Shown in pieces: positions 1 through 64,000 of a DNA stretch of 64,000 bases. The position numbers and the translations under genes were made by a program. Numbering within the stretch: the first letter of the stretch is position 1; the number at the start of each line of letters is the position of its first letter. The notes beneath the pieces were generated by a model. That model was given only the letters and a program-made list of their open reading frames with translations. It ran no database searches and was not told the DNA's origin. The stretch is from Thermobifida fusca NBRC 14071 = JCM 3263 (GTDB lineage Bacteria; Actinomycetota; Actinomycetes; Streptosporangiales; Streptosporangiaceae). The stretch is taken from the NCBI RefSeq assembly GCF_001592045.1, contig NZ_BCWB01000005.1, positions 1 through 64,000 on the forward strand, in the 5' to 3' direction.

Positions 1-19
1 TCACGGGCCTGCTTCCCGG

Positions 20-310
20 TTACCGGACGCGCATCTGCATCACCATCCCGTTGGGGCGCGGCGACGGCGCATCCTCCCCGCTGGGCTGCGGGCCGGGGAT
101 CGCGAGGAACAGGACGACGAGCAGCCCTGCCACCACGGACGCGATCGCCGCGCAGATCGCCCACGGCTTCCACGTCTCCGCGATCTCTTCTGATGAGAAG
201 CGGTCGCCCCCGTCGAAAGAGGCCAGTGCCTCAGCGAGCTCCGGATCGTCGGTACTGAGCTGGTGTTCGATCTCCGCCAGGATGCGTCTCTCGTTCTCCC
301 GCAACGACAT
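20..310 (-). CDS. DUF3040 small membrane protein
   Basis: This protein of about 96 residues starts MSLRENERR, the usual opening of DUF3040 proteins of actinobacteria. A polar N-terminal half holds the motif LAEIEHQLSTDDPELA. One hydrophobic span follows at about residues 48-68 (AICAAIASVVAGLLVVLFLA), and the tail is Pro-rich. I chose the ATG at 310 because AAGGAGG lies six bases before it; an in-frame ATG five codons upstream would put that ribosome site inside the gene. The family is small membrane proteins of unknown function. It is a single gene read away from the window edge, and nothing nearby suggests a partner. Confidence 0.8.
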   Translation of the reverse strand: MSLRENERRILAEIEHQLSTDDPELAEALASFDGGDRFSSEEIAETWKPWAICAAIASVVAGLLVVLFLAIPGPQPSGEDAPSPRPNGMVMQMRVR

Positions 311-451
311 GGCGCCCTCCTTCACCGACTGGGGACCAGCACCGGTGCGCGTCTGCGCGTGTGTGCGGTGTTACCCAGTTTCTTATCCGTTCGGCGACGG
401 GGCGATACCAGGCCTAGGCCGCCCAGACCTAACTGAAAGGTTGGTCTTCGC

Positions 452-2074
452 TCACCTCGGGTTCACGACCACCCCCGCGGAGGGGACACTTTCCACGCGG
501 AACGCGTCCACCGCTGTCACGTGGTAGCGCACTGCTTCATTTCCCGGTGCCGGATCGCGGTAGGTGTGCTGGTCGCCGCCGAGCACCGCGACCAGGTGCT
601 TGGCGTCGGCGAGGGCGCACGCGTCCGTGTCTGCGGGCACCCGGTAGACCGCGTACCACCGGTGGTCTGCGTCGCCTTCCCACCGCAAGGTCACCCCGTC
701 TTCACCGGTGTCGGCGACGAGGTCGCGCACCGGGGCGGGCTGTCCTGACGCGCCGCTCGCGACGGGGGGCAGCGCAGGGCGCGCATAGTGGTTGGCAGCC
801 ACCTGCTCTATGGCTGTGCGGGCCCGGCCGTTGAGGTCCTTCATCGAAAAATAGATGTCGCCGGTGATCTCCGGGTGCTGCGTGTTGAAGTCGAGCTGTT
901 TTGCGAGGGCGTCCGCACCTTTCCAGCCGTCCTCCCCCACCCGGTAGGCGGCCTGGCCGATGTACAAGTCCACTCCCGTGCCCGCCACTTCCTCGGCCCA
1001 CCACGGCGCGAGGACCGCGTAGTCAGCGGCGGCGAACCCTTGCGGCCAGTACAGTTGCGGGACCACGTAGTCGATCCAGCCTTCGCGGATCCACGTGCGG
1101 GTGTCGGCGTGCAGCGCGTCGTACGACTGCAGGCCGCTGGTGGCCGACCCGGAAGGGTCGCTGCTGCGGTTGCGCCAGATCCCGAACGGGCTCACCCCGA
1201 ACCGCACCCACGGTTTGATGTCGTGGACGCGTTCGTGCACCTGCCGGATGAGCTGGTTGACGTTGTCGCGCCGCCACGCGTCCCGGTCGGGGAAACCGTC
1301 GCCGTGGGCCTGCCAACTGGCGTCGTCGTCGAACGTCTCCCCTGAGGCAGGGTACGGGTAGAAGTAGTCGTCGAAATGCACCCCGTCGACGTCGTAGCGT
1401 TCCACGACATCCGCGACCACGTCGACCACCCATTCGCGGACTTCGGGGTTGCCGGGGTCGAGGTAGCCCTGGTCGTCGTAGACGATCATCCACTCCGGGT
1501 TGCGGCGCACTGGATGGTCGTCGGCAAGGTGCTCCAGGTCGGCTTCCCGCCACCCCACCCGGTAGGGGTTGAACCAGGCGTGCAGTTCCAGGCCGCGTGT
1601 GTGGGCTTCTGCGACCGCGAATTCCAGCGGATCGTAGCCGGGGTCGCCGCCCTGGGTGCCGGTCAGGTAGCGGGCCCACGGTTCCTTGTCTGAGGCGTAG
1701 ACCGCGTCCGCTGTGGGGCGAATGTGGAAGAACACCGCGTTCAACCCGAGTTCGACAGCGCGGTCCAGAAAAGCGGTGAGCTCCTCCTGCTGCTGTTGGG
1801 GGCTCAGCCCGGGCTCGGAAGGCCAGTCGATGTTGCGGACGGTGGTGAGCCATACGCCGCGCATCTGCCGTTTCGGATAGGCCGGGTCTGTTGCGCAGTC
1901 CTCGGGGATCGGCGTGAGCTCTGCCGCGGCACTCGGTGCGGGAGATGCGGCGGCGTCGCCTGTTTCAGTGGTCGGAGTAGTCACGCGGGGGACGGCCCCC
2001 TCGGGGACTGGTCCGCATGCGGCCGTCATAGACAGCAGCATCACGGCAGCAGTGGCACGGGTCAACCATCCCAT
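452..2074 (-). CDS. YngK-like glycosyl hydrolase lipoprotein (GHL10 / DUF187)
   Basis: The 540-residue product has a lipoprotein signal peptide: basic MGWLTR, a hydrophobic run, then the lipobox MTAAC with Cys near residue 20. The mature part carries a glycosyl-hydrolase-like TIM barrel of the GHL10/DUF187 family (about residues 60-400), with typical stretches RGVWLTTVRNIDWPS, GLNAVFFHIRPTADA, HAWFNPYRV, VDGVHFDDYFYP and WIDYVVPQLYWP. A fibronectin type III-like module ends the protein (about 440-540). It is predicted to be anchored outside the membrane and to act on cell-wall or other polysaccharide; the substrate is unknown. The ATG at 2074 is preceded by GGAG. Upstream in-frame codons would destroy the signal peptide. 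It is divergent from menF. Confidence 0.82.
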   Translation of the reverse strand: MGWLTRATAAVMLLSMTAACGPVPEGAVPRVTTPTTETGDAAASPAPSAAAELTPIPEDCATDPAYPKRQMRGVWLTTVRNIDWPSEPGLSPQQQQEELTAFLDRAVELGLNAVFFHIRPTADAVYASDKEPWARYLTGTQGGDPGYDPLEFAVAEAHTRGLELHAWFNPYRVGWREADLEHLADDHPVRRNPEWMIVYDDQGYLDPGNPEVREWVVDVVADVVERYDVDGVHFDDYFYPYPASGETFDDDASWQAHGDGFPDRDAWRRDNVNQLIRQVHERVHDIKPWVRFGVSPFGIWRNRSSDPSGSATSGLQSYDALHADTRTWIREGWIDYVVPQLYWPQGFAAADYAVLAPWWAEEVAGTGVDLYIGQAAYRVGEDGWKGADALAKQLDFNTQHPEITGDIYFSMKDLNGRARTAIEQVAANHYARPALPPVASGASGQPAPVRDLVADTGEDGVTLRWEGDADHRWYAVYRVPADTDACALADAKHLVAVLGGDQHTYRDPAPGNEAVRYHVTAVDAFRVESVPSAGVVVNPR

Positions 2075-2220
2075 GGGGTGTTCTCCACGACACGTTTCGG
2101 TAGAAGAGGGGTAAACGTTGGCAAGCCTAGACGGCTTTCGCCCCCTCCCATGCCGGGACAGCCGGGCGAGGCAGCGGGGCGGCGTCGGCCGGAGAGGGCG
2201 GCAGCATAGACTCCATCCTC

Positions 2221-3471
2221 GTGATTTCTCCGACCTCCGGTGCACGTGTGACCGCACGCACCGTTGCCTTGCGTGACCAGCGCGCTCTGCTCGACCTGCT
2301 GCCTCCCGCCGCACCGCTGGCGTGGGTTCGGCGGGGTGAGGGACTGGTGGCGTGGGGAGTCGCGGCGCGCTTGGAACTGCCCGCCGAGCCGGAGCGGTCC
2401 GGCATTCAACGGTTCACGGCGGCAGATGAATGGCTTGAATCGCTGTTCTCGACGATCGTGGTGGACGACGACGTGGGGGTGCCGGGTAGCGGACCTGTGG
2501 TGTTCGGCTCGTTCACGTTCGACGGCCGCGACGCCGGATCCACGCTCATCCTGCCGCGAGTCGTCGTGGGACGGCGGGACGGGCAGACGTGGCTCACCGT
2601 GGTGGGTGACGAAGCCGACCCGCTGCCGGCCGTGCCGCCACCCCGCCCGGTGGGGGCACTGCGGTGGCGGCCGGGCACGCTCAGCGAAGCAGAGTGGTGC
2701 GCAGTGGTGAGCCAGGCCGTGGACCGCATCCACACCACCGGGCTAGCGAAAGTGGTCCTGGCGCGCGACCTTGTCGCGGAAGCGGACCATCCCATTGATG
2801 TCCGCACCCCGCTGCAGCGGCTGGCCGCCGACTATCCGGACTGCTACGTCTACTCGGTGGTGGGACTGACCGGGGCTACCCCGGAACTGTTGCTGCGCCG
2901 TACCGGCACCCGCCTGGAGTCGCTGGTGCTGGCGGGGACCGCGCCGCGGGGGGCCACCGCGGACGACGACGCTGTGCTCGCGAAAACGCTGCTCACTTCC
3001 GCGAAAGATGTCGAAGAGCACGCCTATGCGGTGGAGTCGCTGCGCGAGTCGCTGGCCCCGTTCTGCACGGAACTGGACGTGCCCCGCCACCCCGAACTGC
3101 TGCGTCTTGCCAACGTGCAGCATTTGGCCACCCCGGTGCGGGCCGTACTCCCCGCAAAGACGGCGACCCTGCCAGTGCTGGCGGCCCTGCATCCCACTGC
3201 CGCGGTGGGCGGCACCCCGACCCGGGTAGCGATGGACGTCATCGGCGAATTGGAAGGAATGCGCCGCGACCGCTACGCCGGGCCGGTGGGGTGGATTGAT
3301 GCGCGCGGCGACGGGGAGTGGGGGATCGCGCTGCGCTGCGCTCAGATCACCGGGCCGCGGGCCCGCCTCTTCGCTGGGGCAGGGATCGTCGCCGACTCTG
3401 ACCCGCAGGCGGAGCTCGCGGAAACCGTGGCGAAGTTCCGCGCGGTGCGCGCCGCCCTCACCGGACGGTAA
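2221..3471 (+). CDS. menF: isochorismate synthase
   Basis: This protein converts chorismate to isochorismate, the first committed step of menaquinone synthesis. The 416 residues form one chorismate-binding domain, with C-terminal signatures HPTAAVGGTPT, RYAGPVGWID and the ending AETVAKFRAVR, as in the MenF/DhbC/EntC group. The menD, menC, menB and menE genes close by favour menaquinone over siderophore synthesis. The start is a GTG at 2221 with no clear ribosome site. A TAGACT box lies at 2207-2212, eight bases before it, so the mRNA may be leaderless; no good -35 is seen. A strong hairpin follows the stop. Confidence 0.88.
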   Translation: MISPTSGARVTARTVALRDQRALLDLLPPAAPLAWVRRGEGLVAWGVAARLELPAEPERSGIQRFTAADEWLESLFSTIVVDDDVGVPGSGPVVFGSFTFDGRDAGSTLILPRVVVGRRDGQTWLTVVGDEADPLPAVPPPRPVGALRWRPGTLSEAEWCAVVSQAVDRIHTTGLAKVVLARDLVAEADHPIDVRTPLQRLAADYPDCYVYSVVGLTGATPELLLRRTGTRLESLVLAGTAPRGATADDDAVLAKTLLTSAKDVEEHAYAVESLRESLAPFCTELDVPRHPELLRLANVQHLATPVRAVLPAKTATLPVLAALHPTAAVGGTPTRVAMDVIGELEGMRRDRYAGPVGWIDARGDGEWGIALRCAQITGPRARLFAGAGIVADSDPQAELAETVAKFRAVRAALTGR

Positions 3472-3477
3472 CGCTGC

Positions 3478-3502
3478 GAGGCGCCCCGCAGCGGGGCGCC
3501 TC
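3478..3502. terminator. bidirectional hairpin between menF and usp
   Basis: A perfect 10-bp stem (GAGGCGCCCC / GGGGCGCCTC) with a five-base loop sits between the converging stops of menF (3471) and the stress protein (3507). It lacks a long U-tract, as is common in high-GC actinobacteria. Confidence 0.75.
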
Positions 3503-3506
3503 GGGC

Positions 3507-4424
3507 TCAACCAGCCGAGGAGACGCGCACGACAGCGACGGGCACGACGGCGTGGTTCAGGACTTGCTGGCTGACCGAGCCGAGCAGCAGCCCGGTGAAC
3601 CCGCCGCGGCCCCGCGACCCGACGACGATCAGGTCGGCGTCGGCGCCTTCGTCCAGCAGCGCTGCCGCGGGATGCTTCTCGGGGGTTTCTACACGGACCG
3701 GGACCCGCTGGGTGAGCGGGGTCCGGGCTTCATCCACGGTGCGGAGCAGCCATTCGCGGGCCCGAGCGACCTGCTGCTCCCGGTCGACTGCCACGTCGGC
3801 CTGCAGCACGGTGAACGGGTCGACGGGGGCGTCCGGCGCCTGCCACGCGTATACAGCGACGAGTTCGGCGCGCAGCCGTTCCGCTTCGACCAGCGCGAAC
3901 CGCAGCGCGGCAGCGGCATGCTCGGAGCCGTCCACGCCCACGACGACACGGCCGCGGCGGGCCGCGGCCTCCTGGCTGGTCGGCGGCACCACCACGACCG
4001 GGCAGGTGGCGTGGGAGGCGACACGCTGCGCTACCGAGCCGAGGAAGAGCGACGCGACCCCGCTGTACCCGCGGGAGCCGACGACGAGCAGTTCCGCGTC
4101 CTGCGCGGATTTCAGCAGGGCGTGGTGGGCTTCGGCCCGGGACACTTCGGTGACGGCCCGCAAGCTGGGTGCGGCCTCCTGGACGCGCCGCAGCGCTTCT
4201 TCAAGGAGCGCTTTTGCTGCTTGAGAGACTTCCGGGGAAGGGGCGGTGCGGATCGGTCCTCCCAGCGGGACGGTGACGAGCGGCAGCCCCATCGCATACA
4301 CCAGGCGCAGCGTGGCCCCGCGCCCCGCGGCAGCGTCAATCGCCCAGTCCAAGGCGTGCAGGCTGCCTTCCGAGCCGTCCACTCCGACCACGACCGTGCC
4401 CGGCACGGTTTCTCGGTCCGACAT
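3507..4424 (-). CDS. tandem universal stress protein (two UspA domains)
   Basis: The 305 residues hold two UspA domains, about 10-150 and 158-300. Each opens with VVVGVDGSE and ends with the ATP-binding pattern G-2x-G-9x-G-S: GSRGYSGVASLFLGS in the first and GSRGRGGFTGLLLGS in the second. Both nucleotide sites look intact, so this is probably an ATP-binding cytoplasmic stress protein of the kind common in mycobacteria and streptomycetes, often tied to hypoxia or dormancy. The ATG at 4424 follows AAGGAGAG. It sits between menF and menD but faces away from menF, with about 200 bases separating it from menD. The role in this organism is inferred from the family only. Confidence 0.88.
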   Translation of the reverse strand: MSDRETVPGTVVVGVDGSEGSLHALDWAIDAAAGRGATLRLVYAMGLPLVTVPLGGPIRTAPSPEVSQAAKALLEEALRRVQEAAPSLRAVTEVSRAEAHHALLKSAQDAELLVVGSRGYSGVASLFLGSVAQRVASHATCPVVVVPPTSQEAAARRGRVVVGVDGSEHAAAALRFALVEAERLRAELVAVYAWQAPDAPVDPFTVLQADVAVDREQQVARAREWLLRTVDEARTPLTQRVPVRVETPEKHPAAALLDEGADADLIVVGSRGRGGFTGLLLGSVSQQVLNHAVVPVAVVRVSSAG

Positions 4425-4631
4425 GCGCTCTCCTTCCCTGGTCGGCGTCTCGCCTTTTCTACCCGGCTGCTCCGTGGCGGCTCCGGGCCCGGCAGGCCGC
4501 GCGTGTCCCGCCGCGACAATGGTGGCCGGGCCAGCAGCACACTACTGTGCGTCACCCCAGGAGCCGGACCTGTGCGGCCGGGACGGCGTGGTTCCCGCGA
4601 AAGCTCTCCGGGTCCTGTCCGGTCCGCGGGG

Positions 4632-6293
4632 TTACCGCACCGCGGCGGCGACTGCTTCCTGCAGAGCGCGGCGCAGGCGGGCTGAAGCAGCGCGGTCTGT
4701 GCGAACCTCCACGAGGCGCAGCCCGTCCCCGATGAGGGCTTTGGGCAGGTCGGTGGCCCACTCCACGCGCGTGTAGGGCAGTCCCGCGGTGGCGGCGACC
4801 TGTTCCACGGCCACGCCGTGGGGGGTGCCGAAAACCCGTTCGAAGTCGGGGTGCCCGGCCTGCTCCAGTTCGGAGAAGATCCCGCCTCCGTCGTTGTTGA
4901 CCACCACGATCGTCAGGTTGGGGCGGGGCTCGTCCGGGCCCAGCAGGAGCCCGTTCTGGTCGTGGAGCAGCGCCAGGTCGCCGAGCAGGGCAAACGCTTC
5001 CCCTCCGCCGTCGGCCTGGTGGGCGAGGGCTGCACCCACCGCGGTGGAGACGGTGCCGTCGATCCCGCTGACGCCTCGATTGCCGATCAGCCGCAGCCCG
5101 CACCGCGGCCGCATCACCGCGTCCAAGTCCCGGATCGGCATGCTGGCCCCAGCGAACAGGAGAGACCCTGCGGGCAGGTGGGCGGCCAGGTCGCGGGCCA
5201 GCCGCAGCTCGGAGAGCGTCTCGTCGCTGTCGAGCAGCCGGTCGGCGGCGGCCCGGGCGGCTGCTTCCGCTGCGGCCCAGGATGCGGCCCACGCCGTGTC
5301 GGGGGTGGCGGACGGCGGGGCGGTGACCGCGCCGACCACGTCGGTGGCGGTCCGCACCGGGTCGGCGAATGCCACCGGGTCCCCCACGACTACGTGCCGC
5401 GGGGCGCGGCGCAGGTAGGCGAGCAGTTGCCGGGACAGGCCCGGCCGTCCCACGCTCACCACCAGTTCCGGTTCGTGGGCGGCGACGAACTCGGGGACAG
5501 CGAGCAGTTGCCGGTAGCTGGAGAGGGCTTCCGCCCTGCGTGCGTTCGAGGTGGGTTCGGCCAGCAGCGGCCAGCCGGTCTGGGCGGACAGGGCGAGCAG
5601 GGGGATCGGGTCGTAGTCACCGTCACCGCAGACGATGACGCCCCGCTCCACCCACGGCAGTTCCACCGGTTCGGGTTCGTTCCGCTGGAGGTCGACGGTG
5701 ATCCACGGTTTCCCGTCGGGCCGCCCCGTCACCGGTTCCGGCCAGGGCTGCCCTCCCGGTTCCGGAACCAGCGGCTCCCGGAACGCCAGGTTGAGGTGGA
5801 CGGGACCCGGCTTGTTCGCCTGGGCGGCAGCCCAGGCCCGGCAGACCAGGGACCGCCAGTAGGCGACCATGCCTGCTTCGCGTTCCGGCACGCCCACTTC
5901 CGCGAAAAACCGGACCGCGGAACCGTACAGGCCGATCTGGTTCACTGTCTGGTTGGCGCCGGTCCCCCGCAGTTCGGGAGGCCGGTCCGCGGTGAGCACG
6001 ATGAGACTGACCCCGCTCTGGTCAGCTTCCAGCACGGCGGGGTGGAAGTTCGCTGCGGCCGTACCGGAGGTGCACACGAGCGCAACCGGGCGGCGCGAGG
6101 CGCGGGCCAGACCGACAGCCAGGAAGGACGCGGAACGTTCGTCGATGCGGACGTGGGTGCGGATCCGGGTGTCGGCCACCAGGGCCAAGGCCAGCGGCGT
6201 GGAACGGGAGCCCGGCGCGATCACTGCCTCGGTCAGCCCCAGCCGAGCCAGCTCGTCGACAAGGACACGCGCCAGTGCGGTAGACGGATTCAT
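4632..6293 (-). CDS. menD: SEPHCHC synthase
   Basis: MenD joins isochorismate and 2-oxoglutarate to give 2-succinyl-5-enolpyruvyl-6-hydroxy-3-cyclohexene-1-carboxylate, using thiamine diphosphate. The 553-residue length is usual. The N-terminal domain has GLTEAVIAPGSRSTPLALAL, the pyrimidine-binding region holds CTSGTAAANFHPAVLEA and TADRPPELRGTGANQ, and the C-terminal ThDP/Mg region has FALLGDLALLHDQNGLLL and VVVNNDGGGIFSELEQ. The ATG at 6293 was chosen because the family begins here (MNPSTALARVLVDEL) and GAGAG lies upstream; longer in-frame starts encode low-complexity sequence. It lies 221 bases beyond menC, so it probably has its own promoter. Confidence 0.92.
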   Translation of the reverse strand: MNPSTALARVLVDELARLGLTEAVIAPGSRSTPLALALVADTRIRTHVRIDERSASFLAVGLARASRRPVALVCTSGTAAANFHPAVLEADQSGVSLIVLTADRPPELRGTGANQTVNQIGLYGSAVRFFAEVGVPEREAGMVAYWRSLVCRAWAAAQANKPGPVHLNLAFREPLVPEPGGQPWPEPVTGRPDGKPWITVDLQRNEPEPVELPWVERGVIVCGDGDYDPIPLLALSAQTGWPLLAEPTSNARRAEALSSYRQLLAVPEFVAAHEPELVVSVGRPGLSRQLLAYLRRAPRHVVVGDPVAFADPVRTATDVVGAVTAPPSATPDTAWAASWAAAEAAARAAADRLLDSDETLSELRLARDLAAHLPAGSLLFAGASMPIRDLDAVMRPRCGLRLIGNRGVSGIDGTVSTAVGAALAHQADGGGEAFALLGDLALLHDQNGLLLGPDEPRPNLTIVVVNNDGGGIFSELEQAGHPDFERVFGTPHGVAVEQVAATAGLPYTRVEWATDLPKALIGDGLRLVEVRTDRAASARLRRALQEAVAAAVR

Positions 6294-6336
6294 GCGTACT
6301 CTCTCACCGCAAGACCTACTTGCCAGTCGTATCCGC

Positions 6337-6365
6337 GAACACCTTGACACCGCGCCTAGGTGTTC
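6337..6365. promoter_or_regulatory. inverted repeat upstream of menD
   Basis: An 8-bp perfect inverted repeat (GAACACCT / AGGTGTTC) with a 13-base spacer lies 44-72 bases before the menD start, where a promoter is expected. It may be an operator or an mRNA hairpin. No regulator is assigned. Confidence 0.35.
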
Positions 6366-6514
6366 TGGTCGGCTTTCCCCGGAACGCCACCACGAGCCGA
6401 CCGTGACGAACCCGAGAATATGCCCCCGTGTCGACCGGTTCGTCACCGGTACCGGTCCGTCACCCGCTCTCGTGTCCGCTGCTGCCGCGTGTCACAGGCG
6501 CGCCCCACCGTAGT

Positions 6515-7468
6515 TCACGGCCCCGGCTCTCGCTCGACCTGCTCCCAGGCGGCGCGTGCCGCTGCCAGCCGCGCCTGCCACGCCGCAGGGTCGATCTCCA
6601 CCTCCGCTAGCCGCTGCTCGGACACGTCCACCCGGCGCACGGGCAACACCCCGTGGACGGGCAGGAGCGGGTCGTCGCACACGTCGGCGTGCAGCAGCCG
6701 CAGCGTGGCCAGCCCGCACGCGTACGGTAGTTCGGGGAGTGCCGCGGCCAGCGCTACTCCGGCGGCCAACCCTACCGAAGTTTCCACGGCGCTTGAGACC
6801 ACGACGGGCAGCCCGCACTCTTCAGCGAGCCGCAGCGCGGCCCGCACCCCGCCGAGGGGTTGGACTTTGAGCACCACCACATCGGCAGCTTCCGCGTCCC
6901 GCACCCGCAGCGGGTCTTCGGCACGCCGGATCGACTCGTCTGCTGCGATCGGCACCGACACGCGCCGCCGTACCTCGGCGAGCTCGTCGACCGTGGCGCA
7001 CGGCTGCTCCACGTACTCCAACTCGAAGCGGTCGAGCAGCCGGATCATGCGGACCGCGGTGTCGACGTCCCACGCACCGTTGACGTCGATACGGACCCGC
7101 CCGCGCGGGCCGAGCGCGTCCCGCACCGCCTCTACCCGGGCCACGTCGTCGGCTTCGCTCTGCCCGCGTTCCGCCACCTTCACTTTGGCTGTGGTGCATC
7201 CGGAGGAGGCCACGATACGCGCGGCCTCCTCCGGGCCCACTGCGGGGACGGTGGCGTTGACCGGAACCGTGTCGCGCACCGGTGCTGGCCAGCCGAGTTC
7301 CGCCGCCTCGTAGCAGGCCGCCCACCAGCGGGCGCATTCGCGGGGACCGTACTCCGCGAACGGTGAAAACTCTCCCCATCCTGCGGCGCCGCGCACCAGC
7401 ATTCCTTCGCGGACGGTGATCCCCCGGAAGCGGGTGCGCAGCGGGATGGCGAATGCCCGGCCGGTCAC
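6515..7468 (-). CDS. menC: o-succinylbenzoate synthase
   Basis: MenC dehydrates SHCHC to o-succinylbenzoate. The 317 residues fit the enolase superfamily: the catalytic lysine pair is in TAKVKV, the metal ligands are the Asp of RIDVNGAWD, the Glu of YVEQPC and the Asp of IAADES, and a second lysine is in [10 protein letters not shown]. The GTG start at 7468 overlaps the menB stop by four bases (GTGA), so the two genes are translationally coupled and share a transcript. The order menB-menC on this strand and menD beyond fits one menaquinone pathway. Some relatives also have N-acylamino acid racemase activity, but the context makes that unlikely. Confidence 0.92.
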
Positions 7469-8304
7469 GGGCGGCGCGGGAACTTGTCGAACCGGGGACG
7501 GCGCTTCTCCTTGAACGCGTCGCGTCCTTCCTGCGCTTCTTCGCTCATGTAGTAGAGCATGGTGGCGTCCCCGGCGAACTGCTGCATGCCCGCGGCCCCG
7601 TCCGTGACCGCGTTCAGCGCGCCCTTGAGCATGCGGATCGCCAGCGGCGACTTCTCCAGCAGCTCCCGCGCCCAGGCGACGGTCTCCTCTTCGAGCCGCT
7701 CCAACGGCACCACCGCGTTAACCATGCCCATTTCCAGGGCTTCCTGCGCGGTGTACTGGCGGCACAGGTACCAGATCTCCCGGGCTTTCTTCAGGCCCAC
7801 GGTCTGCGCCAGCAGCCAGGAGCCGTAGCCGCCGTCGAACGAGCCGACCTTGGGGCCGGTCTGTCCGAAACGGGCGTTGTCGGCGGCAATCGTCAGGTCG
7901 CAGCAGATCTGCAGCACGTTGCCGCCGCCAATGGAGTAGCCCGCGACCATAGCGATCACCGGTTTCGGCAGCCGCCGGATCTGCACTTGCAGGTCAAGCA
8001 CGTTGAGCCGGCCGATCCCCTGACGGGCCACTTCGTCGTCGCCCAGGTAGCCGTCGTCGCCGCGGATCTTCTGGTCCCCGCCGGAGCAGAACGCCTTGTC
8101 CCCGGCCCCGGTGAGGATGATCACACCGATGGAGGAGTCGTCTCGGGCCACGTTGAAGGCGTGTTGCAGCTCGAACAGGGTCTGTGGGCGGAAAGCGTTG
8201 TGTACCTCCGGGCGGTTGATGGTGATCTTGGCGATGCCCTCCGCGGTCTCGTAGATGATGTCGGTGTAGTCCCCGGACCGCTTCCAGTCCACCACGCTGC
8301 CCAC
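7465..8304 (-). CDS. menB: 1,4-dihydroxy-2-naphthoyl-CoA synthase
   Basis: MenB closes o-succinylbenzoyl-CoA into the naphthoquinol ring. It is a crotonase-fold protein with [12 protein letters not shown], the oxyanion-hole stretch [13 protein letters not shown] and the MenB signatures [13 protein letters not shown] and [18 protein letters not shown] chose the GTG at 8304 (279 residues) because AGGAGAGG lies seven bases upstream; an in-frame ATG at 8394 would leave that site inside the coding region and add unconserved residues. It heads the menB-menC pair and is divergent from menE, with 92 bases between the starts for both promoters. Confidence 0.93.
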
Positions 8305-8396
8305 GTTCTTGCCTCTCCTGGTCTGTCCAACCTTGTACTTTCGGGGGTCAACCCTAATCCCCCCGTGGAACCGGCTGCGCACTACCCTGGACAACC

Positions 8397-9572
8397 ATGC
8401 GGAACCGACGTCCCCTGCAGGCCGTGGTAGGCCTTGCCGCTGAGCGTCTCGCCGAGCTTGTCGACGCCGCCGTGGCCGGGCACGGGCCCGCCCTCCTGCC
8501 GATCCCCGGGGACGTTCCCGATTCCCACCTCCGGCGCCTGGTTGAGACGCTGCGCCCCACCAGTATGCGCACCCCGCAGGGGGTGGTCGCGCTTGCCGAC
8601 GGGGTCCCGGTGGCCGACGACGTGGCAGTGGTCGTCAGCACGTCGGGGTCGACCGGCCAGCCTAAAGGAGTGGAGTTGAGCGCGGACGCGCTCCTCGCGT
8701 CCGCCCGGGCCTCGACCGCGCGGATCGGTGCGCAGCAGGGCGAGCCGTGGCTGTGCGTGCTGCCCACCGCGCACATCGCCGGGCTGCAAGTGCTGCTGCG
8801 GGCCCGCCTGCTGGACGCGCCGGTGCTCTTCCGCCCGTTCACGGTTGAAGCGGTGCAGGCCGCGGCCAGGCAGCGCCCGCACGTGTCCCTCGTGCCCACT
8901 CAGTTGCGCCGCCTGCTTGCCGCAGGCGTGGACTTGTCGCAATTCCGCACCATTCTGCTGGGGGGTGCTGCCGCCGATCCCGGCCTGCTCGCGGAGGCCC
9001 GCCGCGCGGGCGGGCGCATCGTCACCACCTATGGGATGAGTGAAACCTGCGGCGGCTGTGTGTACGACGGCCTGCCGTTGGACGGGGTCGCCGTCGACGT
9101 TGACGCGGAAGGCCGCATCCTGCTGGCGGGGCCTGTGCTGTACCGCGGCTATCGGCTCCGCCCGGACTTGACCGCTGCCCATCGGGCGGAGCGTGCGGGC
9201 CGCCACTGGTTCCGCACCTCGGACCTCGGCGTGGTGGACGACGGGCGGCTGCGGGTCCGCGGGCGTGCCGACGATGTCATCAACACGGGGGGCCACAAGG
9301 TGGTAGCCGGGGAGGTGGCGGCGCTCCTTACCCGGTTGGACACGGTGGCGGACGCTGTCGTGGTGGGCCGTCCCGACCCGGAGTGGGGGCAGCGGGTCAC
9401 CGCGGTCGTGGTTCCCGCCGATCCGACGCATCCCCCGACTCTGGCGGAGATCCGGGAGTGGGTGAGCGCCCACTTGCCCCGCTATGCCGCGCCCCGGGAA
9501 CTGGACCTTCGCGCGGAGCTGCCGCTGCTTCCCTCCGGAAAACCGGACGTGCGCCAGTTGAGCCAGGGATGA
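8397..9572 (+). CDS. menE: o-succinylbenzoate-CoA ligase
   Basis: MenE activates o-succinylbenzoate with ATP and CoA for MenB. The 391 residues form an acyl-adenylate enzyme shorter than average but usual for actinobacterial MenE. The phosphate-binding loop is [11 protein letters not shown] at residues 81-91, followed by [21 protein letters not shown], the hinge [18 protein letters not shown], and the C-terminal lysine in LPSGKPDV. The ATG start has no ribosome site, but TACCCT nine bases upstream suggests a leaderless transcript. It is divergent from menB; a hairpin follows the stop. Confidence 0.92.
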
Positions 9573-9613
9573 CCGGGAACTTCCCGGCGTCACCCAGCGT
9601 CATATCTGTTGCC

Positions 9614-9638
9614 AGGGAGGGCCGTTAACCCCCTCCCT
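9614..9638 (+). terminator. terminator after menE
   Basis: An 8-bp perfect stem (AGGGAGGG / CCCTCCCT) with a nine-base loop starts about 40 bases after the menE stop. The following bases (CCTTGCCGTCC) are only mildly T-rich. Confidence 0.5.
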
Positions 9639-9738
9639 CCTTGCCGTCCAAGTCTTTTTCTCTTCCCCGCCCGGAACCTCGCCATCCCCTACCACGCTGG
9701 TGACCGCGGTCACTTAGGTCGATATCCAATCGAGATTC

Positions 9739-9764
9739 GGGAACATTTGACTCTTTCACACGTT
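9739..9764 (+). promoter_or_regulatory. ECF-type sigma promoter (GGGAAC-N16-CGTT)
   Basis: The spacing and both boxes match the GGAAY / CGTT class used by SigE/SigH/SigR-like ECF sigma factors of actinobacteria. The predicted start near 9772 leaves a leader of about 70 bases before the sigma gene at 9845. A weaker sigma-70 reading (TTGACT at 9747, TAGTGG at 9770) overlaps it. Confidence 0.55.
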
Positions 9765-9844
9765 GGACATAGTGGCGCGCCCAAGACGGCGGTTTTCCTC
9801 TTCCGCCGCGTGCCCGACTGTCTTGAAGGGAGGGAGGTGCTCTC

Positions 9845-11161
9845 ATGTCGCGCACTGCCCAAGCCGCCTCTCCCGTAACGGCGGAGATCGAGGCCGCCTC
9901 GGCGACGCTTGATGAGCTGATCGCACGGGGACGCGCCCGGGGACACGTGTCTCTCTCCGAGCTGCGTACTGCGTTCTCCGAGGCCGGGATCACCCCTGCC
10001 GAAGGCCGTTCTCTTCTCCGGGAGCTGTCCGACACCGGAGTCCGGATCGCCAACAACGAGGATACTCCGGTGGACCCCGGTGACGACGACACGCTGGAAG
10101 CTGTTCTGGAGACGACTTCGAAGGGGAGCGGTCGACGCCGTTCTGCCAAGAAAAGAAGCCGGAAGAAGCAGCCAGCCCAGGCCGGGGCGGAGACTACTGA
10201 CGCCCCCGAGGCCGATCTTGACGACCATTCACCGGCTCTGGGCGACTCTGTCCATACCTACCTCAAGGCTATCGGACGCCGGGAACTGCTCACCGCGGAG
10301 CAGGAGGTCGAGCTCGCCAAGCGAATCGAGGCTGGCCTGTACGCCGAATACAAGCTGGGGTGGCTGGAGGAGTCTCCCGGCCCCCAGGAGATGAGCGAGA
10401 CCGAACGCGAAGAGCTGGAGTGGATCGCTGAGGACGGCCGCCGCGCCAAGGCGCACATGCTGGAAGCGAACCTGCGCCTGGTGGTGTCGGTGGCGAAAAA
10501 GTACAGCGACCGCGGCATGCCCCTGCTTGACGTGGTGCAGGAAGGCAACCTCGGGCTGATCCGCGCCGTGGAGAAGTTCGACTACGCCAAGGGCTACAAG
10601 TTCTCCACCTACGCCATGTGGTGGATCCGCCAGGCGATTCAGCGCGGTTTCGCGGACTCGGCGCGGACGATCCGGCTGCCGGTCCACGTGCTGGAGCTGC
10701 TGAGCAAGCTCAGCCGTCTGGAGCGCGATATGCACCAGACGCTGGGCCGCGAACCCACCCCCGACGAGCTGGCCCAGGAGCTCGGGAAGACCCCGGCGCA
10801 GATCGAAGAGCTGCTGCGGATCACCCGCCAGCCGATCAGTCTCGACTCGACGATCGGCGAAGACGGGGAGACCCGGATCGGCGACCTCATCGAGGACGTG
10901 GACGCGTCCGAGGCGTCCGAGGTGGTGGACCGCCAGTTGATGGCCGACCAACTGCGTCGCGCGCTCGACGACCTGGAGCCCCGTGAAGCGACCATCATGT
11001 CGCTGCGGTTCGGCCTATTTGACGGGCGTCCGCGCACCCTGGACGAGATCGGCAAGCACCTGGGCCTGACCCGGGAGCGGATCCGACAGTTGGAGAAGCA
11101 GTCCCTGTCCAAGCTGCGGCATCCCAGCCGCGCCCGGCAACTGCTGGACTTCGCTAGCTGA
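9845..11161 (+). CDS. RNA polymerase sigma-70 factor, HrdB/HrdD-like
   Basis: This 438-residue sigma factor has a region 1.1-like N-terminus (about 12-75: ELIARGRARGHVSLSELRTA), a basic Lys/Arg-rich linker, region 1.2 (SVHTYLKAIGRRELLT), region 2 (EANLRLVVSVAKKYSDRGMP, FSTYAMWWIRQAIQRG), region 3, and region 4 with the helix-turn-helix RTLDEIGKHLGLTRERIRQLE. Region 2.4/3.0 reads IQRGFADSARTIRLPVHVLE, where the essential HrdB factor usually has TRAMADQARTIRIPVHMVE. That is closer to the non-essential HrdA/HrdD group, although the N-terminus looks principal-like. It could be a group 2 sigma or a divergent principal one. The ATG follows a purine-rich AGGGAGGGAGG. An ECF-type promoter lies upstream, suggesting induction by stress. 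Confidence 0.88.
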   Translation: MSRTAQAASPVTAEIEAASATLDELIARGRARGHVSLSELRTAFSEAGITPAEGRSLLRELSDTGVRIANNEDTPVDPGDDDTLEAVLETTSKGSGRRRSAKKRSRKKQPAQAGAETTDAPEADLDDHSPALGDSVHTYLKAIGRRELLTAEQEVELAKRIEAGLYAEYKLGWLEESPGPQEMSETEREELEWIAEDGRRAKAHMLEANLRLVVSVAKKYSDRGMPLLDVVQEGNLGLIRAVEKFDYAKGYKFSTYAMWWIRQAIQRGFADSARTIRLPVHVLELLSKLSRLERDMHQTLGREPTPDELAQELGKTPAQIEELLRITRQPISLDSTIGEDGETRIGDLIEDVDASEASEVVDRQLMADQLRRALDDLEPREATIMSLRFGLFDGRPRTLDEIGKHLGLTRERIRQLEKQSLSKLRHPSRARQLLDFAS

Positions 11162-11172
11162 TCCGGTATGGG

Positions 11173-11227
11173 CCGCGCGTCGCGGCTCCCGCACCAGACG
11201 GGTGGTGCGCGGCGCCGCGACGCGCGG
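11173..11227 (+). terminator. long hairpin after the sigma factor gene
   Basis: A 14-bp perfect outer stem (11173-11186 with 11214-11227) encloses a second hairpin (GCACCA / TGGTGC). It starts 11 bases after the stop. There is no U-tract. The rest of the gap to 11432 holds no gene that I can support. Confidence 0.65.
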
Positions 11228-11432
11228 GAGAAGCCGCTGCTCGTCCAGGCATCCCCGGCAGCGTCGACACGTGCCCTGTCACGGCGTGGCCGCTGAGCTG
11301 TGAGCCCGCCACGCCCCCAGTCTGGGGAACGGGACTCGTCCTGCCCGGCGAACGCGGGGCAGCACCCGGCGGGGCGCTGACGGTCGTTCTGTGCCTGTTG
11401 CGAGGACGGCTGCCTTGCTGGTTCGTGCCCCG

Positions 11433-11807
11433 TCAGCGGGTGAGGTTCTCTACTGCCGCCCGCACGATGTCCACAGCCTCCTGCTGGGAGATCCCCAACC
11501 GGGACACTGTTTCGGCGTAGCGGCGTGCCGCCGCCAGCGCTTCGGCGCGCTGCCGGTCGCCGCCGGCCGCAATGAACGTGCCCGACCTGCCCCGGGTTTC
11601 CACGACGCCTGCCTGTTCCAGCTCCCGGTAGGCGCGCGCCGCCGTGTTCACTGCCACCGACAGTTCGCTGGCTAGGGCACGCACCGTAGGCAGTTTGTAG
11701 CCGACCGGCAGCCGTCCGCTCGCAGCGGCGTTGGCGACGGCCGCGCGGATCTGCTCGTACGGCGGAACTTTGGAATTCGGGTCGATACGCACAAAGTCCG
11801 TCGCCAT
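11433..11807 (-). CDS. GntR-family regulator, short YtrA type
   Basis: This regulator has 124 residues: an N-terminal winged helix (PPYEQIRAAVANAAASGRLP, YKLPTVRALASELSVAVNT, VVETRGRSGTFIA) and a short C-terminal helical tail typical of the YtrA subfamily, without an effector domain of FadR or HutC type. YtrA-type regulators often control adjacent ABC transporter genes, but none is present. Instead the gene follows a small coiled-coil protein by 13 bases on the same strand, so the two probably share a transcript. The target and ligand are unknown. Confidence 0.85.
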   Translation of the reverse strand: MATDFVRIDPNSKVPPYEQIRAAVANAAASGRLPVGYKLPTVRALASELSVAVNTAARAYRELEQAGVVETRGRSGTFIAAGGDRQRAEALAAARRYAETVSRLGISQQEAVDIVRAAVENLTR

Positions 11808-11820
11808 GGTGTCACGCCCT

Positions 11821-12216
11821 TCAGGCTGTCACTGGGCTGCGCGGGACCCGCTCAATACCGTGCAGGCGGTGCTGCTCCCGCAGGCTCAACAGCCGTTCTG
11901 CGACTTCCGTGGCCTTCTTCACCTCTGGGCGGGCCAGACGACGCCGCCGGTAGATGCGGTCCTCGTAGCCGCGGAGGCCCACCAGTACCCGCTGGTGGGC
12001 GTAGGCGGCGCGCATCGCCTCGGTGAGAGCCGCATCGTAGGCGACCCCCAACCGGTTGAGCTCCACCACGTCGGCGCCCTCCCGGCGGGCCCGCAGCAGC
12101 TCCTCCTCCGCTTTCCGGGCTGCTTCGAGCAGCTCGGGAAGCTGCTGCGCTTTCTCGGTGTCCTCTGCGTATCGCGCACGCGCCTCTGCTCCGACTTTGC
12201 GGGCTCCCAGCACCAT
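11821..12216 (-). CDS. hypothetical helical protein in an operon with GntR
   Basis: I do not recognise this 131-residue protein. It is rich in Ala, Arg, Glu and Leu and should be mostly alpha-helical, with a likely coiled coil over residues 10-60 (EDTEKAQQLPELLEAARKAE, EEELLRARREGADV). There is no signal peptide, membrane span or cysteine pattern. The ATG at 12216 follows GGGAG with a five-base spacer; an earlier in-frame ATG encodes unconserved sequence. The GntR gene starts 13 bases after its stop, so they are probably co-transcribed. It is divergent from a TetR gene, and the 116 bases between them carry that regulator's operator. Confidence 0.6.
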   Translation of the reverse strand: MVLGARKVGAEARARYAEDTEKAQQLPELLEAARKAEEELLRARREGADVVELNRLGVAYDAALTEAMRAAYAHQRVLVGLRGYEDRIYRRRRLARPEVKKATEVAERLLSLREQHRLHGIERVPRSPVTA

Positions 12217-12303
12217 GCTCGCTCCCTTGTCTTGGATGGTTAGCACCCACTTTAGAGGGCTGCAGTGGTCCGGTTTCCGACACCCGACCGCCATCCGCAC
12301 CTG

Positions 12304-12326
12304 ACTTTACGTAGTAAGTCTAGGAT
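12304..12326 (+). promoter_or_regulatory. TetR operator overlapping a leaderless promoter
   Basis: ACTT-TAC-GTA-GTA-AGT at 12304-12319 contains the perfect inverted repeat TTAC-N3-GTAA. It is followed at once by a -10-like TAGGAT (12321-12326), six bases before the GTG of the TetR gene. The layout suggests autorepression, perhaps also of the divergent gene. Confidence 0.5.
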
Positions 12327-12332
12327 GGCGGT

Positions 12333-13016
12333 GTGAGTCGCAACAACGCTGGTCTCAGCCGGGAACGGATCGTCGCCGAGGCTCTCCGCATCATCGACGG
12401 CATGGGCCTGCGCAGCCTCACCATGCGCCGGCTCGGCGACGCCCTCAACGTCGAAGCGATGGCCATCTACCACCACTTCCCGCTGGGCAAGGAACAGCTC
12501 TACAGCGCGATCGTGGAGTACATCAGCGACCCTGCCCGGGCTCTCGCCTCCCCTGCAGCCGAAACCGCCCCGGAGGATGAGGCTACCCCCGAAACCGATC
12601 CTGAACCCGAGCCGCGGCCGTGGGACCAGCGGCTGCGCGACTGGGCGTGCGACTACCGTGCCGCCCTGCTCCGCCACTCGGGGGCGCTGCCTCTCATGAT
12701 CCACCGCCGTCCCGACACGGTGGCGGCCCTGCGCGCCACGGAACTGCACTATGCGGCGTTCACCGAAGCAGGCCTGCCCCCGGAGGAGGTTCCCGGGGCG
12801 GCAGCCGCGTTGACCTCCTATGTCTTGGGCGCGGTGATCCACCAGGTGCGTTCCGAAGGACTGCCCAGCAGCGACCCTGCCGTCCTCGACGGGCGGTTCC
12901 CCACTGTTATGGCGTTGAGCTCGATCGACGTCGACCACGACCGGGTTTTCCGCACCGGCTTGGACGCGCTCCTGGCCGGTCTCACCGCCCCCCGGGTCCA
13001 GCACGGCGAGCGGTGA
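12333..13016 (+). CDS. TetR-family regulator
   Basis: The protein has 227 residues. The N-terminal helix-turn-helix is clear: SRERIVAEALRIIDGMGLRS, then TMRRLGDALNVEAMAIYHHF. The C-terminal part (about 100-220) resembles the TetR_C domain found with tetracycline-type and multidrug repressors (LPLMIHRRPDTVAALRATEL, AALTSYVLGAVIHQ). An acidic Pro/Glu linker at 70-98 separates the two. The GTG at 12333 has no ribosome site; a -10 box six bases upstream implies a leaderless mRNA, and an inverted repeat covers it. No efflux pump adjoins, so the ligand and other targets cannot be named. Confidence 0.87.
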   Translation: MSRNNAGLSRERIVAEALRIIDGMGLRSLTMRRLGDALNVEAMAIYHHFPLGKEQLYSAIVEYISDPARALASPAAETAPEDEATPETDPEPEPRPWDQRLRDWACDYRAALLRHSGALPLMIHRRPDTVAALRATELHYAAFTEAGLPPEEVPGAAAALTSYVLGAVIHQVRSEGLPSSDPAVLDGRFPTVMALSSIDVDHDRVFRTGLDALLAGLTAPRVQHGER

Positions 13017-13041
13017 GGCCGGCCCCGTCGGCCACCCCTGG

Positions 13042-13686
13042 TCAGCCCAAGCCGACCTCCCGGGCGACAATGGCCGCCTGGACCCGGCTACGCAGGTCCA
13101 GCTTGGTCAGAATCCGGCTGACGTGGGTTTTCGCCGTGGTCTCGGTAATGTAGAGGCGCCGCGCGATCTGCTGGTTCGACAGCCCTTCCCCGATACAGGC
13201 CAGCACTTCGCGCTCCCGGGGGGTGAGCCGCTCCAGGATGGCGGGGTCTGCTTTCTCCTGCTCCCGCGGCCGGGTGGCGGCGAACTCGTTGATGAGCCGT
13301 CGAGTCACCGCGGGCGCGATCATGCCCTCTCCCCGCGCCACCGTGTGCACCGCTTTCAGCAGGTCCGCAGCCTCCACGTCTTTCAGCAGAAAACCCGCGG
13401 CCCCCGCCCGCAGCGCCCCGAACACGTACTCGTCCAAGTCGAAAGTGGTCAACACCAGCACATCGATCCCGGCCGCGGCAAGCTCCTGGGTGGCGGAAAT
13501 CCCGTCCCGCCGCGGCATGCGCACATCCATGAGCGCCACGTCAGGCCGCAGCCGCAGACACGTGTCCACCGCTTCCTGCCCGTCGGCTGCCTCGGCCACC
13601 ACCGTGATGCCGGGATCGGTCTCCAAGATCATCACCAGCCCGGCGCGCACTGCCGCCTGGTCTTCAGCCACCACGACCCTGACCAC
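13042..13686 (-). CDS. NarL/LuxR-family response regulator
   Basis: The 214 residues comprise a receiver domain (about 3-118) with the phosphoacceptor Asp at about 54 (VALMDVRMP), Thr in LTTFDLDEY and Lys in FLLKD, then a LuxR-type helix-turn-helix (about 150-212) with LTPREREVLACIGEGLSNQQ and TAKTHVSRILTKL. It is the partner of the histidine kinase just upstream, 20 bases away. The GTG at 13686 follows GGAGG, whereas in-frame codons further upstream run into the kinase gene. It converges with the TetR gene with 25 bases between stops. The signal sensed is unknown; DesR-like and LiaR-like roles are both possible. Confidence 0.9.
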   Translation of the reverse strand: MVRVVVAEDQAAVRAGLVMILETDPGITVVAEAADGQEAVDTCLRLRPDVALMDVRMPRRDGISATQELAAAGIDVLVLTTFDLDEYVFGALRAGAAGFLLKDVEAADLLKAVHTVARGEGMIAPAVTRRLINEFAATRPREQEKADPAILERLTPREREVLACIGEGLSNQQIARRLYITETTAKTHVSRILTKLDLRSRVQAAIVAREVGLG

Positions 13687-13706
13687 GTGTCCTCCACCCT
13701 GTCCTG

Positions 13707-14945
13707 CTACGACTCGATGGGAAGCTCGACCCGTACTCGCCACTGCCCGTCCCCGTTGAGTCCGGCGCGGAATCGACCGCCAAGCAGCACGGTCCGCTCC
13801 CGCATCCCCGCCAGCCCAGTCCCCGACCCCCAAGCTCCGGTCCGGGACGGCTCCGCCGGCTCTGCGACCGGGTTCTCCGCCTCGATCACCAGCCACTCCC
13901 CTGCGTCCTCGGCGTCGGCTGTGCGGCGCACCGTGACCCGCAGCCGCGGCGGCGAAGCGTAGCGCAACGCGTTCGTCATGCACTCCTGCACGGTCCGGTA
14001 CGCTGCCGCGTCCACCCGCGCCGGCAGTTCCCCGGCCTCCTCGACCCCGGAGAGCACCACGTCAAGGCCCGCGTCCCGCGCGGTGGCGGCCAACTGGCCC
14101 ACATCTCTCAAGCAGAGAGCGACCCGTTCGGCCTCATACTGCTCCCCGGCCCGCAGCACTTCGATCATCCGGCGCATCTCCGCCAGCCCGCGCACACTGT
14201 TGTCCCGCACAGTGCGCAGCACCCCGCGGACCCGCTCCGGGTCGAACTCGCGGAGCGCGAGAGCCGCCGTGGACTGGAGCGCCACCGCGCTCAAATGGTT
14301 GGCGACCACATCGTGCAGTTCCCGGGCCATACGAGCCCGTTCGGCCGCGATCGCGTTGGCCCGGTCCAGTTCCGCCATCCGCGTGACCTGCACGGCCCGC
14401 TGGCGTTCCAATTCGGCCCGTGCCCGGTGGGCGCGCACACTCAACCCGCTGGTCATCGGGGTGACGAACACCAGAACGTAGAGGCCGACCAGCGAAAGCA
14501 CTCCCAGCAGCCCTTCAGCGAGGAGCTCCTCCGGCCACACCAGCACGGCCCCGCCCACGCCGAGGACACCGAGCGCACCTACCGCGGCGACCACCCCGTA
14601 GGCGAGACGGCTGCCGCCCCACACGGTCACCGCGTACAGCAGGTCCCCGTAGACCGCTACTGGCCAAACCGAGGGGCCGACCACGACAAGGTCGAGAGCT
14701 AGACCGATCGTGCCGATCGTCAGCCCCACCCCGGGGCGGGTGCGGCGCAGCAGCAGTGCCGCGCAGACGAAAAGCAGCGGAACGAGCAGCCACAACCGGT
14801 GGACTCCGGGACGGTCCACGAACGCGCCCAAAGCCCACAGCAGCAGTCCCACCGCGGTGTTCGCAGCCGCCCACAGCAGGCTGCCCATGCGGGAGAAACC
14901 GCCGAGGATGTCGCGGTCCAGGAACTCCATCCACTTCTGTCGCAC
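13707..14945 (-). CDS. sensor histidine kinase, HisKA_3 type
   Basis: This kinase has 412 residues. Five or six hydrophobic spans lie between residues 20 and 165, with very short external loops, so sensing is probably within the membrane. A linker (170-200) leads to the HisKA_3 dimerisation domain with the phosphoacceptor His at about 211 in ARELHDVVANHLS. A HATPase_c domain ends the protein, with the N-box in ECMTNALRYA and the G-box GSGTGLAGMRER. It pairs with the response regulator 20 bases downstream. The start is GTG at 14945; an in-frame ATG five codons later is also possible. It is divergent from a small membrane protein gene. Confidence 0.9.
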   Translation of the reverse strand: MRQKWMEFLDRDILGGFSRMGSLLWAAANTAVGLLLWALGAFVDRPGVHRLWLLVPLLFVCAALLLRRTRPGVGLTIGTIGLALDLVVVGPSVWPVAVYGDLLYAVTVWGGSRLAYGVVAAVGALGVLGVGGAVLVWPEELLAEGLLGVLSLVGLYVLVFVTPMTSGLSVRAHRARAELERQRAVQVTRMAELDRANAIAAERARMARELHDVVANHLSAVALQSTAALALREFDPERVRGVLRTVRDNSVRGLAEMRRMIEVLRAGEQYEAERVALCLRDVGQLAATARDAGLDVVLSGVEEAGELPARVDAAAYRTVQECMTNALRYASPPRLRVTVRRTADAEDAGEWLVIEAENPVAEPAEPSRTGAWGSGTGLAGMRERTVLLGGRFRAGLNGDGQWRVRVELPIES

Positions 14946-15092
14946 ATTCCCATCTCAGCACGCATGCCGGGCCTAGAGCGTCGTCCGAAAGCAGTACATC
15001 GATTCGTTCCTTCCGCGGACGCGCCACCGCGGGCCTGCGCGACACAGTGGGGACAGGAGCTGTCACACAAGGGCCGGGAAGGGAAAACCGTC

Positions 15093-15659
15093 ATGGTGGT
15101 GGCCGCAATCGTCGCCTGCGAAGTGCTGTTCTGGGTGCTGCTGCTCGGCGGGTTGAGCGCCCGCTACCTGCTGCGGCTGCGCTGGTTGAGCACGGTGCTG
15201 CTCCTGCTCGTCCCCGTGTTGGACGTGGCGCTGCTGCTGATCATCGCCTGGCATCTGCGGTCGGGCGGCCACGCTGACGCCAGCCACGGGTTCGGTGCCC
15301 TCTACCTCGGCTTCACCGTGGCGTACGGGCACAGCATGATCGCGTGGGCGGACGCGCGGTTCGCGCACCGCTTCATGGGCGGCCCGCCACCGCCGCAGCG
15401 GCCCCGCCGCGGCTGGGCCGCACTCCGCTACGAGACGGTGGGATGGGTGCGGGGCCTGGTGGCCGCGGGCGTGGGCGCGGCCGTGCTCGCCGGACTGATC
15501 TGGTATGTCGGGGACCCGGCGCGCACCGCGGAGCTGCAGGGGTTCTTCCCGCCGCTTGCCGGGTTCACGGTGATCAACACGGTGGTGTTCGTGTGGGGGT
15601 GTGTGGAAGCGGTGCTGCCTTCCCGAGGTACCGCCGACACTGAAAGCGTGGCACGGTAG
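15093..15659 (+). CDS. five-span membrane protein of unknown function
   Basis: This protein of 188 residues has about five hydrophobic segments: 3-26, 28-52, 66-90, 113-138 and 146-172. It has no signal peptide and no clear enzyme motif. The loop after span three is basic and Pro-rich (PPPPQRPRRGW). I took the ATG at 15093 because the hydrophobic N-terminus starts there and a purine-rich GGGAAGGGAAA precedes it; a longer frame opens upstream but encodes non-membrane filler. It is divergent from the histidine kinase and 37 bases before endonuclease V on the same strand. Its function is not known to me. Confidence 0.65.
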   Translation: MVVAAIVACEVLFWVLLLGGLSARYLLRLRWLSTVLLLLVPVLDVALLLIIAWHLRSGGHADASHGFGALYLGFTVAYGHSMIAWADARFAHRFMGGPPPPQRPRRGWAALRYETVGWVRGLVAAGVGAAVLAGLIWYVGDPARTAELQGFFPPLAGFTVINTVVFVWGCVEAVLPSRGTADTESVAR

Positions 15660-15696
15660 TCAGGTCTGCCCTCGCCTCACCCGACGGGAAGGTGCC

Positions 15697-16392
15697 ATGC
15701 CCCACATCACCCCGGAGTTGGCGGCCATGGAACTGTGGCCTACCGACCCTGATGCGGCACGTGCCCTCCAAAGCCGGTTGGCGTCCCGGGTACGTGTCCA
15801 CCCCTGCGACCCGGATGCGGTGCGCCTGGTCGCAGGCCTGGATGTGAGCTACGGTCCGACCGAGCTGGTGGCGGCCGCGGTCGTCGTGGACGCCGCCACG
15901 TTGGAGGTCACCGCCCAGGCCACGGTGCGCGCAACGCCGACGTTCCCCTATGTGCCGGGCCTGTTCGCGTTCCGGGAACTGCCGCCGCTGCTCGCCGCAC
16001 TGGAACAGTTGCCTGTCGAACCGGACGTGTACCTCTGCGACGGTTACGGGCTGGCGCATCCGCGCCGGTTCGGGCTGGCCTGCCATCTGGGGGTTTTGGT
16101 GGACCGGCCGGTGTTCGGGGTGGCGAAGACCGCGTTTGTGGGTGACGCCGCCGAACCCGGCCCGCGGCGGGGCTCAGCCACCGACCTGGTGGACCGCGGT
16201 GAAGTGGTGGGCCGCTGCCTGCGGGTCCACGACGGGGTCAAACCGGTGTACGTGTCGGTGGGGCACCGGGTGGACTTGGATTCCGCGTGCGAGCTGGTGC
16301 TACGGCTGTCGCCGCGCTACCGGATCTGTGAGCCGATCCGCCGCGCCGACCAGTTGTCACGCCGGGAACTGGCCGCATCCGGCCGCGCGTGA
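15697..16392 (+). CDS. nfi: endonuclease V
   Basis: Endonuclease V nicks DNA near deoxyinosine and starts repair of deaminated adenine. The 231 residues show the family blocks in order: VAGLDVSYG with the first catalytic Asp, TFPYVPGLFAFRELP (usual YIPGFLSFRE), DVYLCDGYGLAHPRRFGLA with the second Asp, GVAKTAF, and the KPVYVSVGHRVDL stretch near the end. The ATG at 15697 follows GGGAAGG with a four-base spacer. It may share a transcript with the membrane protein gene upstream. It converges with the TPR gene with 24 bases between stops. Confidence 0.9.
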   Translation: MPHITPELAAMELWPTDPDAARALQSRLASRVRVHPCDPDAVRLVAGLDVSYGPTELVAAAVVVDAATLEVTAQATVRATPTFPYVPGLFAFRELPPLLAALEQLPVEPDVYLCDGYGLAHPRRFGLACHLGVLVDRPVFGVAKTAFVGDAAEPGPRRGSATDLVDRGEVVGRCLRVHDGVKPVYVSVGHRVDLDSACELVLRLSPRYRICEPIRRADQLSRRELAASGRA

Positions 16393-16416
16393 CCGCGCCA
16401 GTCCCCCGACCCGGTT

Positions 16417-17520
16417 TCAGTCGAGGTCTGTGGTGGTGCGGCCGGTTTGGGCGTGCACATCGTCGCGGAGGGCCGCACCCCACACGTAGTCGTCGACAAC
16501 CTGCAGCGCCGCGGCAAGAGCAGCGTCCGCGCGGGCAGGACCGTCAGCCTGGGCGAGCAGGGCGTAGATTCGGCTGAGGGCGGCGAACAGTTCCCCGGCG
16601 AGCATCGGCGTGGTGTCGGAGGCCACGGCTGCTTCCAGGTAGGGGTCCCACCAGAACGTGGCCTCCCCGGTTTCTGCGGCGACGTCCGGGTCGGGGGTGA
16701 GGAAGCCGCGCCGCAGGCGGGCGCGCACCTCGGCAGCGGTCTGGGGGTCGTCGTGGGTGAGACCGTCGTACCACACGCGTTCCGCGATGGCGGAATCCCC
16801 GCGCACGGCGAGCAGGCGGGCCAAAAGCTCCCGGGCCACCGCAGTGTCGTGGGGGTCTGCCGGCTGCTGGGCGAGGGCCGTGTCGAACTCGGCGATGGCC
16901 TGCTCCACCCGGACCGCGCCGAGCAGGAGCCGCAGGTCCGGCGTGTCGTGGGCGGCGAGCCCGCGGGCGAGGACTTCCGCTGCCTCGGCGGCAGCGCCGC
17001 GTTCCAACAGCCGTCGCGCATAGTCGCGGGCCGCATCCGCTACCGTCTGCGGGTCGGCAGCGTCCAACGCGTACTGCCAGTGGCTGCGCGCGGTCTCATC
17101 GTCGCCGCGGGCTTCCGCGAGGCGCGCCAGCCCGTGATGGGCCGCCCCCAGGTAGCGCTGGTTACCGAATTCCACCACGGTCTGCCAGGCACGGGCGGCC
17201 GCGTCGCTGTCCCCTTCTTTTTCGCACAGCAGCGCCAGGTGGTAGGCGGCGCGTGGGGAGAACTCCGGGTCGGCGGCGGCAATCGCTGTCTCGTCTGCTT
17301 GCCGAGCGCCCGCAGTGTCCCCGAGGTGGTCGCGCACCACTGCGAGCCCGAGCGCGGCCTGGGCCCGGTAGCGGGGCCCGGCGTCGGCGACGACCCGCTC
17401 ATACAGTTCAGCGGCCCGGTCCGCGTGCCCCGCCTCAGCTAAATCGCGGGCCTGGCTGCACAGGGTCGCTGCCGCAGGGTCGTCGAGCCGGGGCGGGGAG
17501 GCTGGTCGGGAGGACTGCAC
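16417..17520 (-). CDS. tetratricopeptide repeat protein
   Basis: This 367-residue soluble protein is built of TPR-like helix pairs. Clear units begin around residues 25 (GHADRAAELYERVVADAGPR), 60 (GDTAGARQADETAIAAADPE), 96 (GDSDAAARAWQTVVEFGNQR) and 132 (GDDETARSHWQYALDAADPQ). Later ones are weaker. There is no signal peptide. The C-terminal third (TFWWDPYLEAAV onward) is unique. TPR arrays bind partner proteins or peptides; none is indicated by the neighbourhood. The start is a GTG at 17520, with no strong ribosome site. Confidence 0.8.
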   Translation of the reverse strand: MQSSRPASPPRLDDPAAATLCSQARDLAEAGHADRAAELYERVVADAGPRYRAQAALGLAVVRDHLGDTAGARQADETAIAAADPEFSPRAAYHLALLCEKEGDSDAAARAWQTVVEFGNQRYLGAAHHGLARLAEARGDDETARSHWQYALDAADPQTVADAARDYARRLLERGAAAEAAEVLARGLAAHDTPDLRLLLGAVRVEQAIAEFDTALAQQPADPHDTAVARELLARLLAVRGDSAIAERVWYDGLTHDDPQTAAEVRARLRRGFLTPDPDVAAETGEATFWWDPYLEAAVASDTTPMLAGELFAALSRIYALLAQADGPARADAALAAALQVVDDYVWGAALRDDVHAQTGRTTTDLD

Positions 17521-17599
17521 GGTCGCACACTGCTTTCCGTCCGGGGGTGAAGGACCCTTCGGAGATTAGCGGTTCCTCCCCGCCCCCTGTACCGGTCTT

Positions 17600-17626
17600 G
17601 CCGTTCCCGGCCACGCCGGGAACGGC
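17600..17626 (-). terminator. terminator after gcvP
   Basis: A 12-bp perfect stem (GCCGTTCCCGGC / GCCGGGAACGGC) with a three-base loop lies 65 bases past the gcvP stop. There is no U-tract. Confidence 0.6.
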
Positions 17627-17690
17627 GGGCGGCCGCGCAGCCTCACGGACGGGCCGGGCTGCCTCGACCGGAGCCTTCTGTCGCGGGCCG

Positions 17691-20564
17691 CTACTGCGCG
17701 AAAGCCTCCGGGGGCGGGCAGGCGCACACGAGGTTGCGGTCCCCGTAGGCCTGGTCGATCCGGCCCACCGGCGCCCAGTATTTGCTGGCGCGCAGGCTCG
17801 GCACCGGGTAGGCGGCTTCCGACCGCGAGTAGGCGTGCTTCCACTCGTCCGCGGTGACTTCTTCTGCCGTGTGCGGAGCGTTCTTCAACGGGTTGTCTGC
17901 CCGGTCGTAGCTGCCTTCCGCCACCCGGTCGATCTCGCCACGGATCGCGATCATCGCGTCGATGAACCGGTCCAGTTCGGCGAGGTCCTCGCTCTCCGTC
18001 GGTTCGATCATCAGCGTGCCCGGCACCGGGAAGGACATGGTGGGCGCGTGGAAGCCGTAGTCGATGAGCCGTTTAGCAACGTCCTCGTTGCTGATTCCGG
18101 TGCGTTTCTGCAGGCCGCGCAGGTCGATGATGCATTCGTGGGCCACCAGTCCGTTGCGTCCCGTGTACAGCACCGGATAGTAGGGGGCCAGCCGCCGGGC
18201 CACATAGTTGGCGGCAAGCACCGCCTGTTCGGTGGCGGCACGCAGCCCTTCCTCCCCCATCAGCCGGATGTAGGCCCACGAAATCGGCAGGATACTCGCG
18301 GAACCGAACGGGGCCGCAGCCACCGGGCCCGCGCTCGTGTGCGGCCCCGCCTCGGTGTGCGCCGGATGGTTCGGCAGGAACGGGGCGAGGTGGGCGCGGA
18401 CCGCGACCGGTCCCACGCCGGGGCCACCGCCGCCGTGCGGGATGCAGAACGTCTTGTGCAGGTTCAGGTGGCTGACGTCTGCCCCGAACTTCCCGGGCTT
18501 GGCCCAGCCGACAAGCGCGTTGAGGTTGGCGCCGTCCACGTAGACCTGGCCGCCCGCCTCGTGCACGAGCCGGCACACTTCGGCAATGGTCTCCTCGTAC
18601 ACCCCGTGGGTGGAAGGGTAGGTGACCATGAGCGCGGCCAGCCGGTCCCCGGCAGCGTCGATCTTGGCGCGCAGGTCCGCCAGGTCGATGTTGCCGCCAC
18701 TGTCGCACGCCACCACAGACACCCGCATGCCCGCCATGACGGCGCTGGCCGCGTTAGTGCCGTGCGCGGAACTCGGGATGAGACAGATGTCGCGCTGCTC
18801 TTCACCGCGGCTGCGGTGGTAGCCGCGGATAGCGAGCAGGCCCGCGAACTCGCCTTGGGAGCCCGCGTTGGGTTGCAGGGAGACCGCGTCGTATCCGGTG
18901 ATCTCCGCGAGCCACGTCTCCAAGTCCCGCACGATCTGCACCAGGCCTTCCGCCTGGTCGAGGGGGGCGAACGGGTGCAGTTCCGCGAACTCGGGCCAGG
19001 TGATCGCCTCCATTTCCGCGGTGGCGTTGAGCTTCATCGTGCACGAGCCCAACGGGATCATGGTGCGGTCCAACGCCAGGTCCCGGTCGGCGAGCCGCCG
19101 CAGGTAGCGCAGCATCGCGGTTTCGCTGCGGTAGGTGTGGAACACGGGGTGGGTGAGGTAGTCGACGTCGCGGCGCAACCCTTCCGGCAGCGCGGACGGG
19201 ACGTCCCCGGTCTGCGGCGGGGTGGTAGCCCCGAACGCGCGCAGCACAGCCGCCACATGCTCGGATGTGGTGGTCTCATCGCAGGAGACACCGACCGTGT
19301 CCTCGTCGGCGAAGAACAGGTTGATGCCGAGGTCACGCGCGGTGCGCACCACGGCCGCGGCCCGGGACGGCACCCGCACCCGCAGCGTGTCGAAGAACGC
19401 GTCGGTGAGCACCTCCACCCCGAGCTTCCGCAGCCCGGCGGCGAGTTCCGCGGTGCGGCGGTGGACCCGCTCCGCGATCGCGCGAAGCCCGTGCGGGCCG
19501 TGGTAGACGGCGTACATGCCCGCCATCACGGCGAGCAGCACCTGGGCGGTGCAAATGTTGCTGGTGGCTTTCTCGCGGCGGATGTGCTGTTCCCGGGTTT
19601 GCAGGGCCAACCGGTAGGCGGGTTTCCCTGCCGCGTCCACGGAAACCCCGACCAGGCGGCCCGGAAGTTGCCGCTGCAGCCCGTCCCGGACTGCCATGTA
19701 GGCGGCGTGCGGGCCGCCGAACCCCATGGGCACCCCGAACCGCTGGGTGGAGCCCACAGCCACGTCCGCACCGAACTCTCCAGGGCTGCGGAGCACGGTC
19801 AACGCCAGCAGGTCAGCGGCCACGACGACGAGCGCGCCCCGTTCGTGGGCGGCGTCCACCACCGGGCGCAGGTCCCGTACCTGGCCGCTGGCCGCCGGAT
19901 ACTGCACGAGGACCCCGAACGCGTCCACATCCGGCAGTCCTGCACTCAGGTCAGCGACGACCAGGTCGATCCCCAACGGTTCGGCCCGGGTCCGCAGCAC
20001 GGCCAGCGTGTGGCCGAACACGTCGGCGTCGACCACGAACACCGACCGCTTCCCTTTGTCCACCCGGCGAGCCAACGTCATCGCCTCGGCCGCCGCGGTG
20101 GCCTCGTCCAGCAGGGAGGCTCCGGCAATGGGCAGCCCGGTCAGGTCGGCGACCATGGTCTGGAAGTTCAGCAGCGCCTCAAGCCGCCCCTGGGAGATCT
20201 CCGGCTGGTAGGGGGTGTAGGCGGTGTACCAGGCAGGGTTTTCCAGGATGTTGCGGCGGATCACCGGAGGGGTGACCGTACCGTAGTAGCCCTGGCCGAT
20301 CATGGAGACCAGCAGGCGGTTGCGGGCGGCAAGAGCCCGCAGTTCCGCGAGCACCTCGGCCTCCCCCACCGGTTCCGGCAGGCGCAAAGGTGCGGGAGCA
20401 TCAGGGGCGGTGAGAATGTCGGCGGGCAGGGCCGCGGTCATGAGGTCTGCGGTGGACGCGTATCCCACCGTCTCCAGCATGGCGGCACGTTCCGCCGGGT
20501 CAGGGCCGATGTGCCGGTCCGGGAACGTGAGCGCAGGGGGACGGGAAACAGAACGGTCCGACAT
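17691..20564 (-). CDS. gcvP: glycine dehydrogenase (aminomethyl-transferring), P-protein
   Basis: GcvP decarboxylates glycine and passes the aminomethyl group to the lipoyl arm of GcvH. The 957 residues are the full single-chain form: an N-terminal half without cofactor ([50 protein letters not shown]) and a C-terminal half holding the PLP lysine in [18 protein letters not shown]. The ATG at 20564 follows AGGAGG. A glycine riboswitch lies in the leader, so expression should follow glycine supply. The genes gcvT and gcvH are not in this window. The MerR, DUF151 and FHA genes upstream on the same strand match the gene order near gcvB in mycobacteria. Confidence 0.95.
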
Positions 20565-20616
20565 GGAGACCTCCTGGTCGCTGGGCCGATCAACGGTGTG
20601 CTTCCTTTAGGTCTCC
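20565..20616 (-). promoter_or_regulatory. possible expression platform hiding the gcvP ribosome site
   Basis: GGAGACC in the leader (pairing partner at 20610-20616) is complementary to GGTCTCC at 20565-20571, which lies directly between the AGGAGG ribosome site and the ATG of gcvP. The 7-bp helix would block the ribosome site, so the riboswitch could act on translation. No U-rich terminator is seen in the leader. Confidence 0.45.
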
Positions 20617-20644
20617 CCCTCTGTCGCCTGCGACTGGTGTGCCG

Positions 20645-20751
20645 CCGTGCTCCAGAGTGCCTATCCCACACGGTCCTTGGTGCCTGAGAGGTTGCTGGGG
20701 AGGGTTGCCCCGTCGGCGCTCCGCGGCGCGGAGTCTCTCCCGTGTGGTGTC
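20645..20751 (-). promoter_or_regulatory. glycine riboswitch (single aptamer)
   Basis: Read on the minus strand, the leader of gcvP shows the conserved glycine aptamer blocks in order: CGGGAGAGACTCC, CGCCGACGGGGCAA, ACCTCTCAGGCACCAAGGAC and GGCACTCTGGAG. One aptamer is present. No full second copy follows, only a GACAGAGGGGGAG remnant that may form the ghost-aptamer helix seen in single-aptamer forms. A -10-like TAGCAT at 20801-20806 would start the transcript near 20794. About 80 bases separate the aptamer from the gcvP start. Confidence 0.92.
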
Positions 20752-20853
20752 AACGGCGCGTGTCGGCGGCCGGGTGTGTCCGGTCCACCGTGTCGTTCTC
20801 ATGCTACCGGCCCCGGGCCCCCTGCCCCGGGAGCACCGCGGTGCACGGGTCGA

Positions 20854-21354
20854 CTAGCCGGTGCGGCGCTGTCGGCGGCGCTGCGCCAGCTCGTCCCTCG
20901 GATACGCCTCCATGGCGATGCGGGCCTGCTCGGTGAGCGGCTCCCCCTGCAGCTCGCTGAGCTTGCCCTCCAGTTCCCGCCACACGCGTCCCAGCGCGAT
21001 CCCGAACATGCCTTGGCCGCCCTGCAGCAGGTCCACGACCTGGTCGGGGGAGGTGCATTCGTAGACGCTGACCCCGTCGCTCATCAACGTGATGTGGGCG
21101 AGATCAGCGGTGGCGCGCTGTCGGAGGTGCTCGACCGCGGTGCGGATCTGCTGCAGAGAGATCCCCGTGTCGAGCAGCCGTTTAACGACTTTGAGGATGA
21201 GGATGTCGCGGAAGCTGTACAGCCGATGCGCCGGCGAGCTGCCGGGCACGGTCACACTGGGCTCGACCAACTGAGTACGAGCCCAGTAGTCGAGCTGGCG
21301 ATACGTGATTCCCGCTGCCATACAGGCGGTGGGACCACGGTATCCGACGTTCAT
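20854..21354 (-). CDS. MerR-family regulator, Rv1830 (ResR)-like
   Basis: The 166-residue product has a MerR DNA-binding domain with VGYRGPTACMAAGITYRQLD, then LYSFRDILILKVVKRLLDTG, and the conserved block DGVSVYECTSPDQVVDLLQG. This matches the actinobacterial group that includes mycobacterial Rv1830, whose variants are linked to antibiotic resilience. The DUF151 and FHA neighbours are the same as in mycobacteria. A second MerR gene (Rv1828/FtsR-like), which lies between FHA and DUF151 in mycobacteria, is absent here. The ATG at 21354 gives the usual MNVGYRGP start but has a weak ribosome site; a longer N-terminus cannot be excluded. Targets are unknown; cell division genes are plausible. Confidence 0.83.
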   Translation of the reverse strand: MNVGYRGPTACMAAGITYRQLDYWARTQLVEPSVTVPGSSPAHRLYSFRDILILKVVKRLLDTGISLQQIRTAVEHLRQRATADLAHITLMSDGVSVYECTSPDQVVDLLQGGQGMFGIALGRVWRELEGKLSELQGEPLTEQARIAMEAYPRDELAQRRRQRRTG

Positions 21355-21661
21355 CGGCAGCCCCACTACGTCCTCGTCACACAGCAGGCATTCTTCACCC
21401 GTCCATCGCACGGGTGACCGCCGATACTCGGAGGCGTTCTGCTTGCCGCTGATACCCGCCACGCCGAACCTCCGGCTTCCTGGCCTGCGGCGATACCGGA
21501 CTATGGGGAGACAACACGACTTGTTTTCGACACCGCAGGCGGCCTCACTCCCCCGACGGTAAGCCGGAGCGTGGGCAGCGTCAACGACAGCCGTCGGCGC
21601 GTCGTGCACAACATTGGTTTGCTGCCGGTGAACGCGCCCGTCGACCACCGTTCACCATCGT

Positions 21662-22132
21662 TCAGGTCATGCGTCCGAAGTCCTCGGGAGTGATGTTGTC
21701 GAGGAACTCTCGGAAACGCTCCACTTCGTCTTCCTGCTCGTCCGGGATTGCTACGCCGGCCTCGTCCAGGATGTCGTCGCGCGCGTAGATCGGCGCTCCC
21801 GTGCGCAACGCCAGCGCGATCGAGTCCGACGGGCGCGCGCTGACCTGAACCCCGTTCGAAAAGACCAGTTCGGCGTAGAAGACACCGTCTTCCAGCGCGG
21901 TGATGTTCACCGTGGCCAGGCTGGTGTTCAACGCCTCGATCACGTCGCGAAGAAGGTCATGGGTGAGCGGACGCGCAGGCTTGACACCCTGTTGGGCCAG
22001 TGCGATGGCCGTAGCCTCGACCGTGCCAATCCAAATGGGAAGGTAGCGCTTCCCGTCAGTCTCCTTGAGCAGGACAATCGGTTGGTTTGCCGGCATCTCG
22101 ACTCGGACGCCGACGACCTCCATATGCTTCAC
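21662..22132 (-). CDS. DUF151 bifunctional nuclease-like protein
   Basis: The 156 residues carry a DUF151 domain over most of the length: VVGVRVEMPANQPIVLLKE, RYLPIWIGTVEATAIALAQQ, PLTHDLLRDVI, and VSARPSDSIALALRTGAPIY. The family includes plant BBD nucleases; in actinobacteria it is nearly always encoded beside GarA/OdhI and MerR genes, and its real substrate is unclear. The tail is acidic. I prefer GTG at 22132, which has GGAG five bases before it; ATG at 22123 is the alternative. About 310 bases separate its stop from the MerR start, so they may be separate units. Confidence 0.85.
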   Translation of the reverse strand: MKHMEVVGVRVEMPANQPIVLLKETDGKRYLPIWIGTVEATAIALAQQGVKPARPLTHDLLRDVIEALNTSLATVNITALEDGVFYAELVFSNGVQVSARPSDSIALALRTGAPIYARDDILDEAGVAIPDEQEDEVERFREFLDNITPEDFGRMT

Positions 22133-22370
22133 TGCGGCTCCGTCCCACGACTTGTCGCGTTCGGAGGGGCACACGCCGAAGTGCGCTCTGCTCCATTCCC
22201 CACGGTACACCGCCGGGGGATGTCCGCGTCAGGGGCGGGCGGCGTATCCGAAGCGGGTCCTCCTCTAAAGCTCTCCGCTCCGAGGCGTGACAAACCTCTA
22301 TTTTTGCGGACGGGACCTCTTGAGTAGGGCACCCCGCCCGCCGCACAGTCGTGTCAGCGTCGACTACCGG

Positions 22371-22907
22371 TCAGCCACGGCGCGGGCTGGTGAGGATCAC
22401 CAGTCGGAACTTGCCAATCTGGATCTCGTCTCCGCCCCCGAGCTCCGCTTCGTCGATGCGTTCCCGGTTGACGTAGGTGCCGTTGAGGCTACCCACATCG
22501 CGGACACCGAAAGAGCCGCCTCGCCGGTAGAACTCTACGTGCCGCCGGGAGACCGTCACGTCGTCCAAGAAGATATCGCTGTTAGGGTGCCGTCCCGCCG
22601 TGGTGAGGTCCTTGTCCAACAGGAAACGGCTCCCCGCGTTCGGACCGCGTTTCACGACGAGCAAGGCAGTCCCAGGGGGCAGGGCTTCCACCGCGGCCGC
22701 ATCAGGGCCGACGGGGTCGACGCCGTCGGCTTCAGCCTCCAGCGCCTGGATGCCGCTGAGAGAAATCGTGGACGTCGTCTCGCCGACGCGGTCGCGGCCA
22801 CGCGACTGCGAGTGATCCCATCGCGACCGGTTGACGGGGGAACCGCAGTTGGAGCAGAAGCGGGCATCATCCGCAACGGCGTGACCGCACTGCGTGCAGT
22901 TCGACAT
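22371..22907 (-). CDS. zinc-ribbon plus FHA protein, GarA/OdhI-like
   Basis: The 178 residues contain a zinc ribbon (Cys 4, 7, 18, 21), a linker with the motif GETTSTISL (ETTS at 43-46), and a C-terminal FHA domain (about 80-175) with GRHPNSDIFLDDVTVSRRHV and GSLNGTYVN. GarA of mycobacteria and OdhI of corynebacteria carry the same ETTS motif, phosphorylated by Ser/Thr kinases PknB/PknG. Their unphosphorylated FHA domain inhibits 2-oxoglutarate dehydrogenase and controls glutamate metabolism. The same role is likely here by motif and neighbours. The N-terminal zinc ribbon is an extra not found in GarA. The AGGAGG lies 12 bases before the ATG, which is long. Confidence 0.87.
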   Translation of the reverse strand: MSNCTQCGHAVADDARFCSNCGSPVNRSRWDHSQSRGRDRVGETTSTISLSGIQALEAEADGVDPVGPDAAAVEALPPGTALLVVKRGPNAGSRFLLDKDLTTAGRHPNSDIFLDDVTVSRRHVEFYRRGGSFGVRDVGSLNGTYVNRERIDEAELGGGDEIQIGKFRLVILTSPRRG

Positions 22908-23166
22908 AGGTCGGCTCGGCCTCCTACCGCACGGGGCGGTCCTTGAATCGGCTGGGTGACTTACAGGTGACGGAGGACGGAGATGGTGGTTCATGGACCT
23001 TGGTTTTCAGTTCAGGTCCTTTCCATATCTCTTCCCCATAATCACCTCTTTTTTCACCATCTCTTACACCAAGAGCAGTCAGCTCTAAACCTTAGCCGCA
23101 CGGCAGTGGAACCGTGCAGTGATGGAGTCTTCCGTGAAACCAGACCGATTTCAAACTCCGCATACG
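22908..23166. other. AT-richer promoter region upstream of the FHA gene
   Basis: About 260 bases without a gene, noticeably lower in GC than the neighbours. It holds a small inverted repeat (AGAGC-AGTCA-GCTCT near 23071-23085) and purine tracts on the minus strand that fit an untranslated leader of the FHA gene. I cannot assign a promoter with confidence. Confidence 0.4.
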
Positions 23167-23206
23167 CCGGGCGCGCGGTCGAGGGTGTCCCCGGCCGCGC
23201 GCCCGG
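23167..23206 (-). terminator. terminator after the GDP-mannose pyrophosphorylase-like gene
   Basis: A 12-bp perfect GC stem (CCGGGCGCGCGG / CCGCGCGCCCGG) with a 16-base loop begins nine bases past the stop. Confidence 0.7.
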
Positions 23207-23214
23207 TCACGGGA

Positions 23215-25713
23215 TCAACCCTCGGCTCGCTCGACCACGGCCGACCACTCCTCCAGCAGACGCTGGGCGGTCTCATCATCGGGGCCTTCGGCCCACAGGT
23301 GGGTGACCGCCTCGGCAGTGTCGGGAAGCACCAGCGCCCAGGAGCCGTCGGGTTCAATGACCCGCACCCCGTCAGTGGTGTCGATCTCACGGCCTTGTGC
23401 GGCCTCCACCACTTCACGCATGACGCTGCCCTTGACCGCCCAGGGAGTCGGTACGGAACGGCGCAGCAGGTGCGCCTGCGGAATCCTCTGGTCGATCTGG
23501 CTGAGCGACATCTTAGTGCGCGCCACCAGTCCGATCAGTCGCACGAATGCGGCGATTCCATCGCAGGTCCGCGAGAACTCGGGCAGGATGAACCCGCCGC
23601 GGCCGTCGGCAGCGAAGATGATGTCGTCAGCGAGCGCAGCCTTGGTCAACGCGTCGAGCGACGTGGGGGTCCACTGCACGTCGACGCCGTGACGGTTAGC
23701 GACCTGTTCCGCCACCCGGGTCGTGGTGACCGGAAGCGCCACCCGGCCGCCTTGACGTTCCGCGGCTACCAGGTCGAGCACGACAAGCAGGGCCCGCTCG
23801 TCGTCCACCAGTGTCCCGCTGCCGTCCACGAGCTGGATCCGCTCGCCCACCGGGTCGAAGCGGACCCCGAAGTCGGCGCGCGCCGACGCCACCAGCTCCC
23901 CGAGACGCTGCAAGTCGCGGGTGCGCTTGGCCGGCGTGTCTGTGGGGGACGCCTCATCGAGCCGGTTGTTGACGGTGAGAACATCGGCGTCGATCTGGCT
24001 GAGCAGGGCCGGCAGGATCAACGACCCGGTACCGCCCGCACAGTCCACCACGACTTTGAGGTTGGCCTCCGCCACCCCGCTCAAGTCGATGCTCTGCAAC
24101 AGCTCCCGGGTGTAGGCCTCCACACTGCGGGAGGGGAAGGACAGTTCCGCGATCTCACCGGGGAAGGCCCGCCGGTACTCCTGCCGGGAGAAGACCCGCT
24201 CCAGTTTGCGCTGGGCGGCCGGAGACAAGTCGGCGCCACTGGAGTCGAGGAAGACGATGTCCACCGACTGCGGGTCGCCCGGGGTTGTGCGCAGCGCGAT
24301 ACCGCCGCTCAACCCCGGCTGGGAGGTGTGGAAGCGCGCCAACGGCAGCGGGGTCGCCTCCAAGTCCTGGACGTTGATGGCGGCCGCGGTGAGCGCGCTG
24401 ATCACCGCCCGTTTGAGGGTGCGCGCGGCCCGGGAAGCGTCCCGTGCCGTGGTCACCACCGCGCCTTTCTTCAACGTGGTGGCGTACGCGCTGGCCAAAC
24501 GGACCGCCAACTCCGGGGTGATCTCCACATTGATCAGCCCGGACACGCCGCGGGGCCCGAACAGCGACCGCTGCCCCTTGGACTCCCAGATGACGTTGGT
24601 GTTGACGACCGCGCCGGCTTCGATCGTCTTGAACGGGTAGACCTTGATGTTGTTGGCGAGGTAGGCCTCGGATTCGAGGACGCACTCCTCACCGACAACC
24701 GTGCCTTCCTCGATCCGCACCCCGGCCATGATGTCGGTGTTCTTCCCGACGACACAGCCGCGCAGGTTGGCGCGGGTGCCCACGTACACGTTGTCGTGCA
24801 CCACGGCCCGGTGCAGGAACGCTTCGGAGCGCACGACCACGTTGCTGCCGAGCACCGTGAACTCGCGCAGCTCCGCACCCGGCTCGACTTTGGCGTAGTC
24901 CCCGATGTAGAGGGGGCCTTTGAGGACCGCTTCAGGGTCGACTTCGGCGCCTTCCGCCACCCAGATGCCGGGGGACACTTCAAAGCCGTCGATTTCGACG
25001 TCGACTTTGCCGGAGAGCACGTCGGCCTGGGCGCGCAGGTAGCTTTCGTGGGTGCCCACGTCCTCCCAGTAGCCGTCGGCGATGTAGCCGTAGAGCGGGG
25101 CGCCGGCTTTGAGGAGTTTAGGGAAGACGTCGCCGGACCAGTCGACGTTCTCGCCGGGTGCGACATGGTCCAGGACCTCGGGCTCCATGATGTAGATGCC
25201 GGTGTTGACGGTGTCGGAGAACACCTGGCCCCAGGTGGGTTTCTCCAAGAACCGCTGGATGCGCCCGTTGTCGTCGACGATGATGATGCCGAACTCGAGG
25301 GGGTTGGCGACCCGTTTGAGACCGATGGTCACCAGGGCACCGTTCTCCCGGTGGAACCGGACCATGTCGGTCAGGTCGATGTCGGTGAGCGCGTCACCGG
25401 AGATGACGATGAACGGCTCGCCCCGCAGGTGCTCTTCGGCGTTCTTGACACTGCCCGCGGTCCCGAGCGGCACTTCTTCGGCGACGTAGCGCAGGCTCAT
25501 GCCGAGTTCTTCACCGTCGCCGAAGTAGTTGCGGATCAGGGTGGCGAGGAACTGCACGGTGACGACCGTGTCCTCAAACCCGTGTCGCTTCAGCAGCCGG
25601 AGCACGTGCTCCATGATCGGCCGGTTGACCACGGGAAGTAGTGGTTTGGGCTGGTTAGCGGTCATCGGGCGGAGTCGGGTGCCCTCCCCGCCAGCCATTA
25701 CGACGGCCTTCAT
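23215..25713 (-). CDS. mannose-1-phosphate guanylyltransferase-like protein with a decayed phosphomannomutase domain
   Basis: The protein has 832 residues. The N-terminal 235 are a nucleotidyltransferase (AVVMAGGEGTRLRPMT, QPKPLLPVVNRPIMEH, SGDALTDIDL). A left-handed beta-helix of hexapeptide repeats follows (250-380). The last 430 residues have a phosphohexomutase fold. In that domain the usual active-site loop TASHNP is replaced by RTTPGDP, the metal loop DGDADR by DPVGER, and the sugar loop GEESGH by DGRGGF, so mutase activity is doubtful. GDP-mannose synthesis is the likely role of the first part. The ATG at 25713 follows GGAGGTGG; an in-frame TTG five codons earlier overlaps that site. 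PgsA lies upstream on the same strand. Confidence 0.85.
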   Translation of the reverse strand: MKAVVMAGGEGTRLRPMTANQPKPLLPVVNRPIMEHVLRLLKRHGFEDTVVTVQFLATLIRNYFGDGEELGMSLRYVAEEVPLGTAGSVKNAEEHLRGEPFIVISGDALTDIDLTDMVRFHRENGALVTIGLKRVANPLEFGIIIVDDNGRIQRFLEKPTWGQVFSDTVNTGIYIMEPEVLDHVAPGENVDWSGDVFPKLLKAGAPLYGYIADGYWEDVGTHESYLRAQADVLSGKVDVEIDGFEVSPGIWVAEGAEVDPEAVLKGPLYIGDYAKVEPGAELREFTVLGSNVVVRSEAFLHRAVVHDNVYVGTRANLRGCVVGKNTDIMAGVRIEEGTVVGEECVLESEAYLANNIKVYPFKTIEAGAVVNTNVIWESKGQRSLFGPRGVSGLINVEITPELAVRLASAYATTLKKGAVVTTARDASRAARTLKRAVISALTAAAINVQDLEATPLPLARFHTSQPGLSGGIALRTTPGDPQSVDIVFLDSSGADLSPAAQRKLERVFSRQEYRRAFPGEIAELSFPSRSVEAYTRELLQSIDLSGVAEANLKVVVDCAGGTGSLILPALLSQIDADVLTVNNRLDEASPTDTPAKRTRDLQRLGELVASARADFGVRFDPVGERIQLVDGSGTLVDDERALLVVLDLVAAERQGGRVALPVTTTRVAEQVANRHGVDVQWTPTSLDALTKAALADDIIFAADGRGGFILPEFSRTCDGIAAFVRLIGLVARTKMSLSQIDQRIPQAHLLRRSVPTPWAVKGSVMREVVEAAQGREIDTTDGVRVIEPDGSWALVLPDTAEAVTHLWAEGPDDETAQRLLEEWSAVVERAEG

Positions 25714-25835
25714 CGCGGCCACCTCCAAGCCCCGGAAATCGTTCGGCGAACCGCCATAGCACGGGGTCTCATGGTGGGGATGCTGCTCCCTTCATTGTCA
25801 CGACGTGGTGGCCCGGAGTGACCAGCTACGGACCG

Positions 25836-25855
25836 CTCAGGCGACGCTGCCTGAG
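25836..25855 (-). terminator. weak hairpin after pgsA
   Basis: A 7-bp stem (CTCAGGC / GCCTGAG) with a six-base loop starts ten bases after the pgsA stop. It may be a weak terminator or allow readthrough into the next gene. Confidence 0.4.
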
Positions 25856-25864
25856 TCTGGGGTG

Positions 25865-26533
25865 TCACCGCCGTTGCGGTGCCGGCCGGTCCGTCCGCTG
25901 TCCACGCCCAGGGTTCGTGTCCTCTTCGCGTTCCAGGGCACGACTCTGTCTGATCAACTGTGAGCCCTGGACCGAGTACAGCAGTCCGGCCCACCAGTAG
26001 AGGGCTGTTCCCCATATTGCGAAAGCCCAACCAACGATTTGCGCCACATATCCCACGGCTCCGGAATACCCGCCGAGGAACAGCAGGGGGAACGCGTAGA
26101 GCAGGCACAGCGTCGCGGCTTTTCCAGCGAAGTTCACGGGAAGCGGCCCGTACCCGTAGTAGCGCAGCACCGGTAGCGCGCCGATGATGAGGACGTCACG
26201 AAGGACAAGGATCGCCATCAGCCACCAGGGGATGATGTCTCTGACGACCAGTCCCAGCAGTGCGGCGAAGATGTAGAGCCGGTCGGCCATCGGGTCGAGC
26301 AGTGTGCCGAGCCGGCTGGTCTGGTTCCATGCCCGGGCGATCTTGCCGTCCAGCCAGTCCGACAGCCCGGCGGCAGCGAGTACACCCAGTGCCCAAAGGT
26401 CGGCCTGCGGGCCGAGGACCAGCCAGAGGAACAACGGGACACCGAGCAGCCGCAGGACGCTGATCATGTTCGGGATCGTCCAGATCCGGTCTACGGTGTC
26501 GTCGCGTTCCCCCTGGTTCGTCGCGGTCGCCAT
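25865..26533 (-). CDS. pgsA: CDP-alcohol phosphatidyltransferase
   Basis: The 222-residue membrane protein has about six spans and the CDP-alcohol phosphotransferase motif D-G-x2-A-R-x8-G-x3-D-x3-D at residues 59-84 (SDWLDGKIARAWNQTSRLG, then TLLDPMADR). It probably makes phosphatidylglycerol phosphate or cardiolipin; the position matches mycobacterial pgsA2 in the GarA/gcvB neighbourhood. Phosphatidylinositol phosphate synthase is a less likely alternative. The ATG at 26533 is preceded by GGAGGTGAG, which lies in the 3' arm of an 8-bp hairpin. The N-terminus is polar (about 18 residues) and the C-terminus is basic and Arg-rich. Confidence 0.82.
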   Translation of the reverse strand: MATATNQGERDDTVDRIWTIPNMISVLRLLGVPLFLWLVLGPQADLWALGVLAAAGLSDWLDGKIARAWNQTSRLGTLLDPMADRLYIFAALLGLVVRDIIPWWLMAILVLRDVLIIGALPVLRYYGYGPLPVNFAGKAATLCLLYAFPLLFLGGYSGAVGYVAQIVGWAFAIWGTALYWWAGLLYSVQGSQLIRQSRALEREEDTNPGRGQRTDRPAPQRR

Positions 26534-26556
26534 CTCACCTCCCCGTTTGAGGTGAG
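26534..26556 (-). promoter_or_regulatory. hairpin covering the pgsA ribosome site
   Basis: On the minus strand, CTCACCTC and GAGGTGAG form a perfect 8-bp stem with a seven-base loop; the 3' arm is the ribosome-binding site and touches the ATG. This could lower translation or make it temperature- or protein-dependent. Confidence 0.5.
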
Positions 26557-26588
26557 CCTACCCGGCATCGCGGACTTCTCTTCGTGCC

Positions 26589-26614
26589 ATATCCCCGCGT
26601 GGCTGCGGGGATAT
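26589..26614 (-). terminator. terminator after the class I amidotransferase-like gene
   Basis: A 10-bp perfect stem (ATATCCCCGC / GCGGGGATAT) with a six-base loop lies 15 bases past the stop at 26629. Confidence 0.65.
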
Positions 26615-26628
26615 CCGCGAGGACGGGG

Positions 26629-27276
26629 TCACCCCGCCGCGTAGTCGACGAGCGCGCAGAACAGGCGACGGTCCGTCCCCTCTTCGGGACGCCACCGCAC
26701 CCCCACCCCGAAGGGGTGGCCGACCGCTTCCACCGCTTCCACGGTCTGGGTGGCGCCCCACGCCACCGGCATCAGGCCCGACCCGATGCGGTTGATGCCC
26801 GGGCTGGCCGCGCAGCGCACCCGGGCACGGTCACCCAGCACCTTGCCCAGCATGCTGCTGACGTTGATGATCACCTCGGCGTCGGCGAGGCCCGGACCGG
26901 TGTCGGCGGCGGGCAGTAGCGTGCCGCCCACGGCGACGTTGAGAACCTGCAGTCCGCGTTCGACCGCGAGAAACGGCCGTCCCGCGTCGAGCACGGCACG
27001 GATGAGTTCGATTTCGAAACGGTCGCGCCGCGGATCAGCGTTCTCCGCTTCCGTGTCGGCCCCCACAGGTGCCCCCGTGGTGAAGACGAAGCCGTCGATC
27101 CGGTGCAGCAGGTCGGGGATGCGCCGAGGGTGGACGGGAGCGAGCACGACGGGCAGGCCGCCCGCTCGGTCCACTTCGCGGAGGAACGGGGTGGCGACAA
27201 CAGACGCCTCACGCACCCAGTGTCCCCAGCGTGCCGGTCCGAGATAGCTGGTGATACCGATGAGCGGCCGGGGCAT
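26629..27276 (-). CDS. class I glutamine amidotransferase-fold protein (peptidase C26-like) lacking catalytic residues
   Basis: This 215-residue protein aligns with gamma-glutamyl-GABA hydrolases (PuuD type): PLIGITSYLG, RAGGLPVVLAP, DGFVFTTGAPV, and FLAVERGLQVLNVAVGG. The nucleophile elbow that normally reads ICRG is VERG, with Glu at about 106 in place of Cys. The usual His in GVQWHPE is Arg (GVRWRPEE), and the HHQ motif is missing. It is therefore unlikely to hydrolyse amides and may be a binding or regulatory protein. The ATG at 27276 follows AGGAGG with four bases between. It stands alone between terminators. The fold is fairly sure, the function open. Confidence 0.78.
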   Translation of the reverse strand: MPRPLIGITSYLGPARWGHWVREASVVATPFLREVDRAGGLPVVLAPVHPRRIPDLLHRIDGFVFTTGAPVGADTEAENADPRRDRFEIELIRAVLDAGRPFLAVERGLQVLNVAVGGTLLPAADTGPGLADAEVIINVSSMLGKVLGDRARVRCAASPGINRIGSGLMPVAWGATQTVEAVEAVGHPFGVGVRWRPEEGTDRRLFCALVDYAAG

Positions 27277-27407
27277 GCGTCCTCCTGGATGGCAGGGGCA
27301 GTTGGGAGCAGCGCGAAATCCCGCGAGTGTGCGGGAATTCACACTCTCCTTGACGTTAACAACATTTCGCCGTGCTGTCGCTCACTCCCGCCGTAGCGTC
27401 GGACACA

Positions 27408-27456
27408 TGCCGCCTCGCCGTGCCGCCCGCCACAGGGCCGCCCTGGCGAGGCGGCA
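27408..27456 (-). terminator. terminator after the arsA-like gene
   Basis: A 12-bp perfect stem (TGCCGCCTCGCC / GGCGAGGCGGCA) starts directly after the stop at 27459, with a 25-base GC-rich loop that can fold further. Confidence 0.65.
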
Positions 27457-27458
27457 CG

Positions 27459-28364
27459 TCACGGGCCGGGTTCTGCCCCGGTGAGGCGCGGTAGGGCGCG
27501 CAGTGCCGCCACCCCGATGGGCTCCGTGTCAAGCAACGGCACCTCCACCCAGCCGACCGGGGCGAACAAGGCGCGGAGCTCCGCCAGGACCGCGGTATCC
27601 ACGCGGGAAGGAACCTGGTTGACCACCCCCACGCCCAGGGGGATCCCGTCGTCGCGCAGTGCCGCTGCTGCGCGGCGCGTCTCCGCGACCACTGCCCGAC
27701 GGGGCACAGTGACCAGGCACACGGCCGCGTCAGTGCGCAGTCGGGCCGCGGCCGCCGCCAAGCGGCGCTGCCGGGCCCGCAGCTTCTCCACCACGGGATC
27801 CCGTCCCGGCTCCGGGTCGAACACGCTGGCAGCGAACCCGTCCACTGCTCTCGCACGTTCCCGCTGCTGGATCAGGCCGTGCACCCAGGGGGCGAGCAGG
27901 GTGGGCAAGGCCAGCATCCGCAGCAGGTGTCCGGTGGGCGCACTGTCCACGACCAGCCGGTCCCACGTTTCCGGCACCTGGTCGACATAGTCGATCAGCC
28001 GGTCGTGGAGCGCGGACTCGACCATGCCGGGTGCAGCGGCAGCGTGCCGCAGGTGCCGCCGCACCGCGGGCATCACCTCGTCCGGCACGACGGTGCGCGC
28101 CTCGTCCGCTACCTGGATGATCCTGCGGCGCACGGTCGCCTCCGCATCGGGTTCCACCGCCCACAGGCAGCCGGTCACCCGACGCGGCCGGTCCCCTAAC
28201 CGCACGTCCAGGATGTCGCCGAGCGAATGCGCGGGGTCCGTGGAGACGAGCAGGGTCCGCTGCCCGCTGTCCGCTAAGGCGAGGGCGTGGGCGGCGGCCA
28301 GCGTGGTCTTGCCGACGCCGCCCTTACCCCCGAACAGCGTGATCGCTGCCCCGGTCAACAGCAC
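27459..28364 (-). CDS. ArsA/GET3-family ATPase
   Basis: The 301 residues carry the deviant Walker A motif GGKGGVGKTT at 12-21, the switch region STDPAHSLGD, and VVDSAPTGHLLRML in the middle, all typical of ArsA/GET3 ATPases. No cysteine triad for arsenite is visible, and arsenic genes are absent. The GTG start at 28364 overlaps the upstream small gene by ten bases, so translation is coupled. With cstA it forms a three-gene unit. Known relatives dimerise and shuttle membrane proteins or metalloids; a role in membrane insertion or regulation of CstA is a guess from context. Confidence 0.85.
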   Translation of the reverse strand: MLLTGAAITLFGGKGGVGKTTLAAAHALALADSGQRTLLVSTDPAHSLGDILDVRLGDRPRRVTGCLWAVEPDAEATVRRRIIQVADEARTVVPDEVMPAVRRHLRHAAAAPGMVESALHDRLIDYVDQVPETWDRLVVDSAPTGHLLRMLALPTLLAPWVHGLIQQRERARAVDGFAASVFDPEPGRDPVVEKLRARQRRLAAAAARLRTDAAVCLVTVPRRAVVAETRRAAAALRDDGIPLGVGVVNQVPSRVDTAVLAELRALFAPVGWVEVPLLDTEPIGVAALRALPRLTGAEPGP

Positions 28365-28629
28365 ACCCCCGCATCACCCCACCGGTCGCGCCCCATGCGG
28401 CGATGCCAGTCGTGCACGTCCGCAACCAGGTACGGGATGAGGTCCAGGGTTTCGTAGGCCACGGGCACGTCCACGCCGAGCGAGTGCAACAGCAGCATGG
28501 CGCGGAACGTGTCGGCCTGGCGGCGGTCCTCCCGCTGCAGCGCATGCCGCCAGCGTGCAGCGAACCACTCTTCGTGGAACGCTTCCAGCCGCCGCCAGGC
28601 GCGCACGGCACGCCCCGCAAACCCGGTGC

Positions 28630-28633
<4 letters not shown>
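28355..28633 (-). CDS. small protein ending in Cys-Cys (cory-CC-star-like)
   Basis: This 92-residue protein begins at a GTG that overlaps the cstA stop by four bases (GTGA) and ends inside the start of the ArsA-like gene. It is rich in Trp, His and Arg (AVRAWRRLEAFHEEWFAARW, QREDRRQADTFRAMLLLHSL, HDWHRRMGRDRW) and finishes GVCC, with the stop codon right after the Cys pair. I recall a small actinobacterial family named for such a tail (cory-CC-star), but cannot verify it here. The amphipathic middle (LGVDVPVAYETLDLIPYLV) could touch the membrane. A longer upstream frame runs into cstA and is not used. Confidence 0.75.
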
Positions 28634-30429
<1,796 letters not shown>

Positions 30430-30556
30430 GTCGCTCCTTCGGTCGCGGCGGCGTCCGCGAGACTGAGGGGCTGCCCCACACGTTCCGTGACGCCGCCTGT
30501 CGACTGAGTGGACTCACTGAACGTAACATGAGATCCACGTCACAAAAAGGAGCGAA

Positions 30557-31366
30557 GTGTCTTCTTTTGCCACAGTCTGGGAGAACTCGACGACCGCGGA
30601 ACTGTCATGGCTCAGCCCGTCAGGCCCCGTCGGCGTCCCCGCCGTCCCCCTCATGTGGGAAGGACACCCCTGCGTCGCACTGCCCTTCTCCCACCTCGCC
30701 CTACTCGACACGCTCACCGACGGGCAGGCCGTGTGCAGTGTCACGGACGCCCGTGCCCTCCCACCCGGTTCTCCTGCCGTCGCCGCCACCGGCCGGGTCA
30801 CCGTCACCCACGACCTGTCCGGTGACGTCTTCGTCGACGCGCTGCTCGCCCAGGAGATCCGCAAACACCCGCCGACCCGGCAGCGCGCCGGCGGCCTGCT
30901 GGCCCGCCGAGAAAACTGGTGGTGGCTGCCGCGCATCATCGTCACCCTCCGCGACACCGTCGAAGAGTGGACTCTGCCGCCACGCACCAGCGCCGACCAC
31001 GCCCTCCTCCTCACCGCCCGCCCGCACGGGCCCGCGGTGAACGTGGTCACCGCCCCTGCCTGGCCGCACACCCCCGGCGCCCGCATCCCGCTGCGCAGCC
31101 TCGACGGCACCCCGCTCACCACGGCTGACGGGGACGGCTGCGTGTTCGCCCACCAGCACAGCCCCGACTTCGACCAGTGGGAGCACTGGTACCGTCGCGG
31201 CCCCCTCCACGCAGCCACGCTCACCGTCGCTGAGGCGTCCGGTGCCCCCGCCCCGCGGCTGCGGCCGCTGGGACTGTGGGCGCGCCTCCACGCCCACCGG
31301 TCCCTCGTCCGCGCCTGCCAGCAGGGCATCACCGCTGCGGAAACCCGCGCCGGACTGTCCTCCTAG
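30557..31366 (+). CDS. uncharacterised protein, possible split-barrel flavin-binding type
   Basis: The 269 residues have no signal peptide or membrane span. The N-terminal half (PVGVPAVPLMWEGHPCVALP, VCSVTDARALPPGSPAVAAT, GRVTVTHDLSGDVF) reads like a pyridoxamine-phosphate-oxidase/flavin-reductase split barrel, with hydrophobic strand pairs, but no diagnostic ligand motif is visible. The C-terminal part has FAHQHSPDFDQWEHWYRRG. I do not recognise a function. The GTG at 30557 follows AGGAG with a four-base spacer, so the start is good. It is divergent from cstA, with 127 bases between them, and converges with thyX. Confidence 0.6.
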   Translation: MSSFATVWENSTTAELSWLSPSGPVGVPAVPLMWEGHPCVALPFSHLALLDTLTDGQAVCSVTDARALPPGSPAVAATGRVTVTHDLSGDVFVDALLAQEIRKHPPTRQRAGGLLARRENWWWLPRIIVTLRDTVEEWTLPPRTSADHALLLTARPHGPAVNVVTAPAWPHTPGARIPLRSLDGTPLTTADGDGCVFAHQHSPDFDQWEHWYRRGPLHAATLTVAEASGAPAPRLRPLGLWARLHAHRSLVRACQQGITAAETRAGLSS

Positions 31367-31376
31367 GCCCGCGGGA

Positions 31377-32186
31377 TCAGACCTTGCGCCACTTCGGCAC
31401 CCAGGCGCCGTCCGTGACCGTGTAGTCCCCGAACAAGGCGGGCGCTTCCTGCACCATGATCTCGCCGATCTTGTGGAAGATCAGCCGGATCTCCTCTTCC
31501 GCGCCGGGAGCCGTCCGCGTTTCCAGCGTGTGGCGGAGGGTACGCACGTTCGCCGTCCACACCAGTCCGGTCGCCACCCCCTCCGGTGCGAACCGCCGCA
31601 TGAAAGAGGTACGGTGCTTCTTCACCGCGAACGGCACGCCCTCCTCGTCCAACCCGAAGTGGTCGGTCATCCACCGCTGGAACTCTTCCATGCGTTCCAG
31701 CAGGTCAGTGGCGCGCTTCATCAGCTCGGGGTCTTCCTGCGCCCACTCGGGGAACCAGAACGGCAGGTCCGTCAACCGGACAAACCGGAGCGACTCTTGT
31801 GAGATCGCCACGCCAGGCCGGTGCCGGACCAGCTCGTGAGTGGCCACCCGGGACACGTTGTGCAACACGAAGCTGAAACTCACGTGCTCCAACACGGACC
31901 CGTGCATGCTCGCCAGAATGTTCGTCAAATACGCGGTCTGGTCGGTGCGCACCCGGGTCACGTTGGGGTTGAGCCCCGGCTCCCACGAGCGGTAGCACAA
32001 CCGACCAGCGAACTCCGCAAGGTTTTGCGGATCGTTGAGAACCTCGTCGAGCTCCCCCCGATCCAGCCGCTCCAGCCAACTGCTCCCGCCCACGTCGGCG
32101 AGGTAGCGCGCGATTTCGTCGTAGTCCAACTGCGGCCGCGCGATCAGGTGGACCTCGGGCTCGACGTGCTTCACCACCGGTTGCAT
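31377..32186 (-). CDS. thyX: FAD-dependent thymidylate synthase
   Basis: ThyX methylates dUMP using FAD and methylene-tetrahydrofolate. The 269 residues include the ThyX core SMHGSVLEHVSFSFVLHNVS, then ELVRHRPGVAISQESLRFVR and later FMRRFAPEG. The motif normally reads RHR-x7-S; here it is RHR-x8-S (residues 121-132), one residue longer, with Ile-Ser where Asn-Glu is common. This looks like a divergent ThyX clade, not damage, since the frame is intact. I chose the ATG at 32186, preceded by a G-rich run. Longer in-frame starts code for low-complexity residues. It converges with the gene ending at 31366. Confidence 0.83.
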   Translation of the reverse strand: MQPVVKHVEPEVHLIARPQLDYDEIARYLADVGGSSWLERLDRGELDEVLNDPQNLAEFAGRLCYRSWEPGLNPNVTRVRTDQTAYLTNILASMHGSVLEHVSFSFVLHNVSRVATHELVRHRPGVAISQESLRFVRLTDLPFWFPEWAQEDPELMKRATDLLERMEEFQRWMTDHFGLDEEGVPFAVKKHRTSFMRRFAPEGVATGLVWTANVRTLRHTLETRTAPGAEEEIRLIFHKIGEIMVQEAPALFGDYTVTDGAWVPKWRKV

Positions 32187-32375
32187 CCCCCAGCTCGTGT
32201 CGTGTCTGCGGCCCCGGCACACTCCGAACCCGTCCCGGGGCCGCAGAAGAACGTAGCAGCCAGCAGGGATCTCCGCCCACTCAGGCCGCTGAATGGCCGA
32301 AACCGGACGGTCCGCTACGCAACGACGCGCCCCCGCAACGCAGCGGACCGGGCACAACCGGGCGTACCCCCGAGG

Positions 32376-34556
32376 TCAGCTGCTCTCCCTGGCCAAGCGC
32401 AGCACGTTCGCCACGATCTGCTCCCCCACCCGGCCGGTGAGGATCGACTCGGGGTGGAACTGGACCGCCCACCGCCGCGCCTCAGCATTCTCGATCGCCA
32501 TGACCACGGGGAAACCGTCGTCCTCCGTCACCGCCGTCACCTCGAACCCTTTCACCCGGTCCGGGGTCGCGTACACGGAGTGGTAGCGGGCCGCGGTGAA
32601 CTCCCCGTCCTCTCCCAGCCCAGCCAGCAGCGCGCCCCCGGTGACCCGAACCCGGCCGGGTTTACCGTGCACCGGCGTGTCCAAAGTGAGCAGCTCCCCG
32701 CCCGCGTACTCCACCATCGCCTGCAGCCCCAGGCACACCCCGAACACAGGCAGGCCGCGCGCGTCCAACTCCTTCAACAGCGCGCTCATCGCGAAATCGG
32801 CGGGCAGCCCCGGCCCCGGGGAGAGCACCACCAGGTCGGGACGCATCTGGTCGAGCAGGGACGGGTCGAACCCGTAGCGCACCGTGGTGACCTCGGCGCC
32901 GTGCCGCCGGACGTAGTCCGCGAGCGTGTTGACGAACGAGTCTTCGTGGTCGACGAGCAGCACCCGCATCCCCGCCCCCACCTGCTCCACCGCAGGCGCA
33001 GCCTTGGAGGTTTCCTCACCCTCGTCGGTGAGGGTCTCCAACAGGGCACGGGCTTTGAGGAAAGTCTCCCGCTCTTCAGCTTCCGGATCAGAGTCGTACA
33101 GCAGTGTGGCGCCCGCCCGCACCGTCGCCACCCCGTCCCGGATGTGCGCGGTCCGCAACGTCAACCCGGTGTTCATCGAACCATCAAAATTGATGACACC
33201 GACCGCGCCCCCATACCAGCGGCGCGGCGAACTCTCATGCTGTTCGATGAACCGCATCGCCCACGTCTTCGGCGCCCCCGTCACGGTCACCGCCCACATG
33301 TGGGTGAGGAACGCGTCAATAGCGTCCAACTCGGGGCGCAGAATCCCCTCAATGTGGTCGACCGTGTGGATGAGCCGACTGTACATTTCGATCTGCCGGC
33401 GGCCGATCACCCGCACACTGCCTGGCACGCACACCCGGGACTTGTCGTTGCGGTCCACGTCGGTGCACATGGTCAGCTCCGACTCTTCCTTCGCGGACGA
33501 CAGCAGCTCCTTGATGTTCTCCGCGTCGCCGACCGCGTCCGCGCCACGCTTGATCGTGCCGGAGATCGGGCAGGTCTCCACCCGCTGCCCCTCTCCGGGA
33601 CGGCCCGTGACCCGCACAAACATTTCCGGGGACGCGCCGACCAGGTACTCGCCCTCCCCCAGGTTGAGGAAGAACTCGTACGGGGCAGGGTTGCGTTCCC
33701 GCAGCCGCTCGTAGAACCGCGCAGGCGACGCACACGGCGCGTACAAGCGGTGGCTGGGCACCACTTCGAACAAGTCGCCGCGGCGGAACCGCTCCTTGGC
33801 CTCAGCCACGATCCGCGCATACGACCCGGGTTCCGGCTGCGGCGGCACCTCGGCAGCCGGGGTCACCGGGGGTGTGGGCTCGGTGCGGCGTGGCAGGCCC
33901 CGCGTGGTCGCCCCTGCCGGGCCGCGCAACTCCTCCGGCAGCGTGAAGTCGTAGGAGTAGCGCTGGCAGATCTCCCGTTTCCGGTCGTGGACGATGATCT
34001 CGTCGGGCAGGTGCAACACCAGGTCCCGGTCCTCCGGGTCGCGCGGCAGCACCTGCTCGATCGGTTCGAACTGGAACGCCAGATCGTAGCCGAACGCCCC
34101 GTACAACCCCAGGTGGGGTTCTTCCGCGTGGAAGAACACGCCCACGAGGGCGCGGAGCGCAGAAAAAACACTGGGCCGGCGGCTGCGCTCTTCCTCAGTG
34201 AAGAACTCGGTGGGATCCGGTTCAGGGACCGTGACAGCGACCGTGTCGTCGGTGTGCTCCACCACCGCGCCGTGCGCGGTGAGCGCCCGGGCTACCGCGG
34301 GCAGCAGGACACGGCCGCGGTCGTTGAGGGCCGTCGCCCCGATCGTGCGGCCGCGCGCGACAACTTCCAGGCACGGGTCCACGTATCCCAAATGCCAACG
34401 GCTGTAGCGGCCGGGATACTCCATCCCGGAGGAGAGCACGCCGCCTCGGCGCTGTTCCACGTTGACCGTCAGATCGGCGAGCGCACGGGGATCGCACGGC
34501 ACTGCCGTGCGGTGCACGGTGATACCACCACTGGTGGTGTAGGAGTTGTCGTCCAC
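32376..34556 (-). CDS. trpEG: anthranilate synthase, fused TrpE-TrpG
   Basis: The product makes anthranilate from chorismate with glutamine as nitrogen donor. The 726 residues fuse the chorismate-binding TrpE part (1 to about 515: SGMEYPGRYSRWHLGYVDPC, DLFEVVPSHRLY, ISGTIKRGADAV, TMCTDVDRNDKSRVC) to a class I glutamine amidotransferase (about 530-726) with nucleophile Cys in VFGVCLGLQAM and the His/Glu pair in VQFHPES. This full-length fusion is known from Streptomyces, Azospirillum and rhizobia. A 14-codon leader peptide with three Trp codons and an attenuator lie upstream. Other trp genes are not here. Confidence 0.95.
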   Translation of the reverse strand: MDDNSYTTSGGITVHRTAVPCDPRALADLTVNVEQRRGGVLSSGMEYPGRYSRWHLGYVDPCLEVVARGRTIGATALNDRGRVLLPAVARALTAHGAVVEHTDDTVAVTVPEPDPTEFFTEEERSRRPSVFSALRALVGVFFHAEEPHLGLYGAFGYDLAFQFEPIEQVLPRDPEDRDLVLHLPDEIIVHDRKREICQRYSYDFTLPEELRGPAGATTRGLPRRTEPTPPVTPAAEVPPQPEPGSYARIVAEAKERFRRGDLFEVVPSHRLYAPCASPARFYERLRERNPAPYEFFLNLGEGEYLVGASPEMFVRVTGRPGEGQRVETCPISGTIKRGADAVGDAENIKELLSSAKEESELTMCTDVDRNDKSRVCVPGSVRVIGRRQIEMYSRLIHTVDHIEGILRPELDAIDAFLTHMWAVTVTGAPKTWAMRFIEQHESSPRRWYGGAVGVINFDGSMNTGLTLRTAHIRDGVATVRAGATLLYDSDPEAEERETFLKARALLETLTDEGEETSKAAPAVEQVGAGMRVLLVDHEDSFVNTLADYVRRHGAEVTTVRYGFDPSLLDQMRPDLVVLSPGPGLPADFAMSALLKELDARGLPVFGVCLGLQAMVEYAGGELLTLDTPVHGKPGRVRVTGGALLAGLGEDGEFTAARYHSVYATPDRVKGFEVTAVTEDDGFPVVMAIENAEARRWAVQFHPESILTGRVGEQIVANVLRLARESS

Positions 34557-34607
34557 GGGCTGGTCCTTTTCGGGCTGGTCTGGTTGCTGTCAGCGCCCGA
34601 ACCGCGG

Positions 34608-34638
34608 ACAACAGAAACGACCGCCGGTCCGGGCGGTC
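34608..34638 (-). terminator. trp attenuator terminator
   Basis: On the minus strand GACCGCC and GGCGGTC form a 7-bp stem (34619-34638) with a six-base loop, followed by GTTTCTGTTGT. It lies between the Trp-rich leader peptide and trpEG. A competing pairing of the GGCGGCGC just after the leader Trp codons with CCGCC of this stem gives the antiterminator. Confidence 0.75.
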
Positions 34639-34672
34639 GCCAGGTCTCAGGAATGCGAACCAGAAGCGCCGC

Positions 34673-34717
34673 CTACCAGCGGCGCCACCACTGCTGGAAA
34701 GTCAGTGCCGGTCGCAT
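34673..34717 (-). CDS. trpL: trp leader peptide
   Basis: This short frame of 14 codons reads M-R-P-A-L-T-F-Q-Q-W-W-R-R-W and stops. Three of its last five codons are Trp, the hallmark of an attenuation leader. The stem GCGCCGC / GCGGCGC spans the Trp codons and the bases after the stop (the 1:2 pause hairpin). No ribosome site precedes the ATG; a TACACT box seven bases upstream suggests that the transcript begins at or next to the ATG. Confidence 0.85.
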   Translation of the reverse strand: MRPALTFQQWWRRW

Positions 34718-34724
34718 GCGCAGA

Positions 34725-34730
34725 AGTGTA
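34725..34730 (-). promoter_or_regulatory. -10 box for trpL-trpEG
   Basis: TACACT on the minus strand lies seven bases before the leader ATG. No good -35 is seen. GTGT-GTT-ACAC just upstream (34732-34742) is a small inverted repeat that might bind a regulator. Confidence 0.45.
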
Positions 34731-34801
34731 GCGTGTAACACACGGTTCATGGGAGCCCACGGAGCGGTGTGATTTTCCCTTTTTCGTCTGCACCGTGCAC
34801 C

Positions 34802-34844
34802 CGTCCCCGGGCCCAGTCGACACACCCGCCCGGCCCCGGGGACG
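34802..34844 (-). terminator. terminator after the aldo/keto reductase gene
   Basis: A 10-bp perfect stem (CGTCCCCGGG / CCCGGGGACG) with a 23-base loop, 36 bases past the stop at 34881. It also insulates the trp promoter. Confidence 0.6.
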
Positions 34845-34880
34845 ACGTCTCCCGCACCGCAGTACAGAACTCCCCGCAGC

Positions 34881-35864
34881 TCACCCCGCGTGGTCGAGCC
34901 GGGACCGCTGCTCAGCGGTCAACTCCACGTCAACCGCGTCCAAAGCTTCATCAAGCTGCGTCACGCTGCTGACCCCCACCAGCGGGATGATCGCCGGGTC
35001 CCCGCCCATCAACCAGGCCAGAACCACCTGGTTGGGGGTCGCATCGCACTCCGCCGCCACCTCCCGCAGCACCTTCAGCCGCGCCGCAGTGCCCGGATGC
35101 TCATACGGGTAGGACAGCGTCCGGTCAGCACGCACATACGCCCCATACAGCAGCGGCGTGTAGGTGACCAGGGCGAGCGGCCGACCGTCCCGGTTCTCTT
35201 GAGCGACGTAGTCCAAGTGGTCGACGGTGGCATGCATGTGCCCGGCTTCCGGAAGCGGAATATCGAAGCGGGGCTGCAGGTAGCTGTACCGCAACTGGGC
35301 AACCTCGTAGCGGGGCCAGCCCCGGTCATCGCTGAGCCTCCGGGCCCGCTCCAACCGCCACGCCCGGTGGTTGCTCGCCCCCACCAGCCCCACCTGGCCT
35401 TCCTCGACAAGCTCGGCCAGCACGCCCAAGGTTTCCTCCAAGGGCACTGAACGGTCTTCCCTGTGCGGGTAGACCAGGTCCAGCCGGTCCATGCCGAGCC
35501 GCTGCTGGCTCCCCGCTACCGCGGCACGCACCGCTTTCGCGGACAAGCCTTCCGCGTCAGCCAACCCTCCGCCCGGCGTGCGCGGGCGGGCGCCGAACTT
35601 GGTGGCGATGAGCACTTCGTCGGTGATCCCGCGCGCGGCCCGCCACCGGCCCAGCAGGGTTTCGCTTTCGTCCCCCGTGAACCCCTCCACCCAGAACTGG
35701 TAGTTGTTCGCCGTGTCGATGAAGGTGCCGCCCCGCTCCACGAAACGGTCCAAGATCGCGAACGACTCCGCGTCACCGACCTGGCTGCCGAACTTCATCG
35801 CTCCCAGGCAGATCACACTGACCTGCCGTGCCCGCTCCCCACTGCCGATGGTGGTGTAACGCAT
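34881..35864 (-). CDS. aldo/keto reductase
   Basis: The 327 residues form an NADPH-dependent aldo/keto reductase TIM barrel. The catalytic tetrad is visible: Asp and Tyr in GTFIDTANNYQFW, Lys in LIATKFGAR, and His in VYPHRED. The C-terminal cofactor region has PLVGVSSVTQLDEALDA. The ATG overlaps the stop of the upstream MerR gene by one base (TGATG), so both are read from the MerR promoter. MerR regulators of the NmlR/AdhR type often control carbonyl-detoxifying oxidoreductases; that is the likely logic here, but the substrate is unknown. Confidence 0.87.
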   Translation of the reverse strand: MRYTTIGSGERARQVSVICLGAMKFGSQVGDAESFAILDRFVERGGTFIDTANNYQFWVEGFTGDESETLLGRWRAARGITDEVLIATKFGARPRTPGGGLADAEGLSAKAVRAAVAGSQQRLGMDRLDLVYPHREDRSVPLEETLGVLAELVEEGQVGLVGASNHRAWRLERARRLSDDRGWPRYEVAQLRYSYLQPRFDIPLPEAGHMHATVDHLDYVAQENRDGRPLALVTYTPLLYGAYVRADRTLSYPYEHPGTAARLKVLREVAAECDATPNQVVLAWLMGGDPAIIPLVGVSSVTQLDEALDAVDVELTAEQRSRLDHAG

Positions 35865-36262
35865 CAACGCCCCTCTTCTTCCGTGTCCGAACGGTTCTCC
35901 GCAAGCACACCCCGGTAGTAGTCGATCTTGTGCCGGATCGCTTCCTGACGGCGGCGCAGCTCAGCGATACGCGCAGTCAACTGCGCATCGTGCTCCACGA
36001 GCACCTCGATACGCTGGGGGATCGTATGGTCGCCCGCGCGGACAAGCTCCGCGAACTCACGCAACCGGGCGATCGGCATGTCGGTGTCCCGCAAGCAACG
36101 CACCAGGTCGAGCATTTCGACATCACTTGCCCGATACCGGCGATGCCCGGCAGGGGAGCGCTCCACTTGGGCGAGCAGACCTTCACGCTCGTAATACCGC
36201 AGAGTGTCCAGGCTCAGCCCATGCCGACGGGCCACCTCTCCGGGGGTGTAGTAGTCGGTCAT
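35864..36262 (-). CDS. MerR-family regulator controlling the aldo/keto reductase
   Basis: The 132 residues hold an N-terminal MerR helix-turn-helix (YYTPGEVARRHGLSLDTLRY, GHRRYRASDVEMLDLVRCLR) and a C-terminal dimerisation helix (about 75-118). No cysteine cluster is present, so metal or thiol sensing of the NmlR type is not supported; a small-molecule or aldehyde signal is possible. The ATG at 36262 has no ribosome site and lies seven bases after the -10, so the transcript is probably leaderless. It is the first gene of a two-gene operon with the reductase, and autoregulated through a 19-bp-spacer promoter. Confidence 0.88.
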   Translation of the reverse strand: MTDYYTPGEVARRHGLSLDTLRYYEREGLLAQVERSPAGHRRYRASDVEMLDLVRCLRDTDMPIARLREFAELVRAGDHTIPQRIEVLVEHDAQLTARIAELRRRQEAIRHKIDYYRGVLAENRSDTEEEGR

Positions 36263-36269
36263 GGGTCAC

Positions 36270-36300
36270 AGCCTGAAGGGTGGAGTGCACTCCAGGTCAA
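36270..36300 (-). promoter_or_regulatory. MerR-type promoter with a 19-base spacer and palindromic operator
   Basis: On the minus strand: -35 TTGACC (36295-36300), a 19-base spacer, -10 CAGGCT (36270-36275). The spacer contains the perfect palindrome TGGAGTGCACTCCA (36281-36294). Long spacers with a central palindrome are the known signature of MerR-activated promoters. Confidence 0.8.
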
Positions 36301-36314
36301 GTCCCGGCCGGGAT

Positions 36315-36953
36315 TCATGAGGCGGGCGCAGCACATTCGCTGGTCACCGCGCCCACCACCGCGTCCGTGAGGCTTTCGATCACGTCCTCGTAGGGGATCT
36401 CCGGGTGGTCGAGCCACCACTCCCCTGTCGCCTGCACCATGCCGATCACCGCGTGCGCCACGATCACGGCGCGCACCGGATCACTGATGTACTGTTCAGC
36501 GACCAGGGTGTCCGCGAACTCCTTGCCGAACCGGCGCACCATGAGACTCACATCGCCGCGGGTACGCGGATCCTCCGCGGTAGCCCGGTGCATGAGGAAA
36601 CGGTAGAGGTTGAGGTTCTCGCTGATCATCTGCAGGTAGGTGCCGACGGTGGCACGCACCCGCGGACGCAGTTCGGCGGGCTCCCGCAGTTTTTCCCGCA
36701 CCCGCTCCATGAGCGGGTCGACGTGCCGCTCCGCGAGGGCACGGTAGAGGCCGCTCTTATCGCCGAAGTGGCGGTACAGGATGGGTTTGCTGATTCCCGC
36801 CTCGGCCGCGATCGCGGCCATGGGGGCATCAGGACCTTCACGTTGGATGACAGCGTCAGCAGCATCCAGGATCGCGCGGCGCCGACGGGGGTCGCGGCCG
36901 CGGGAGGCGCGTCCACCCCGCGCAGTCACCGGGGGCAGTGGATCAGGGTTCAC
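36315..36953 (-). CDS. TetR-family regulator
   Basis: The 212 residues have a TetR helix-turn-helix near the N-terminus: RRRRAILDAADAVIQREGPD, AAIAAEAGISKPILYRHFGD. The C-terminal ligand domain includes YLQMISENLNLYRFLMHRAT and AHAVIGMVQATGEWWLDHPE, as in actinobacterial regulators of fatty-acid or lipid genes. The GTG at 36953 is four bases after the stop of the acyltransferase gene, with GAGG inside that stop region, so the two are co-transcribed and perhaps coupled. A longer upstream frame overlaps the acyltransferase and is not used. No operator was identified. Confidence 0.83.
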   Translation of the reverse strand: MNPDPLPPVTARGGRASRGRDPRRRRAILDAADAVIQREGPDAPMAAIAAEAGISKPILYRHFGDKSGLYRALAERHVDPLMERVREKLREPAELRPRVRATVGTYLQMISENLNLYRFLMHRATAEDPRTRGDVSLMVRRFGKEFADTLVAEQYISDPVRAVIVAHAVIGMVQATGEWWLDHPEIPYEDVIESLTDAVVGAVTSECAAPAS

Positions 36954-36957
36954 AGCC

Positions 36958-38085
36958 TCACACGGTAGCGCGCAGCCCGGGAATCCTGCGGAGCACGGCG
37001 GTGAGGACAAAACTGACCACCAGCACGGCAGCGGCCTGGGCGAGCACGGTCGCCACCATGCCCACCGGGTGCTCGGGAATCCCGGTGAGGGACCGCAGCT
37101 CCCGCAGCAGCACCAGGTGGATGAGGAACACCCCGAAGCTCAGATCGGCGAGAGTGCGCAGCCGACGGCGGGCCGCCGTCGTGTCCCGGTCGGGGGCGGT
37201 GAACCGCCGCCACCGTCCAGCAAGCGGTTTGAACAGCAGGAACAACGCCACCGACATGGCCAGGACAGTCGGGGAAAGATAGTCGTAGGCGTAGGCGGCC
37301 TGCGTGTTCCACTCCCCGTAGGCCACCGCGGTCGCCCCGACAATGCCCGTGGTGGCAGCAGCAGCCGCGACGAACACCATTCCGGCCACCCACATGCCCC
37401 GCTTGCCCAGTTCGCAGTCGCGCAGCAGGTAACCGAGCAGGTAGTAGCCGAGGAAAGGCAGGAAGCGGGTGACGGCGTTGGCTTCACCGATCCCCGCAAA
37501 GTCGGAGATCGCCTGGTCCGCCACTCCGACCGCGGTCAGGAACACTGCTGCCCACCACAGCATGCGCCGCGGGGCATGGGCGGTGAGCACCCGCAGGAAA
37601 GGCGTGAGCGCATACAGCCCGGCCAGCACGAACAGGAAGTACAAGTGCACGGAGGGCTTGCCCGCCAAGACCCGGTTCAGCGCGTCCGACCAGTCGCTCG
37701 CCTGTTTCACGAACAGGTCGATGGACAGGTAGACGACACTCCACACGACCAGGGGGATCCCGATCCGGTTGAACCGCCGCTGGTAGAAGGAGCGCAAGCC
37801 TTCCCGGCGCGGCGCGAGCAGCAGTGCCCCGCTGATCATGATGAACACGGGAACACACCAGCGCATCAACGAGTCCACCACGTTCGCGGTCCACCAGGTG
37901 GCCGTGCCGATGTCGCTGTAGTAGCGGCGGGTGACCACCACGGCGACGGCGTGCAACACGACCACAGCGGTGATGGCCGCGATCCGGGCCACATCAAGCC
38001 AGACGGTTTCTACAGGTGTCGCTTTAGTGACGGAACGTGGCGATACGACGGGAGGCTGAGGGGAACGAGAAGTCTGAACGGTCAT
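36958..38085 (-). CDS. acyltransferase 3 family membrane protein
   Basis: The 375-residue protein has about ten membrane spans and the start of an acyltransferase 3 domain: ETVWLDVARIAAITAVVVLH, then MRWCVPVFIMISGALLL and RRFNRIGIPLVVWSVVYL. The conserved Arg/His pair of this family is represented by DVARIAAI and VVLHAV. Such enzymes O-acylate cell-surface sugars or lipids. The ATG at 38085 gives a short polar N-terminus (30 residues); the ribosome site is weak. The TetR gene follows after four bases. The substrate is unknown. Confidence 0.82.
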   Translation of the reverse strand: MTVQTSRSPQPPVVSPRSVTKATPVETVWLDVARIAAITAVVVLHAVAVVVTRRYYSDIGTATWWTANVVDSLMRWCVPVFIMISGALLLAPRREGLRSFYQRRFNRIGIPLVVWSVVYLSIDLFVKQASDWSDALNRVLAGKPSVHLYFLFVLAGLYALTPFLRVLTAHAPRRMLWWAAVFLTAVGVADQAISDFAGIGEANAVTRFLPFLGYYLLGYLLRDCELGKRGMWVAGMVFVAAAAATTGIVGATAVAYGEWNTQAAYAYDYLSPTVLAMSVALFLLFKPLAGRWRRFTAPDRDTTAARRRLRTLADLSFGVFLIHLVLLRELRSLTGIPEHPVGMVATVLAQAAAVLVVSFVLTAVLRRIPGLRATV

Positions 38086-38175
38086 GGCACACCCGGTGAT
38101 CGACAACAACAAACGTTCCGAGATCGTACCGTTATCAGATTCTCATCAAAGTCCCAGGGAAACGGAATTGTCGTT

Positions 38176-38892
38176 TCACTGCTGTGGAATACGAATCCAC
38201 ACCGCTTCGGCACGCGCCAGCTCGGTTCCTTGCGCGTCGTAGAGGGCACTGGCAGTGAATACTTTGCGTCCTTCGACGCCGAGCAGGCGTCCGAGGACAA
38301 CGTGGCGCTCCCCGGGACGGGGGTCCGCGAAAACGGCGGCGGTCATCTGTCCCAACAGCATGGGACGCCCGGTAATGTCAACCGACCAGCCTCCCGGACA
38401 GTCGAGCGCAGCCCACACCAGTGGCAGCCCTGCGGGATCGGCGGGCGGCGTCCACGCACAGGCCACCGTGTCCGCTTCCGGGTCACCGCCGAGCGGCCCA
38501 GCGAACAGGCGCAGCCCGTCACCGGTGCTCCGCTCCGGCCCGCACACAAAACAGGTGGGAAACGGGTGGTTGCGGTATCCCCGGTAGCCTGCGCTCGCCT
38601 GCTCCGCGACAGCGGGCGGCACTGGGTCGAGGTGCTGTTGCGGCACGTCGGCGGGGATGGCTTCAGCCACGAGCTGTTCACTGCGGAGGAGGTGAACTCC
38701 CCCATCAGGGCTGCGGCGCACCGTCATGGGGGTTTGCAGCGGCGGCGGCTGCCGCAGGCGAACACGGACGGCGGGAGCGTCCACGTACTGGGCGAGACGA
38801 CCGGAGATGTAGCCGCCGTTAGCTGAGGTGGGCGGCCCGTTGAATCGGGCGTCGATTGTGAAATCAGTGGTGACGTTCGCGGCTTCGGCCAT
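38176..38892 (-). CDS. hot-dog-fold thioesterase-like protein
   Basis: The 238 residues look like two hot-dog halves. The first begins DFTIDARFNGPPTSANGGYI, close to the opening of acyl-CoA thioesterase-like proteins. The second covers about 135-235 (GRPMLLGQMTAAVFADPRPG, GRKVFTASALYDAQGTELAR). A central segment PFPTCFVCGPERSTGDGLRL carries two Cys in a CxxC spacing and may bind a metal. I cannot name a substrate; fatty acyl-CoA is the family expectation. The ATG at 38892 is the first codon of the conserved block. It is 90 bases upstream of the acyltransferase gene on the same strand, probably a separate unit. Confidence 0.65.
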   Translation of the reverse strand: MAEAANVTTDFTIDARFNGPPTSANGGYISGRLAQYVDAPAVRVRLRQPPPLQTPMTVRRSPDGGVHLLRSEQLVAEAIPADVPQQHLDPVPPAVAEQASAGYRGYRNHPFPTCFVCGPERSTGDGLRLFAGPLGGDPEADTVACAWTPPADPAGLPLVWAALDCPGGWSVDITGRPMLLGQMTAAVFADPRPGERHVVLGRLLGVEGRKVFTASALYDAQGTELARAEAVWIRIPQQ

Positions 38893-39035
38893 GCTGTGTG
38901 CGGCGCGCTCTCAATAGGAAGCGGCGCCCCTGCCTCCCTTCTCACCGACAGAAGCTGCTCATCGGACACAGCCACACTCTCACACCAGGCGAAAGAAGCC
39001 GGAGCCGCCTGTGAGAAGGGAACCTGTATCAGGGT

Positions 39036-39067
39036 GATGCCAGCTCTCGCTGCCGGAGGCTGGCATC
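39036..39067. repeat. 9-bp inverted repeat at the edge of the CRISPR remnant
   Basis: GATGCCAGC and GCTGGCATC, with a 14-base loop, end within the first degenerate CRISPR repeat. It could be an old terminator or an independent hairpin. There is no U-tract on either strand. Confidence 0.45.
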
Positions 39068-39212
39068 ACACCCCCGCACGCGCGGGAAGCACGTCGGTTT
39101 TCGGTGAGGACGAGGCCGTTGACGAATCACACTCCCGCCTGCGCGGGGAGCACAGGGAACTGCTGCACCGGTCTCCCTACCGAGGGACCATCCCCGCATA
39201 CGCGGGGAGCAC
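39064..39212. CRISPR. decayed type I-E-like CRISPR remnant, three repeats
   Basis: Three 29-base repeats at 39064-39092, 39125-39153 and 39184-39212. The last keeps an I-E-like consensus with CCCCGC / GCGGGG dyad and GGGAGCAC end; the first two carry several changes (GGGAAGCAC in the first, ACTCCCGC in the second). Spacers are 32 and 30 bases. No cas gene is nearby, and the sequence after the third repeat (32 bases) leads to no further repeat. It is a relic or an isolated mini-array; active use is unlikely. Confidence 0.75.
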
Positions 39213-39355
39213 ACTACATGACCTGCGAGTTTACCAGCGCGGCATGCTGATTTCATTCACTTCCCAAAAATCAAACAAAAGAACAAAAGCACAAAAAATT
39301 CCTCTACAGCCACAGACAACCTAGAACTAACGAGATCCTTATCAGCTACTTGAGC

Positions 39356-39931
39356 ATGGTCATAGTTGACCAAATCACCACCAATACCCCATACGGCGGC
39401 TACCGTACTGCCGTGGACCTCACCATCGTCGAAGCTTGGAACCTTTGGTGGTCGGGCAACCAGCTCACAGACCACACCTTGTACGGCGTCTCCATCCTGT
39501 GGCTCTCCCGTGCTGGAAAATTGCTCACGTTCCTCGCGGGAGTCACCATTGTGCTCGACGCGATAGGCCCCGAGCGGCTTCGTGCCTACGCCGACCGGGT
39601 GAAGCACACAGGTCGCCACCGCTCCCAGATGTGGAGAGAATTCCCCGTAACAACGCGCCTCTTGTACGTGGGGATCATCGCATCCTCGGTATTAAGCTTG
39701 ACGTCCGCTCTCCTCATCGTGCTCTACGACGGGGAACCTGTGTGGCTGTTCTTCGCTTGGTGGGGTATTGCGGGAATAGTGTTGTTTCTGTTCGACTTTC
39801 TTTCGATCACTGGACGGGCTGCCCAGGCCGCCGCCTGGGTTTTGGAGCATGACCGGTTGGACCGCACTGTCCGCGCCATCGCTGTCCCGCTCTTCCTCAC
39901 CGGGTTCGTCCTCGACTTCCTCGCCGCCTAA
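39356..39931 (+). CDS. hypothetical membrane protein
   Basis: I do not recognise this protein of about 191 residues. Four hydrophobic segments are visible: about 52-64 (LLTFLAGVTIVLDAIG), 98-120 (LLYVGIIASSVLSLTSALLI), 124-146 (VWLFFAWWGIAGIVLFLFDF) and the C-terminal end (IAVPLFLTGFVLDFLAA). The basic loop HTGRHRSQMWREF lies between. The ATG at 39356 is two codons inside a TTG; no ribosome site stands out. The local GC is lower than in neighbouring genes, and the gene follows a CRISPR relic, so recent acquisition is possible. A frame of 120 codons on the other strand overlaps its start but looks less protein-like. Confidence 0.55.
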   Translation: MVIVDQITTNTPYGGYRTAVDLTIVEAWNLWWSGNQLTDHTLYGVSILWLSRAGKLLTFLAGVTIVLDAIGPERLRAYADRVKHTGRHRSQMWREFPVTTRLLYVGIIASSVLSLTSALLIVLYDGEPVWLFFAWWGIAGIVLFLFDFLSITGRAAQAAAWVLEHDRLDRTVRAIAVPLFLTGFVLDFLAA

Positions 39932-40243
39932 TTCCGAGGGGAAGCGACACGGTCGATGCCCTGGCACGCCAGCTCTGCTAAGGGCCTGGTGGCCTCAGCC
40001 CTGCATACCTCACCACACCTGTGCTCATGCAGCGGTTGCTTCACTGCCCAAGGCTGCGGACACATTTTCTGCCTCGGTCTCCTCGTCCGGGACAGTGCCT
40101 GCCGCATGTCTACCCGAATTGTTTCCTCTCGAGGACAACCATCTCAGTGAGTACGATTCCCTCCCCGGCATTCAACGAGGAACGCAGTCGTAGATATCTT
40201 TCTCGCAGCCCTCAGCAAACTTGCTCCTAAAAATCGGCTAGTC
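39932..40243. other. gene-free stretch of mixed composition
   Basis: About 310 bases with no frame that I can support. Short open frames lack ribosome sites and family features. GC is lower than average, as in the CRISPR relic region. It ends in a strong hairpin. Confidence 0.4.
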
Positions 40244-40270
40244 AAGAGCCTCTCTTCGAGGGGCTCTTTT
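40244..40270 (+). terminator. intrinsic terminator with U-tract
   Basis: AAGAGCC / GGCTCTT arms with a loop containing TTCG, followed by TTTT: one of the few terminators here with a proper U-tract. It lies about 310 bases after the membrane protein gene and would end any rightward transcript of this region. Confidence 0.75.
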
Positions 40271-40394
40271 CCTGTGCTGCGCAAAGATCTTGTTCAGATC
40301 AATCACCGTCGACGACCTGCACCAGAAGTCGGATAGCCGCGCCAGTCTCTATTCTTCGTGAGTTGGAAAGCACACTCACCTCATGCAGCAAAAA

Positions 40395-40438
40395 GCCGCC
40401 TGTGGCGGTGTTCCCTGAGAAAATCCGCCACAGGCGGC
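40395..40438 (-). terminator. terminator after the acyl-CoA dehydrogenase gene
   Basis: A 14-bp perfect stem (GCCGCCTGTGGCGG / CCGCCACAGGCGGC) with a 16-base loop; on the minus strand it is followed by TTTTTGC. It lies 130 bases past the stop at 40568. Confidence 0.8.
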
Positions 40439-40567
40439 ACAGCACCGGCGACATCATGGGTCAGGAAGCCGGCGGGACGAGGAGAAGTATTCGGCTTCCT
40501 TGTCCGCTGCCGTCCACTTCTCTGCTCGCGTCCCGCCGATTCCCCTGGCTCTGCTGCTTTGCCTCGG

Positions 40568-41797
40568 CTAGCGCAGCGGCAGTCCGGTGATGGCGCGACC
40601 AATGATGAGACGCTGGATCTCCGAGGCGCCTTCGAAGATGGTGAAGATCGTGGCGTCGCGGTGCCAGCGTTCCACCGGGTAGTCCCGGGTATAGCCGTTG
40701 CCGCCGAGCAGTCGGATGGCGTTCTGGGTGACCCAGGTAGCGGTTTCGCTGGCGTACAGCTTGCTCATGGAGCCTTCGGCGTTGGCGAATTCTTTTCCGT
40801 ACCGGGCCATCCAGGAGGCGCGCCACACCAGCAGGCGGGCGGCGTCGATGCGGGTCGCCATGTCGGCGAGGGTGAAGGCGACGGCTTGGTTGTCGCCGAT
40901 GGGACGGCCGAACTGTTCGCGCTGGCGGACGTAGTCGCGGGCGTATTCGTAGGCGGCGCGTGCGCAGCCCACGGCCATGGCTCCCACGGCAGGGCGGGAG
41001 GCTTCGAAGGTTTTCATGGCGGCTTGGCCCTTGGAGCGGCGGCCTTCGCGGGCACGGGCAAGACGCTGGTCCAGTTTCTCTTTGCCACCGAGCAGGCAGC
41101 GGCCGGGGATGCGCACGTCGTCGAGGATGACCTCGGCGGTGTGGGAGGCGCGGATGCCGTGTTTGCTGAACTTCTGGCCTTGGGAGAGGCCTTTAGTGCC
41201 GGGCGGGATGACGAAGCTGGCTTGGCCGCGGGTGCCGAGTTCCGGGTCGACGGAGGCGACGACGACGTGGACGTCGGCGATGCCGCCGTTGGTGATCCAG
41301 GTCTTCGTGCCGTTGAGGACCCATTCGTCTTTGGCTTCGTCGTAGACGGCGCGGGTGCGGATGGCGCCGACGTCGCTTCCCGCGTCGGGTTCGGAGACGC
41401 AGAAGGCGCCGAGTTTGATGTCGTCGGGGGTGCCGAACATTTGGGGGGTCCATTCCAGGATTTGCTCCTGGGTGCCGTTGGCGCTGACGGCGACGGCGGC
41501 GAGGGTGGTGCCGGTGAGGGCGAGCGCGATGCCGGGGTCGCCCCAGTACAGCTCTTCGTAGACGACGGGGATGGCGATGCCGCTGGGGTCGAACATCTGG
41601 TTGGCGAAGAAGTCGAGGGAGTAGAGGCCGATCTTGGCGGCTTCTTGGAGGATCGGCCAGGGGGTTTCTTCGCGTTCGTCCCATTCGGCGGCGGCTGGGC
41701 GCATGACGTCGCGGGCGAATTCGTGGACCCAGTCGCGGATGTGGATGAGGTCTTCGCTGAGTTCGAGGCTGAAGGATGCGGGCGTCTCGTCGGTCAT
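40568..41797 (-). CDS. acyl-CoA dehydrogenase
   Basis: This 409-residue flavoenzyme has the acyl-CoA dehydrogenase layout: an N-terminal helical domain (about 15-130), the beta domain with [20 protein letters not shown] and [15 protein letters not shown], and a C-terminal helical domain with [20 protein letters not shown]. The catalytic base is probably Glu in [16 protein letters not shown] near residue 392, the usual place for short/medium-chain enzymes. It should start a round of beta-oxidation, with chain length unknown. The ATG at 41797 follows AAGGA. The promoter region has a perfect inverted repeat likely to bind a TetR-type repressor. RamB and aceA next to it fit a fatty-acid/acetate theme. 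Confidence 0.9.
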
Positions 41798-41833
41798 GAC
41801 GGTGTCCTTCGTGTGGGGTGGTAGACGATAGGT

Positions 41834-41854
41834 GTTACCAACGGTAACATGTTA
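41834..41854. promoter_or_regulatory. operator candidate upstream of the acyl-CoA dehydrogenase
   Basis: GTTACC-AAC-GGTAAC (41834-41848) is a perfect inverted repeat that runs into a second palindrome TAACATGTTA (41845-41854). It sits about 40 bases before the start codon, between that gene and the ramB stop. Confidence 0.55.
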
Positions 41855-41931
41855 GCGGGGTCATGAAACAGGGGTGGTTCCGGCGGGTCCCGGAACCACC
41901 CCTGGCTGCTGTATCCGGCCGGGTTGTGGCC

Positions 41932-43401
41932 TTATGCGGTCTCGTATTTTTCGAGGAAGGTGTAGACGTCGGTCTCGTCGACGCCGGGGAATTGGCCGGT
42001 GGGCAGGGCGGCCAGGACGTGGGAGTGGGCGCGGGCCGACGGCCAGACGTTGCCTTCCCAACGGGAGGCGAGCTCCGAGGGGGGCCGCACGCAGCATTCC
42101 CCGACCGGGCACTCGGATTTGGTGCGGTTGGTGGTCTCCCGGCCGCGGAACCACCGCGATTCCTTGTAGGGCACGCCCAGGGTGATGGCGAAGTTGCGTT
42201 CCCGGCTGGGGTCGACATGGGCCACACACCAGTGGGTGCCGTTGGGTTTGTCGGTGTACTGGTAGTAGATCGAATAGCGGTCGGGGGAGGCGAAGACTTG
42301 GCGGCCCGCCCAGTAGCGGCACAGGCGCTGGCCTTCGATGGCCCCGGTGTCGTCGGTGGGGAAGATCAGCCCGTCGTTTTGGTAGGCCTTGTAGATGATG
42401 CCGGTCTCGTCGTTGCGGATGAAGTGGCAGACGAGGTCGAGGTGGCGGGTGGCCAGATTGGTGAACCGGTGGGCGGCCATCTCGTAGGAGACGGCGTAGA
42501 CGTCGCGGAGGTCTTCGACGGACAGGTCGCGTTGCCGTTTGGCCTCGGTGAGGAACGGGACGGCCGTGAATTCGGGGATGAGGACCGCGGCGGCGAAGTA
42601 GTTCGCTTCCACGCGTTGGCGGAGGAAGTCGGCGAAGTCGCGGGGCGGGGTGTGGCCGAGGACGAAGTGGCCGAGGGTCTGCAGCAGGATGGTGCGCGGC
42701 GTGTGCATGCCCAGCGATTCCCGCTTGAGGTAGATGCGGCGGTTGCGGGTGTCGGTGACTGAGCGCACCGAGCGGGGCAGGTCGGGGACGTAGCGCAGGG
42801 TGAATCCGTGGTGGGCGACGATGGCGAGGATCATGCCCTGGGAGAGTGCCCCGCCTTGGTAGCCGACGGCTTCGAGGGTTTCCCGCGCGGCTTTTTCGAT
42901 CTCGGGGAAGTAGTTGTCGCGCTCGCTCATGAGGCGGCGGAGTTCCGCGTTGGCGCGGCGGGCTTCCTCGTTCGTGGTGGTGGGTTTGGCGGCGCGCCGC
43001 TTGAGTTCCTCGTAGAGGGTGACGATGTGTTCGAGGACGTCGTTGGGGACGCGCTTGCCGACTTTGAGGTGGGGCAGGTTGAGGGACTGGTAGAGGGGGT
43101 CCCGCTGGGCTTCTTCGAGGGCGATCTCTAGTTGGGCGCGGCGGCTGGGGGGCTGGCGGGAGAGGAGCTCCTCCACAGAGACGTCGAGGGCTTTGGCGAG
43201 CGCGGTGAGCAGGGAGAGCTTGGGTTCCCGCTTGCCGTTTTCCAGCAGGGAGAGCTGGGACGGGGCGCGTCCTACGCGTTCTCCCAGTTCAGCGAGGGTC
43301 ATGTTGCGGGCGCGGCGGAGGTGGCGCAGCCGCTGGCCAAAGGTGACGAGATCTAGGTCACTTGGCAAAGTCGGTATTTCTTCAGTCCCAAAGTACGGCA
43401 T
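41932..43401 (-). CDS. ramB: RamB-like regulator of acetate/glyoxylate metabolism
   Basis: The 489 residues have an XRE-type helix-turn-helix (about 20-78: FGQRLRHLRRARNMTLAELG, APSQLSLLENGKREPKLSLL), a central domain related to ImmA/IrrE peptidases, and a C-terminal DUF2083-like domain with Cys in KSECPVGECC. This is the RamB/ScfR family of short-chain acyl regulators. In the peptidase-like part the usual HExxH reads QTLGH, so no protease activity is expected. It is divergent from aceA, as in mycobacteria (Rv0465c / icl) and is probably the regulator of that gene. The ATG at 43401 has no ribosome site. Confidence 0.88.
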   Translation of the reverse strand: MPYFGTEEIPTLPSDLDLVTFGQRLRHLRRARNMTLAELGERVGRAPSQLSLLENGKREPKLSLLTALAKALDVSVEELLSRQPPSRRAQLEIALEEAQRDPLYQSLNLPHLKVGKRVPNDVLEHIVTLYEELKRRAAKPTTTNEEARRANAELRRLMSERDNYFPEIEKAARETLEAVGYQGGALSQGMILAIVAHHGFTLRYVPDLPRSVRSVTDTRNRRIYLKRESLGMHTPRTILLQTLGHFVLGHTPPRDFADFLRQRVEANYFAAAVLIPEFTAVPFLTEAKRQRDLSVEDLRDVYAVSYEMAAHRFTNLATRHLDLVCHFIRNDETGIIYKAYQNDGLIFPTDDTGAIEGQRLCRYWAGRQVFASPDRYSIYYQYTDKPNGTHWCVAHVDPSRERNFAITLGVPYKESRWFRGRETTNRTKSECPVGECCVRPPSELASRWEGNVWPSARAHSHVLAALPTGQFPGVDETDVYTFLEKYETA

Positions 43402-43461
43402 GCGTTCATGCTAGAGAAAAAATCGCAAATCTTCACCCGAATCCCGCTCGAAAAACCGTGG

Positions 43462-43473
43462 AAGTTTGCAAAG
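43462..43473. promoter_or_regulatory. RamB-like binding site between ramB and aceA
   Basis: AAGTTTGCAAAG contains the TTTGCAAA core reported for RamB sites of Corynebacterium. A related A-rich stretch with CGCAAAT lies at 43415-43430, close to the ramB start, so autoregulation is possible. Confidence 0.55.
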
Positions 43474-43584
43474 AATGGTGATCACCGGCGGGGAACGAAC
43501 CGCACACCGCACGTTTGACCTGGTGCGGGGGCTCTCCAGCCGGTGGACTTACCAGGGGATCAGACTCGTTAAGGCGGGAAGACC

Positions 43585-44874
43585 ATGAGCATCACCGGTC
43601 GTCAGCAGGAAGCCAGCGCGGCTCTCCAAAAGGAGTGGGAGACCAACCCGCGCTGGAAGGGCGTCAAGCGGACGTACTCCGCTGAGGATGTGATCCGGCT
43701 GCGCGGCTCGGTCACCGAGGAGCACACGCTGGCCCGTTTGGGAGCAGAACGCCTGTGGGAGCTGCTCCACACTGAGGACTACATCAACGCCCTCGGTGCG
43801 CTCACCGGTAACCAGGCTGTCCAGCAGGTCCGCGCCGGCCTGAAGGCCATCTACCTCTCCGGATGGCAGGTCGCAGCCGACGCCAACCTGTCCGGGCACA
43901 CCTACCCCGACCAGAGCCTCTACCCGGCCAACTCGGTTCCGCAGGTGGTGCGGCGGATCAACAACGCGCTGCTGCGCGCAGACCAGATCTCCTGGTCGGA
44001 GGGTGACGAGGACGCCCCGTACTGGCTGGCGCCGATCGTCGCCGACGCGGAGGCCGGATTCGGCGGTGTCCTCAACGCCTACGAGCTGATGAAGGCCATG
44101 ATCGCCGCGGGTGCGGCTGGCGTGCACTGGGAAGACCAGCTCGCCTCCGAGAAGAAGTGCGGCCACCTGGGCGGCAAGGTCCTCATCCCGACCGGCCAGC
44201 ACATCAAGACCCTCAACGCGGCGCGGCTGGCTGCCGACGTGGCCGGGGTGCCTTCGCTGATCATTGCGCGGACCGACGCGCAGGCTGCCACCCTGATCAC
44301 GAGCGACATCGACGAGCGCGACCGGCCTTTCATCACCGGCGAACGCACTCCGGAGGGCTTCTACCGGGTCCGCAACGGCCTGGAAGCGTGCATCGCCCGC
44401 GGCCTGGCGTACGCTCCCTACGCCGACCTGCTGTGGATGGAGACCTCCACGCCGGACCTGGAGGTGGCTCGCCAGTTCGCCGAAGCGATCAAGGACAAGT
44501 ACCCCGACCAGTTGCTGGCCTACAACTGCTCGCCGTCGTTCAACTGGAAGCGTCACCTCGACGACGCGACCATCGCCAAGTTCCAGCGCGAGCTGGGCCA
44601 CATGGGCTACAAGTTCCAGTTCATCACCCTGGCGGGCTTCCACTCGCTCAACTACTCGATGTTCAACCTGGCCAAGGGGTACGCGGCTCGGGGCATGAGC
44701 GCCTACGTGGAGCTGCAGGAGGCGGAGTTCGCTGCCGAGGCCGACGGCTACACCGCGACCCGGCACCAGCGCGAGGTCGGCACCGGCTACTTCGACCTGA
44801 TCAGCACCACGATCTCGCCGGACGCTTCCACGACGGCTCTGACCGGATCCACCGAAGAGGAGCAGTTCAACTAA
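43585..44874 (+). CDS. aceA: isocitrate lyase
   Basis: Isocitrate lyase cleaves isocitrate to glyoxylate and succinate for growth on acetate or fatty acids. The 429 residues match the short bacterial/mycobacterial Icl1 type. Signatures are [32 protein letters not shown], the active-site loop [11 protein letters not shown] with the catalytic Cys at about 192, [10 protein letters not shown], and [11 protein letters not shown]. The ATG follows GGCGGGAAGACC. Malate synthase is not in the window. It is controlled probably by the divergent RamB-like gene. Three 145-bp structured repeats follow the stop. Confidence 0.95.
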
Positions 44875-44950
44875 CACCCCCTATCCCCCTCTGGGTGCAT
44901 CGGGTGGCCTCCTCCCCCACCCGATGCATCCCCCTCGACCTTTCTCCCCC

Positions 44951-45383
44951 GCAGAAGACCGGTGGTCAGCGGCTCACTGACATCCCGGTCTTCCCCGGCG
45001 TCCGTCCCGCCCCCGCTTTCGTGGCTGGGGCGCGGGTGGGACGGACGTCCACCCGCCGGTCTCGCGGCTTCCGTGTCACCCGCGAGACCGGCCCGGCAGA
45101 AGACCGGTGGTCAGCGGCTCACTGACATCCCGGTCTTCCCCGGCGTCCGTCCCGCCCCCGCTTTCGTGGCTGGGGCGCGGGTGGGACGGACGCCCTCCCG
45201 CCGGTCTCGCGGTTCCCGTGTCACCCGCGAGACCGGCCCGGCAGAAGACCGGTGGTCAGCGGCTCACTGACATCCCGGTCTTCCCCGGCGTCCGTCCCGC
45301 CCCCGCTTTCGTGGCTGGGGCGCGGGTGGGACGGACGTCCACCCGCCGGTCTCGCGGTTCCCGTGTCACCCGCGAGACCGGCC
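44951..45383. repeat. three tandem 145-bp repeats, each with three hairpins
   Basis: Units begin at 44951, 45096 and 45241 (GCAGAAGACCGGTGGTCAGC) and differ at only a few positions. Within each: GAAGACCGG / CCGGTCTTC; CGTCCGTCCC / GGGACGGACG; and CCGGTCTCGCGG / CCGCGAGACCGG (12 bp). The third unit ends in a T-tract, so its last stem is an intrinsic terminator of aceA; the first two lack that tract. All reading frames stay open across the array, but this is a composition effect. Confidence 0.9.
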
Positions 45384-45391
45384 TCCTTTTT
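45345..45391 (+). terminator. terminator formed by the last repeat unit
   Basis: A 13-bp perfect stem (45345-45357 with 45370-45382), 12-base loop, then CTCCTTTTT. It should end aceA transcripts that pass through the repeats. Confidence 0.8.
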
Positions 45392-45436
45392 CTGCCGGTG
45401 GGCGGGTGGTGTCGGGACACTGGCAGAATTTCGACC

Positions 45437-46255
45437 ATGGCCGAACCGACGCTGGACCCGGCTGGCAGTGGTGCTGCTGGTCGGACTTCTCCTGGTGTGC
45501 TGACCCGCCGGATGCTCGGGGTGGAGGTCTGGTGTGTGTTAGCGCTGTCGTTGGGTGCGTCGGCTGTGGCCGCGACGATTTCTTTTGTGGGTGCGCTGAC
45601 TGCGCCTGAAGCGCTGTCGGAGCAGACGGCGAGCCTGGTGACGTCAGCGGCGGATGCGGAGCGTCCGTGGCTGGACTTGTCGTGGCAGGCCTACCGGCTG
45701 CTGTTCGCGTTCGCTCCGGTGGCGTTGGTGGTCTACCTGCTGCACCGGTCGGGGGATTCTGCGCGGACGATCGGTTTTGATCTGCGCCGTCCCGGTTTCG
45801 ACGCGGGGTGGGGGGTGCTGCTGGCCGCGGGGATCGGCTTGGGCGGTCTGGTGGTCTACCTGGTGTCGGTGCAGTGGGGGATCAATCGTCCTATCGCGCC
45901 GAGTGCGTTGCACGGGCATTGGTGGCAGCACGCGGTCCTGGTGTTGCAAGCGGTGAAGAACGGCGTGCTGGAAGAGGTTGTGGTGGTCGGCTATCTGCTG
46001 CTGCGGTTGGAGCAGTTGGGCTGGTCGCCGGTGCGGGCGGTGGCGGCGTCGTCGGGGCTGCGTGCGCTCTACCACCTCTACCAGGGGGTGGGCATGTTTG
46101 TCGGCAACCTGGTGATGGGGGTGGTGTTCTGCTGGTTCTACCGCCGGTACGGGCGGGTGATGCCGCTGGTGGTGGCACATTCGGTGATCGACATTGTGGC
46201 GTTTGTGGGGTCGGTGTATGTCATCGGCCGGGTGGGCTGGCTGCCGGGGGCGTGA
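45437..46255 (+). CDS. CPBP-family intramembrane metalloprotease
   Basis: The 272 residues have about eight membrane spans. The CPBP (Rce1-like) motifs are present in order: the Glu-Glu pair in KNGVLEEVVVVGYLLLRLEQ, Arg and His in SSGLRALYHLYQGVGM, and His/Asp in VVAHSVIDIVAF. Such proteases may act on prenylated proteins in eukaryotes; in bacteria they are linked to bacteriocin immunity or to unknown targets. The ATG at 45437 has no ribosome site; CAGAAT eight bases upstream suggests a leaderless transcript. A much longer in-frame opening runs through the repeats and is rejected. It converges with the MFS gene. Confidence 0.85.
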   Translation: MAEPTLDPAGSGAAGRTSPGVLTRRMLGVEVWCVLALSLGASAVAATISFVGALTAPEALSEQTASLVTSAADAERPWLDLSWQAYRLLFAFAPVALVVYLLHRSGDSARTIGFDLRRPGFDAGWGVLLAAGIGLGGLVVYLVSVQWGINRPIAPSALHGHWWQHAVLVLQAVKNGVLEEVVVVGYLLLRLEQLGWSPVRAVAASSGLRALYHLYQGVGMFVGNLVMGVVFCWFYRRYGRVMPLVVAHSVIDIVAFVGSVYVIGRVGWLPGA

Positions 46256-46274
46256 GCCGGCCGGGGGAGGCCGG

Positions 46275-47489
46275 TCAGGGGGCGACTGGGCTGGGCACGA
46301 CGGCGTCTTCGATGTGGCGGGGCCGGCTGAGCAGGATGCCGCAGCCGCCGTGGGCGAAGGTGAGGGCGACGAGCAGGCCAATGGACAGCCGCCAGTCTCC
46401 GCTGAGGTCGCGGAGGAGGCCGAAGAGGAACGGCCCGGTTCCGGCGAGCAGGTAGCCGACGCCTTGGGTGGCGGCGGAGAGGGCTGCGGTGCCGTGAGGG
46501 CTGCGGGCGCGGAGCCCGAAGAAGGTGAGGGCGAGGGGGAAGGAGGACATGCCGATGCCGATGAGGGTGGCCCACAGCCAGGCGCCGGTGACGGGAGCGG
46601 TGAGGAGTCCGGCAAAGCCGACCAGGTAGCAGGTGACGAAGAGGGCGATGAGGAGGACGGGGTTGCGCATGCGGGCGACGACGGCGGGGACGGCGAGTGA
46701 GGTGGGGATCGCGAGCGCGGTCAGGTAGGAGAGGACGAGTCCGGCGTGCGGGGCGGGCATGCCGTGGTCGCGGAGGAAGTGGGCGAACCAGCCGAACATG
46801 ATGTAGGCGATGGCGGACTGGGTCGCGAAGAACAGGGTGCTTTGCCAGCCGAGGGCAGTGGTGAGGACAGTGCGGATGCTGATCGGCTGGTCGCCGGGGT
46901 GGCGTCGGGGTTCGTTACGCAAGGCCAGTGCCCAGGGGATGGTGGCGACTAAGCCGAGCAGGGCGTAGCTGGCGAGTGCGGGCCGCCAGTTGCCGTGGAA
47001 GGCGGTGGCGAGGGGGACGGTGGCGGCAGCGGCGAGGGTGGTGCCGAGGGCCATAGCGGTGGTGTAGGCGGCGGTGAGCAGGCCTACGCGGTGGGGGAAG
47101 TGCTGTTTGACGAGGGTGGGGAGGAGGACGTTGCCGACGGCGCCGCCGGCGAGGGCGAGGGTGCTGAGGGCGAGGAACAGCCACGGGTCGGTGACGAGGG
47201 CGCGGCTGGCGAGGCCGAGGGTGAGTGCGGCGAGGGCGGCGAGGAGGACGTGGTGGTCGCCCCAGCGGCGCTGCAGGGCGGGGGTGAGGGCGCCGAAGCC
47301 GGCGAAGCAGAGGACGGGCAGGGTGGTGAGCAGCCCGGTGGTGACCGGGGTCAGGTGCAGGTCGGTGGTGATTTCGGTGAGCAGCGGGCCGATGCTGGTG
47401 ATGGCGGTGCGCAGGTTGAGGGCGGCGAGGACGATTCCTGCGGCCAGGTGCCAGCGGGCGCGGCGGGTCGGCGTCGGGTGTGGTGCCAC
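46275..47489 (-). CDS. MFS transporter, CynX/NimT family
   Basis: This is a 404-residue protein with 12 predicted membrane spans. The opening VLAALNLRTAITSIGPLLTE is typical of the cyanate/nitroimidazole (CynX/NimT) branch of the major facilitator superfamily. Central spans include NVLLPTLVKQHFPHRVGLLT and the second half SFPLALTFFGLRARSPHGTA. The substrate is not predictable. The GTG at 47489 follows AGGGAA. It is divergent from a FadR-type regulator gene, with palindromes between, so the regulator likely controls it. Confidence 0.87.
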   Translation of the reverse strand: MAPHPTPTRRARWHLAAGIVLAALNLRTAITSIGPLLTEITTDLHLTPVTTGLLTTLPVLCFAGFGALTPALQRRWGDHHVLLAALAALTLGLASRALVTDPWLFLALSTLALAGGAVGNVLLPTLVKQHFPHRVGLLTAAYTTAMALGTTLAAAATVPLATAFHGNWRPALASYALLGLVATIPWALALRNEPRRHPGDQPISIRTVLTTALGWQSTLFFATQSAIAYIMFGWFAHFLRDHGMPAPHAGLVLSYLTALAIPTSLAVPAVVARMRNPVLLIALFVTCYLVGFAGLLTAPVTGAWLWATLIGIGMSSFPLALTFFGLRARSPHGTAALSAATQGVGYLLAGTGPFLFGLLRDLSGDWRLSIGLLVALTFAHGGCGILLSRPRHIEDAVVPSPVAP

Positions 47490-47530
47490 AGCTTCCCTGG
47501 ATTGGTGGGATGACCGGATATCCCCTCGAG

Positions 47531-47571
47531 GGTAACGTACCGGTCGCCAAGAGCCACTCTCTCGCGAGAGA
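47531..47571. promoter_or_regulatory. palindromes between the MFS and FadR-like genes
   Basis: TCTCTCGCGAGAGA (47558-47571) is a perfect 14-bp palindrome; GGTA-ACG-TACC (47531-47541) is a shorter one. They lie in the 129-bp divergent promoter region and are good candidates for the FadR-like protein's operator. Confidence 0.5.
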
Positions 47572-47618
47572 CTTGGTCTAAGCTCCGGCGGTAACGAACA
47601 TCCCCTAGGAGGTAGAGC

Positions 47619-48314
47619 GTGCCCCTCGCCTCAACACGTCGCACTGGACTTGTTGACCAGGTCATTACCCAGTTGAAAGCTCAGATCGACTCGGGCGAGT
47701 GGTCAATCGGCGACCGCATCCCTACCGAGGCCGAACTGTCGGATCAGCTGGAGGTCGGTCGTAACACGGTACGTGAAGCGGTGCGGGCGCTGGCCCACAC
47801 CGGCCTGTTGGAGATCCGCCAAGGGGCGGGCACTTTTGTTCGCTCGTCGAGCGAACTGGGTGGCGCCCTGCGGCGCCGGTTGAAGCGTTCCGAGTTGCGG
47901 GAGAACTTCGAGGTGCGTCGGGCCTTGGAGTTGGAGGCGGCCCGGCTGGCGGCAGTCCGCCACACCGAGGAGGACCTCGACACGATTGACCGTGCGCTCG
48001 GCGAACGGACGTCCGCCTGGCACGCCCGTGACATGCAGGCGTTTGTGGAAGCGGATTTCGCGTTCCACAAGGCGGTGGTGGCGGCGACCCACAACTCGCT
48101 GCTCATCGAGCTGTACGACGACATCGCCCAGGCGGTCTACGACAGCATCGCGCACATGGTGTACGAGGAGACTCCGGAAACGGCCACGGAGGAGCCGGCC
48201 TCAGACCACCAGCGGCTGGCCGAGGCTATCCGGGCGGGTGACACGGAGCGTGCGCTCCGCGAGGCCGCCTGCTACCTGGATGACTTGGTCAACCAGGCTG
48301 CTGCGTCGTCGTAG
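47619..48314 (+). CDS. FadR-subfamily GntR regulator
   Basis: The protein has 231 residues. A GntR winged helix is at the N-terminus (LVDQVITQLKAQIDSGEWSI, RIPTEAELSDQLEVGRNTVR, LEIRQGAGTFVRSSSE). The C-terminal FCD domain (about 85-225) has the helical pattern with conserved metal-type ligands: Asp/His in EADFAFHKAVVAATHN and His in SDHQRLAEAIRAGD. FCD proteins sense small carboxylates, often with a bound metal. The GTG at 47619 follows AGGAGG. The likely target is the divergent MFS transporter gene. Confidence 0.88.
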   Translation: MPLASTRRTGLVDQVITQLKAQIDSGEWSIGDRIPTEAELSDQLEVGRNTVREAVRALAHTGLLEIRQGAGTFVRSSSELGGALRRRLKRSELRENFEVRRALELEAARLAAVRHTEEDLDTIDRALGERTSAWHARDMQAFVEADFAFHKAVVAATHNSLLIELYDDIAQAVYDSIAHMVYEETPETATEEPASDHQRLAEAIRAGDTERALREAACYLDDLVNQAAASS

Positions 48315-48711
48315 CCCCGGCCAGTGGCCTGCGCTGTGTGATCTCCCTCCCCCTGTTCCCCCCTTTTTCCGCTATGGCTTTTCGCGGCGGTTTCGCGACG
48401 ACCGAGTGTTGACGGCGGCCCGCAGGGGCCGGGATGTCGCCTGCAACACTCCGCACTGTCGTGCCCTCCCGCGGGGGCGTGCCCTGGTTCCGGGCGCGCA
48501 GGTGGGGTGCGCGGTGGTGTTCCGCGGGCCGCCTTGTGTCTTTTTCCGGGTCGGATCGTGTTCCCCCGAGTGCACCAGCCGGGCCGCGGCCTGGTGAGCC
48601 CGCGCCGGAGCGGGGCGGCTGGAGGCTGGTGCGGCAGGGTAAGCTGCGGCGCCACGGTCAGAGCGCGGGCTTTGGGCTTGGGCGTGGTGTGGCGGCGCCG
48701 CACGGCGCGGT
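48315..48711. other. 400-bp convergent intergenic region
   Basis: This region lies between the ends of the FadR-like and Lrp-like genes. It is very GC-rich with no convincing coding frame; frames that stay open on both strands have Arg/Pro/Ala-rich translations typical of composition. A TTTTTCC stretch follows a C-rich run near 48350. I see no clear single hairpin terminator. Confidence 0.4.
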
Positions 48712-49635
48712 TCACCCGCCGCGGGGGTGCGGGATTGTGGTGTAGGAGTGGCCGTCGATACGCTGCCGTTCTTTAGCGACGGCAAGGTAGTCCCAGGTTT
48801 CGGTGTAGCTGACCTCGGGGGCGCGGCGGATCGTTTCCAGAGTGTCGACGATGGTGCGCCGGTCTGTTGCGGTGACTCCGCCGACGATGTCGTAGCTGCC
48901 GAACCCTGTGGCGGCGAACGATATTCCGGGCAGGGAGGCGAGGTTGTCGGCGAGGGCGGATGCGTCGCCGCGGCACCGCAGACCGAAGCCGAGCCGTTCG
49001 GTGACGCCGACAGCGGAAGCTTCAATGAGCGCGGTGACGTGGATGACACCTGCGTCGAGCAGCCGGACGACTCGGGCGCGCGCTGCTGCCTGGGAGAGGC
49101 CCACGGTGCGGGCGAGGTCCGCGTAGGAGGCTCGTCCGTTAGCTTGGAGGCAGCGGACAAGCCGCCAGTCCAGCGGGTCGATGGAGATGTTCCGCAGAGG
49201 CCGGACGCTGGAGTATTCGTCTTTGGTGATCTGGTCGCCGCGGAAGACTTCAGCTTCGACGACGCCGGGGATGGCGCGGAGGTGGGTGAGTTCCGCGGAG
49301 AGTGCGGCGTCGTCGCGGACCCGTACGTGGGCGACGACAGGAAAGCGTCCCGCGGTTTGTGCGACGAAGACGACGGCTTCGCGCCGGGTGAGTTCGTCGA
49401 CGACTGGTCGTACTGGTCCGCAAACACGAAGTGAAATGTGTCCGAACACCTCCATTCCCATGACGCCAGCGTGCAGCACCCCGACAATCCGGATGGCTCC
49501 GGTGGAGATGAGGTGCTTGACGCGGGCGCGGACTGCCGTGCGTGACAGTCCCACCTGGTCTGCTAGTGCCTGGTACGTTGCTCTTCCGTCCCCCTGCAGC
49601 GCTCGTACCAGCGCTGCGTCGACCGCATCGAGCAC
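48712..49635 (-). CDS. Lrp/AsnC regulator with two modules
   Basis: The 307 residues repeat the Lrp/AsnC unit twice. Module one: helix-turn-helix LVRALQGDGRATYQALADQV then an AsnC_trans domain (about 68-150). Module two: helix-turn-helix LVRCLQANGRASYADLARTV (about 165-210) and a second ligand domain to the end (TETWDYLAVAKERQR). Such double-length proteins are common in Streptomyces and may act as intrinsic pseudo-dimers. The start is GTG at 49635 with AAAGG ten bases upstream; earlier in-frame codons are not valid starts with a ribosome site. The target is unknown; it is divergent from the LCP gene at 358 bases. Confidence 0.85.
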   Translation of the reverse strand: MLDAVDAALVRALQGDGRATYQALADQVGLSRTAVRARVKHLISTGAIRIVGVLHAGVMGMEVFGHISLRVCGPVRPVVDELTRREAVVFVAQTAGRFPVVAHVRVRDDAALSAELTHLRAIPGVVEAEVFRGDQITKDEYSSVRPLRNISIDPLDWRLVRCLQANGRASYADLARTVGLSQAAARARVVRLLDAGVIHVTALIEASAVGVTERLGFGLRCRGDASALADNLASLPGISFAATGFGSYDIVGGVTATDRRTIVDTLETIRRAPEVSYTETWDYLAVAKERQRIDGHSYTTIPHPRGG

Positions 49636-49993
49636 GATAAGTAGTGCCTTTCGTTGCTCTTTGACGACGCCCCTGTCCCCCCGGGCGTCGCCCCCTCCTG
49701 CGGCCTGATCATGGCAGCTACTGAGGCTGTTAACTACCGATCGCGGAAGAAAATGGGGCTGACTTCGGCCAGATAATCCCCAGGAAACAGACATAGCATC
49801 CAGATATCAGGACAAATCACTCCGCCGGTGGACACTCCCTTCACGGGAGTACGGTCTTAGCGACTCCTGTGAAGCGCGACACTGGTGTGGGCACGACAGC
49901 GCGCCCCTGCGGTTGTGGGAGACCATGGCCGCGGTCTCCCAACCCCGCCACCGCCCGGGCGCCTAGGAAGACAGCAGAAAGGGAACGGACCCC
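49636..49993. other. divergent leader region with hairpins before the LCP gene
   Basis: This 358-bp stretch holds three hairpins: CGACGCCC / GGGCGTCG near 49665-49690 (leader of the Lrp gene), ACTCCC-TTCAC-GGGAGT at 49836-49852, and GGTTG(T)GGGAGACC / GGTCTCCCAACC at 49911-49944, 50 bases before the LCP start. The last may be a structured 5' leader. No known riboswitch class was recognised. Confidence 0.45.
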
Positions 49994-51466
49994 ATGGGCA
50001 GAAGACGGCGGTCGACCCCCGCCCCCGGTCGCCCAATGAGCATGACGCAAGCGCTGCTGTGGACTGCGGCGTCCGCAGTGCTTCCTGGAATAGCCCATGT
50101 ACGCATGGGACGGCGCTGGGCCGGGGCCGTCATTCTCACCTGCTACCTGCTGTTCATCGCGGCCCTGGTCGGTGGTGGCCTGGTGGTGAGCGGCAACCTC
50201 GTGCTGAGCGCCACATTGGCCACGCAGAACCATTGGCTGCTGCTGATGGGTGTGACCGCGTTCGTGGTGGCGGTGCTGTGGATGACCGTGGTGGTCCACT
50301 CCTACGTGATCACGCGGCCCGAGTCCCGCACGTTCGGCCGCCGGCTCGTCGCGGGCGCGGTGGTCACCGTGCTGTGCGTGGCAGTGGCTTCACCTGCGGC
50401 CGCAGTCGGCTACGTCTCCTACACCGCCTATGACGTGTCCACGACACTGTTCGAGTCGGCGGGGAGTGAGCCGCACGACGACGCAGACCCGTGGAACGGC
50501 CAGGACCGGGTCAACGTGCTGCTGTTGGGCGGTGACGCGGGCAAGAACCGGTACGGGATGCGCACCGACACCATGATCGTGGCCAGCATCGACGTGGAGA
50601 CCGGTGACGTCGTGCTCATCGGGCTGCCCCGCAACCTGGAGAACGTGCCGTTCCCGGAGGGGACGGCACTGGCAGAGCGCTACCCTGCGCCGTACGGGTT
50701 CGACAACCTGCTCAACGAGGTCTACCAGACGGTGGTCGACGAGCCCGCGCTGGCGATCAACCCGTATGCCACCGACCCGGGAGCGGACACGCTCAAAAAA
50801 GTGATCGGTTTCGCAATCAGCTTGGACATCGACTACTACGCGCTGGTCGACATGCAGGGGTTTGAGGACATCATCGACGCGATCGGCGGCATCCGGGTCT
50901 ATTTGGAGGAGCCGCTCCCCTACGGGCAGCGCGGCGAGTACATTGACGCGGGCTGGCAGCTCCTTGATGGCCGTAAAGCGCTGTGGTACGGCCGGACACG
51001 GGTCAACAGCGACGACTATTCGCGCATGGGCCGCCAGGGCTGTCTGATCAAGTACGTGGCGGAACAGGCTGATCCGGCGACGATCCTCACGAGTTTCCGG
51101 TCGCTGGCCTCGGCGGCGAAAAGCACGCTGCGGACCGACATCCCCCAGCCGAAGCTCCCCCACTTCGTGGAGTTGGCGGAAAAGGTCGCCAAGGCGGACA
51201 TGGAGACCCTGCAGCTTTCCCCGCCGCAGGTGAACACCGCCTACCCGGACTGGGAGCACATTCGCGCCCTGGTGCACCATGCGGTATACGACACACCGCT
51301 GCCTGCTGCCTCCGGCGAGGATGCTGCCCCGGATGTGGGGCTTTCCCCGGAGTCTTCTGCGGCAGATACCGGTGAAACACCCGCTGAGCAGCCGGAACCC
51401 ACCCCGCATTCCCCGGGCCGGCAGGTGGGAGAGGAGGCGACCGCGCTCGACGAATTGTGCCCTTAA
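49994..51466 (+). CDS. LytR-CpsA-Psr (LCP) family cell-wall glycopolymer transferase
   Basis: LCP proteins attach teichoic acids or other polymers to peptidoglycan outside the membrane. The 490 residues begin with a cytoplasmic basic stretch and four hydrophobic spans (about 17-155), more than the single span of classic LCPs. The LCP domain follows (about 170-335) with NVLLLGGDAGKNRYGMRTDT, TGDVVLIGLPRNLENVPFP and LWYGRTRVNSDDYSRMGRQ, which holds the conserved Arg/Asp residues. The C-terminal 60 residues are disordered and rich in Pro, Glu and Ser. The ATG at 49994 has only a weak GGGAAC site. Confidence 0.88.
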   Translation: MGRRRRSTPAPGRPMSMTQALLWTAASAVLPGIAHVRMGRRWAGAVILTCYLLFIAALVGGGLVVSGNLVLSATLATQNHWLLLMGVTAFVVAVLWMTVVVHSYVITRPESRTFGRRLVAGAVVTVLCVAVASPAAAVGYVSYTAYDVSTTLFESAGSEPHDDADPWNGQDRVNVLLLGGDAGKNRYGMRTDTMIVASIDVETGDVVLIGLPRNLENVPFPEGTALAERYPAPYGFDNLLNEVYQTVVDEPALAINPYATDPGADTLKKVIGFAISLDIDYYALVDMQGFEDIIDAIGGIRVYLEEPLPYGQRGEYIDAGWQLLDGRKALWYGRTRVNSDDYSRMGRQGCLIKYVAEQADPATILTSFRSLASAAKSTLRTDIPQPKLPHFVELAEKVAKADMETLQLSPPQVNTAYPDWEHIRALVHHAVYDTPLPAASGEDAAPDVGLSPESSAADTGETPAEQPEPTPHSPGRQVGEEATALDELCP

Positions 51467-51519
51467 GATGCATGACGACCGGCCCTGCCGGACCATGGCG
51501 GTAGCCACGGCGTCTATGA

Positions 51520-53007
<1,488 letters not shown>

Positions 53008-53035
53008 CGCCTCCAGAGTCGCCGCAGGTTGTGGG

Positions 53036-53069
53036 ACGCGGGGTGCGCACCATGGTGCGCACCCCGCGT
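53036..53069 (+). terminator. 34-base perfect palindrome after gdhA
   Basis: The 17-base arm starts ACGCGGGGTGCGCACC and is followed by its full reverse complement, so the stem has almost no loop. It lies 28 bases after the gdhA stop and reads the same on both strands. Confidence 0.75.
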
Positions 53070-53166
53070 TGCGCTGTGCACGGTCTTCTTTGCGGACCGT
53101 TGCCACGGCCGCGGTCCCGTGTGATGATGCGTGGGGCGACGGGTATGCGGGACGGAGTCGTGGCTC

Positions 53167-53865
53167 ATGACCGCCAATCAACTGTGGGTGCTGATTGTGT
53201 TGGGCATTTTCCACGGGTTTCATCCTGGGATGGGCTGGTTGTTGGCGGTTTCCCGCGGGTTGCAGGAGCGTCGCCGCTCCGCGGTGGTGAGCGCGCTGCC
53301 GCTGCTGGCGTTGGGGCATGCCGCATCAGTGGCGCTGGTGGCGGTCGCGGTCACGGTGACGGGGGCGATGACGACGTCCACCGTGTTCTCTGTGGCTGGG
53401 GCGGCCATTCTGGTGGTGGCGGGCGTGTGGTTTCTGCTGGGCCCGCTGCACCGGGGTCACCAGCATCCTGCGAACCTGTCGTCGTGGCAGTTGGCGGTCG
53501 CGTCGTTTGTGATGGCGTGCGCGCACGGCTCAGGACTGATGCTGTTGCCGGTTTTGGCGGGGCAGGTGGCGCACAGCCACGTGCACGCTGGCCACGGCCA
53601 CCACGGCACAGCGGTGGTGGAGACAGCGGATGCGGGGGCGGCGGCGAGCACGGGCCACGTTGACTTGTGGGATGCGACGCTGCTGGGATTGGCGGCGACG
53701 GGAGTGCACACGCTAGCGATGCTGGCCGCTACCGGGCTGGCTGCGCTTCTCGTCTACGAGTTTTTCGGTGTGTACGCGATGCGGCTGCGCTGGGTGACGA
53801 TGGACCGGGTGTGGGGGGTCACGCTGTTGGCGGGCGGGGTTTTCGTGCTGTGGGGGGCGTGGTGA
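53167..53865 (+). CDS. polytopic membrane protein with His-rich loop (NicO/UreH-like candidate)
   Basis: The 232 residues have about six spans. The first span ends IFHGFHPGMGWLLAVSRGLQ, and the second has LLALGHAASVALVAVAVTV; the His positions in these spans recall nickel/cobalt exporters and UreH-like proteins. A cytoplasmic or external loop is very His-rich (HSHVHAGHGHHG). A metal transporter role is a fair guess but not proven. The ATG at 53167 was taken as the start of the hydrophobic region; the upstream part is low-complexity. The next gene starts in its stop codon (GTGA), beginning a four-gene overlapping operon with tldD/tldE. Confidence 0.65.
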   Translation: MTANQLWVLIVLGIFHGFHPGMGWLLAVSRGLQERRRSAVVSALPLLALGHAASVALVAVAVTVTGAMTTSTVFSVAGAAILVVAGVWFLLGPLHRGHQHPANLSSWQLAVASFVMACAHGSGLMLLPVLAGQVAHSHVHAGHGHHGTAVVETADAGAAASTGHVDLWDATLLGLAATGVHTLAMLAATGLAALLVYEFFGVYAMRLRWVTMDRVWGVTLLAGGVFVLWGAW

Positions 53866-54617
53866 GCGCGCCCCCGCGCCGCCGCAGGAGGACGCGCTGG
53901 TGGTGGATTGTGGCCGCGGCGATCGTGGCCGTCGTGGTGGTGTGCGCGGTCGCGACGGCAGGACTGCTGGGGCGGGCTGTCGGAACAGGGCTTACCGCGC
54001 TGTGGGGGTCCGAGTGTGTGGTGGAGGTCGCCGGGGAGCAGGTGGGGGTGGACCGGCAGCAGGCGATGGCTGCGACCACGGCGGCCGCGTTGCAGGCCCG
54101 CGGTGAAGAGCCTCCCGCAGACGTGGAAGTGGACCCGCAGCTGGTGGATGCGCTCCTCACCGGTCCAGCGGACGGCCCAGGGCCGGTGCTCACCTGTTTT
54201 TCCGGTTCCACCACGGAGCTTGCAGCCGAAGAGATGGGCCCGTCCGGGTTGACGCCGCGCGCTGAGACGCTGCTCGCCGAGATGACGGACGTGCACGGCG
54301 AGTTGAGTCTTGGCGGTTTTGAGCCCGGCGGGGTCCGTGACGGGCACGGCGCGGACTCGACCCACTACCGGGGGGAGGCGATCGACGTGTTCTTCCGCCC
54401 GGTGAGCGAAGAGCAGCGGCACGCCGGCTGGCTGCTGGCACAGTGGCTGGTGGCGCACGCGCAACGGTTGGAAGTCTCGGTGGTGATCTTCGACGACCAG
54501 ATCTGGAGCGCCCAGTTCGCGCTGGCAGGGTGGCGTCCCTACGTGTCGTCTGATACGAGTAACGACATCCTGCAACACCGGGACCATGTCCACGTGGATG
54601 TACGGCGCGGCCAATGA
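53862..54617 (+). CDS. membrane-anchored M15-like (D-Ala-D-Ala carboxypeptidase-type) protein
   Basis: The 251 residues have a basic start (PPRRRRRTRW), one membrane span at about 13-38, and an external domain. The C-terminal 120 residues resemble the peptidase M15 / ARB_07466-like fold: STHYRGEAIDVFF carries the first His and Asp, and HRDHVHVDV near the end carries the second His pair. These are the expected metal ligands of VanY-type carboxypeptidases. The GTG start is fixed by a four-base overlap (GTGA) with the preceding gene, and its stop overlaps the tldD start (ATGA). Peptidoglycan or a peptide product may be the substrate. Confidence 0.72.
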   Translation: MSAPPRRRRRTRWWWIVAAAIVAVVVVCAVATAGLLGRAVGTGLTALWGSECVVEVAGEQVGVDRQQAMAATTAAALQARGEEPPADVEVDPQLVDALLTGPADGPGPVLTCFSGSTTELAAEEMGPSGLTPRAETLLAEMTDVHGELSLGGFEPGGVRDGHGADSTHYRGEAIDVFFRPVSEEQRHAGWLLAQWLVAHAQRLEVSVVIFDDQIWSAQFALAGWRPYVSSDTSNDILQHRDHVHVDVRRGQ

Positions 54618-56155
54618 ATCACCTCCCTTCACCTGACAGGAACGGCGGAACGCGTTACGTTTCCACCGTGCGCGAAATTGATTCCGAATTCCTCTCTCTT
54701 CCGCTGCGTTCTCTCGCCGACGCGGCGCTGCAGCGCGCCCGCGACCTCGGCGCTGACCATGCCGACTTCCGTTTGGAGCGGATCCGCGGCCGTCACCTGG
54801 TGGTGTCCGACGGGGTGGTGGAAACCGCCCAGGAGACCGACGTCCTCGGTTTCGCGGTCCGCGTGGTCCACAACGGGGCGTGGGGGTTTGCTGCAGAGAC
54901 GACTCTGACGCTGGAGGCTGCGGCCGCTACCGCAGCGCAGGCGGTCGAGGTTGCGAAACTCACGTCGGTGCTGAACAGCGACCGGGTGGAGTTGGCTCCC
55001 GAGCCCACCTATTCGGATGCGGTGTGGGTGTCGTCCTATGAGGTCGACCCGTGGTCGGTGCCACTGCAGGAGACGGTTGAGCAGCTCACCGACTGGAGTC
55101 GGCGGCTGTTGGCGGATGCTCGCGTGGACCACGCGGACGCGACCCTGCTCGTGGCGAAGGAGCAGAAGTTTTATGCGGACACTGCCGGGACGGTGACCAC
55201 CCAGCAGCGGGTGCGGGTGCATCCCGTGGTGGAGGTCATGTCGACCGCGCAGGGCCGGTTGGAGAGTATGCGGACCATCTCCCCGCCGGTGGGCAAGGGC
55301 TTGGAGTACCTGCCGACGGTGGAGGCGGAGCTTGCGGAACTGCCGCAGCTGCTCGCGGAGAAGGTCGAAGCGCCCAGTGTGGAGCCGGGCGTCTACGACC
55401 TGGTGATCGACCCGTCGAACCTGTGGCTGACGATCCACGAGTCGATCGGGCATGCCACCGAGCTGGACCGTGCGCTCGGCTATGAGGCCGCGTATGCGGG
55501 CACGTCGTTCGCCACCCCGGATCAGATCGGGGTGCTGCGCTACGGTTCGGAGATCATGAACGTCACCGGGGACCGCACCGCCGAGCACGGGCTGGCCACG
55601 ATCGGCTACGACGACGAAGGTGTGGCGACGTCGTCGTTCCCGTTGATCACGGAGGGGGTGCTCACCGGGTTCCAGCGGGACCGGAGGATCTCCCAGTTGA
55701 TGGGCTATGAGCGGTCCAACGGGTGCGCGTTCGCGGATTCGCCGGCGACGATGCCGATCCAGCGGATGGCGAACGTGTCGCTGCAGCCGGATCCGCGCGG
55801 CCCGGACACGCGGGAGCTGATCCGCCAGGTGGATGACGGCATCTACATCGTGGGTGACCGGAGCTGGTCGATCGACATGCAGCGGTACAACTTCCAGTTC
55901 ACCGGGCAGCGGTTCTACCGGATCCGGGACGGGCGGATCACCCACCAGGTTCGGGATGTGGCCTACCAGGCGACCACCACCGAGTTTTGGAATTCGCTGC
56001 GCATGCTGGGCGGCCCCGACACGTATGTGCTGGGTGGGGCGTTCAACTGCGGTAAGGGCCAGCCTGGCCAGGTTGCTCCGGTCAGTCACGGCTGCCCCAG
56101 CGCCCTGTTTGAGGGGGTGCGGGTGCTCAACACCGCTCAGGAGGCCCGGGCGTGA
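54614..56155 (+). CDS. tldD: TldD-family metalloprotease subunit
   Basis: TldD is the catalytic half of the TldD/TldE protease that trims unfolded peptides, such as the microcin B17 leader and the antitoxin CcdA. The 513 residues contain the zinc motif HESIGH at about 275-280 (WLTIHESIGHATELDRALG), the family block GYDDEGVATSSFPLITEGVL, and the C-terminal GGPDTYVLGGAFNCGKGQPG. The ATG at 54614 overlaps the previous stop (ATGA); a GTG at 54668 with its own -10/-35 is an equally credible start and is where the conserved sequence begins. The tldE gene overlaps the end by four bases. Confidence 0.9.
   Translation: MNHLPSPDRNGGTRYVSTVREIDSEFLSLPLRSLADAALQRARDLGADHADFRLERIRGRHLVVSDGVVETAQETDVLGFAVRVVHNGAWGFAAETTLTLEAAAATAAQAVEVAKLTSVLNSDRVELAPEPTYSDAVWVSSYEVDPWSVPLQETVEQLTDWSRRLLADARVDHADATLLVAKEQKFYADTAGTVTTQQRVRVHPVVEVMSTAQGRLESMRTISPPVGKGLEYLPTVEAELAELPQLLAEKVEAPSVEPGVYDLVIDPSNLWLTIHESIGHATELDRALGYEAAYAGTSFATPDQIGVLRYGSEIMNVTGDRTAEHGLATIGYDDEGVATSSFPLITEGVLTGFQRDRRISQLMGYERSNGCAFADSPATMPIQRMANVSLQPDPRGPDTRELIRQVDDGIYIVGDRSWSIDMQRYNFQFTGQRFYRIRDGRITHQVRDVAYQATTTEFWNSLRMLGGPDTYVLGGAFNCGKGQPGQVAPVSHGCPSALFEGVRVLNTAQEARA
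54633..54661 (+). promoter_or_regulatory. internal promoter for tldD (leaderless)
   Basis: CTGACA (54633-54638), a 17-base spacer and TACGTT (54656-54661) end six bases before an in-frame GTG at 54668. This would make a leaderless tldD mRNA starting 18 codons downstream of the overlapping ATG at 54614. Confidence 0.5.
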
Positions 56156-57591
56156 ACAGCGTGCACTCTCAACCGAAGGGATCAACCGTGAGCCAGTCGC
56201 TGTCCGCGCAGGCGATGACCGAGCGCGCGTTGGAGTTGTCGCGTGCTGACGAGTGCATGGTGCTGGTGACCGAGGCGAGCACGGCGAACCTGCGCTGGGC
56301 AGGGAATTCGCTCACCACGAACGGGGTGACTCGGGGCCGGTCGGCCACGGTGATTTCGCTGGTGAAGGATGCGGCGGGGGTCCGGGTCGGCTCGGTGTCG
56401 CAGAGCGGGCTGCGGGACGACCAGTTGGAGGACCTGGTGCGCGCCTCGGAGGAGGCGGCGCGCGGGTCGGCGCCGGTCAAGGAAGCGTATTCGCTGGTGG
56501 ATCCTGCGAGCGCGGAGGCTTCCGGCAGCGAGTGGGATGCGCCGGTTCCGGTCACAGACATCGGCGTGTTCTCCGAGTTCGCTCCAGCGCTGGGAAAGGC
56601 GTTCGAACGGTCGGCGCAGGCGGGTGTGCGGTTGTACGGCTATGCGCAGCACACGATGTCCGCCACGTTTTTGGGCACGTCGACGGGGCTGCGGCTCCGC
56701 CACGACCAGCCGTCGGGGACGCTGGACCTCAACGCCAAGTCGGAGGAGCCGCACCATTCCACGTGGGTGGGGCAGGCGACCCGCGATTTCACGGATGTGG
56801 ATGTGGCGGCGTTGGAAGCCGAGTTGGAGCGGCGGATCTCGTGGGGCCGCACCACGGTGGAGCTTCCTCCGGGACGGTATGAGACGCTGCTGCCTCCGTC
56901 GGCGGTCGCTGATTTGATGACCGACTTGTACTGGGAGTTGGGGGCGCGGGACGCGTTTGAGGGGCGGACCGCGTTCTCGTCGCCGCAGGGCGGGACCCGG
57001 GTGGGGGAACGGTTGTCTCCGCTGCCGGTGCGGCTGCGGTCGAATCCGGCCGAGCCCGGGTTGGAGTGTGCGCCGTTCGTGCTGGCGGACGCTCCGGGGC
57101 GGCGGATCAGCGCGTTCGACAACGGGCGTCCGGTGGGTGCGACGGAGTGGATCAGCGACGGGGAGTTGGCGCGCCTGGTCCAAACCTACGATTCGGCGAT
57201 GATGACGGCGCTGCCGTTGACGCCGGAGGCCGACAATCTGATTCTCGAACTGCCGGGTGCGACCGCGTCGTTGGACGACATGGTGGCCTCGACCGAGCGG
57301 GGCCTGCTGTTGACCTGCCTGTGGTACATCAGGATGGTGGATCCGCGCACCATGCTGCTCACCGGGCTGACCCGGGACGGGGTTTACCTCGTGGAGGATG
57401 GTGAAGTGCGGGGCGCGGTGAACAACTTCCGGTTCAACGAGTCTCCAGTGAGCTTGTTGGAGCGGGTGACGGAGGTGGGGAAGACGACGCCGACGTTCTC
57501 CCGCGAGTTCGGTGAATACTTCCCGCTCACGGCGATGCCGCCAATGCGGGTTCCGGATTTCAACATGTCGTCGGTGAGCCAGGCGTCGTGA
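56152..57591 (+). CDS. tldE: TldE/PmbA-family partner subunit
   Basis: The 479 residues belong to the same PmbA/TldD family but lack the HExxxH zinc motif, as expected of the TldE/PmbA half. N-terminal sequence (ANLRWAGNSLTTNGVTRGRS) and the C-terminal domain (RMVDPRTMLLTGLTRDGVYL, VNNFRFNESPVSLLERVTEV) are typical. It starts at the GTG that overlaps the tldD stop by four bases. Together they form the heterodimer that processes small peptides. A strong terminator follows. Confidence 0.88.
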   Translation: MNSVHSQPKGSTVSQSLSAQAMTERALELSRADECMVLVTEASTANLRWAGNSLTTNGVTRGRSATVISLVKDAAGVRVGSVSQSGLRDDQLEDLVRASEEAARGSAPVKEAYSLVDPASAEASGSEWDAPVPVTDIGVFSEFAPALGKAFERSAQAGVRLYGYAQHTMSATFLGTSTGLRLRHDQPSGTLDLNAKSEEPHHSTWVGQATRDFTDVDVAALEAELERRISWGRTTVELPPGRYETLLPPSAVADLMTDLYWELGARDAFEGRTAFSSPQGGTRVGERLSPLPVRLRSNPAEPGLECAPFVLADAPGRRISAFDNGRPVGATEWISDGELARLVQTYDSAMMTALPLTPEADNLILELPGATASLDDMVASTERGLLLTCLWYIRMVDPRTMLLTGLTRDGVYLVEDGEVRGAVNNFRFNESPVSLLERVTEVGKTTPTFSREFGEYFPLTAMPPMRVPDFNMSSVSQAS

Positions 57592-57609
57592 CGTCTGGGA
57601 GCGTGGGGT

Positions 57610-57651
57610 GAGCGGCGGCGCGACCCGGGTTTTCCGCGCCGCCGCTCGTCT
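57610..57651 (+). terminator. terminator of the tldDE operon
   Basis: A 13-bp perfect stem (GAGCGGCGGCGCG / CGCGCCGCCGCTC) with a 12-base loop, then GTCTTCTTT. Confidence 0.8.
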
Positions 57652-57810
57652 TCTTTGAAACCGTTTTAGTTGGATTGCCAAACAATTCGGTGCGGTGCTG
57701 CCCGTGGAATACCGGGCTCGGGAGGAAAGTAGGGAAACCATGGAACTCTCCCGAGATCCCGTCGTAATAAATTCTTGACTTAATTCAGGGAGTACCGGTG
57801 TAGATTGGGG

Positions 57811-57926
57811 TTTGGCGCTTCAGTCCCCCGTTGAAGCGCACGGATCGGTGTTTCGAGCCCCCGTCGAAACACCGTTTGCGACGCCGGGTGGTTTGCCCCC
57901 GTAGCCACCCGGCGTCATTTCTTTTC
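57811..57926 (+). ncRNA. three-hairpin RNA with C-rich loops (6C-like sRNA)
   Basis: Three consecutive hairpins: GCGCTTCA / TGAAGCGC (57815-57839), CGGTGTTTCGA / TCGAAACACCG (57846-57874), GACGCCGGGTGG / CCACCCGGCGTC (57880-57916), the last followed by ATTTCTTTT. Every loop carries CCCCCG. This is the layout of the actinobacterial 6C RNA, named for loop cytosines, although here each loop has five. TTGACT at 57775 and TAGATT at 57801 are promoter-like but 20 bases apart. No coding frame is credible. Targets and function are unknown. Confidence 0.75.
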
Positions 57927-58007
57927 TGATTGACTTCCTGTGCTTTCTCCGTTACGGCCGGGTAGAAAGTCCTTTCCGCAGCCAGAATACGCAGAATCAG
58001 ATTCGGA

Positions 58008-58565
58008 TCAGTTCTGCTGCTGCCAGTCGCGGCGGGCGCGGGCAAGGTCTTCCGGGGTGTCACAGTCGCGGGCCGCCCACCCGAGCGGCACCCGCACCGG
58101 GGTGAGGGGAGCGAACAGGCCGCGGAGGGAACGCCCCGCATAGTCAGTGAGCGCGGCACGCACCGCTGCGGTGCGCCACACGCTTGCCAGCCACTGGGAC
58201 TGCCCTTCCTCGTCGACGAGCACGGCCCCGGCAGCGGGTGCGGCAGCCGTGCGCAGCGTCGCTACCGCCGTACTGTCCAGGAACGGCATGTCCGCGGCGA
58301 GCAGCACAAACCAGGGGGAGACGACTTCCGCGAGCCCGGTGCGCAACGCCGACAGCGGGCCCGAACCGGGGGGATCTTCGCGGACATAGCGAGCCGGAGG
58401 GTGGGGGCGCGGCGGTCCCACCACGACGACCGTGGCCGCCTCCTGGACCGCGTCCACGACCCTTTCCAGCATGGTGCGCCCGCCGACCCGCAGCCCGGGC
58501 TTGTCGACACCGCCCATGCGCCGCGCCGCCCCGCCAGCGAGAATCACCGCGTCCCAACCGTCCAC
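58008..58565 (-). CDS. mobA: molybdenum cofactor guanylyltransferase
   Basis: MobA attaches GMP to molybdopterin to make the bis-MGD cofactor. The 185 residues show the nucleotide-binding opening AVILAGGAARRMGGVDKPGL, the central PLSALRTGLAEVVSPWFVLL, and the metal Asp in AADMPFLD. The C-terminal third is shorter than in Escherichia coli and has the usual actinobacterial ending (CDTPEDLARARRDW). The GTG at 58565 follows AAGGAG. Other molybdenum genes are not nearby. It is divergent from a GNAT gene. Confidence 0.87.
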   Translation of the reverse strand: MDGWDAVILAGGAARRMGGVDKPGLRVGGRTMLERVVDAVQEAATVVVVGPPRPHPPARYVREDPPGSGPLSALRTGLAEVVSPWFVLLAADMPFLDSTAVATLRTAAAPAAGAVLVDEEGQSQWLASVWRTAAVRAALTDYAGRSLRGLFAPLTPVRVPLGWAARDCDTPEDLARARRDWQQQN

Positions 58566-58617
58566 GTCTGCTCCTTACCTGTACCAGCGAGCCCCACAGA
58601 TACGGTTCCATGGAGTC

Positions 58618-59115
58618 ATGCTGGTTCGTACCGCCTACCCCGAGGAAATGCCTCACGTCGGCGAACTGCGGGTGCGCACCTATCTCGACCAAGGGCTACT
58701 GGATCCCGACTCGCCGTACCTGCCCGTGCTGCGCGCGCTGGGCACGAGCGGGATCGGTGACGTGCTGGTCGCGGTGGACGGCGACGAGCTGCTCGGCACG
58801 GTCACGCTGCGGCCGTTCCAAGAGGACAGCGAGATCACACTCTCGCCGGACGAAGCCGAGGTGCGTGCCCTCGCCGTGGCCCCGCACGCGCAGCGGCGCG
58901 GCATCGGCCGGCTGCTGCTGCGCTCCGTGATCGAGCGGGCCCGGAACGCGGGCGTGGCCCACCTTGTACTGTCCACGCAGCCGATCATGGTGGCTGCGCA
59001 GCGGTTGTACGCCTCCGAAGGGTTTGTCCGGCTACCGGAACGGGACTGGAGTCCCCAGCCGGGGGTGCCGCTGCTCGCCTACGGGCTGCGGCTGTCTGCC
59101 CGCGGGCAGGAGTGA
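58618..59115 (+). CDS. GNAT-family acetyltransferase
   Basis: The 165-residue protein has an acetyl-CoA fold: LVRTAYPEEMPHVGELRVRT at the start, beta strands DVLVAVDGDELLGTVTLRP, the acetyl-CoA loop VAPHAQRRGIGRLLLRSVIE, and MVAAQRLYASEGFVRLPERD near the end. Substrate unknown. The ATG at 58618 is the first codon of the conserved domain; a longer in-frame opening runs antisense through mobA and is rejected. It is divergent from mobA with 52 bases between, and TACGGT upstream is a possible -10. Confidence 0.87.
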   Translation: MLVRTAYPEEMPHVGELRVRTYLDQGLLDPDSPYLPVLRALGTSGIGDVLVAVDGDELLGTVTLRPFQEDSEITLSPDEAEVRALAVAPHAQRRGIGRLLLRSVIERARNAGVAHLVLSTQPIMVAAQRLYASEGFVRLPERDWSPQPGVPLLAYGLRLSARGQE

Positions 59116-59156
59116 ACGGCTCGTCTGCGGCGGGGCGCGACGGACCACTGCCCGGT

Positions 59157-59570
59157 CTAGTAGGGCACCATGGTGAGCTGGTCGAGCAGGGTGCGGTATT
59201 CCCGCAGTGCCACACGCAGCCGTTCAGTGTCGCTTCCGCCTTCGCTGCGCCGCTGCCAGCTTGATTCGATACGGCGGCGGCGCTCGTTGAGGCGGGCGGT
59301 GAACTGTTCGATTGCTTCTCCGACGAGACTGTCCGCGGCAGCGACACTGGCCCGCGGATCGTCGACGAAACTCTTTTGGATCCGGTTCCAGCGGTCGTGG
59401 AATCGCTGCACGTCAGTGAACGCCTCCGGCTCGCTGCGGGGCAAGGGTCCGGAGAACGCTTGAGTGGTATCGGTGCCTTCCGGGGCATAGGGCTGTTCTT
59501 CCCCGTGGCGCGGTTCCGGGGTGTGAGCAGCAGCGTAGACGTTGCGGGATTCGTCGCTGTGGTGCTCCAC
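59157..59570 (-). CDS. hypothetical protein with FVDDP/AD motif (paralog of the gene at 59603)
   Basis: The 137 residues contain the block RFHDRWNRIQKSFVDDPRAS, then VAAADSLVGEAIEQFTARLN. The same pattern (ERFVDDPAAAVATADRLL) is seen in the upstream gene, so the two are paralogous in this module. Many Streptomyces proteins share the W-x-x-x-Q-x-x-FVDDP-x-x-AV-x-x-AD layout, but I know of no function. The protein is soluble, with a variable N-terminus (1-45) and an amphipathic C-terminus. The GTG at 59570 is 33 bases downstream of the other gene; no strong ribosome site. Confidence 0.65.
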   Translation of the reverse strand: MEHHSDESRNVYAAAHTPEPRHGEEQPYAPEGTDTTQAFSGPLPRSEPEAFTDVQRFHDRWNRIQKSFVDDPRASVAAADSLVGEAIEQFTARLNERRRRIESSWQRRSEGGSDTERLRVALREYRTLLDQLTMVPY

Positions 59571-59602
59571 GGTGGTCGTCTCCCTTAGTGGTGTCGCGGC
59601 CG

Positions 59603-60202
59603 CTACCGGCGGCGGTGGCGGCCGGTGTTGGCGGTGGCAGGGTGTGCGACGGCGTCGGCATACTCCGGGGCAGCGTGCTTCCCAAAGACCCGTTCACCCG
59701 GGGAGACGTGTCCCAGCACTTCAGCGAAGAGTTCGCGGTAGCGGGCCATCGCGTCACCGAGTTCTTCGGTGGTTGCTGCTCCGGTCCGGCCGCGTTCCGC
59801 GGCCTGGTGCACGCGCTGGTATTCGTCGACGGTGGCCGCGGGTGCGACAGGCTGGTCCACGGGATAGCCGCGGTCGGCCATCGCCTGGGCGAGGAGCCGG
59901 TCGGCGGTGGCGACGGCGGCGGCCGGGTCGTCGACGAAACGCTCCTGGGCGCGCGCCCACTCGTTCTCGTAGTAGGCGCGTTCGCTCTCGGTGAGGGTGC
60001 GCAGGCTGGGGGCGGGTGGTCGGTGCCCTGAGTCCTGGTGCTCGGGCTGTTCCCGCTGGCGGGGCACGTGGGCGGTGTCAGTGCGGGGCTGCCGGTGCCG
60101 CGGTCCGCCGCGACGGGTTTCCCGGAAGACAGCGATCGCGGCGGCGGCGATCAGCACCAGGCCGAGGAACACTGCGAGACCAATGATGTCGTCGGTATCC
60201 AT
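59603..60202 (-). CDS. hypothetical membrane-anchored protein with FVDDP/AD motif
   Basis: The 199 residues have an N-terminal membrane anchor (IIGLAVFLGLVLIAAAAIAV) and then a basic disordered linker of 50 residues. The shared module follows: YYENEWARAQERFVDDPAAA, VATADRLLAQAMADRGYP, and MARYRELFAEVL. The same module occurs in the next gene without the anchor. It is therefore a membrane/soluble pair of paralogs in one operon. Function unknown. The ATG at 60202 has GAGAGGCACC upstream. Confidence 0.65.
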   Translation of the reverse strand: MDTDDIIGLAVFLGLVLIAAAAIAVFRETRRGGPRHRQPRTDTAHVPRQREQPEHQDSGHRPPAPSLRTLTESERAYYENEWARAQERFVDDPAAAVATADRLLAQAMADRGYPVDQPVAPAATVDEYQRVHQAAERGRTGAATTEELGDAMARYRELFAEVLGHVSPGERVFGKHAAPEYADAVAHPATANTGRHRRR

Positions 60203-60456
60203 CGTGGTGCCTCTCGACTGGGGTGGTTCCTTGGCGGGCAGGTGCCCGACGGTAGGTCTTCACGCTCTGCGTCTGCCCGATCCAAGCCCATAAAAACCCG
60301 AAAGACCTGCGGTAACGAGAATTGCCACCAGAACGGAGCGGGAGGAACACGGAAAGATACCCACAAAAACCGCACGGAAATGTGTTCCGCAGCGGCCCGC
60401 ATCCGCATCAGGTGGTGGCGGGCTCACCCCCAGTCGCTGCCCCGTCGGCCCACAAG

Positions 60457-60492
60457 GAAAAAGCTCTCCCTTTCCTGGCGGAAAGGGAGAGC
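60457..60492 (-). terminator. terminator after rtcB
   Basis: A 13-bp perfect stem (GCTCTCCCTTTCC / GGAAAGGGAGAGC) with a four-base loop, followed on the minus strand by TTTTTCC. It is one of the most convincing intrinsic terminators in the window, right after the stop at 60496. Confidence 0.9.
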
Positions 60493-60495
60493 CGG

Positions 60496-61683
60496 TTATC
60501 CCTTGACGCACACCACTTGCCGCAGGTGCGTCACCACTTCCACAAGATCAGTCTGGGCGGCGATCACCTCGTTGATGTCCTTGTACGCCGCGGGGATCTC
60601 ATCGATCACCCCTGTGTCCTTGCGGCACTCCACCCCCTCGGTCTGTTTGATCAGATCCGCCTGGGTGAACCTCTTGCGGGCCTGGCTGCGGCTCATCTTG
60701 CGTCCCGCGCCGTGGGCCGCCGAGTTGAACGACGCCGGGTTGCCGAGGCCGCGCACAATGTAGCTTCCTGTCGCCATCGACCCGGGGATGATCCCCAGGT
60801 CGCCGCGGCCGGCGCGGATCGCGCCCTTGCGGGTGACCAGCAGGTCCACGCCGTCGTAGGTTTCTTCAGCCACATAGTTGTGGTGGCAGGAGATCCACTC
60901 GGGGAACTGCACCCCCGGGAACTGTTTCCGCATCACCGCGCACGCCAAGCCCATCATCACGTCCCGGTTGCGCCGCGCATACTCCTGCGCCCAGAACAGG
61001 TCGTTGCGGTAGGACTCCATTTCGGGGGTGCCGGTGAGGAACACCGCAAGGTCCCGGTCGGGCAGGTCCTGGTTGTGCGGCAGCTTCTGGGCTTCTTCAA
61101 TGTGGTAGCGGGCAAGCTCGTTGCCGATGTTGCGGGACCCGGAGTGCAGCACCACCCACACCGCGTCGTTCTCATCAAGGCACACTTCGAGGAAGTGGTT
61201 GCCGCCGCCGAGGGTGCCGAGCTGGTGCAGGGCCCGCTCCCGCAGTCTCTGCACGCGGTCGGTGAGGGTGTCAAAACGGTCCCAGAACTCGTCCCAGTCG
61301 CGGCTGCGCACCTCGGGCAGGCGGCGCGGATCCACCGGGGTGCGGTGCGAGGCGTGGCCCACAGGCACTGCTTCTTCCAGGCCGCTACGCAGCTTCCGCA
61401 GGTCGTCGGGGAGATCCTCGGCGCGCAGCGAGGTGCGTACCGCGGTCATGCCGCAGCCGATGTCGACCCCGACCGCGGCCGGGGAGACCGCGTCCCGCAT
61501 CGCGATGACCGACCCCACGGTCGCGCCTTTCCCGTAGTGCACGTCCGGCATGACCGCCAAGCCGTGGATCCACGGCAGCTTGGTGACGTTGTACAGCTGG
61601 GCCATGGCTTGCGGTTCGACCGTGTTCGGGTCGGTCCACATGCGGATCGGAACCCGATTTCCGGAAACCTCGGTGTAAGCCAT
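60496..61683 (-). CDS. rtcB: RtcB-type RNA ligase
   Basis: RtcB joins 2',3'-cyclic phosphate and 5'-OH RNA ends with GTP and manganese. The 395 residues are the short bacterial form. Metal and GTP sites are intact: DIGCGMT at about 74-80, GTLGGGNHFLEV, SCHHNYVAEE, and the guanylylated His in NSAAHGAGRKMSR near residue 325. The ATG at 61683 follows AGGAGG. No archease or rtcA/rtcR gene is in view, so it is an orphan, perhaps for tRNA or rRNA repair after toxin cleavage; that is inference. Confidence 0.93.
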   Translation of the reverse strand: MAYTEVSGNRVPIRMWTDPNTVEPQAMAQLYNVTKLPWIHGLAVMPDVHYGKGATVGSVIAMRDAVSPAAVGVDIGCGMTAVRTSLRAEDLPDDLRKLRSGLEEAVPVGHASHRTPVDPRRLPEVRSRDWDEFWDRFDTLTDRVQRLRERALHQLGTLGGGNHFLEVCLDENDAVWVVLHSGSRNIGNELARYHIEEAQKLPHNQDLPDRDLAVFLTGTPEMESYRNDLFWAQEYARRNRDVMMGLACAVMRKQFPGVQFPEWISCHHNYVAEETYDGVDLLVTRKGAIRAGRGDLGIIPGSMATGSYIVRGLGNPASFNSAAHGAGRKMSRSQARKRFTQADLIKQTEGVECRKDTGVIDEIPAAYKDINEVIAAQTDLVEVVTHLRQVVCVKG

Positions 61684-62493
61684 GGGCTACCTCCTCATGG
61701 GTGACGACACGGGAGCATGCCGACTGCTGCAGCGTGGGCAGACGCCCCACTATGACGCCAGATCCGCCTTTGCAGAGCAAATGGTTTTCCCCGCCCCTAC
61801 CCGTGGTCTGCCGAGGCGCACCCGCGGGCGGTGCCCAGGGCACGGCACGCTCCCAGGTGCCAAGGGTGTGGACGGGGTGCTGATGGGGCCGGTGCCTGGC
61901 TGCCCCGCACGGGCACGCCGCGGGGCACGGCCTGGTCGTCGCGGCGGACGTCCGCCGTCGGGGTTAATGATCAACGCCGCGAAAGCCGCGAATCTTCCCT
62001 TCTCTTGGGGCTTCCGCACCTCCAGCAGACCTGCCCTCTCCCCCACTGCGGACTGCGGGAGCCCGCCCGGCTGGCTTGTCTGTTTGAGGCTCTGCTTGGT
62101 TCGTGGTTTCCCTCATTCTGGACGGCGACGCTGTCCGCCGCATGACGAGCGTATGGAGCGTGGCGAGGACTGCGAGCTCCCCTCCACCTTGGTTGCGTCT
62201 GCTTACGCACGTGCGCTTCCTCAGCGGCAGGCGTGGCACTGCGGAGCGGCTCTGTGGAGGCCAACGACGCCTGCTTCCCGGTGGGGACGATCCTTATTTC
62301 TCCCCTGCACGTGCGGCAGCGGATCAGCGAGAGTTCCCCTGCCCGGGCCACACACGGCAACACCGAGCGTTACACGACCAAGTGCTGTCGGGACTGTGAC
62401 TCTGACTCTCTCAACCTGACCGCCTCGACGGACAGGGAGGGCTGCGACCTGGATGGCGTGTCACCGTCGCTACGAACCGCCACCCGATGTCGA
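61684..62493. other. 800-bp region without a supported gene
   Basis: Several open frames exist on both strands, but none has a ribosome site with recognisable family sequence. One minus-strand frame near 62290-62330 reads RCRTCRGEIRIVPTGKQ, which resembles a zinc-ribbon fragment and could be a degraded gene. The rest looks like decayed or non-coding DNA. Confidence 0.4.
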
Positions 62494-62950
62494 TCAACGT
62501 GCGGTGGGTGATCGCTCCCAGTTGTGGGGAACGTATCCGTGGCCTTCCAGCCAGGCGCGGATCCCTTGGGCTGGATAGTCAATGGTGTTCTCGGGCAGGT
62601 GGTGCGGATCGGCCCACACGAGTGGGCCGCACTTGTGCGGTTCGGCGTTGACCGGTTCGCCTTCCCAGTGGGTGGCAACGAAGAACGCGCCGAGTCGCGC
62701 TCGTCCGGGACGTCGATAGTGGTGGACGATGGTGGCGAGGCGGAGCGTGTCGGGGTCGACGGTGATGCCGACTTCTTCTCGAAGTTCGCGGGCCGCGCCC
62801 TGGTGGAGGGGTTCTCCTTCTTCCAGGTGGCCTGAAGGAAGGCGCAGCATCCCGTCGCAGTATCCGGTGTTCTGCCTTCGATGAGCAGGATTTTTCCCTG
62901 CGCGGCAGGATCACGTGGACGTCGACGATGCTGCGGTAACGCTCCGGCAT
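62494..62950 (-). pseudogene. NUDIX hydrolase with two frameshifts
   Basis: Three reading frames are needed. Frame one gives MPERYRSIVDVHVILP, frame two GKILLIEG, frame three NTGYCDGMLRLPSGHLEEGE and the rest, with the NUDIX box GHLEEGE...ARELREEVGI, to the stop at 62494. The joined sequence matches a NUDIX family of actinobacteria end to end. The breaks are near 62899 and 62871; each is cured by one extra base in a G run or next to it. The C-terminal frame has an ATG at 62850, so a truncated product lacking the first strands could still be made. Sequencing error is possible. Confidence 0.75.
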
Positions 62951-63568
62951 GGCTGGTTTCGAGGGCAGTGAGGGGTTGTGTCGGTGGGACGACAGCGCTT
63001 CACGGGTGCCTCAGAGGCCAGAAACCGCATTTTCCCATCTGTACTGCGGTTATGGACCATTAAGGACACCAAAAGACCTTAATATGGGTTTTGCGCTTGT
63101 TGTCGACCAGTGGGGAGGCCTCAGCGGCCGCATGGCCGCAGGCTGGAGAGTCTGCTGTCGACGCCAAGACTGTGCTTGGGGCGTACTGAGGCGGTACACC
63201 TTGGCAGGTGCCGTACCCGGCCGGCCGTCTTGCCTGCGCTGGGGTGGTGGGTCGGGTCGCTCACCGCTTCCCGATCGCGTGACAGCCTGGACAAGCAGAG
63301 CAGTCGCTTCGCTTGTGGGCCCCGTGGAGTACCCGTGCCTTCGACACCCACTCCCCTCGTGTGACACACTGCCACACTTCACTCACAAAAAGTTTGAGTG
63401 TCTCGGTGACTTCTTTCGCATCTCTCTTTCACGAGATGCAAGACACGTTTTCTTTTCGTCGGAGACGCGATTTTCCCACCGCGGCACTGCCTAGCGCTCT
63501 GTGACATCCTTCATCGCTAAAAAATCAACAACCACGCCCAAAGTGTGCAAGCAGCGCAGATAGTGCGG
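62951..63568. other. gene-free region of lower GC
   Basis: About 600 bases. A small inverted repeat ATTAAGG / CCTTAAT at 63059-63083 may bind a regulator. GC falls toward 63500. No supported gene; frames here lack ribosome sites and family features. Confidence 0.4.
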
Positions 63569-63668
63569 CACAATAGATCCCGTCAGCGATCTCAAGTGTT
63601 GGTGTTGAGGGCGGACAATCGCTGACAAAGCTCTGGGGGGTATATACCCCCCAGAGCTTTTCTCTTTT
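63569..63668 (+). ncRNA. candidate small RNA ending in a perfect palindrome
   Basis: A CACAAT -10 (63569-63574) is followed by two hairpins. The first pairs GTCAGCGAT with ATCGCTGAC (63582-63626) and encloses CTCAA / TTGAG. The second is the 34-base perfect palindrome at 63627-63660, followed by TTTTCTCTTTT, a full intrinsic terminator. There is no ribosome site or frame. The predicted RNA is about 85-90 bases. I do not recognise an RNA family. Confidence 0.5.
63627..63668. terminator. 34-base perfect palindrome with T-tract
   Basis: AAAGCTCTGGGGGGTAT and its reverse complement join at TATATA, so the stem includes a run of six G-C pairs; TTTTCTCTTTT follows on the plus strand. It can end transcription from the left. 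Confidence 0.85.
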
Positions 63669-64000
63669 GGGCTGCGCGACGCGCTGGGGAGGCCGTGGAG
63701 TTCTCGGGTTCGCGCCCGCGACTTTCCGCGAATGGGCAATGGCGCGGTGCAGCGCTGCACCGGAGACTGCGGGGTTACCCCGGCCGGCACGACTCCCCCG
63801 ACCTCTCCCGCTGACGGAACCCGCTGGCCCGCCCAGGGCACGGGACGCGCTCCCCTCGCCCCCAGCAGAGTAAGCGTGTTGCGGTCCGTCTTACTGGACG
63901 CACCCTCCGCAGCGCTCACCGCCAGGAGTCAGAACACGGGAGTACCGCAACGGATCAAACCCCGGATTCCACGGCGGCGGCACTGGACAAAAACACACTC
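63669..64000. other. window end without a supported gene
   Basis: About 330 bases, GC-rich. A minus-strand frame of 142 codons (63491-63919) spans the palindrome and has a Pro/Arg/Ser-rich translation; I do not accept it as coding. Nothing else is recognised before the window ends. Confidence 0.4.

Follow-up and report, generated by a model that had tools for sequence, protein, structure and literature searches.

The gene for isocitrate lyase, aceA, is followed in the actinobacterium Thermobifida fusca by a tandem array of hairpin-rich units, and this arrangement raises the question of what such a sequence does at the 3′ end of a metabolic gene. The locus lies in a 64,000-nucleotide stretch at the start of a contig of strain NBRC 14071, hereafter called the window. 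On comparative sequence evidence, the unit represents a genuine family of structured RNAs that has no counterpart in the Rfam copy searched and is locally triplicated in the window. It is attached to a key enzyme for growth on acetate and fatty acids. The following sections consider its structure, its distribution and the functions that it may have.

An array of structured units behind aceA

The three near-identical 145-bp units noted 3′ of aceA in a preliminary description of this DNA are real. Tandem Repeats Finder places the array at 44947-45383, with a period of 145, 3.0 copies, 97% matches and zero indels. Pairwise, the three units are 97-99% alike and they mismatch at four alignment columns only; by inspection, these are one position of the second hairpin that pairs as U or C, one linker position and two positions in the variable part of the third loop. 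The unit was found at a single site (3 matches) of the 3.64-Mb draft genome, which comprises 82 contigs. Reading frames cross the array, yet a coding repeat was rejected, because 145 is not divisible by 3 and stem lengths vary. A plasmid or phage origin was rejected as well, with zero matches in plasmid and phage collections. The features of the locus are given in Table 1, in which the three hairpins of a unit are called H1, H2 and H3.

Table 1. Features of the aceA locus and a riboswitch elsewhere in the window (R1, covariance model of the unit)
Feature	Position	Strand	Evidence or detail
Glycine riboswitch	20661-20752	minus	Rfam, 67.8 bits
aceA, encoding isocitrate lyase (429 aa); parent gene of the 3′ element	43585-44874	+	Pfam PF00463 ICL, E 1.2e-104; ORF
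Separate hairpin between the aceA stop and unit 1	44893-44931	+	Predicted fold of 44870-45400
Unit 1	44954-45092	+	H1 44954-44993, H2 44997-45049, H3 45055-45092; R1 118.0 bits (unit 1 is itself among the 35 building units of R1)
H1 apical loop CGGCUCA, conserved	44970-44976	+	
CGUGGCU, centre of the conserved H2 loop UUUCGUGGCUGGG	45020-45026	+	
H3 loop, four variable bases followed by CGUGUCAC	45068-45079	+	
Unit 2	45099-45237	+	R1 115.7 bits
Unit 3	45244-45382	+	R1 119.7 bits
Five-T tract behind the H3 of unit 3, at which the full transcript may terminate	45387-45391	+	
CPBP/Rce1-like membrane protease gene, neighbour outside the element	45437-46255	+	Pfam PF02517, E 1.6e-17

Unit 3 with its flanks (162 nt) is predicted to fold into three hairpins at -99.8 kcal/mol, with a z value of -6.3 against 200 shuffles, and the predicted fold of 44870-45400 reaches a z value of -14. 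Three stems of 9, 10 and 12 bp per unit had been proposed; the number of hairpins holds, while the stem lengths need correction. H1 has a 9-bp lower stem, a 5-bp upper stem and a 7-base loop, H2 has 16 and 6 bp flanking a C.C mismatch, and H3 has 13 bp. When the whole array is folded, adjacent units pair through their H2 arms in the minimum-energy structure, and the centroid retains H1 and H3 only, so the three-hairpin fold is claimed for single units. The three U-G pairs adjoining the H2 loop are invariant and may open, which would give the 13-base loop UUUCGUGGCUGGG; the occurrence of GUUCCGUGGCUGGC on a different stem in a relative (locus L239) agrees with such an open loop. Kissing of the H2 and H3 loops through GUGGC and GUCAC, found by hand, is possible. 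Both of these putative partners are invariant, and some relatives that have lost the H3 loop retain H2. In the three Thermobifida relatives, too, a hairpin-like sequence was recognized by eye in the position of the one between the aceA stop and unit 1.

Distribution and linkage to aceA

A BLAST search with unit 3 gave matches in 40 of 150 genomes of the family, at 60 bits or more in 30 of them; short weak matches (<50 bits) elsewhere in several family genomes were taken as chance. In the first set of loci, which includes partly overlapping loci and own-genome repeats, aceA adjoins the unit in 40 out of 40. R1, a covariance model constructed on 35 units, matched 65 of 200 genomes of the order (59 at 90 bits or more), in one place or as neighbouring copies. 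In the class it matched 17 of 296 genomes, 16 of them from the unit's own family; searches of more than 40 genomes score 10-15 candidates per genome, and weak homologues may be missed. The exact 19-base core of H2 occurs in 49 stretches of an 84,980-species collection and is adjoined by aceA in 47. These 47 come from Nocardiopsis, Thermobifida, Streptomonospora, Marinactinospora, Marinitenerispora, Allosalinactinospora, Actinorugispora and Allonocardiopsis, and include an unclassified Nocardiopsaceae strain and a record labelled Glycomyces fuscus. The exact 19-mer in a Sphingomonas and a Loktanella MAG is without aceA in the examined loci, and aceA is absent from the examined loci of four one-mismatch 19-mers outside the family.

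A further six genomes of the family give weak R1 matches of 34-50 bits, each located at the aceA stop; the H2 core is kept in L085, L087 and L088 only and is lost in L086, L089 and L090. A 28-bit match in genome G338 is not located behind aceA and, judged by eye, resembles a cobalamin riboswitch. Matches to the opposite strand inside elements (24-41 bits) were taken as mirror images of the hairpins. No full-length copy of the unit was found away from aceA in these searches. The AceA protein of the genus relative G002 is 95.6% identical to that of the window. In Allosalinactinospora lopnorensis (L140), aceA matches as two pieces in different frames, possibly because of a sequencing error.

Absence of the unit from all relatives had been named, together with negative RNA data, as the sign of a chance duplication. 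One to three units were found directly behind aceA in relatives, and chance duplication is rejected. The proposal of selection on the aceA 3′ end is upheld by this linkage (40/40 loci, 47/49 stretches), together with compensatory stem changes and near-invariant loops. The alternative proposal, of a link to the downstream protease gene, finds no support: its distance is very variable in relatives, where the gene lies more than 3 kb off in one case or outside the examined stretch, and it is therefore not regarded as part of the element.

Covariation, conserved loops and strand

Thirty-five units derived from BLAST hits were located with motifs allowing one or two mismatches, leaving out L040, which contains Ns. 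In their alignment 96.4% of cells are paired, as against 40-47% when partners are slid by 1-3 columns. Double-changed cells, which here and below are in many cases shared among related species and count sequences rather than independent events, number 47 versus 11.9 in shuffles; 'further pair types' show no excess (21 versus 20.6), and the H2 helix has zero double changes in this alignment. In a larger set of 64 distinct units, positions were matched by how far they lie from the loop; because the H3 register was chosen unit by unit to maximize pairing, the percentage paired is inflated. Dropped from it were two copies of the L040 sequence, the diverged Allonocardiopsis, one unit with CGUGUCAU and units near locus ends. 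Double changes then appear in 12 of the 13 H3 pairs, with pairs 5-12 affected in 30-38 units each, and at H2 pairs 14-16 (33, 20 and 13, respectively). H2 pairs 1-6 scarcely vary; pairing is frequently absent at H2 positions 7 and 10.

The loops of H1 (CGGCUCA), H2 (UUUCGUGGCUGGG) and H3 (CGUGUCAC) are invariant or nearly so in the 35 BLAST-derived units; in the 64 units, which were gathered by exact core motifs, loop invariance is partly by construction. Mean conservation in ten-column steps over the 64 units is 0.64-1.0 across the element; roughly ten columns beyond H3 it falls to 0.30-0.51. Conservation behind the aceA stop that exceeds what a terminator would show, which serves as a criterion for sRNAs derived from 3′ UTRs, is found at this locus. 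In some distant relatives the H2 core is kept on different stems.

Among the stem positions counted in the 64 units, G-U combinations number 44 and A-C combinations 4; the count omits H2 pairs 1-3, which are always U-G, and H2 positions 7 and 10, which are often mismatched and hold 10 A-C/C-A and 3 G-U/U-G cells. This strong preponderance of G-U over A-C argues for an RNA read on the aceA strand, and the element is most likely read in that sense. An action at the DNA level, through protein-binding palindromes or as a mobile repeat, is disfavoured to the point of being scarcely credible. Hairpins are inverted repeats in DNA too, and tandem copies are present, but the element occupies one genomic site without dispersal, and the presence of G-U pairs with few A-C fits a single-stranded RNA and not DNA.

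The first hairpin and the aceA stop codon

The final codons of aceA and its stop (..E-D-Q-F-S-A-A-H-stop) form the 5′ arm of H1 in most species and pair there with the 3′ UTR. Two features of codon usage bear on this arrangement. The codon TCA accounts for 50 of 1,443 serine codons in 55 distinct aceA genes, and 48 of these 50 lie at the H1 site. Pairing at the third position of the GAA/GAG codon, or at the equivalent non-coding base, was scored in the 62 of 64 units that have a GARGACC start; it is predicted as A-U in 39 and as G-C in 21, with no pairing in 2. This pattern indicates a synonymous constraint at the aceA end, in which GAA/GAG changes are matched by the partner base in the UTR and the rare TCA is fixed.

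H1 also exists outside the coding sequence, with its CGGCUCA loop kept, in Thermobifida, in Actinorugispora (L015/L145) and in the second units of Nocardiopsis potens (G075) and of G103, which belongs to the same genus group. The upper stem of these non-coding hairpins is unchanged in Thermobifida and changed on both sides in Actinorugispora and in the G075 and G103 second units. Retention of CGGCUCA in a non-coding H1 indicates that the loop is maintained for the RNA, and not for the protein alone.

Copy number and duplication history

Counting copies in relatives, as had been recommended, gave three units in the window, two in G001, two in G002 and one in G003; two units are also present in N. 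potens and G103. Since these genus relatives carry two, two and one unit and the window genome is an 82-contig draft, the count of three could be an assembly artefact of an otherwise real and conserved element. This explanation is very improbable, as the three copies mutually differ at four columns and the single-contig relative G001 itself has two.

Units of Thermobifida are 97-99% alike within a genome and 83-92% alike between genomes, which implies either separate duplications or concerted evolution. In the case of G075 and G103, first units are 97% and second units 91% alike between the genomes, as against 88% for units 1 and 2 within a genome. Like-numbered units are therefore closer than units of the same genome, and this duplication is probably older than the split of the two.

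Termination and stability

A T-tract had been noted after the last unit only, and this is correct for the window, where five T follow unit 3 and no such tract follows units 1 and 2. Of 58 loci, which include two that are not measurable (L148, L162), 33 have at most two consecutive T (0-2) behind their last H3. The tract behind unit 3 is not listed by a terminator scan limited to loops of 3-8 bases. No sigma-70-like promoter was detected in 43300-46300 by a scan that covers actinobacterial promoters poorly.

The view that the array is an amplified terminator and nothing else leaves the conserved loops unexplained, and a T-tract after H3 is not general. A broader version, in which the element is a plain structure for stability or termination at the 3′ end, with GC-rich hairpins that halt the polymerase and block exonucleases and that were copied by unequal crossing-over, is unlikely. 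It would account for the very stable predicted folds, for the T-tract after the last unit of the window and for the greater likeness of Thermobifida copies within a genome (97-99%) than between genomes (83-92%). Neither a roadblock nor a terminator, however, needs loops that are near-invariant across 35 units, nor an H2 core kept on different stems in some distant relatives, and T-tracts are often missing.

Other aceA 3′ ends, the aceA leader and the search for partners

Sixty aceA 3′ ends of the family, chosen mainly from genomes without strong matches, were surveyed; L258 could not be read to the stop. One of them, L201, is a core member of the element. A hairpin resembling H2 was found in 5 of the 59 others, by eye in L203, L204 and L239 and also by pattern in L207 and L246; by eye, all five are without the H3 loop.

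Two further motifs were encountered behind aceA in this survey. A sequence resembling CAGGGCAUGGGACGGUUCCC (at most 5 mismatches) lies in a hairpin in 9 of the 60 3′ ends (L209, L212, L215, L217, L218, L223, L224, L227 and L236). With at most 1 mismatch it occurs in 7 of 197 genomes of the class: G096 and G060 have it at the aceA 3′ end by coordinates, and the other five, including the family member G113, represent no excess over the reversed control (5 genomes). The other motif, of the GCAGGUCAC...GAUCUGACGG type and mostly within a GGCCCCGCC-type hairpin, is present in 11 of the 60 (L206, L210, L211, L213, L214, L219, L220, L221, L233, L240 and L244). Exact matches to it number 4 in the 197 class genomes and 0 in the control, with G098 behind aceA and three outside the family.

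Upstream, the aceA leader (window 43510-43584) is strongly conserved as CUCCAGCCGG...CCAGGGGA...AAGGCGGG in Thermobifida-type genera and reads CUCGACCGGUG..GAACACCUUGGGGAC..AAGGCGGG in a large Nocardiopsis set. The sequence GTTTGCAAAG at window 43464-43473, upstream of aceA, is presumably akin to a RamB-type operator, and a divergent ORF (41932-43401) has, by eye, a helix-turn-helix-like N-terminus.

These data bear on a cis-acting role as the main rival explanation, in which a protein or the aceA leader would bind the loops and thereby set the stability, translation or termination of aceA mRNA. Linkage to aceA, the inclusion of the stop codon in H1 in most species and the presence of other conserved hairpin motifs behind aceA in some further genera of the family all speak for it, and it explains equally well that no full-length copy was found away from aceA. 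In addition, Thermobifida-type leaders contain CUCCAGCC, an 8-base match, found by eye, that could pair with GGCUGGGG of the H2 loop. This complementarity is, however, missing in the CUCGACCGG-type leaders of Nocardiopsis, although the H2 loop is unchanged there, and general pairing between the 3′ element and the leader is rejected on this ground. A 9-base match between the Thermobifida Shine-Dalgarno region and the 3′ arm of H1, seen by eye, is not general. Moreover, in Thermobifida and Actinorugispora the units lie behind the stop with an H1 that lacks it, and a simple cis switch needs no tandem multiplication. A cis-acting element is thus a credible possibility that falls short of even chances.

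A search for partners in trans was made in four Thermobifida genomes with the 10-mer complementary to the H2 loop. It gave 12 sites outside the units, versus 19 for the reversed control. Two groups of sites are orthologous, one in 3 of the 4 genomes within a long open frame, the other in 2 of the 4, where a short ORF starts with ATG 14-15 bases downstream. Two such groups are insufficient to name an antisense target of the H2 loop.

Proposed function

The leading reading, whose chances we consider to be even, is that of a stable regulatory RNA derived from the aceA 3′ end in Nocardiopsaceae and acting in trans through its loops. It corresponds to the array of small RNAs raised as one possibility in the preliminary description. 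Action in trans finds indirect support in the independence from the stop codon in several lineages, the tandem multiplication and the precedent of other sRNAs derived from 3′ ends. Against this reading weigh the search with the H2-loop 10-mer, which gave fewer sites than its control, the negative promoter scan of 43300-46300, the short T runs (0-2) in 33 of 58 loci and the predicted pairing between adjacent units. The element would be transcribed together with aceA and end at or after H3, and a stable fragment of about 145 nt, or an array of two or three units, would survive. Its loops would then bind an RNA or protein partner, coupling expression of the glyoxylate shunt to another process. 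In species whose H1 contains the stop codon, closure of H1 would have to wait for the terminating ribosome to leave. With two or three units on each transcript, as in Thermobifida, more of the RNA would be made per aceA message. Near-invariant loops suggest a specific partner, possibly an RNA-binding protein; in Streptomyces an RNA-binding protein related to sRNAs is called 'currently elusive' in an excerpt of PMC9438474.

In a bolder form, which is rather unlikely, the element would be an aceA-born multi-hairpin sponge or effector RNA of a new actinobacterial class, with release or folding gated by translation and strength tuned by copy number. In such gating, H1 would close only while the aceA stop codon is free of ribosomes. 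If this were true, the aceA 3′ end, where different genera of the wider family have placed different conserved hairpins, would be a site at which regulatory RNAs linked to the glyoxylate shunt have arisen repeatedly. Hairpins that contain the stop codon and differences in copy number are natural variants that make function testable.

Comparison with known RNAs

In the whole window, the glycine riboswitch of Table 1 alone reaches the gathering threshold of Rfam release 15. For 44850-45450 at E<=5 the best match is mir-4433, with 18.9 bits where 77 are needed, and a scan of 20 other aceA 3′ ends gave no family at threshold. A literature search for a small or structured RNA at the isocitrate lyase 3′ end in Nocardiopsis, Thermobifida, Streptomyces or actinobacteria, with subscription journals mostly outside its range, returned none. 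Small-RNA literature on T. fusca, in excerpts of the matches listed, does not name the aceA 3′ site.

Repeats of the REP/BIME type are GC-rich intergenic hairpins with many dispersed copies. The aceA element likewise consists of GC-rich hairpins after a gene, but it occupies one genomic site and is conserved at one locus across genera. Sponge RNAs of the CsrB/RsmZ type are hairpin arrays with repeated GGA-bearing loops. They share with the aceA element an array of hairpins with conserved loops, in which copy number could matter; unlike them, it has three different loops whose conserved parts are without GGA, and it is linked to aceA.

The iron-responsive element (IRE) has a CAGUGN-type hexaloop and a bulged C five pairs below. 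The aceA element resembles it in being formed by UTR hairpins in an actinobacterium, and aconitase is a metabolic neighbour of isocitrate lyase. Excerpts of PMC3912134 report IRE-like hairpins bound by apo-aconitase for AcnA of Streptomyces viridochromogenes, with CAGUG, CAGCG, GAGAG or GGGAG loops in Streptomyces. By eye, the loops CGGCUCA, CGUGGCU and NNNNCGUGUCAC differ from the IRE types given there, and an iron-responsive element is rejected.

The closest comparison is with sRNAs derived from 3′ ends, a known kind that, in the excerpted parts of the sources, includes s-SodF of sodF in Streptomyces coelicolor (PMC9438474) and SdhX, from the 3′ UTR of the sdhCDAB-sucABCD operon in enterobacteria (PMC6393394). 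Unlike these, the aceA element is heavily structured, with conserved loops in place of a single-stranded seed; it also has tandem copies and an H1 that includes the stop codon in most species. Like s-SodF and SdhX, it is conserved past the stop of a metabolic gene, most likely on the mRNA strand, and has a hairpin at its end.
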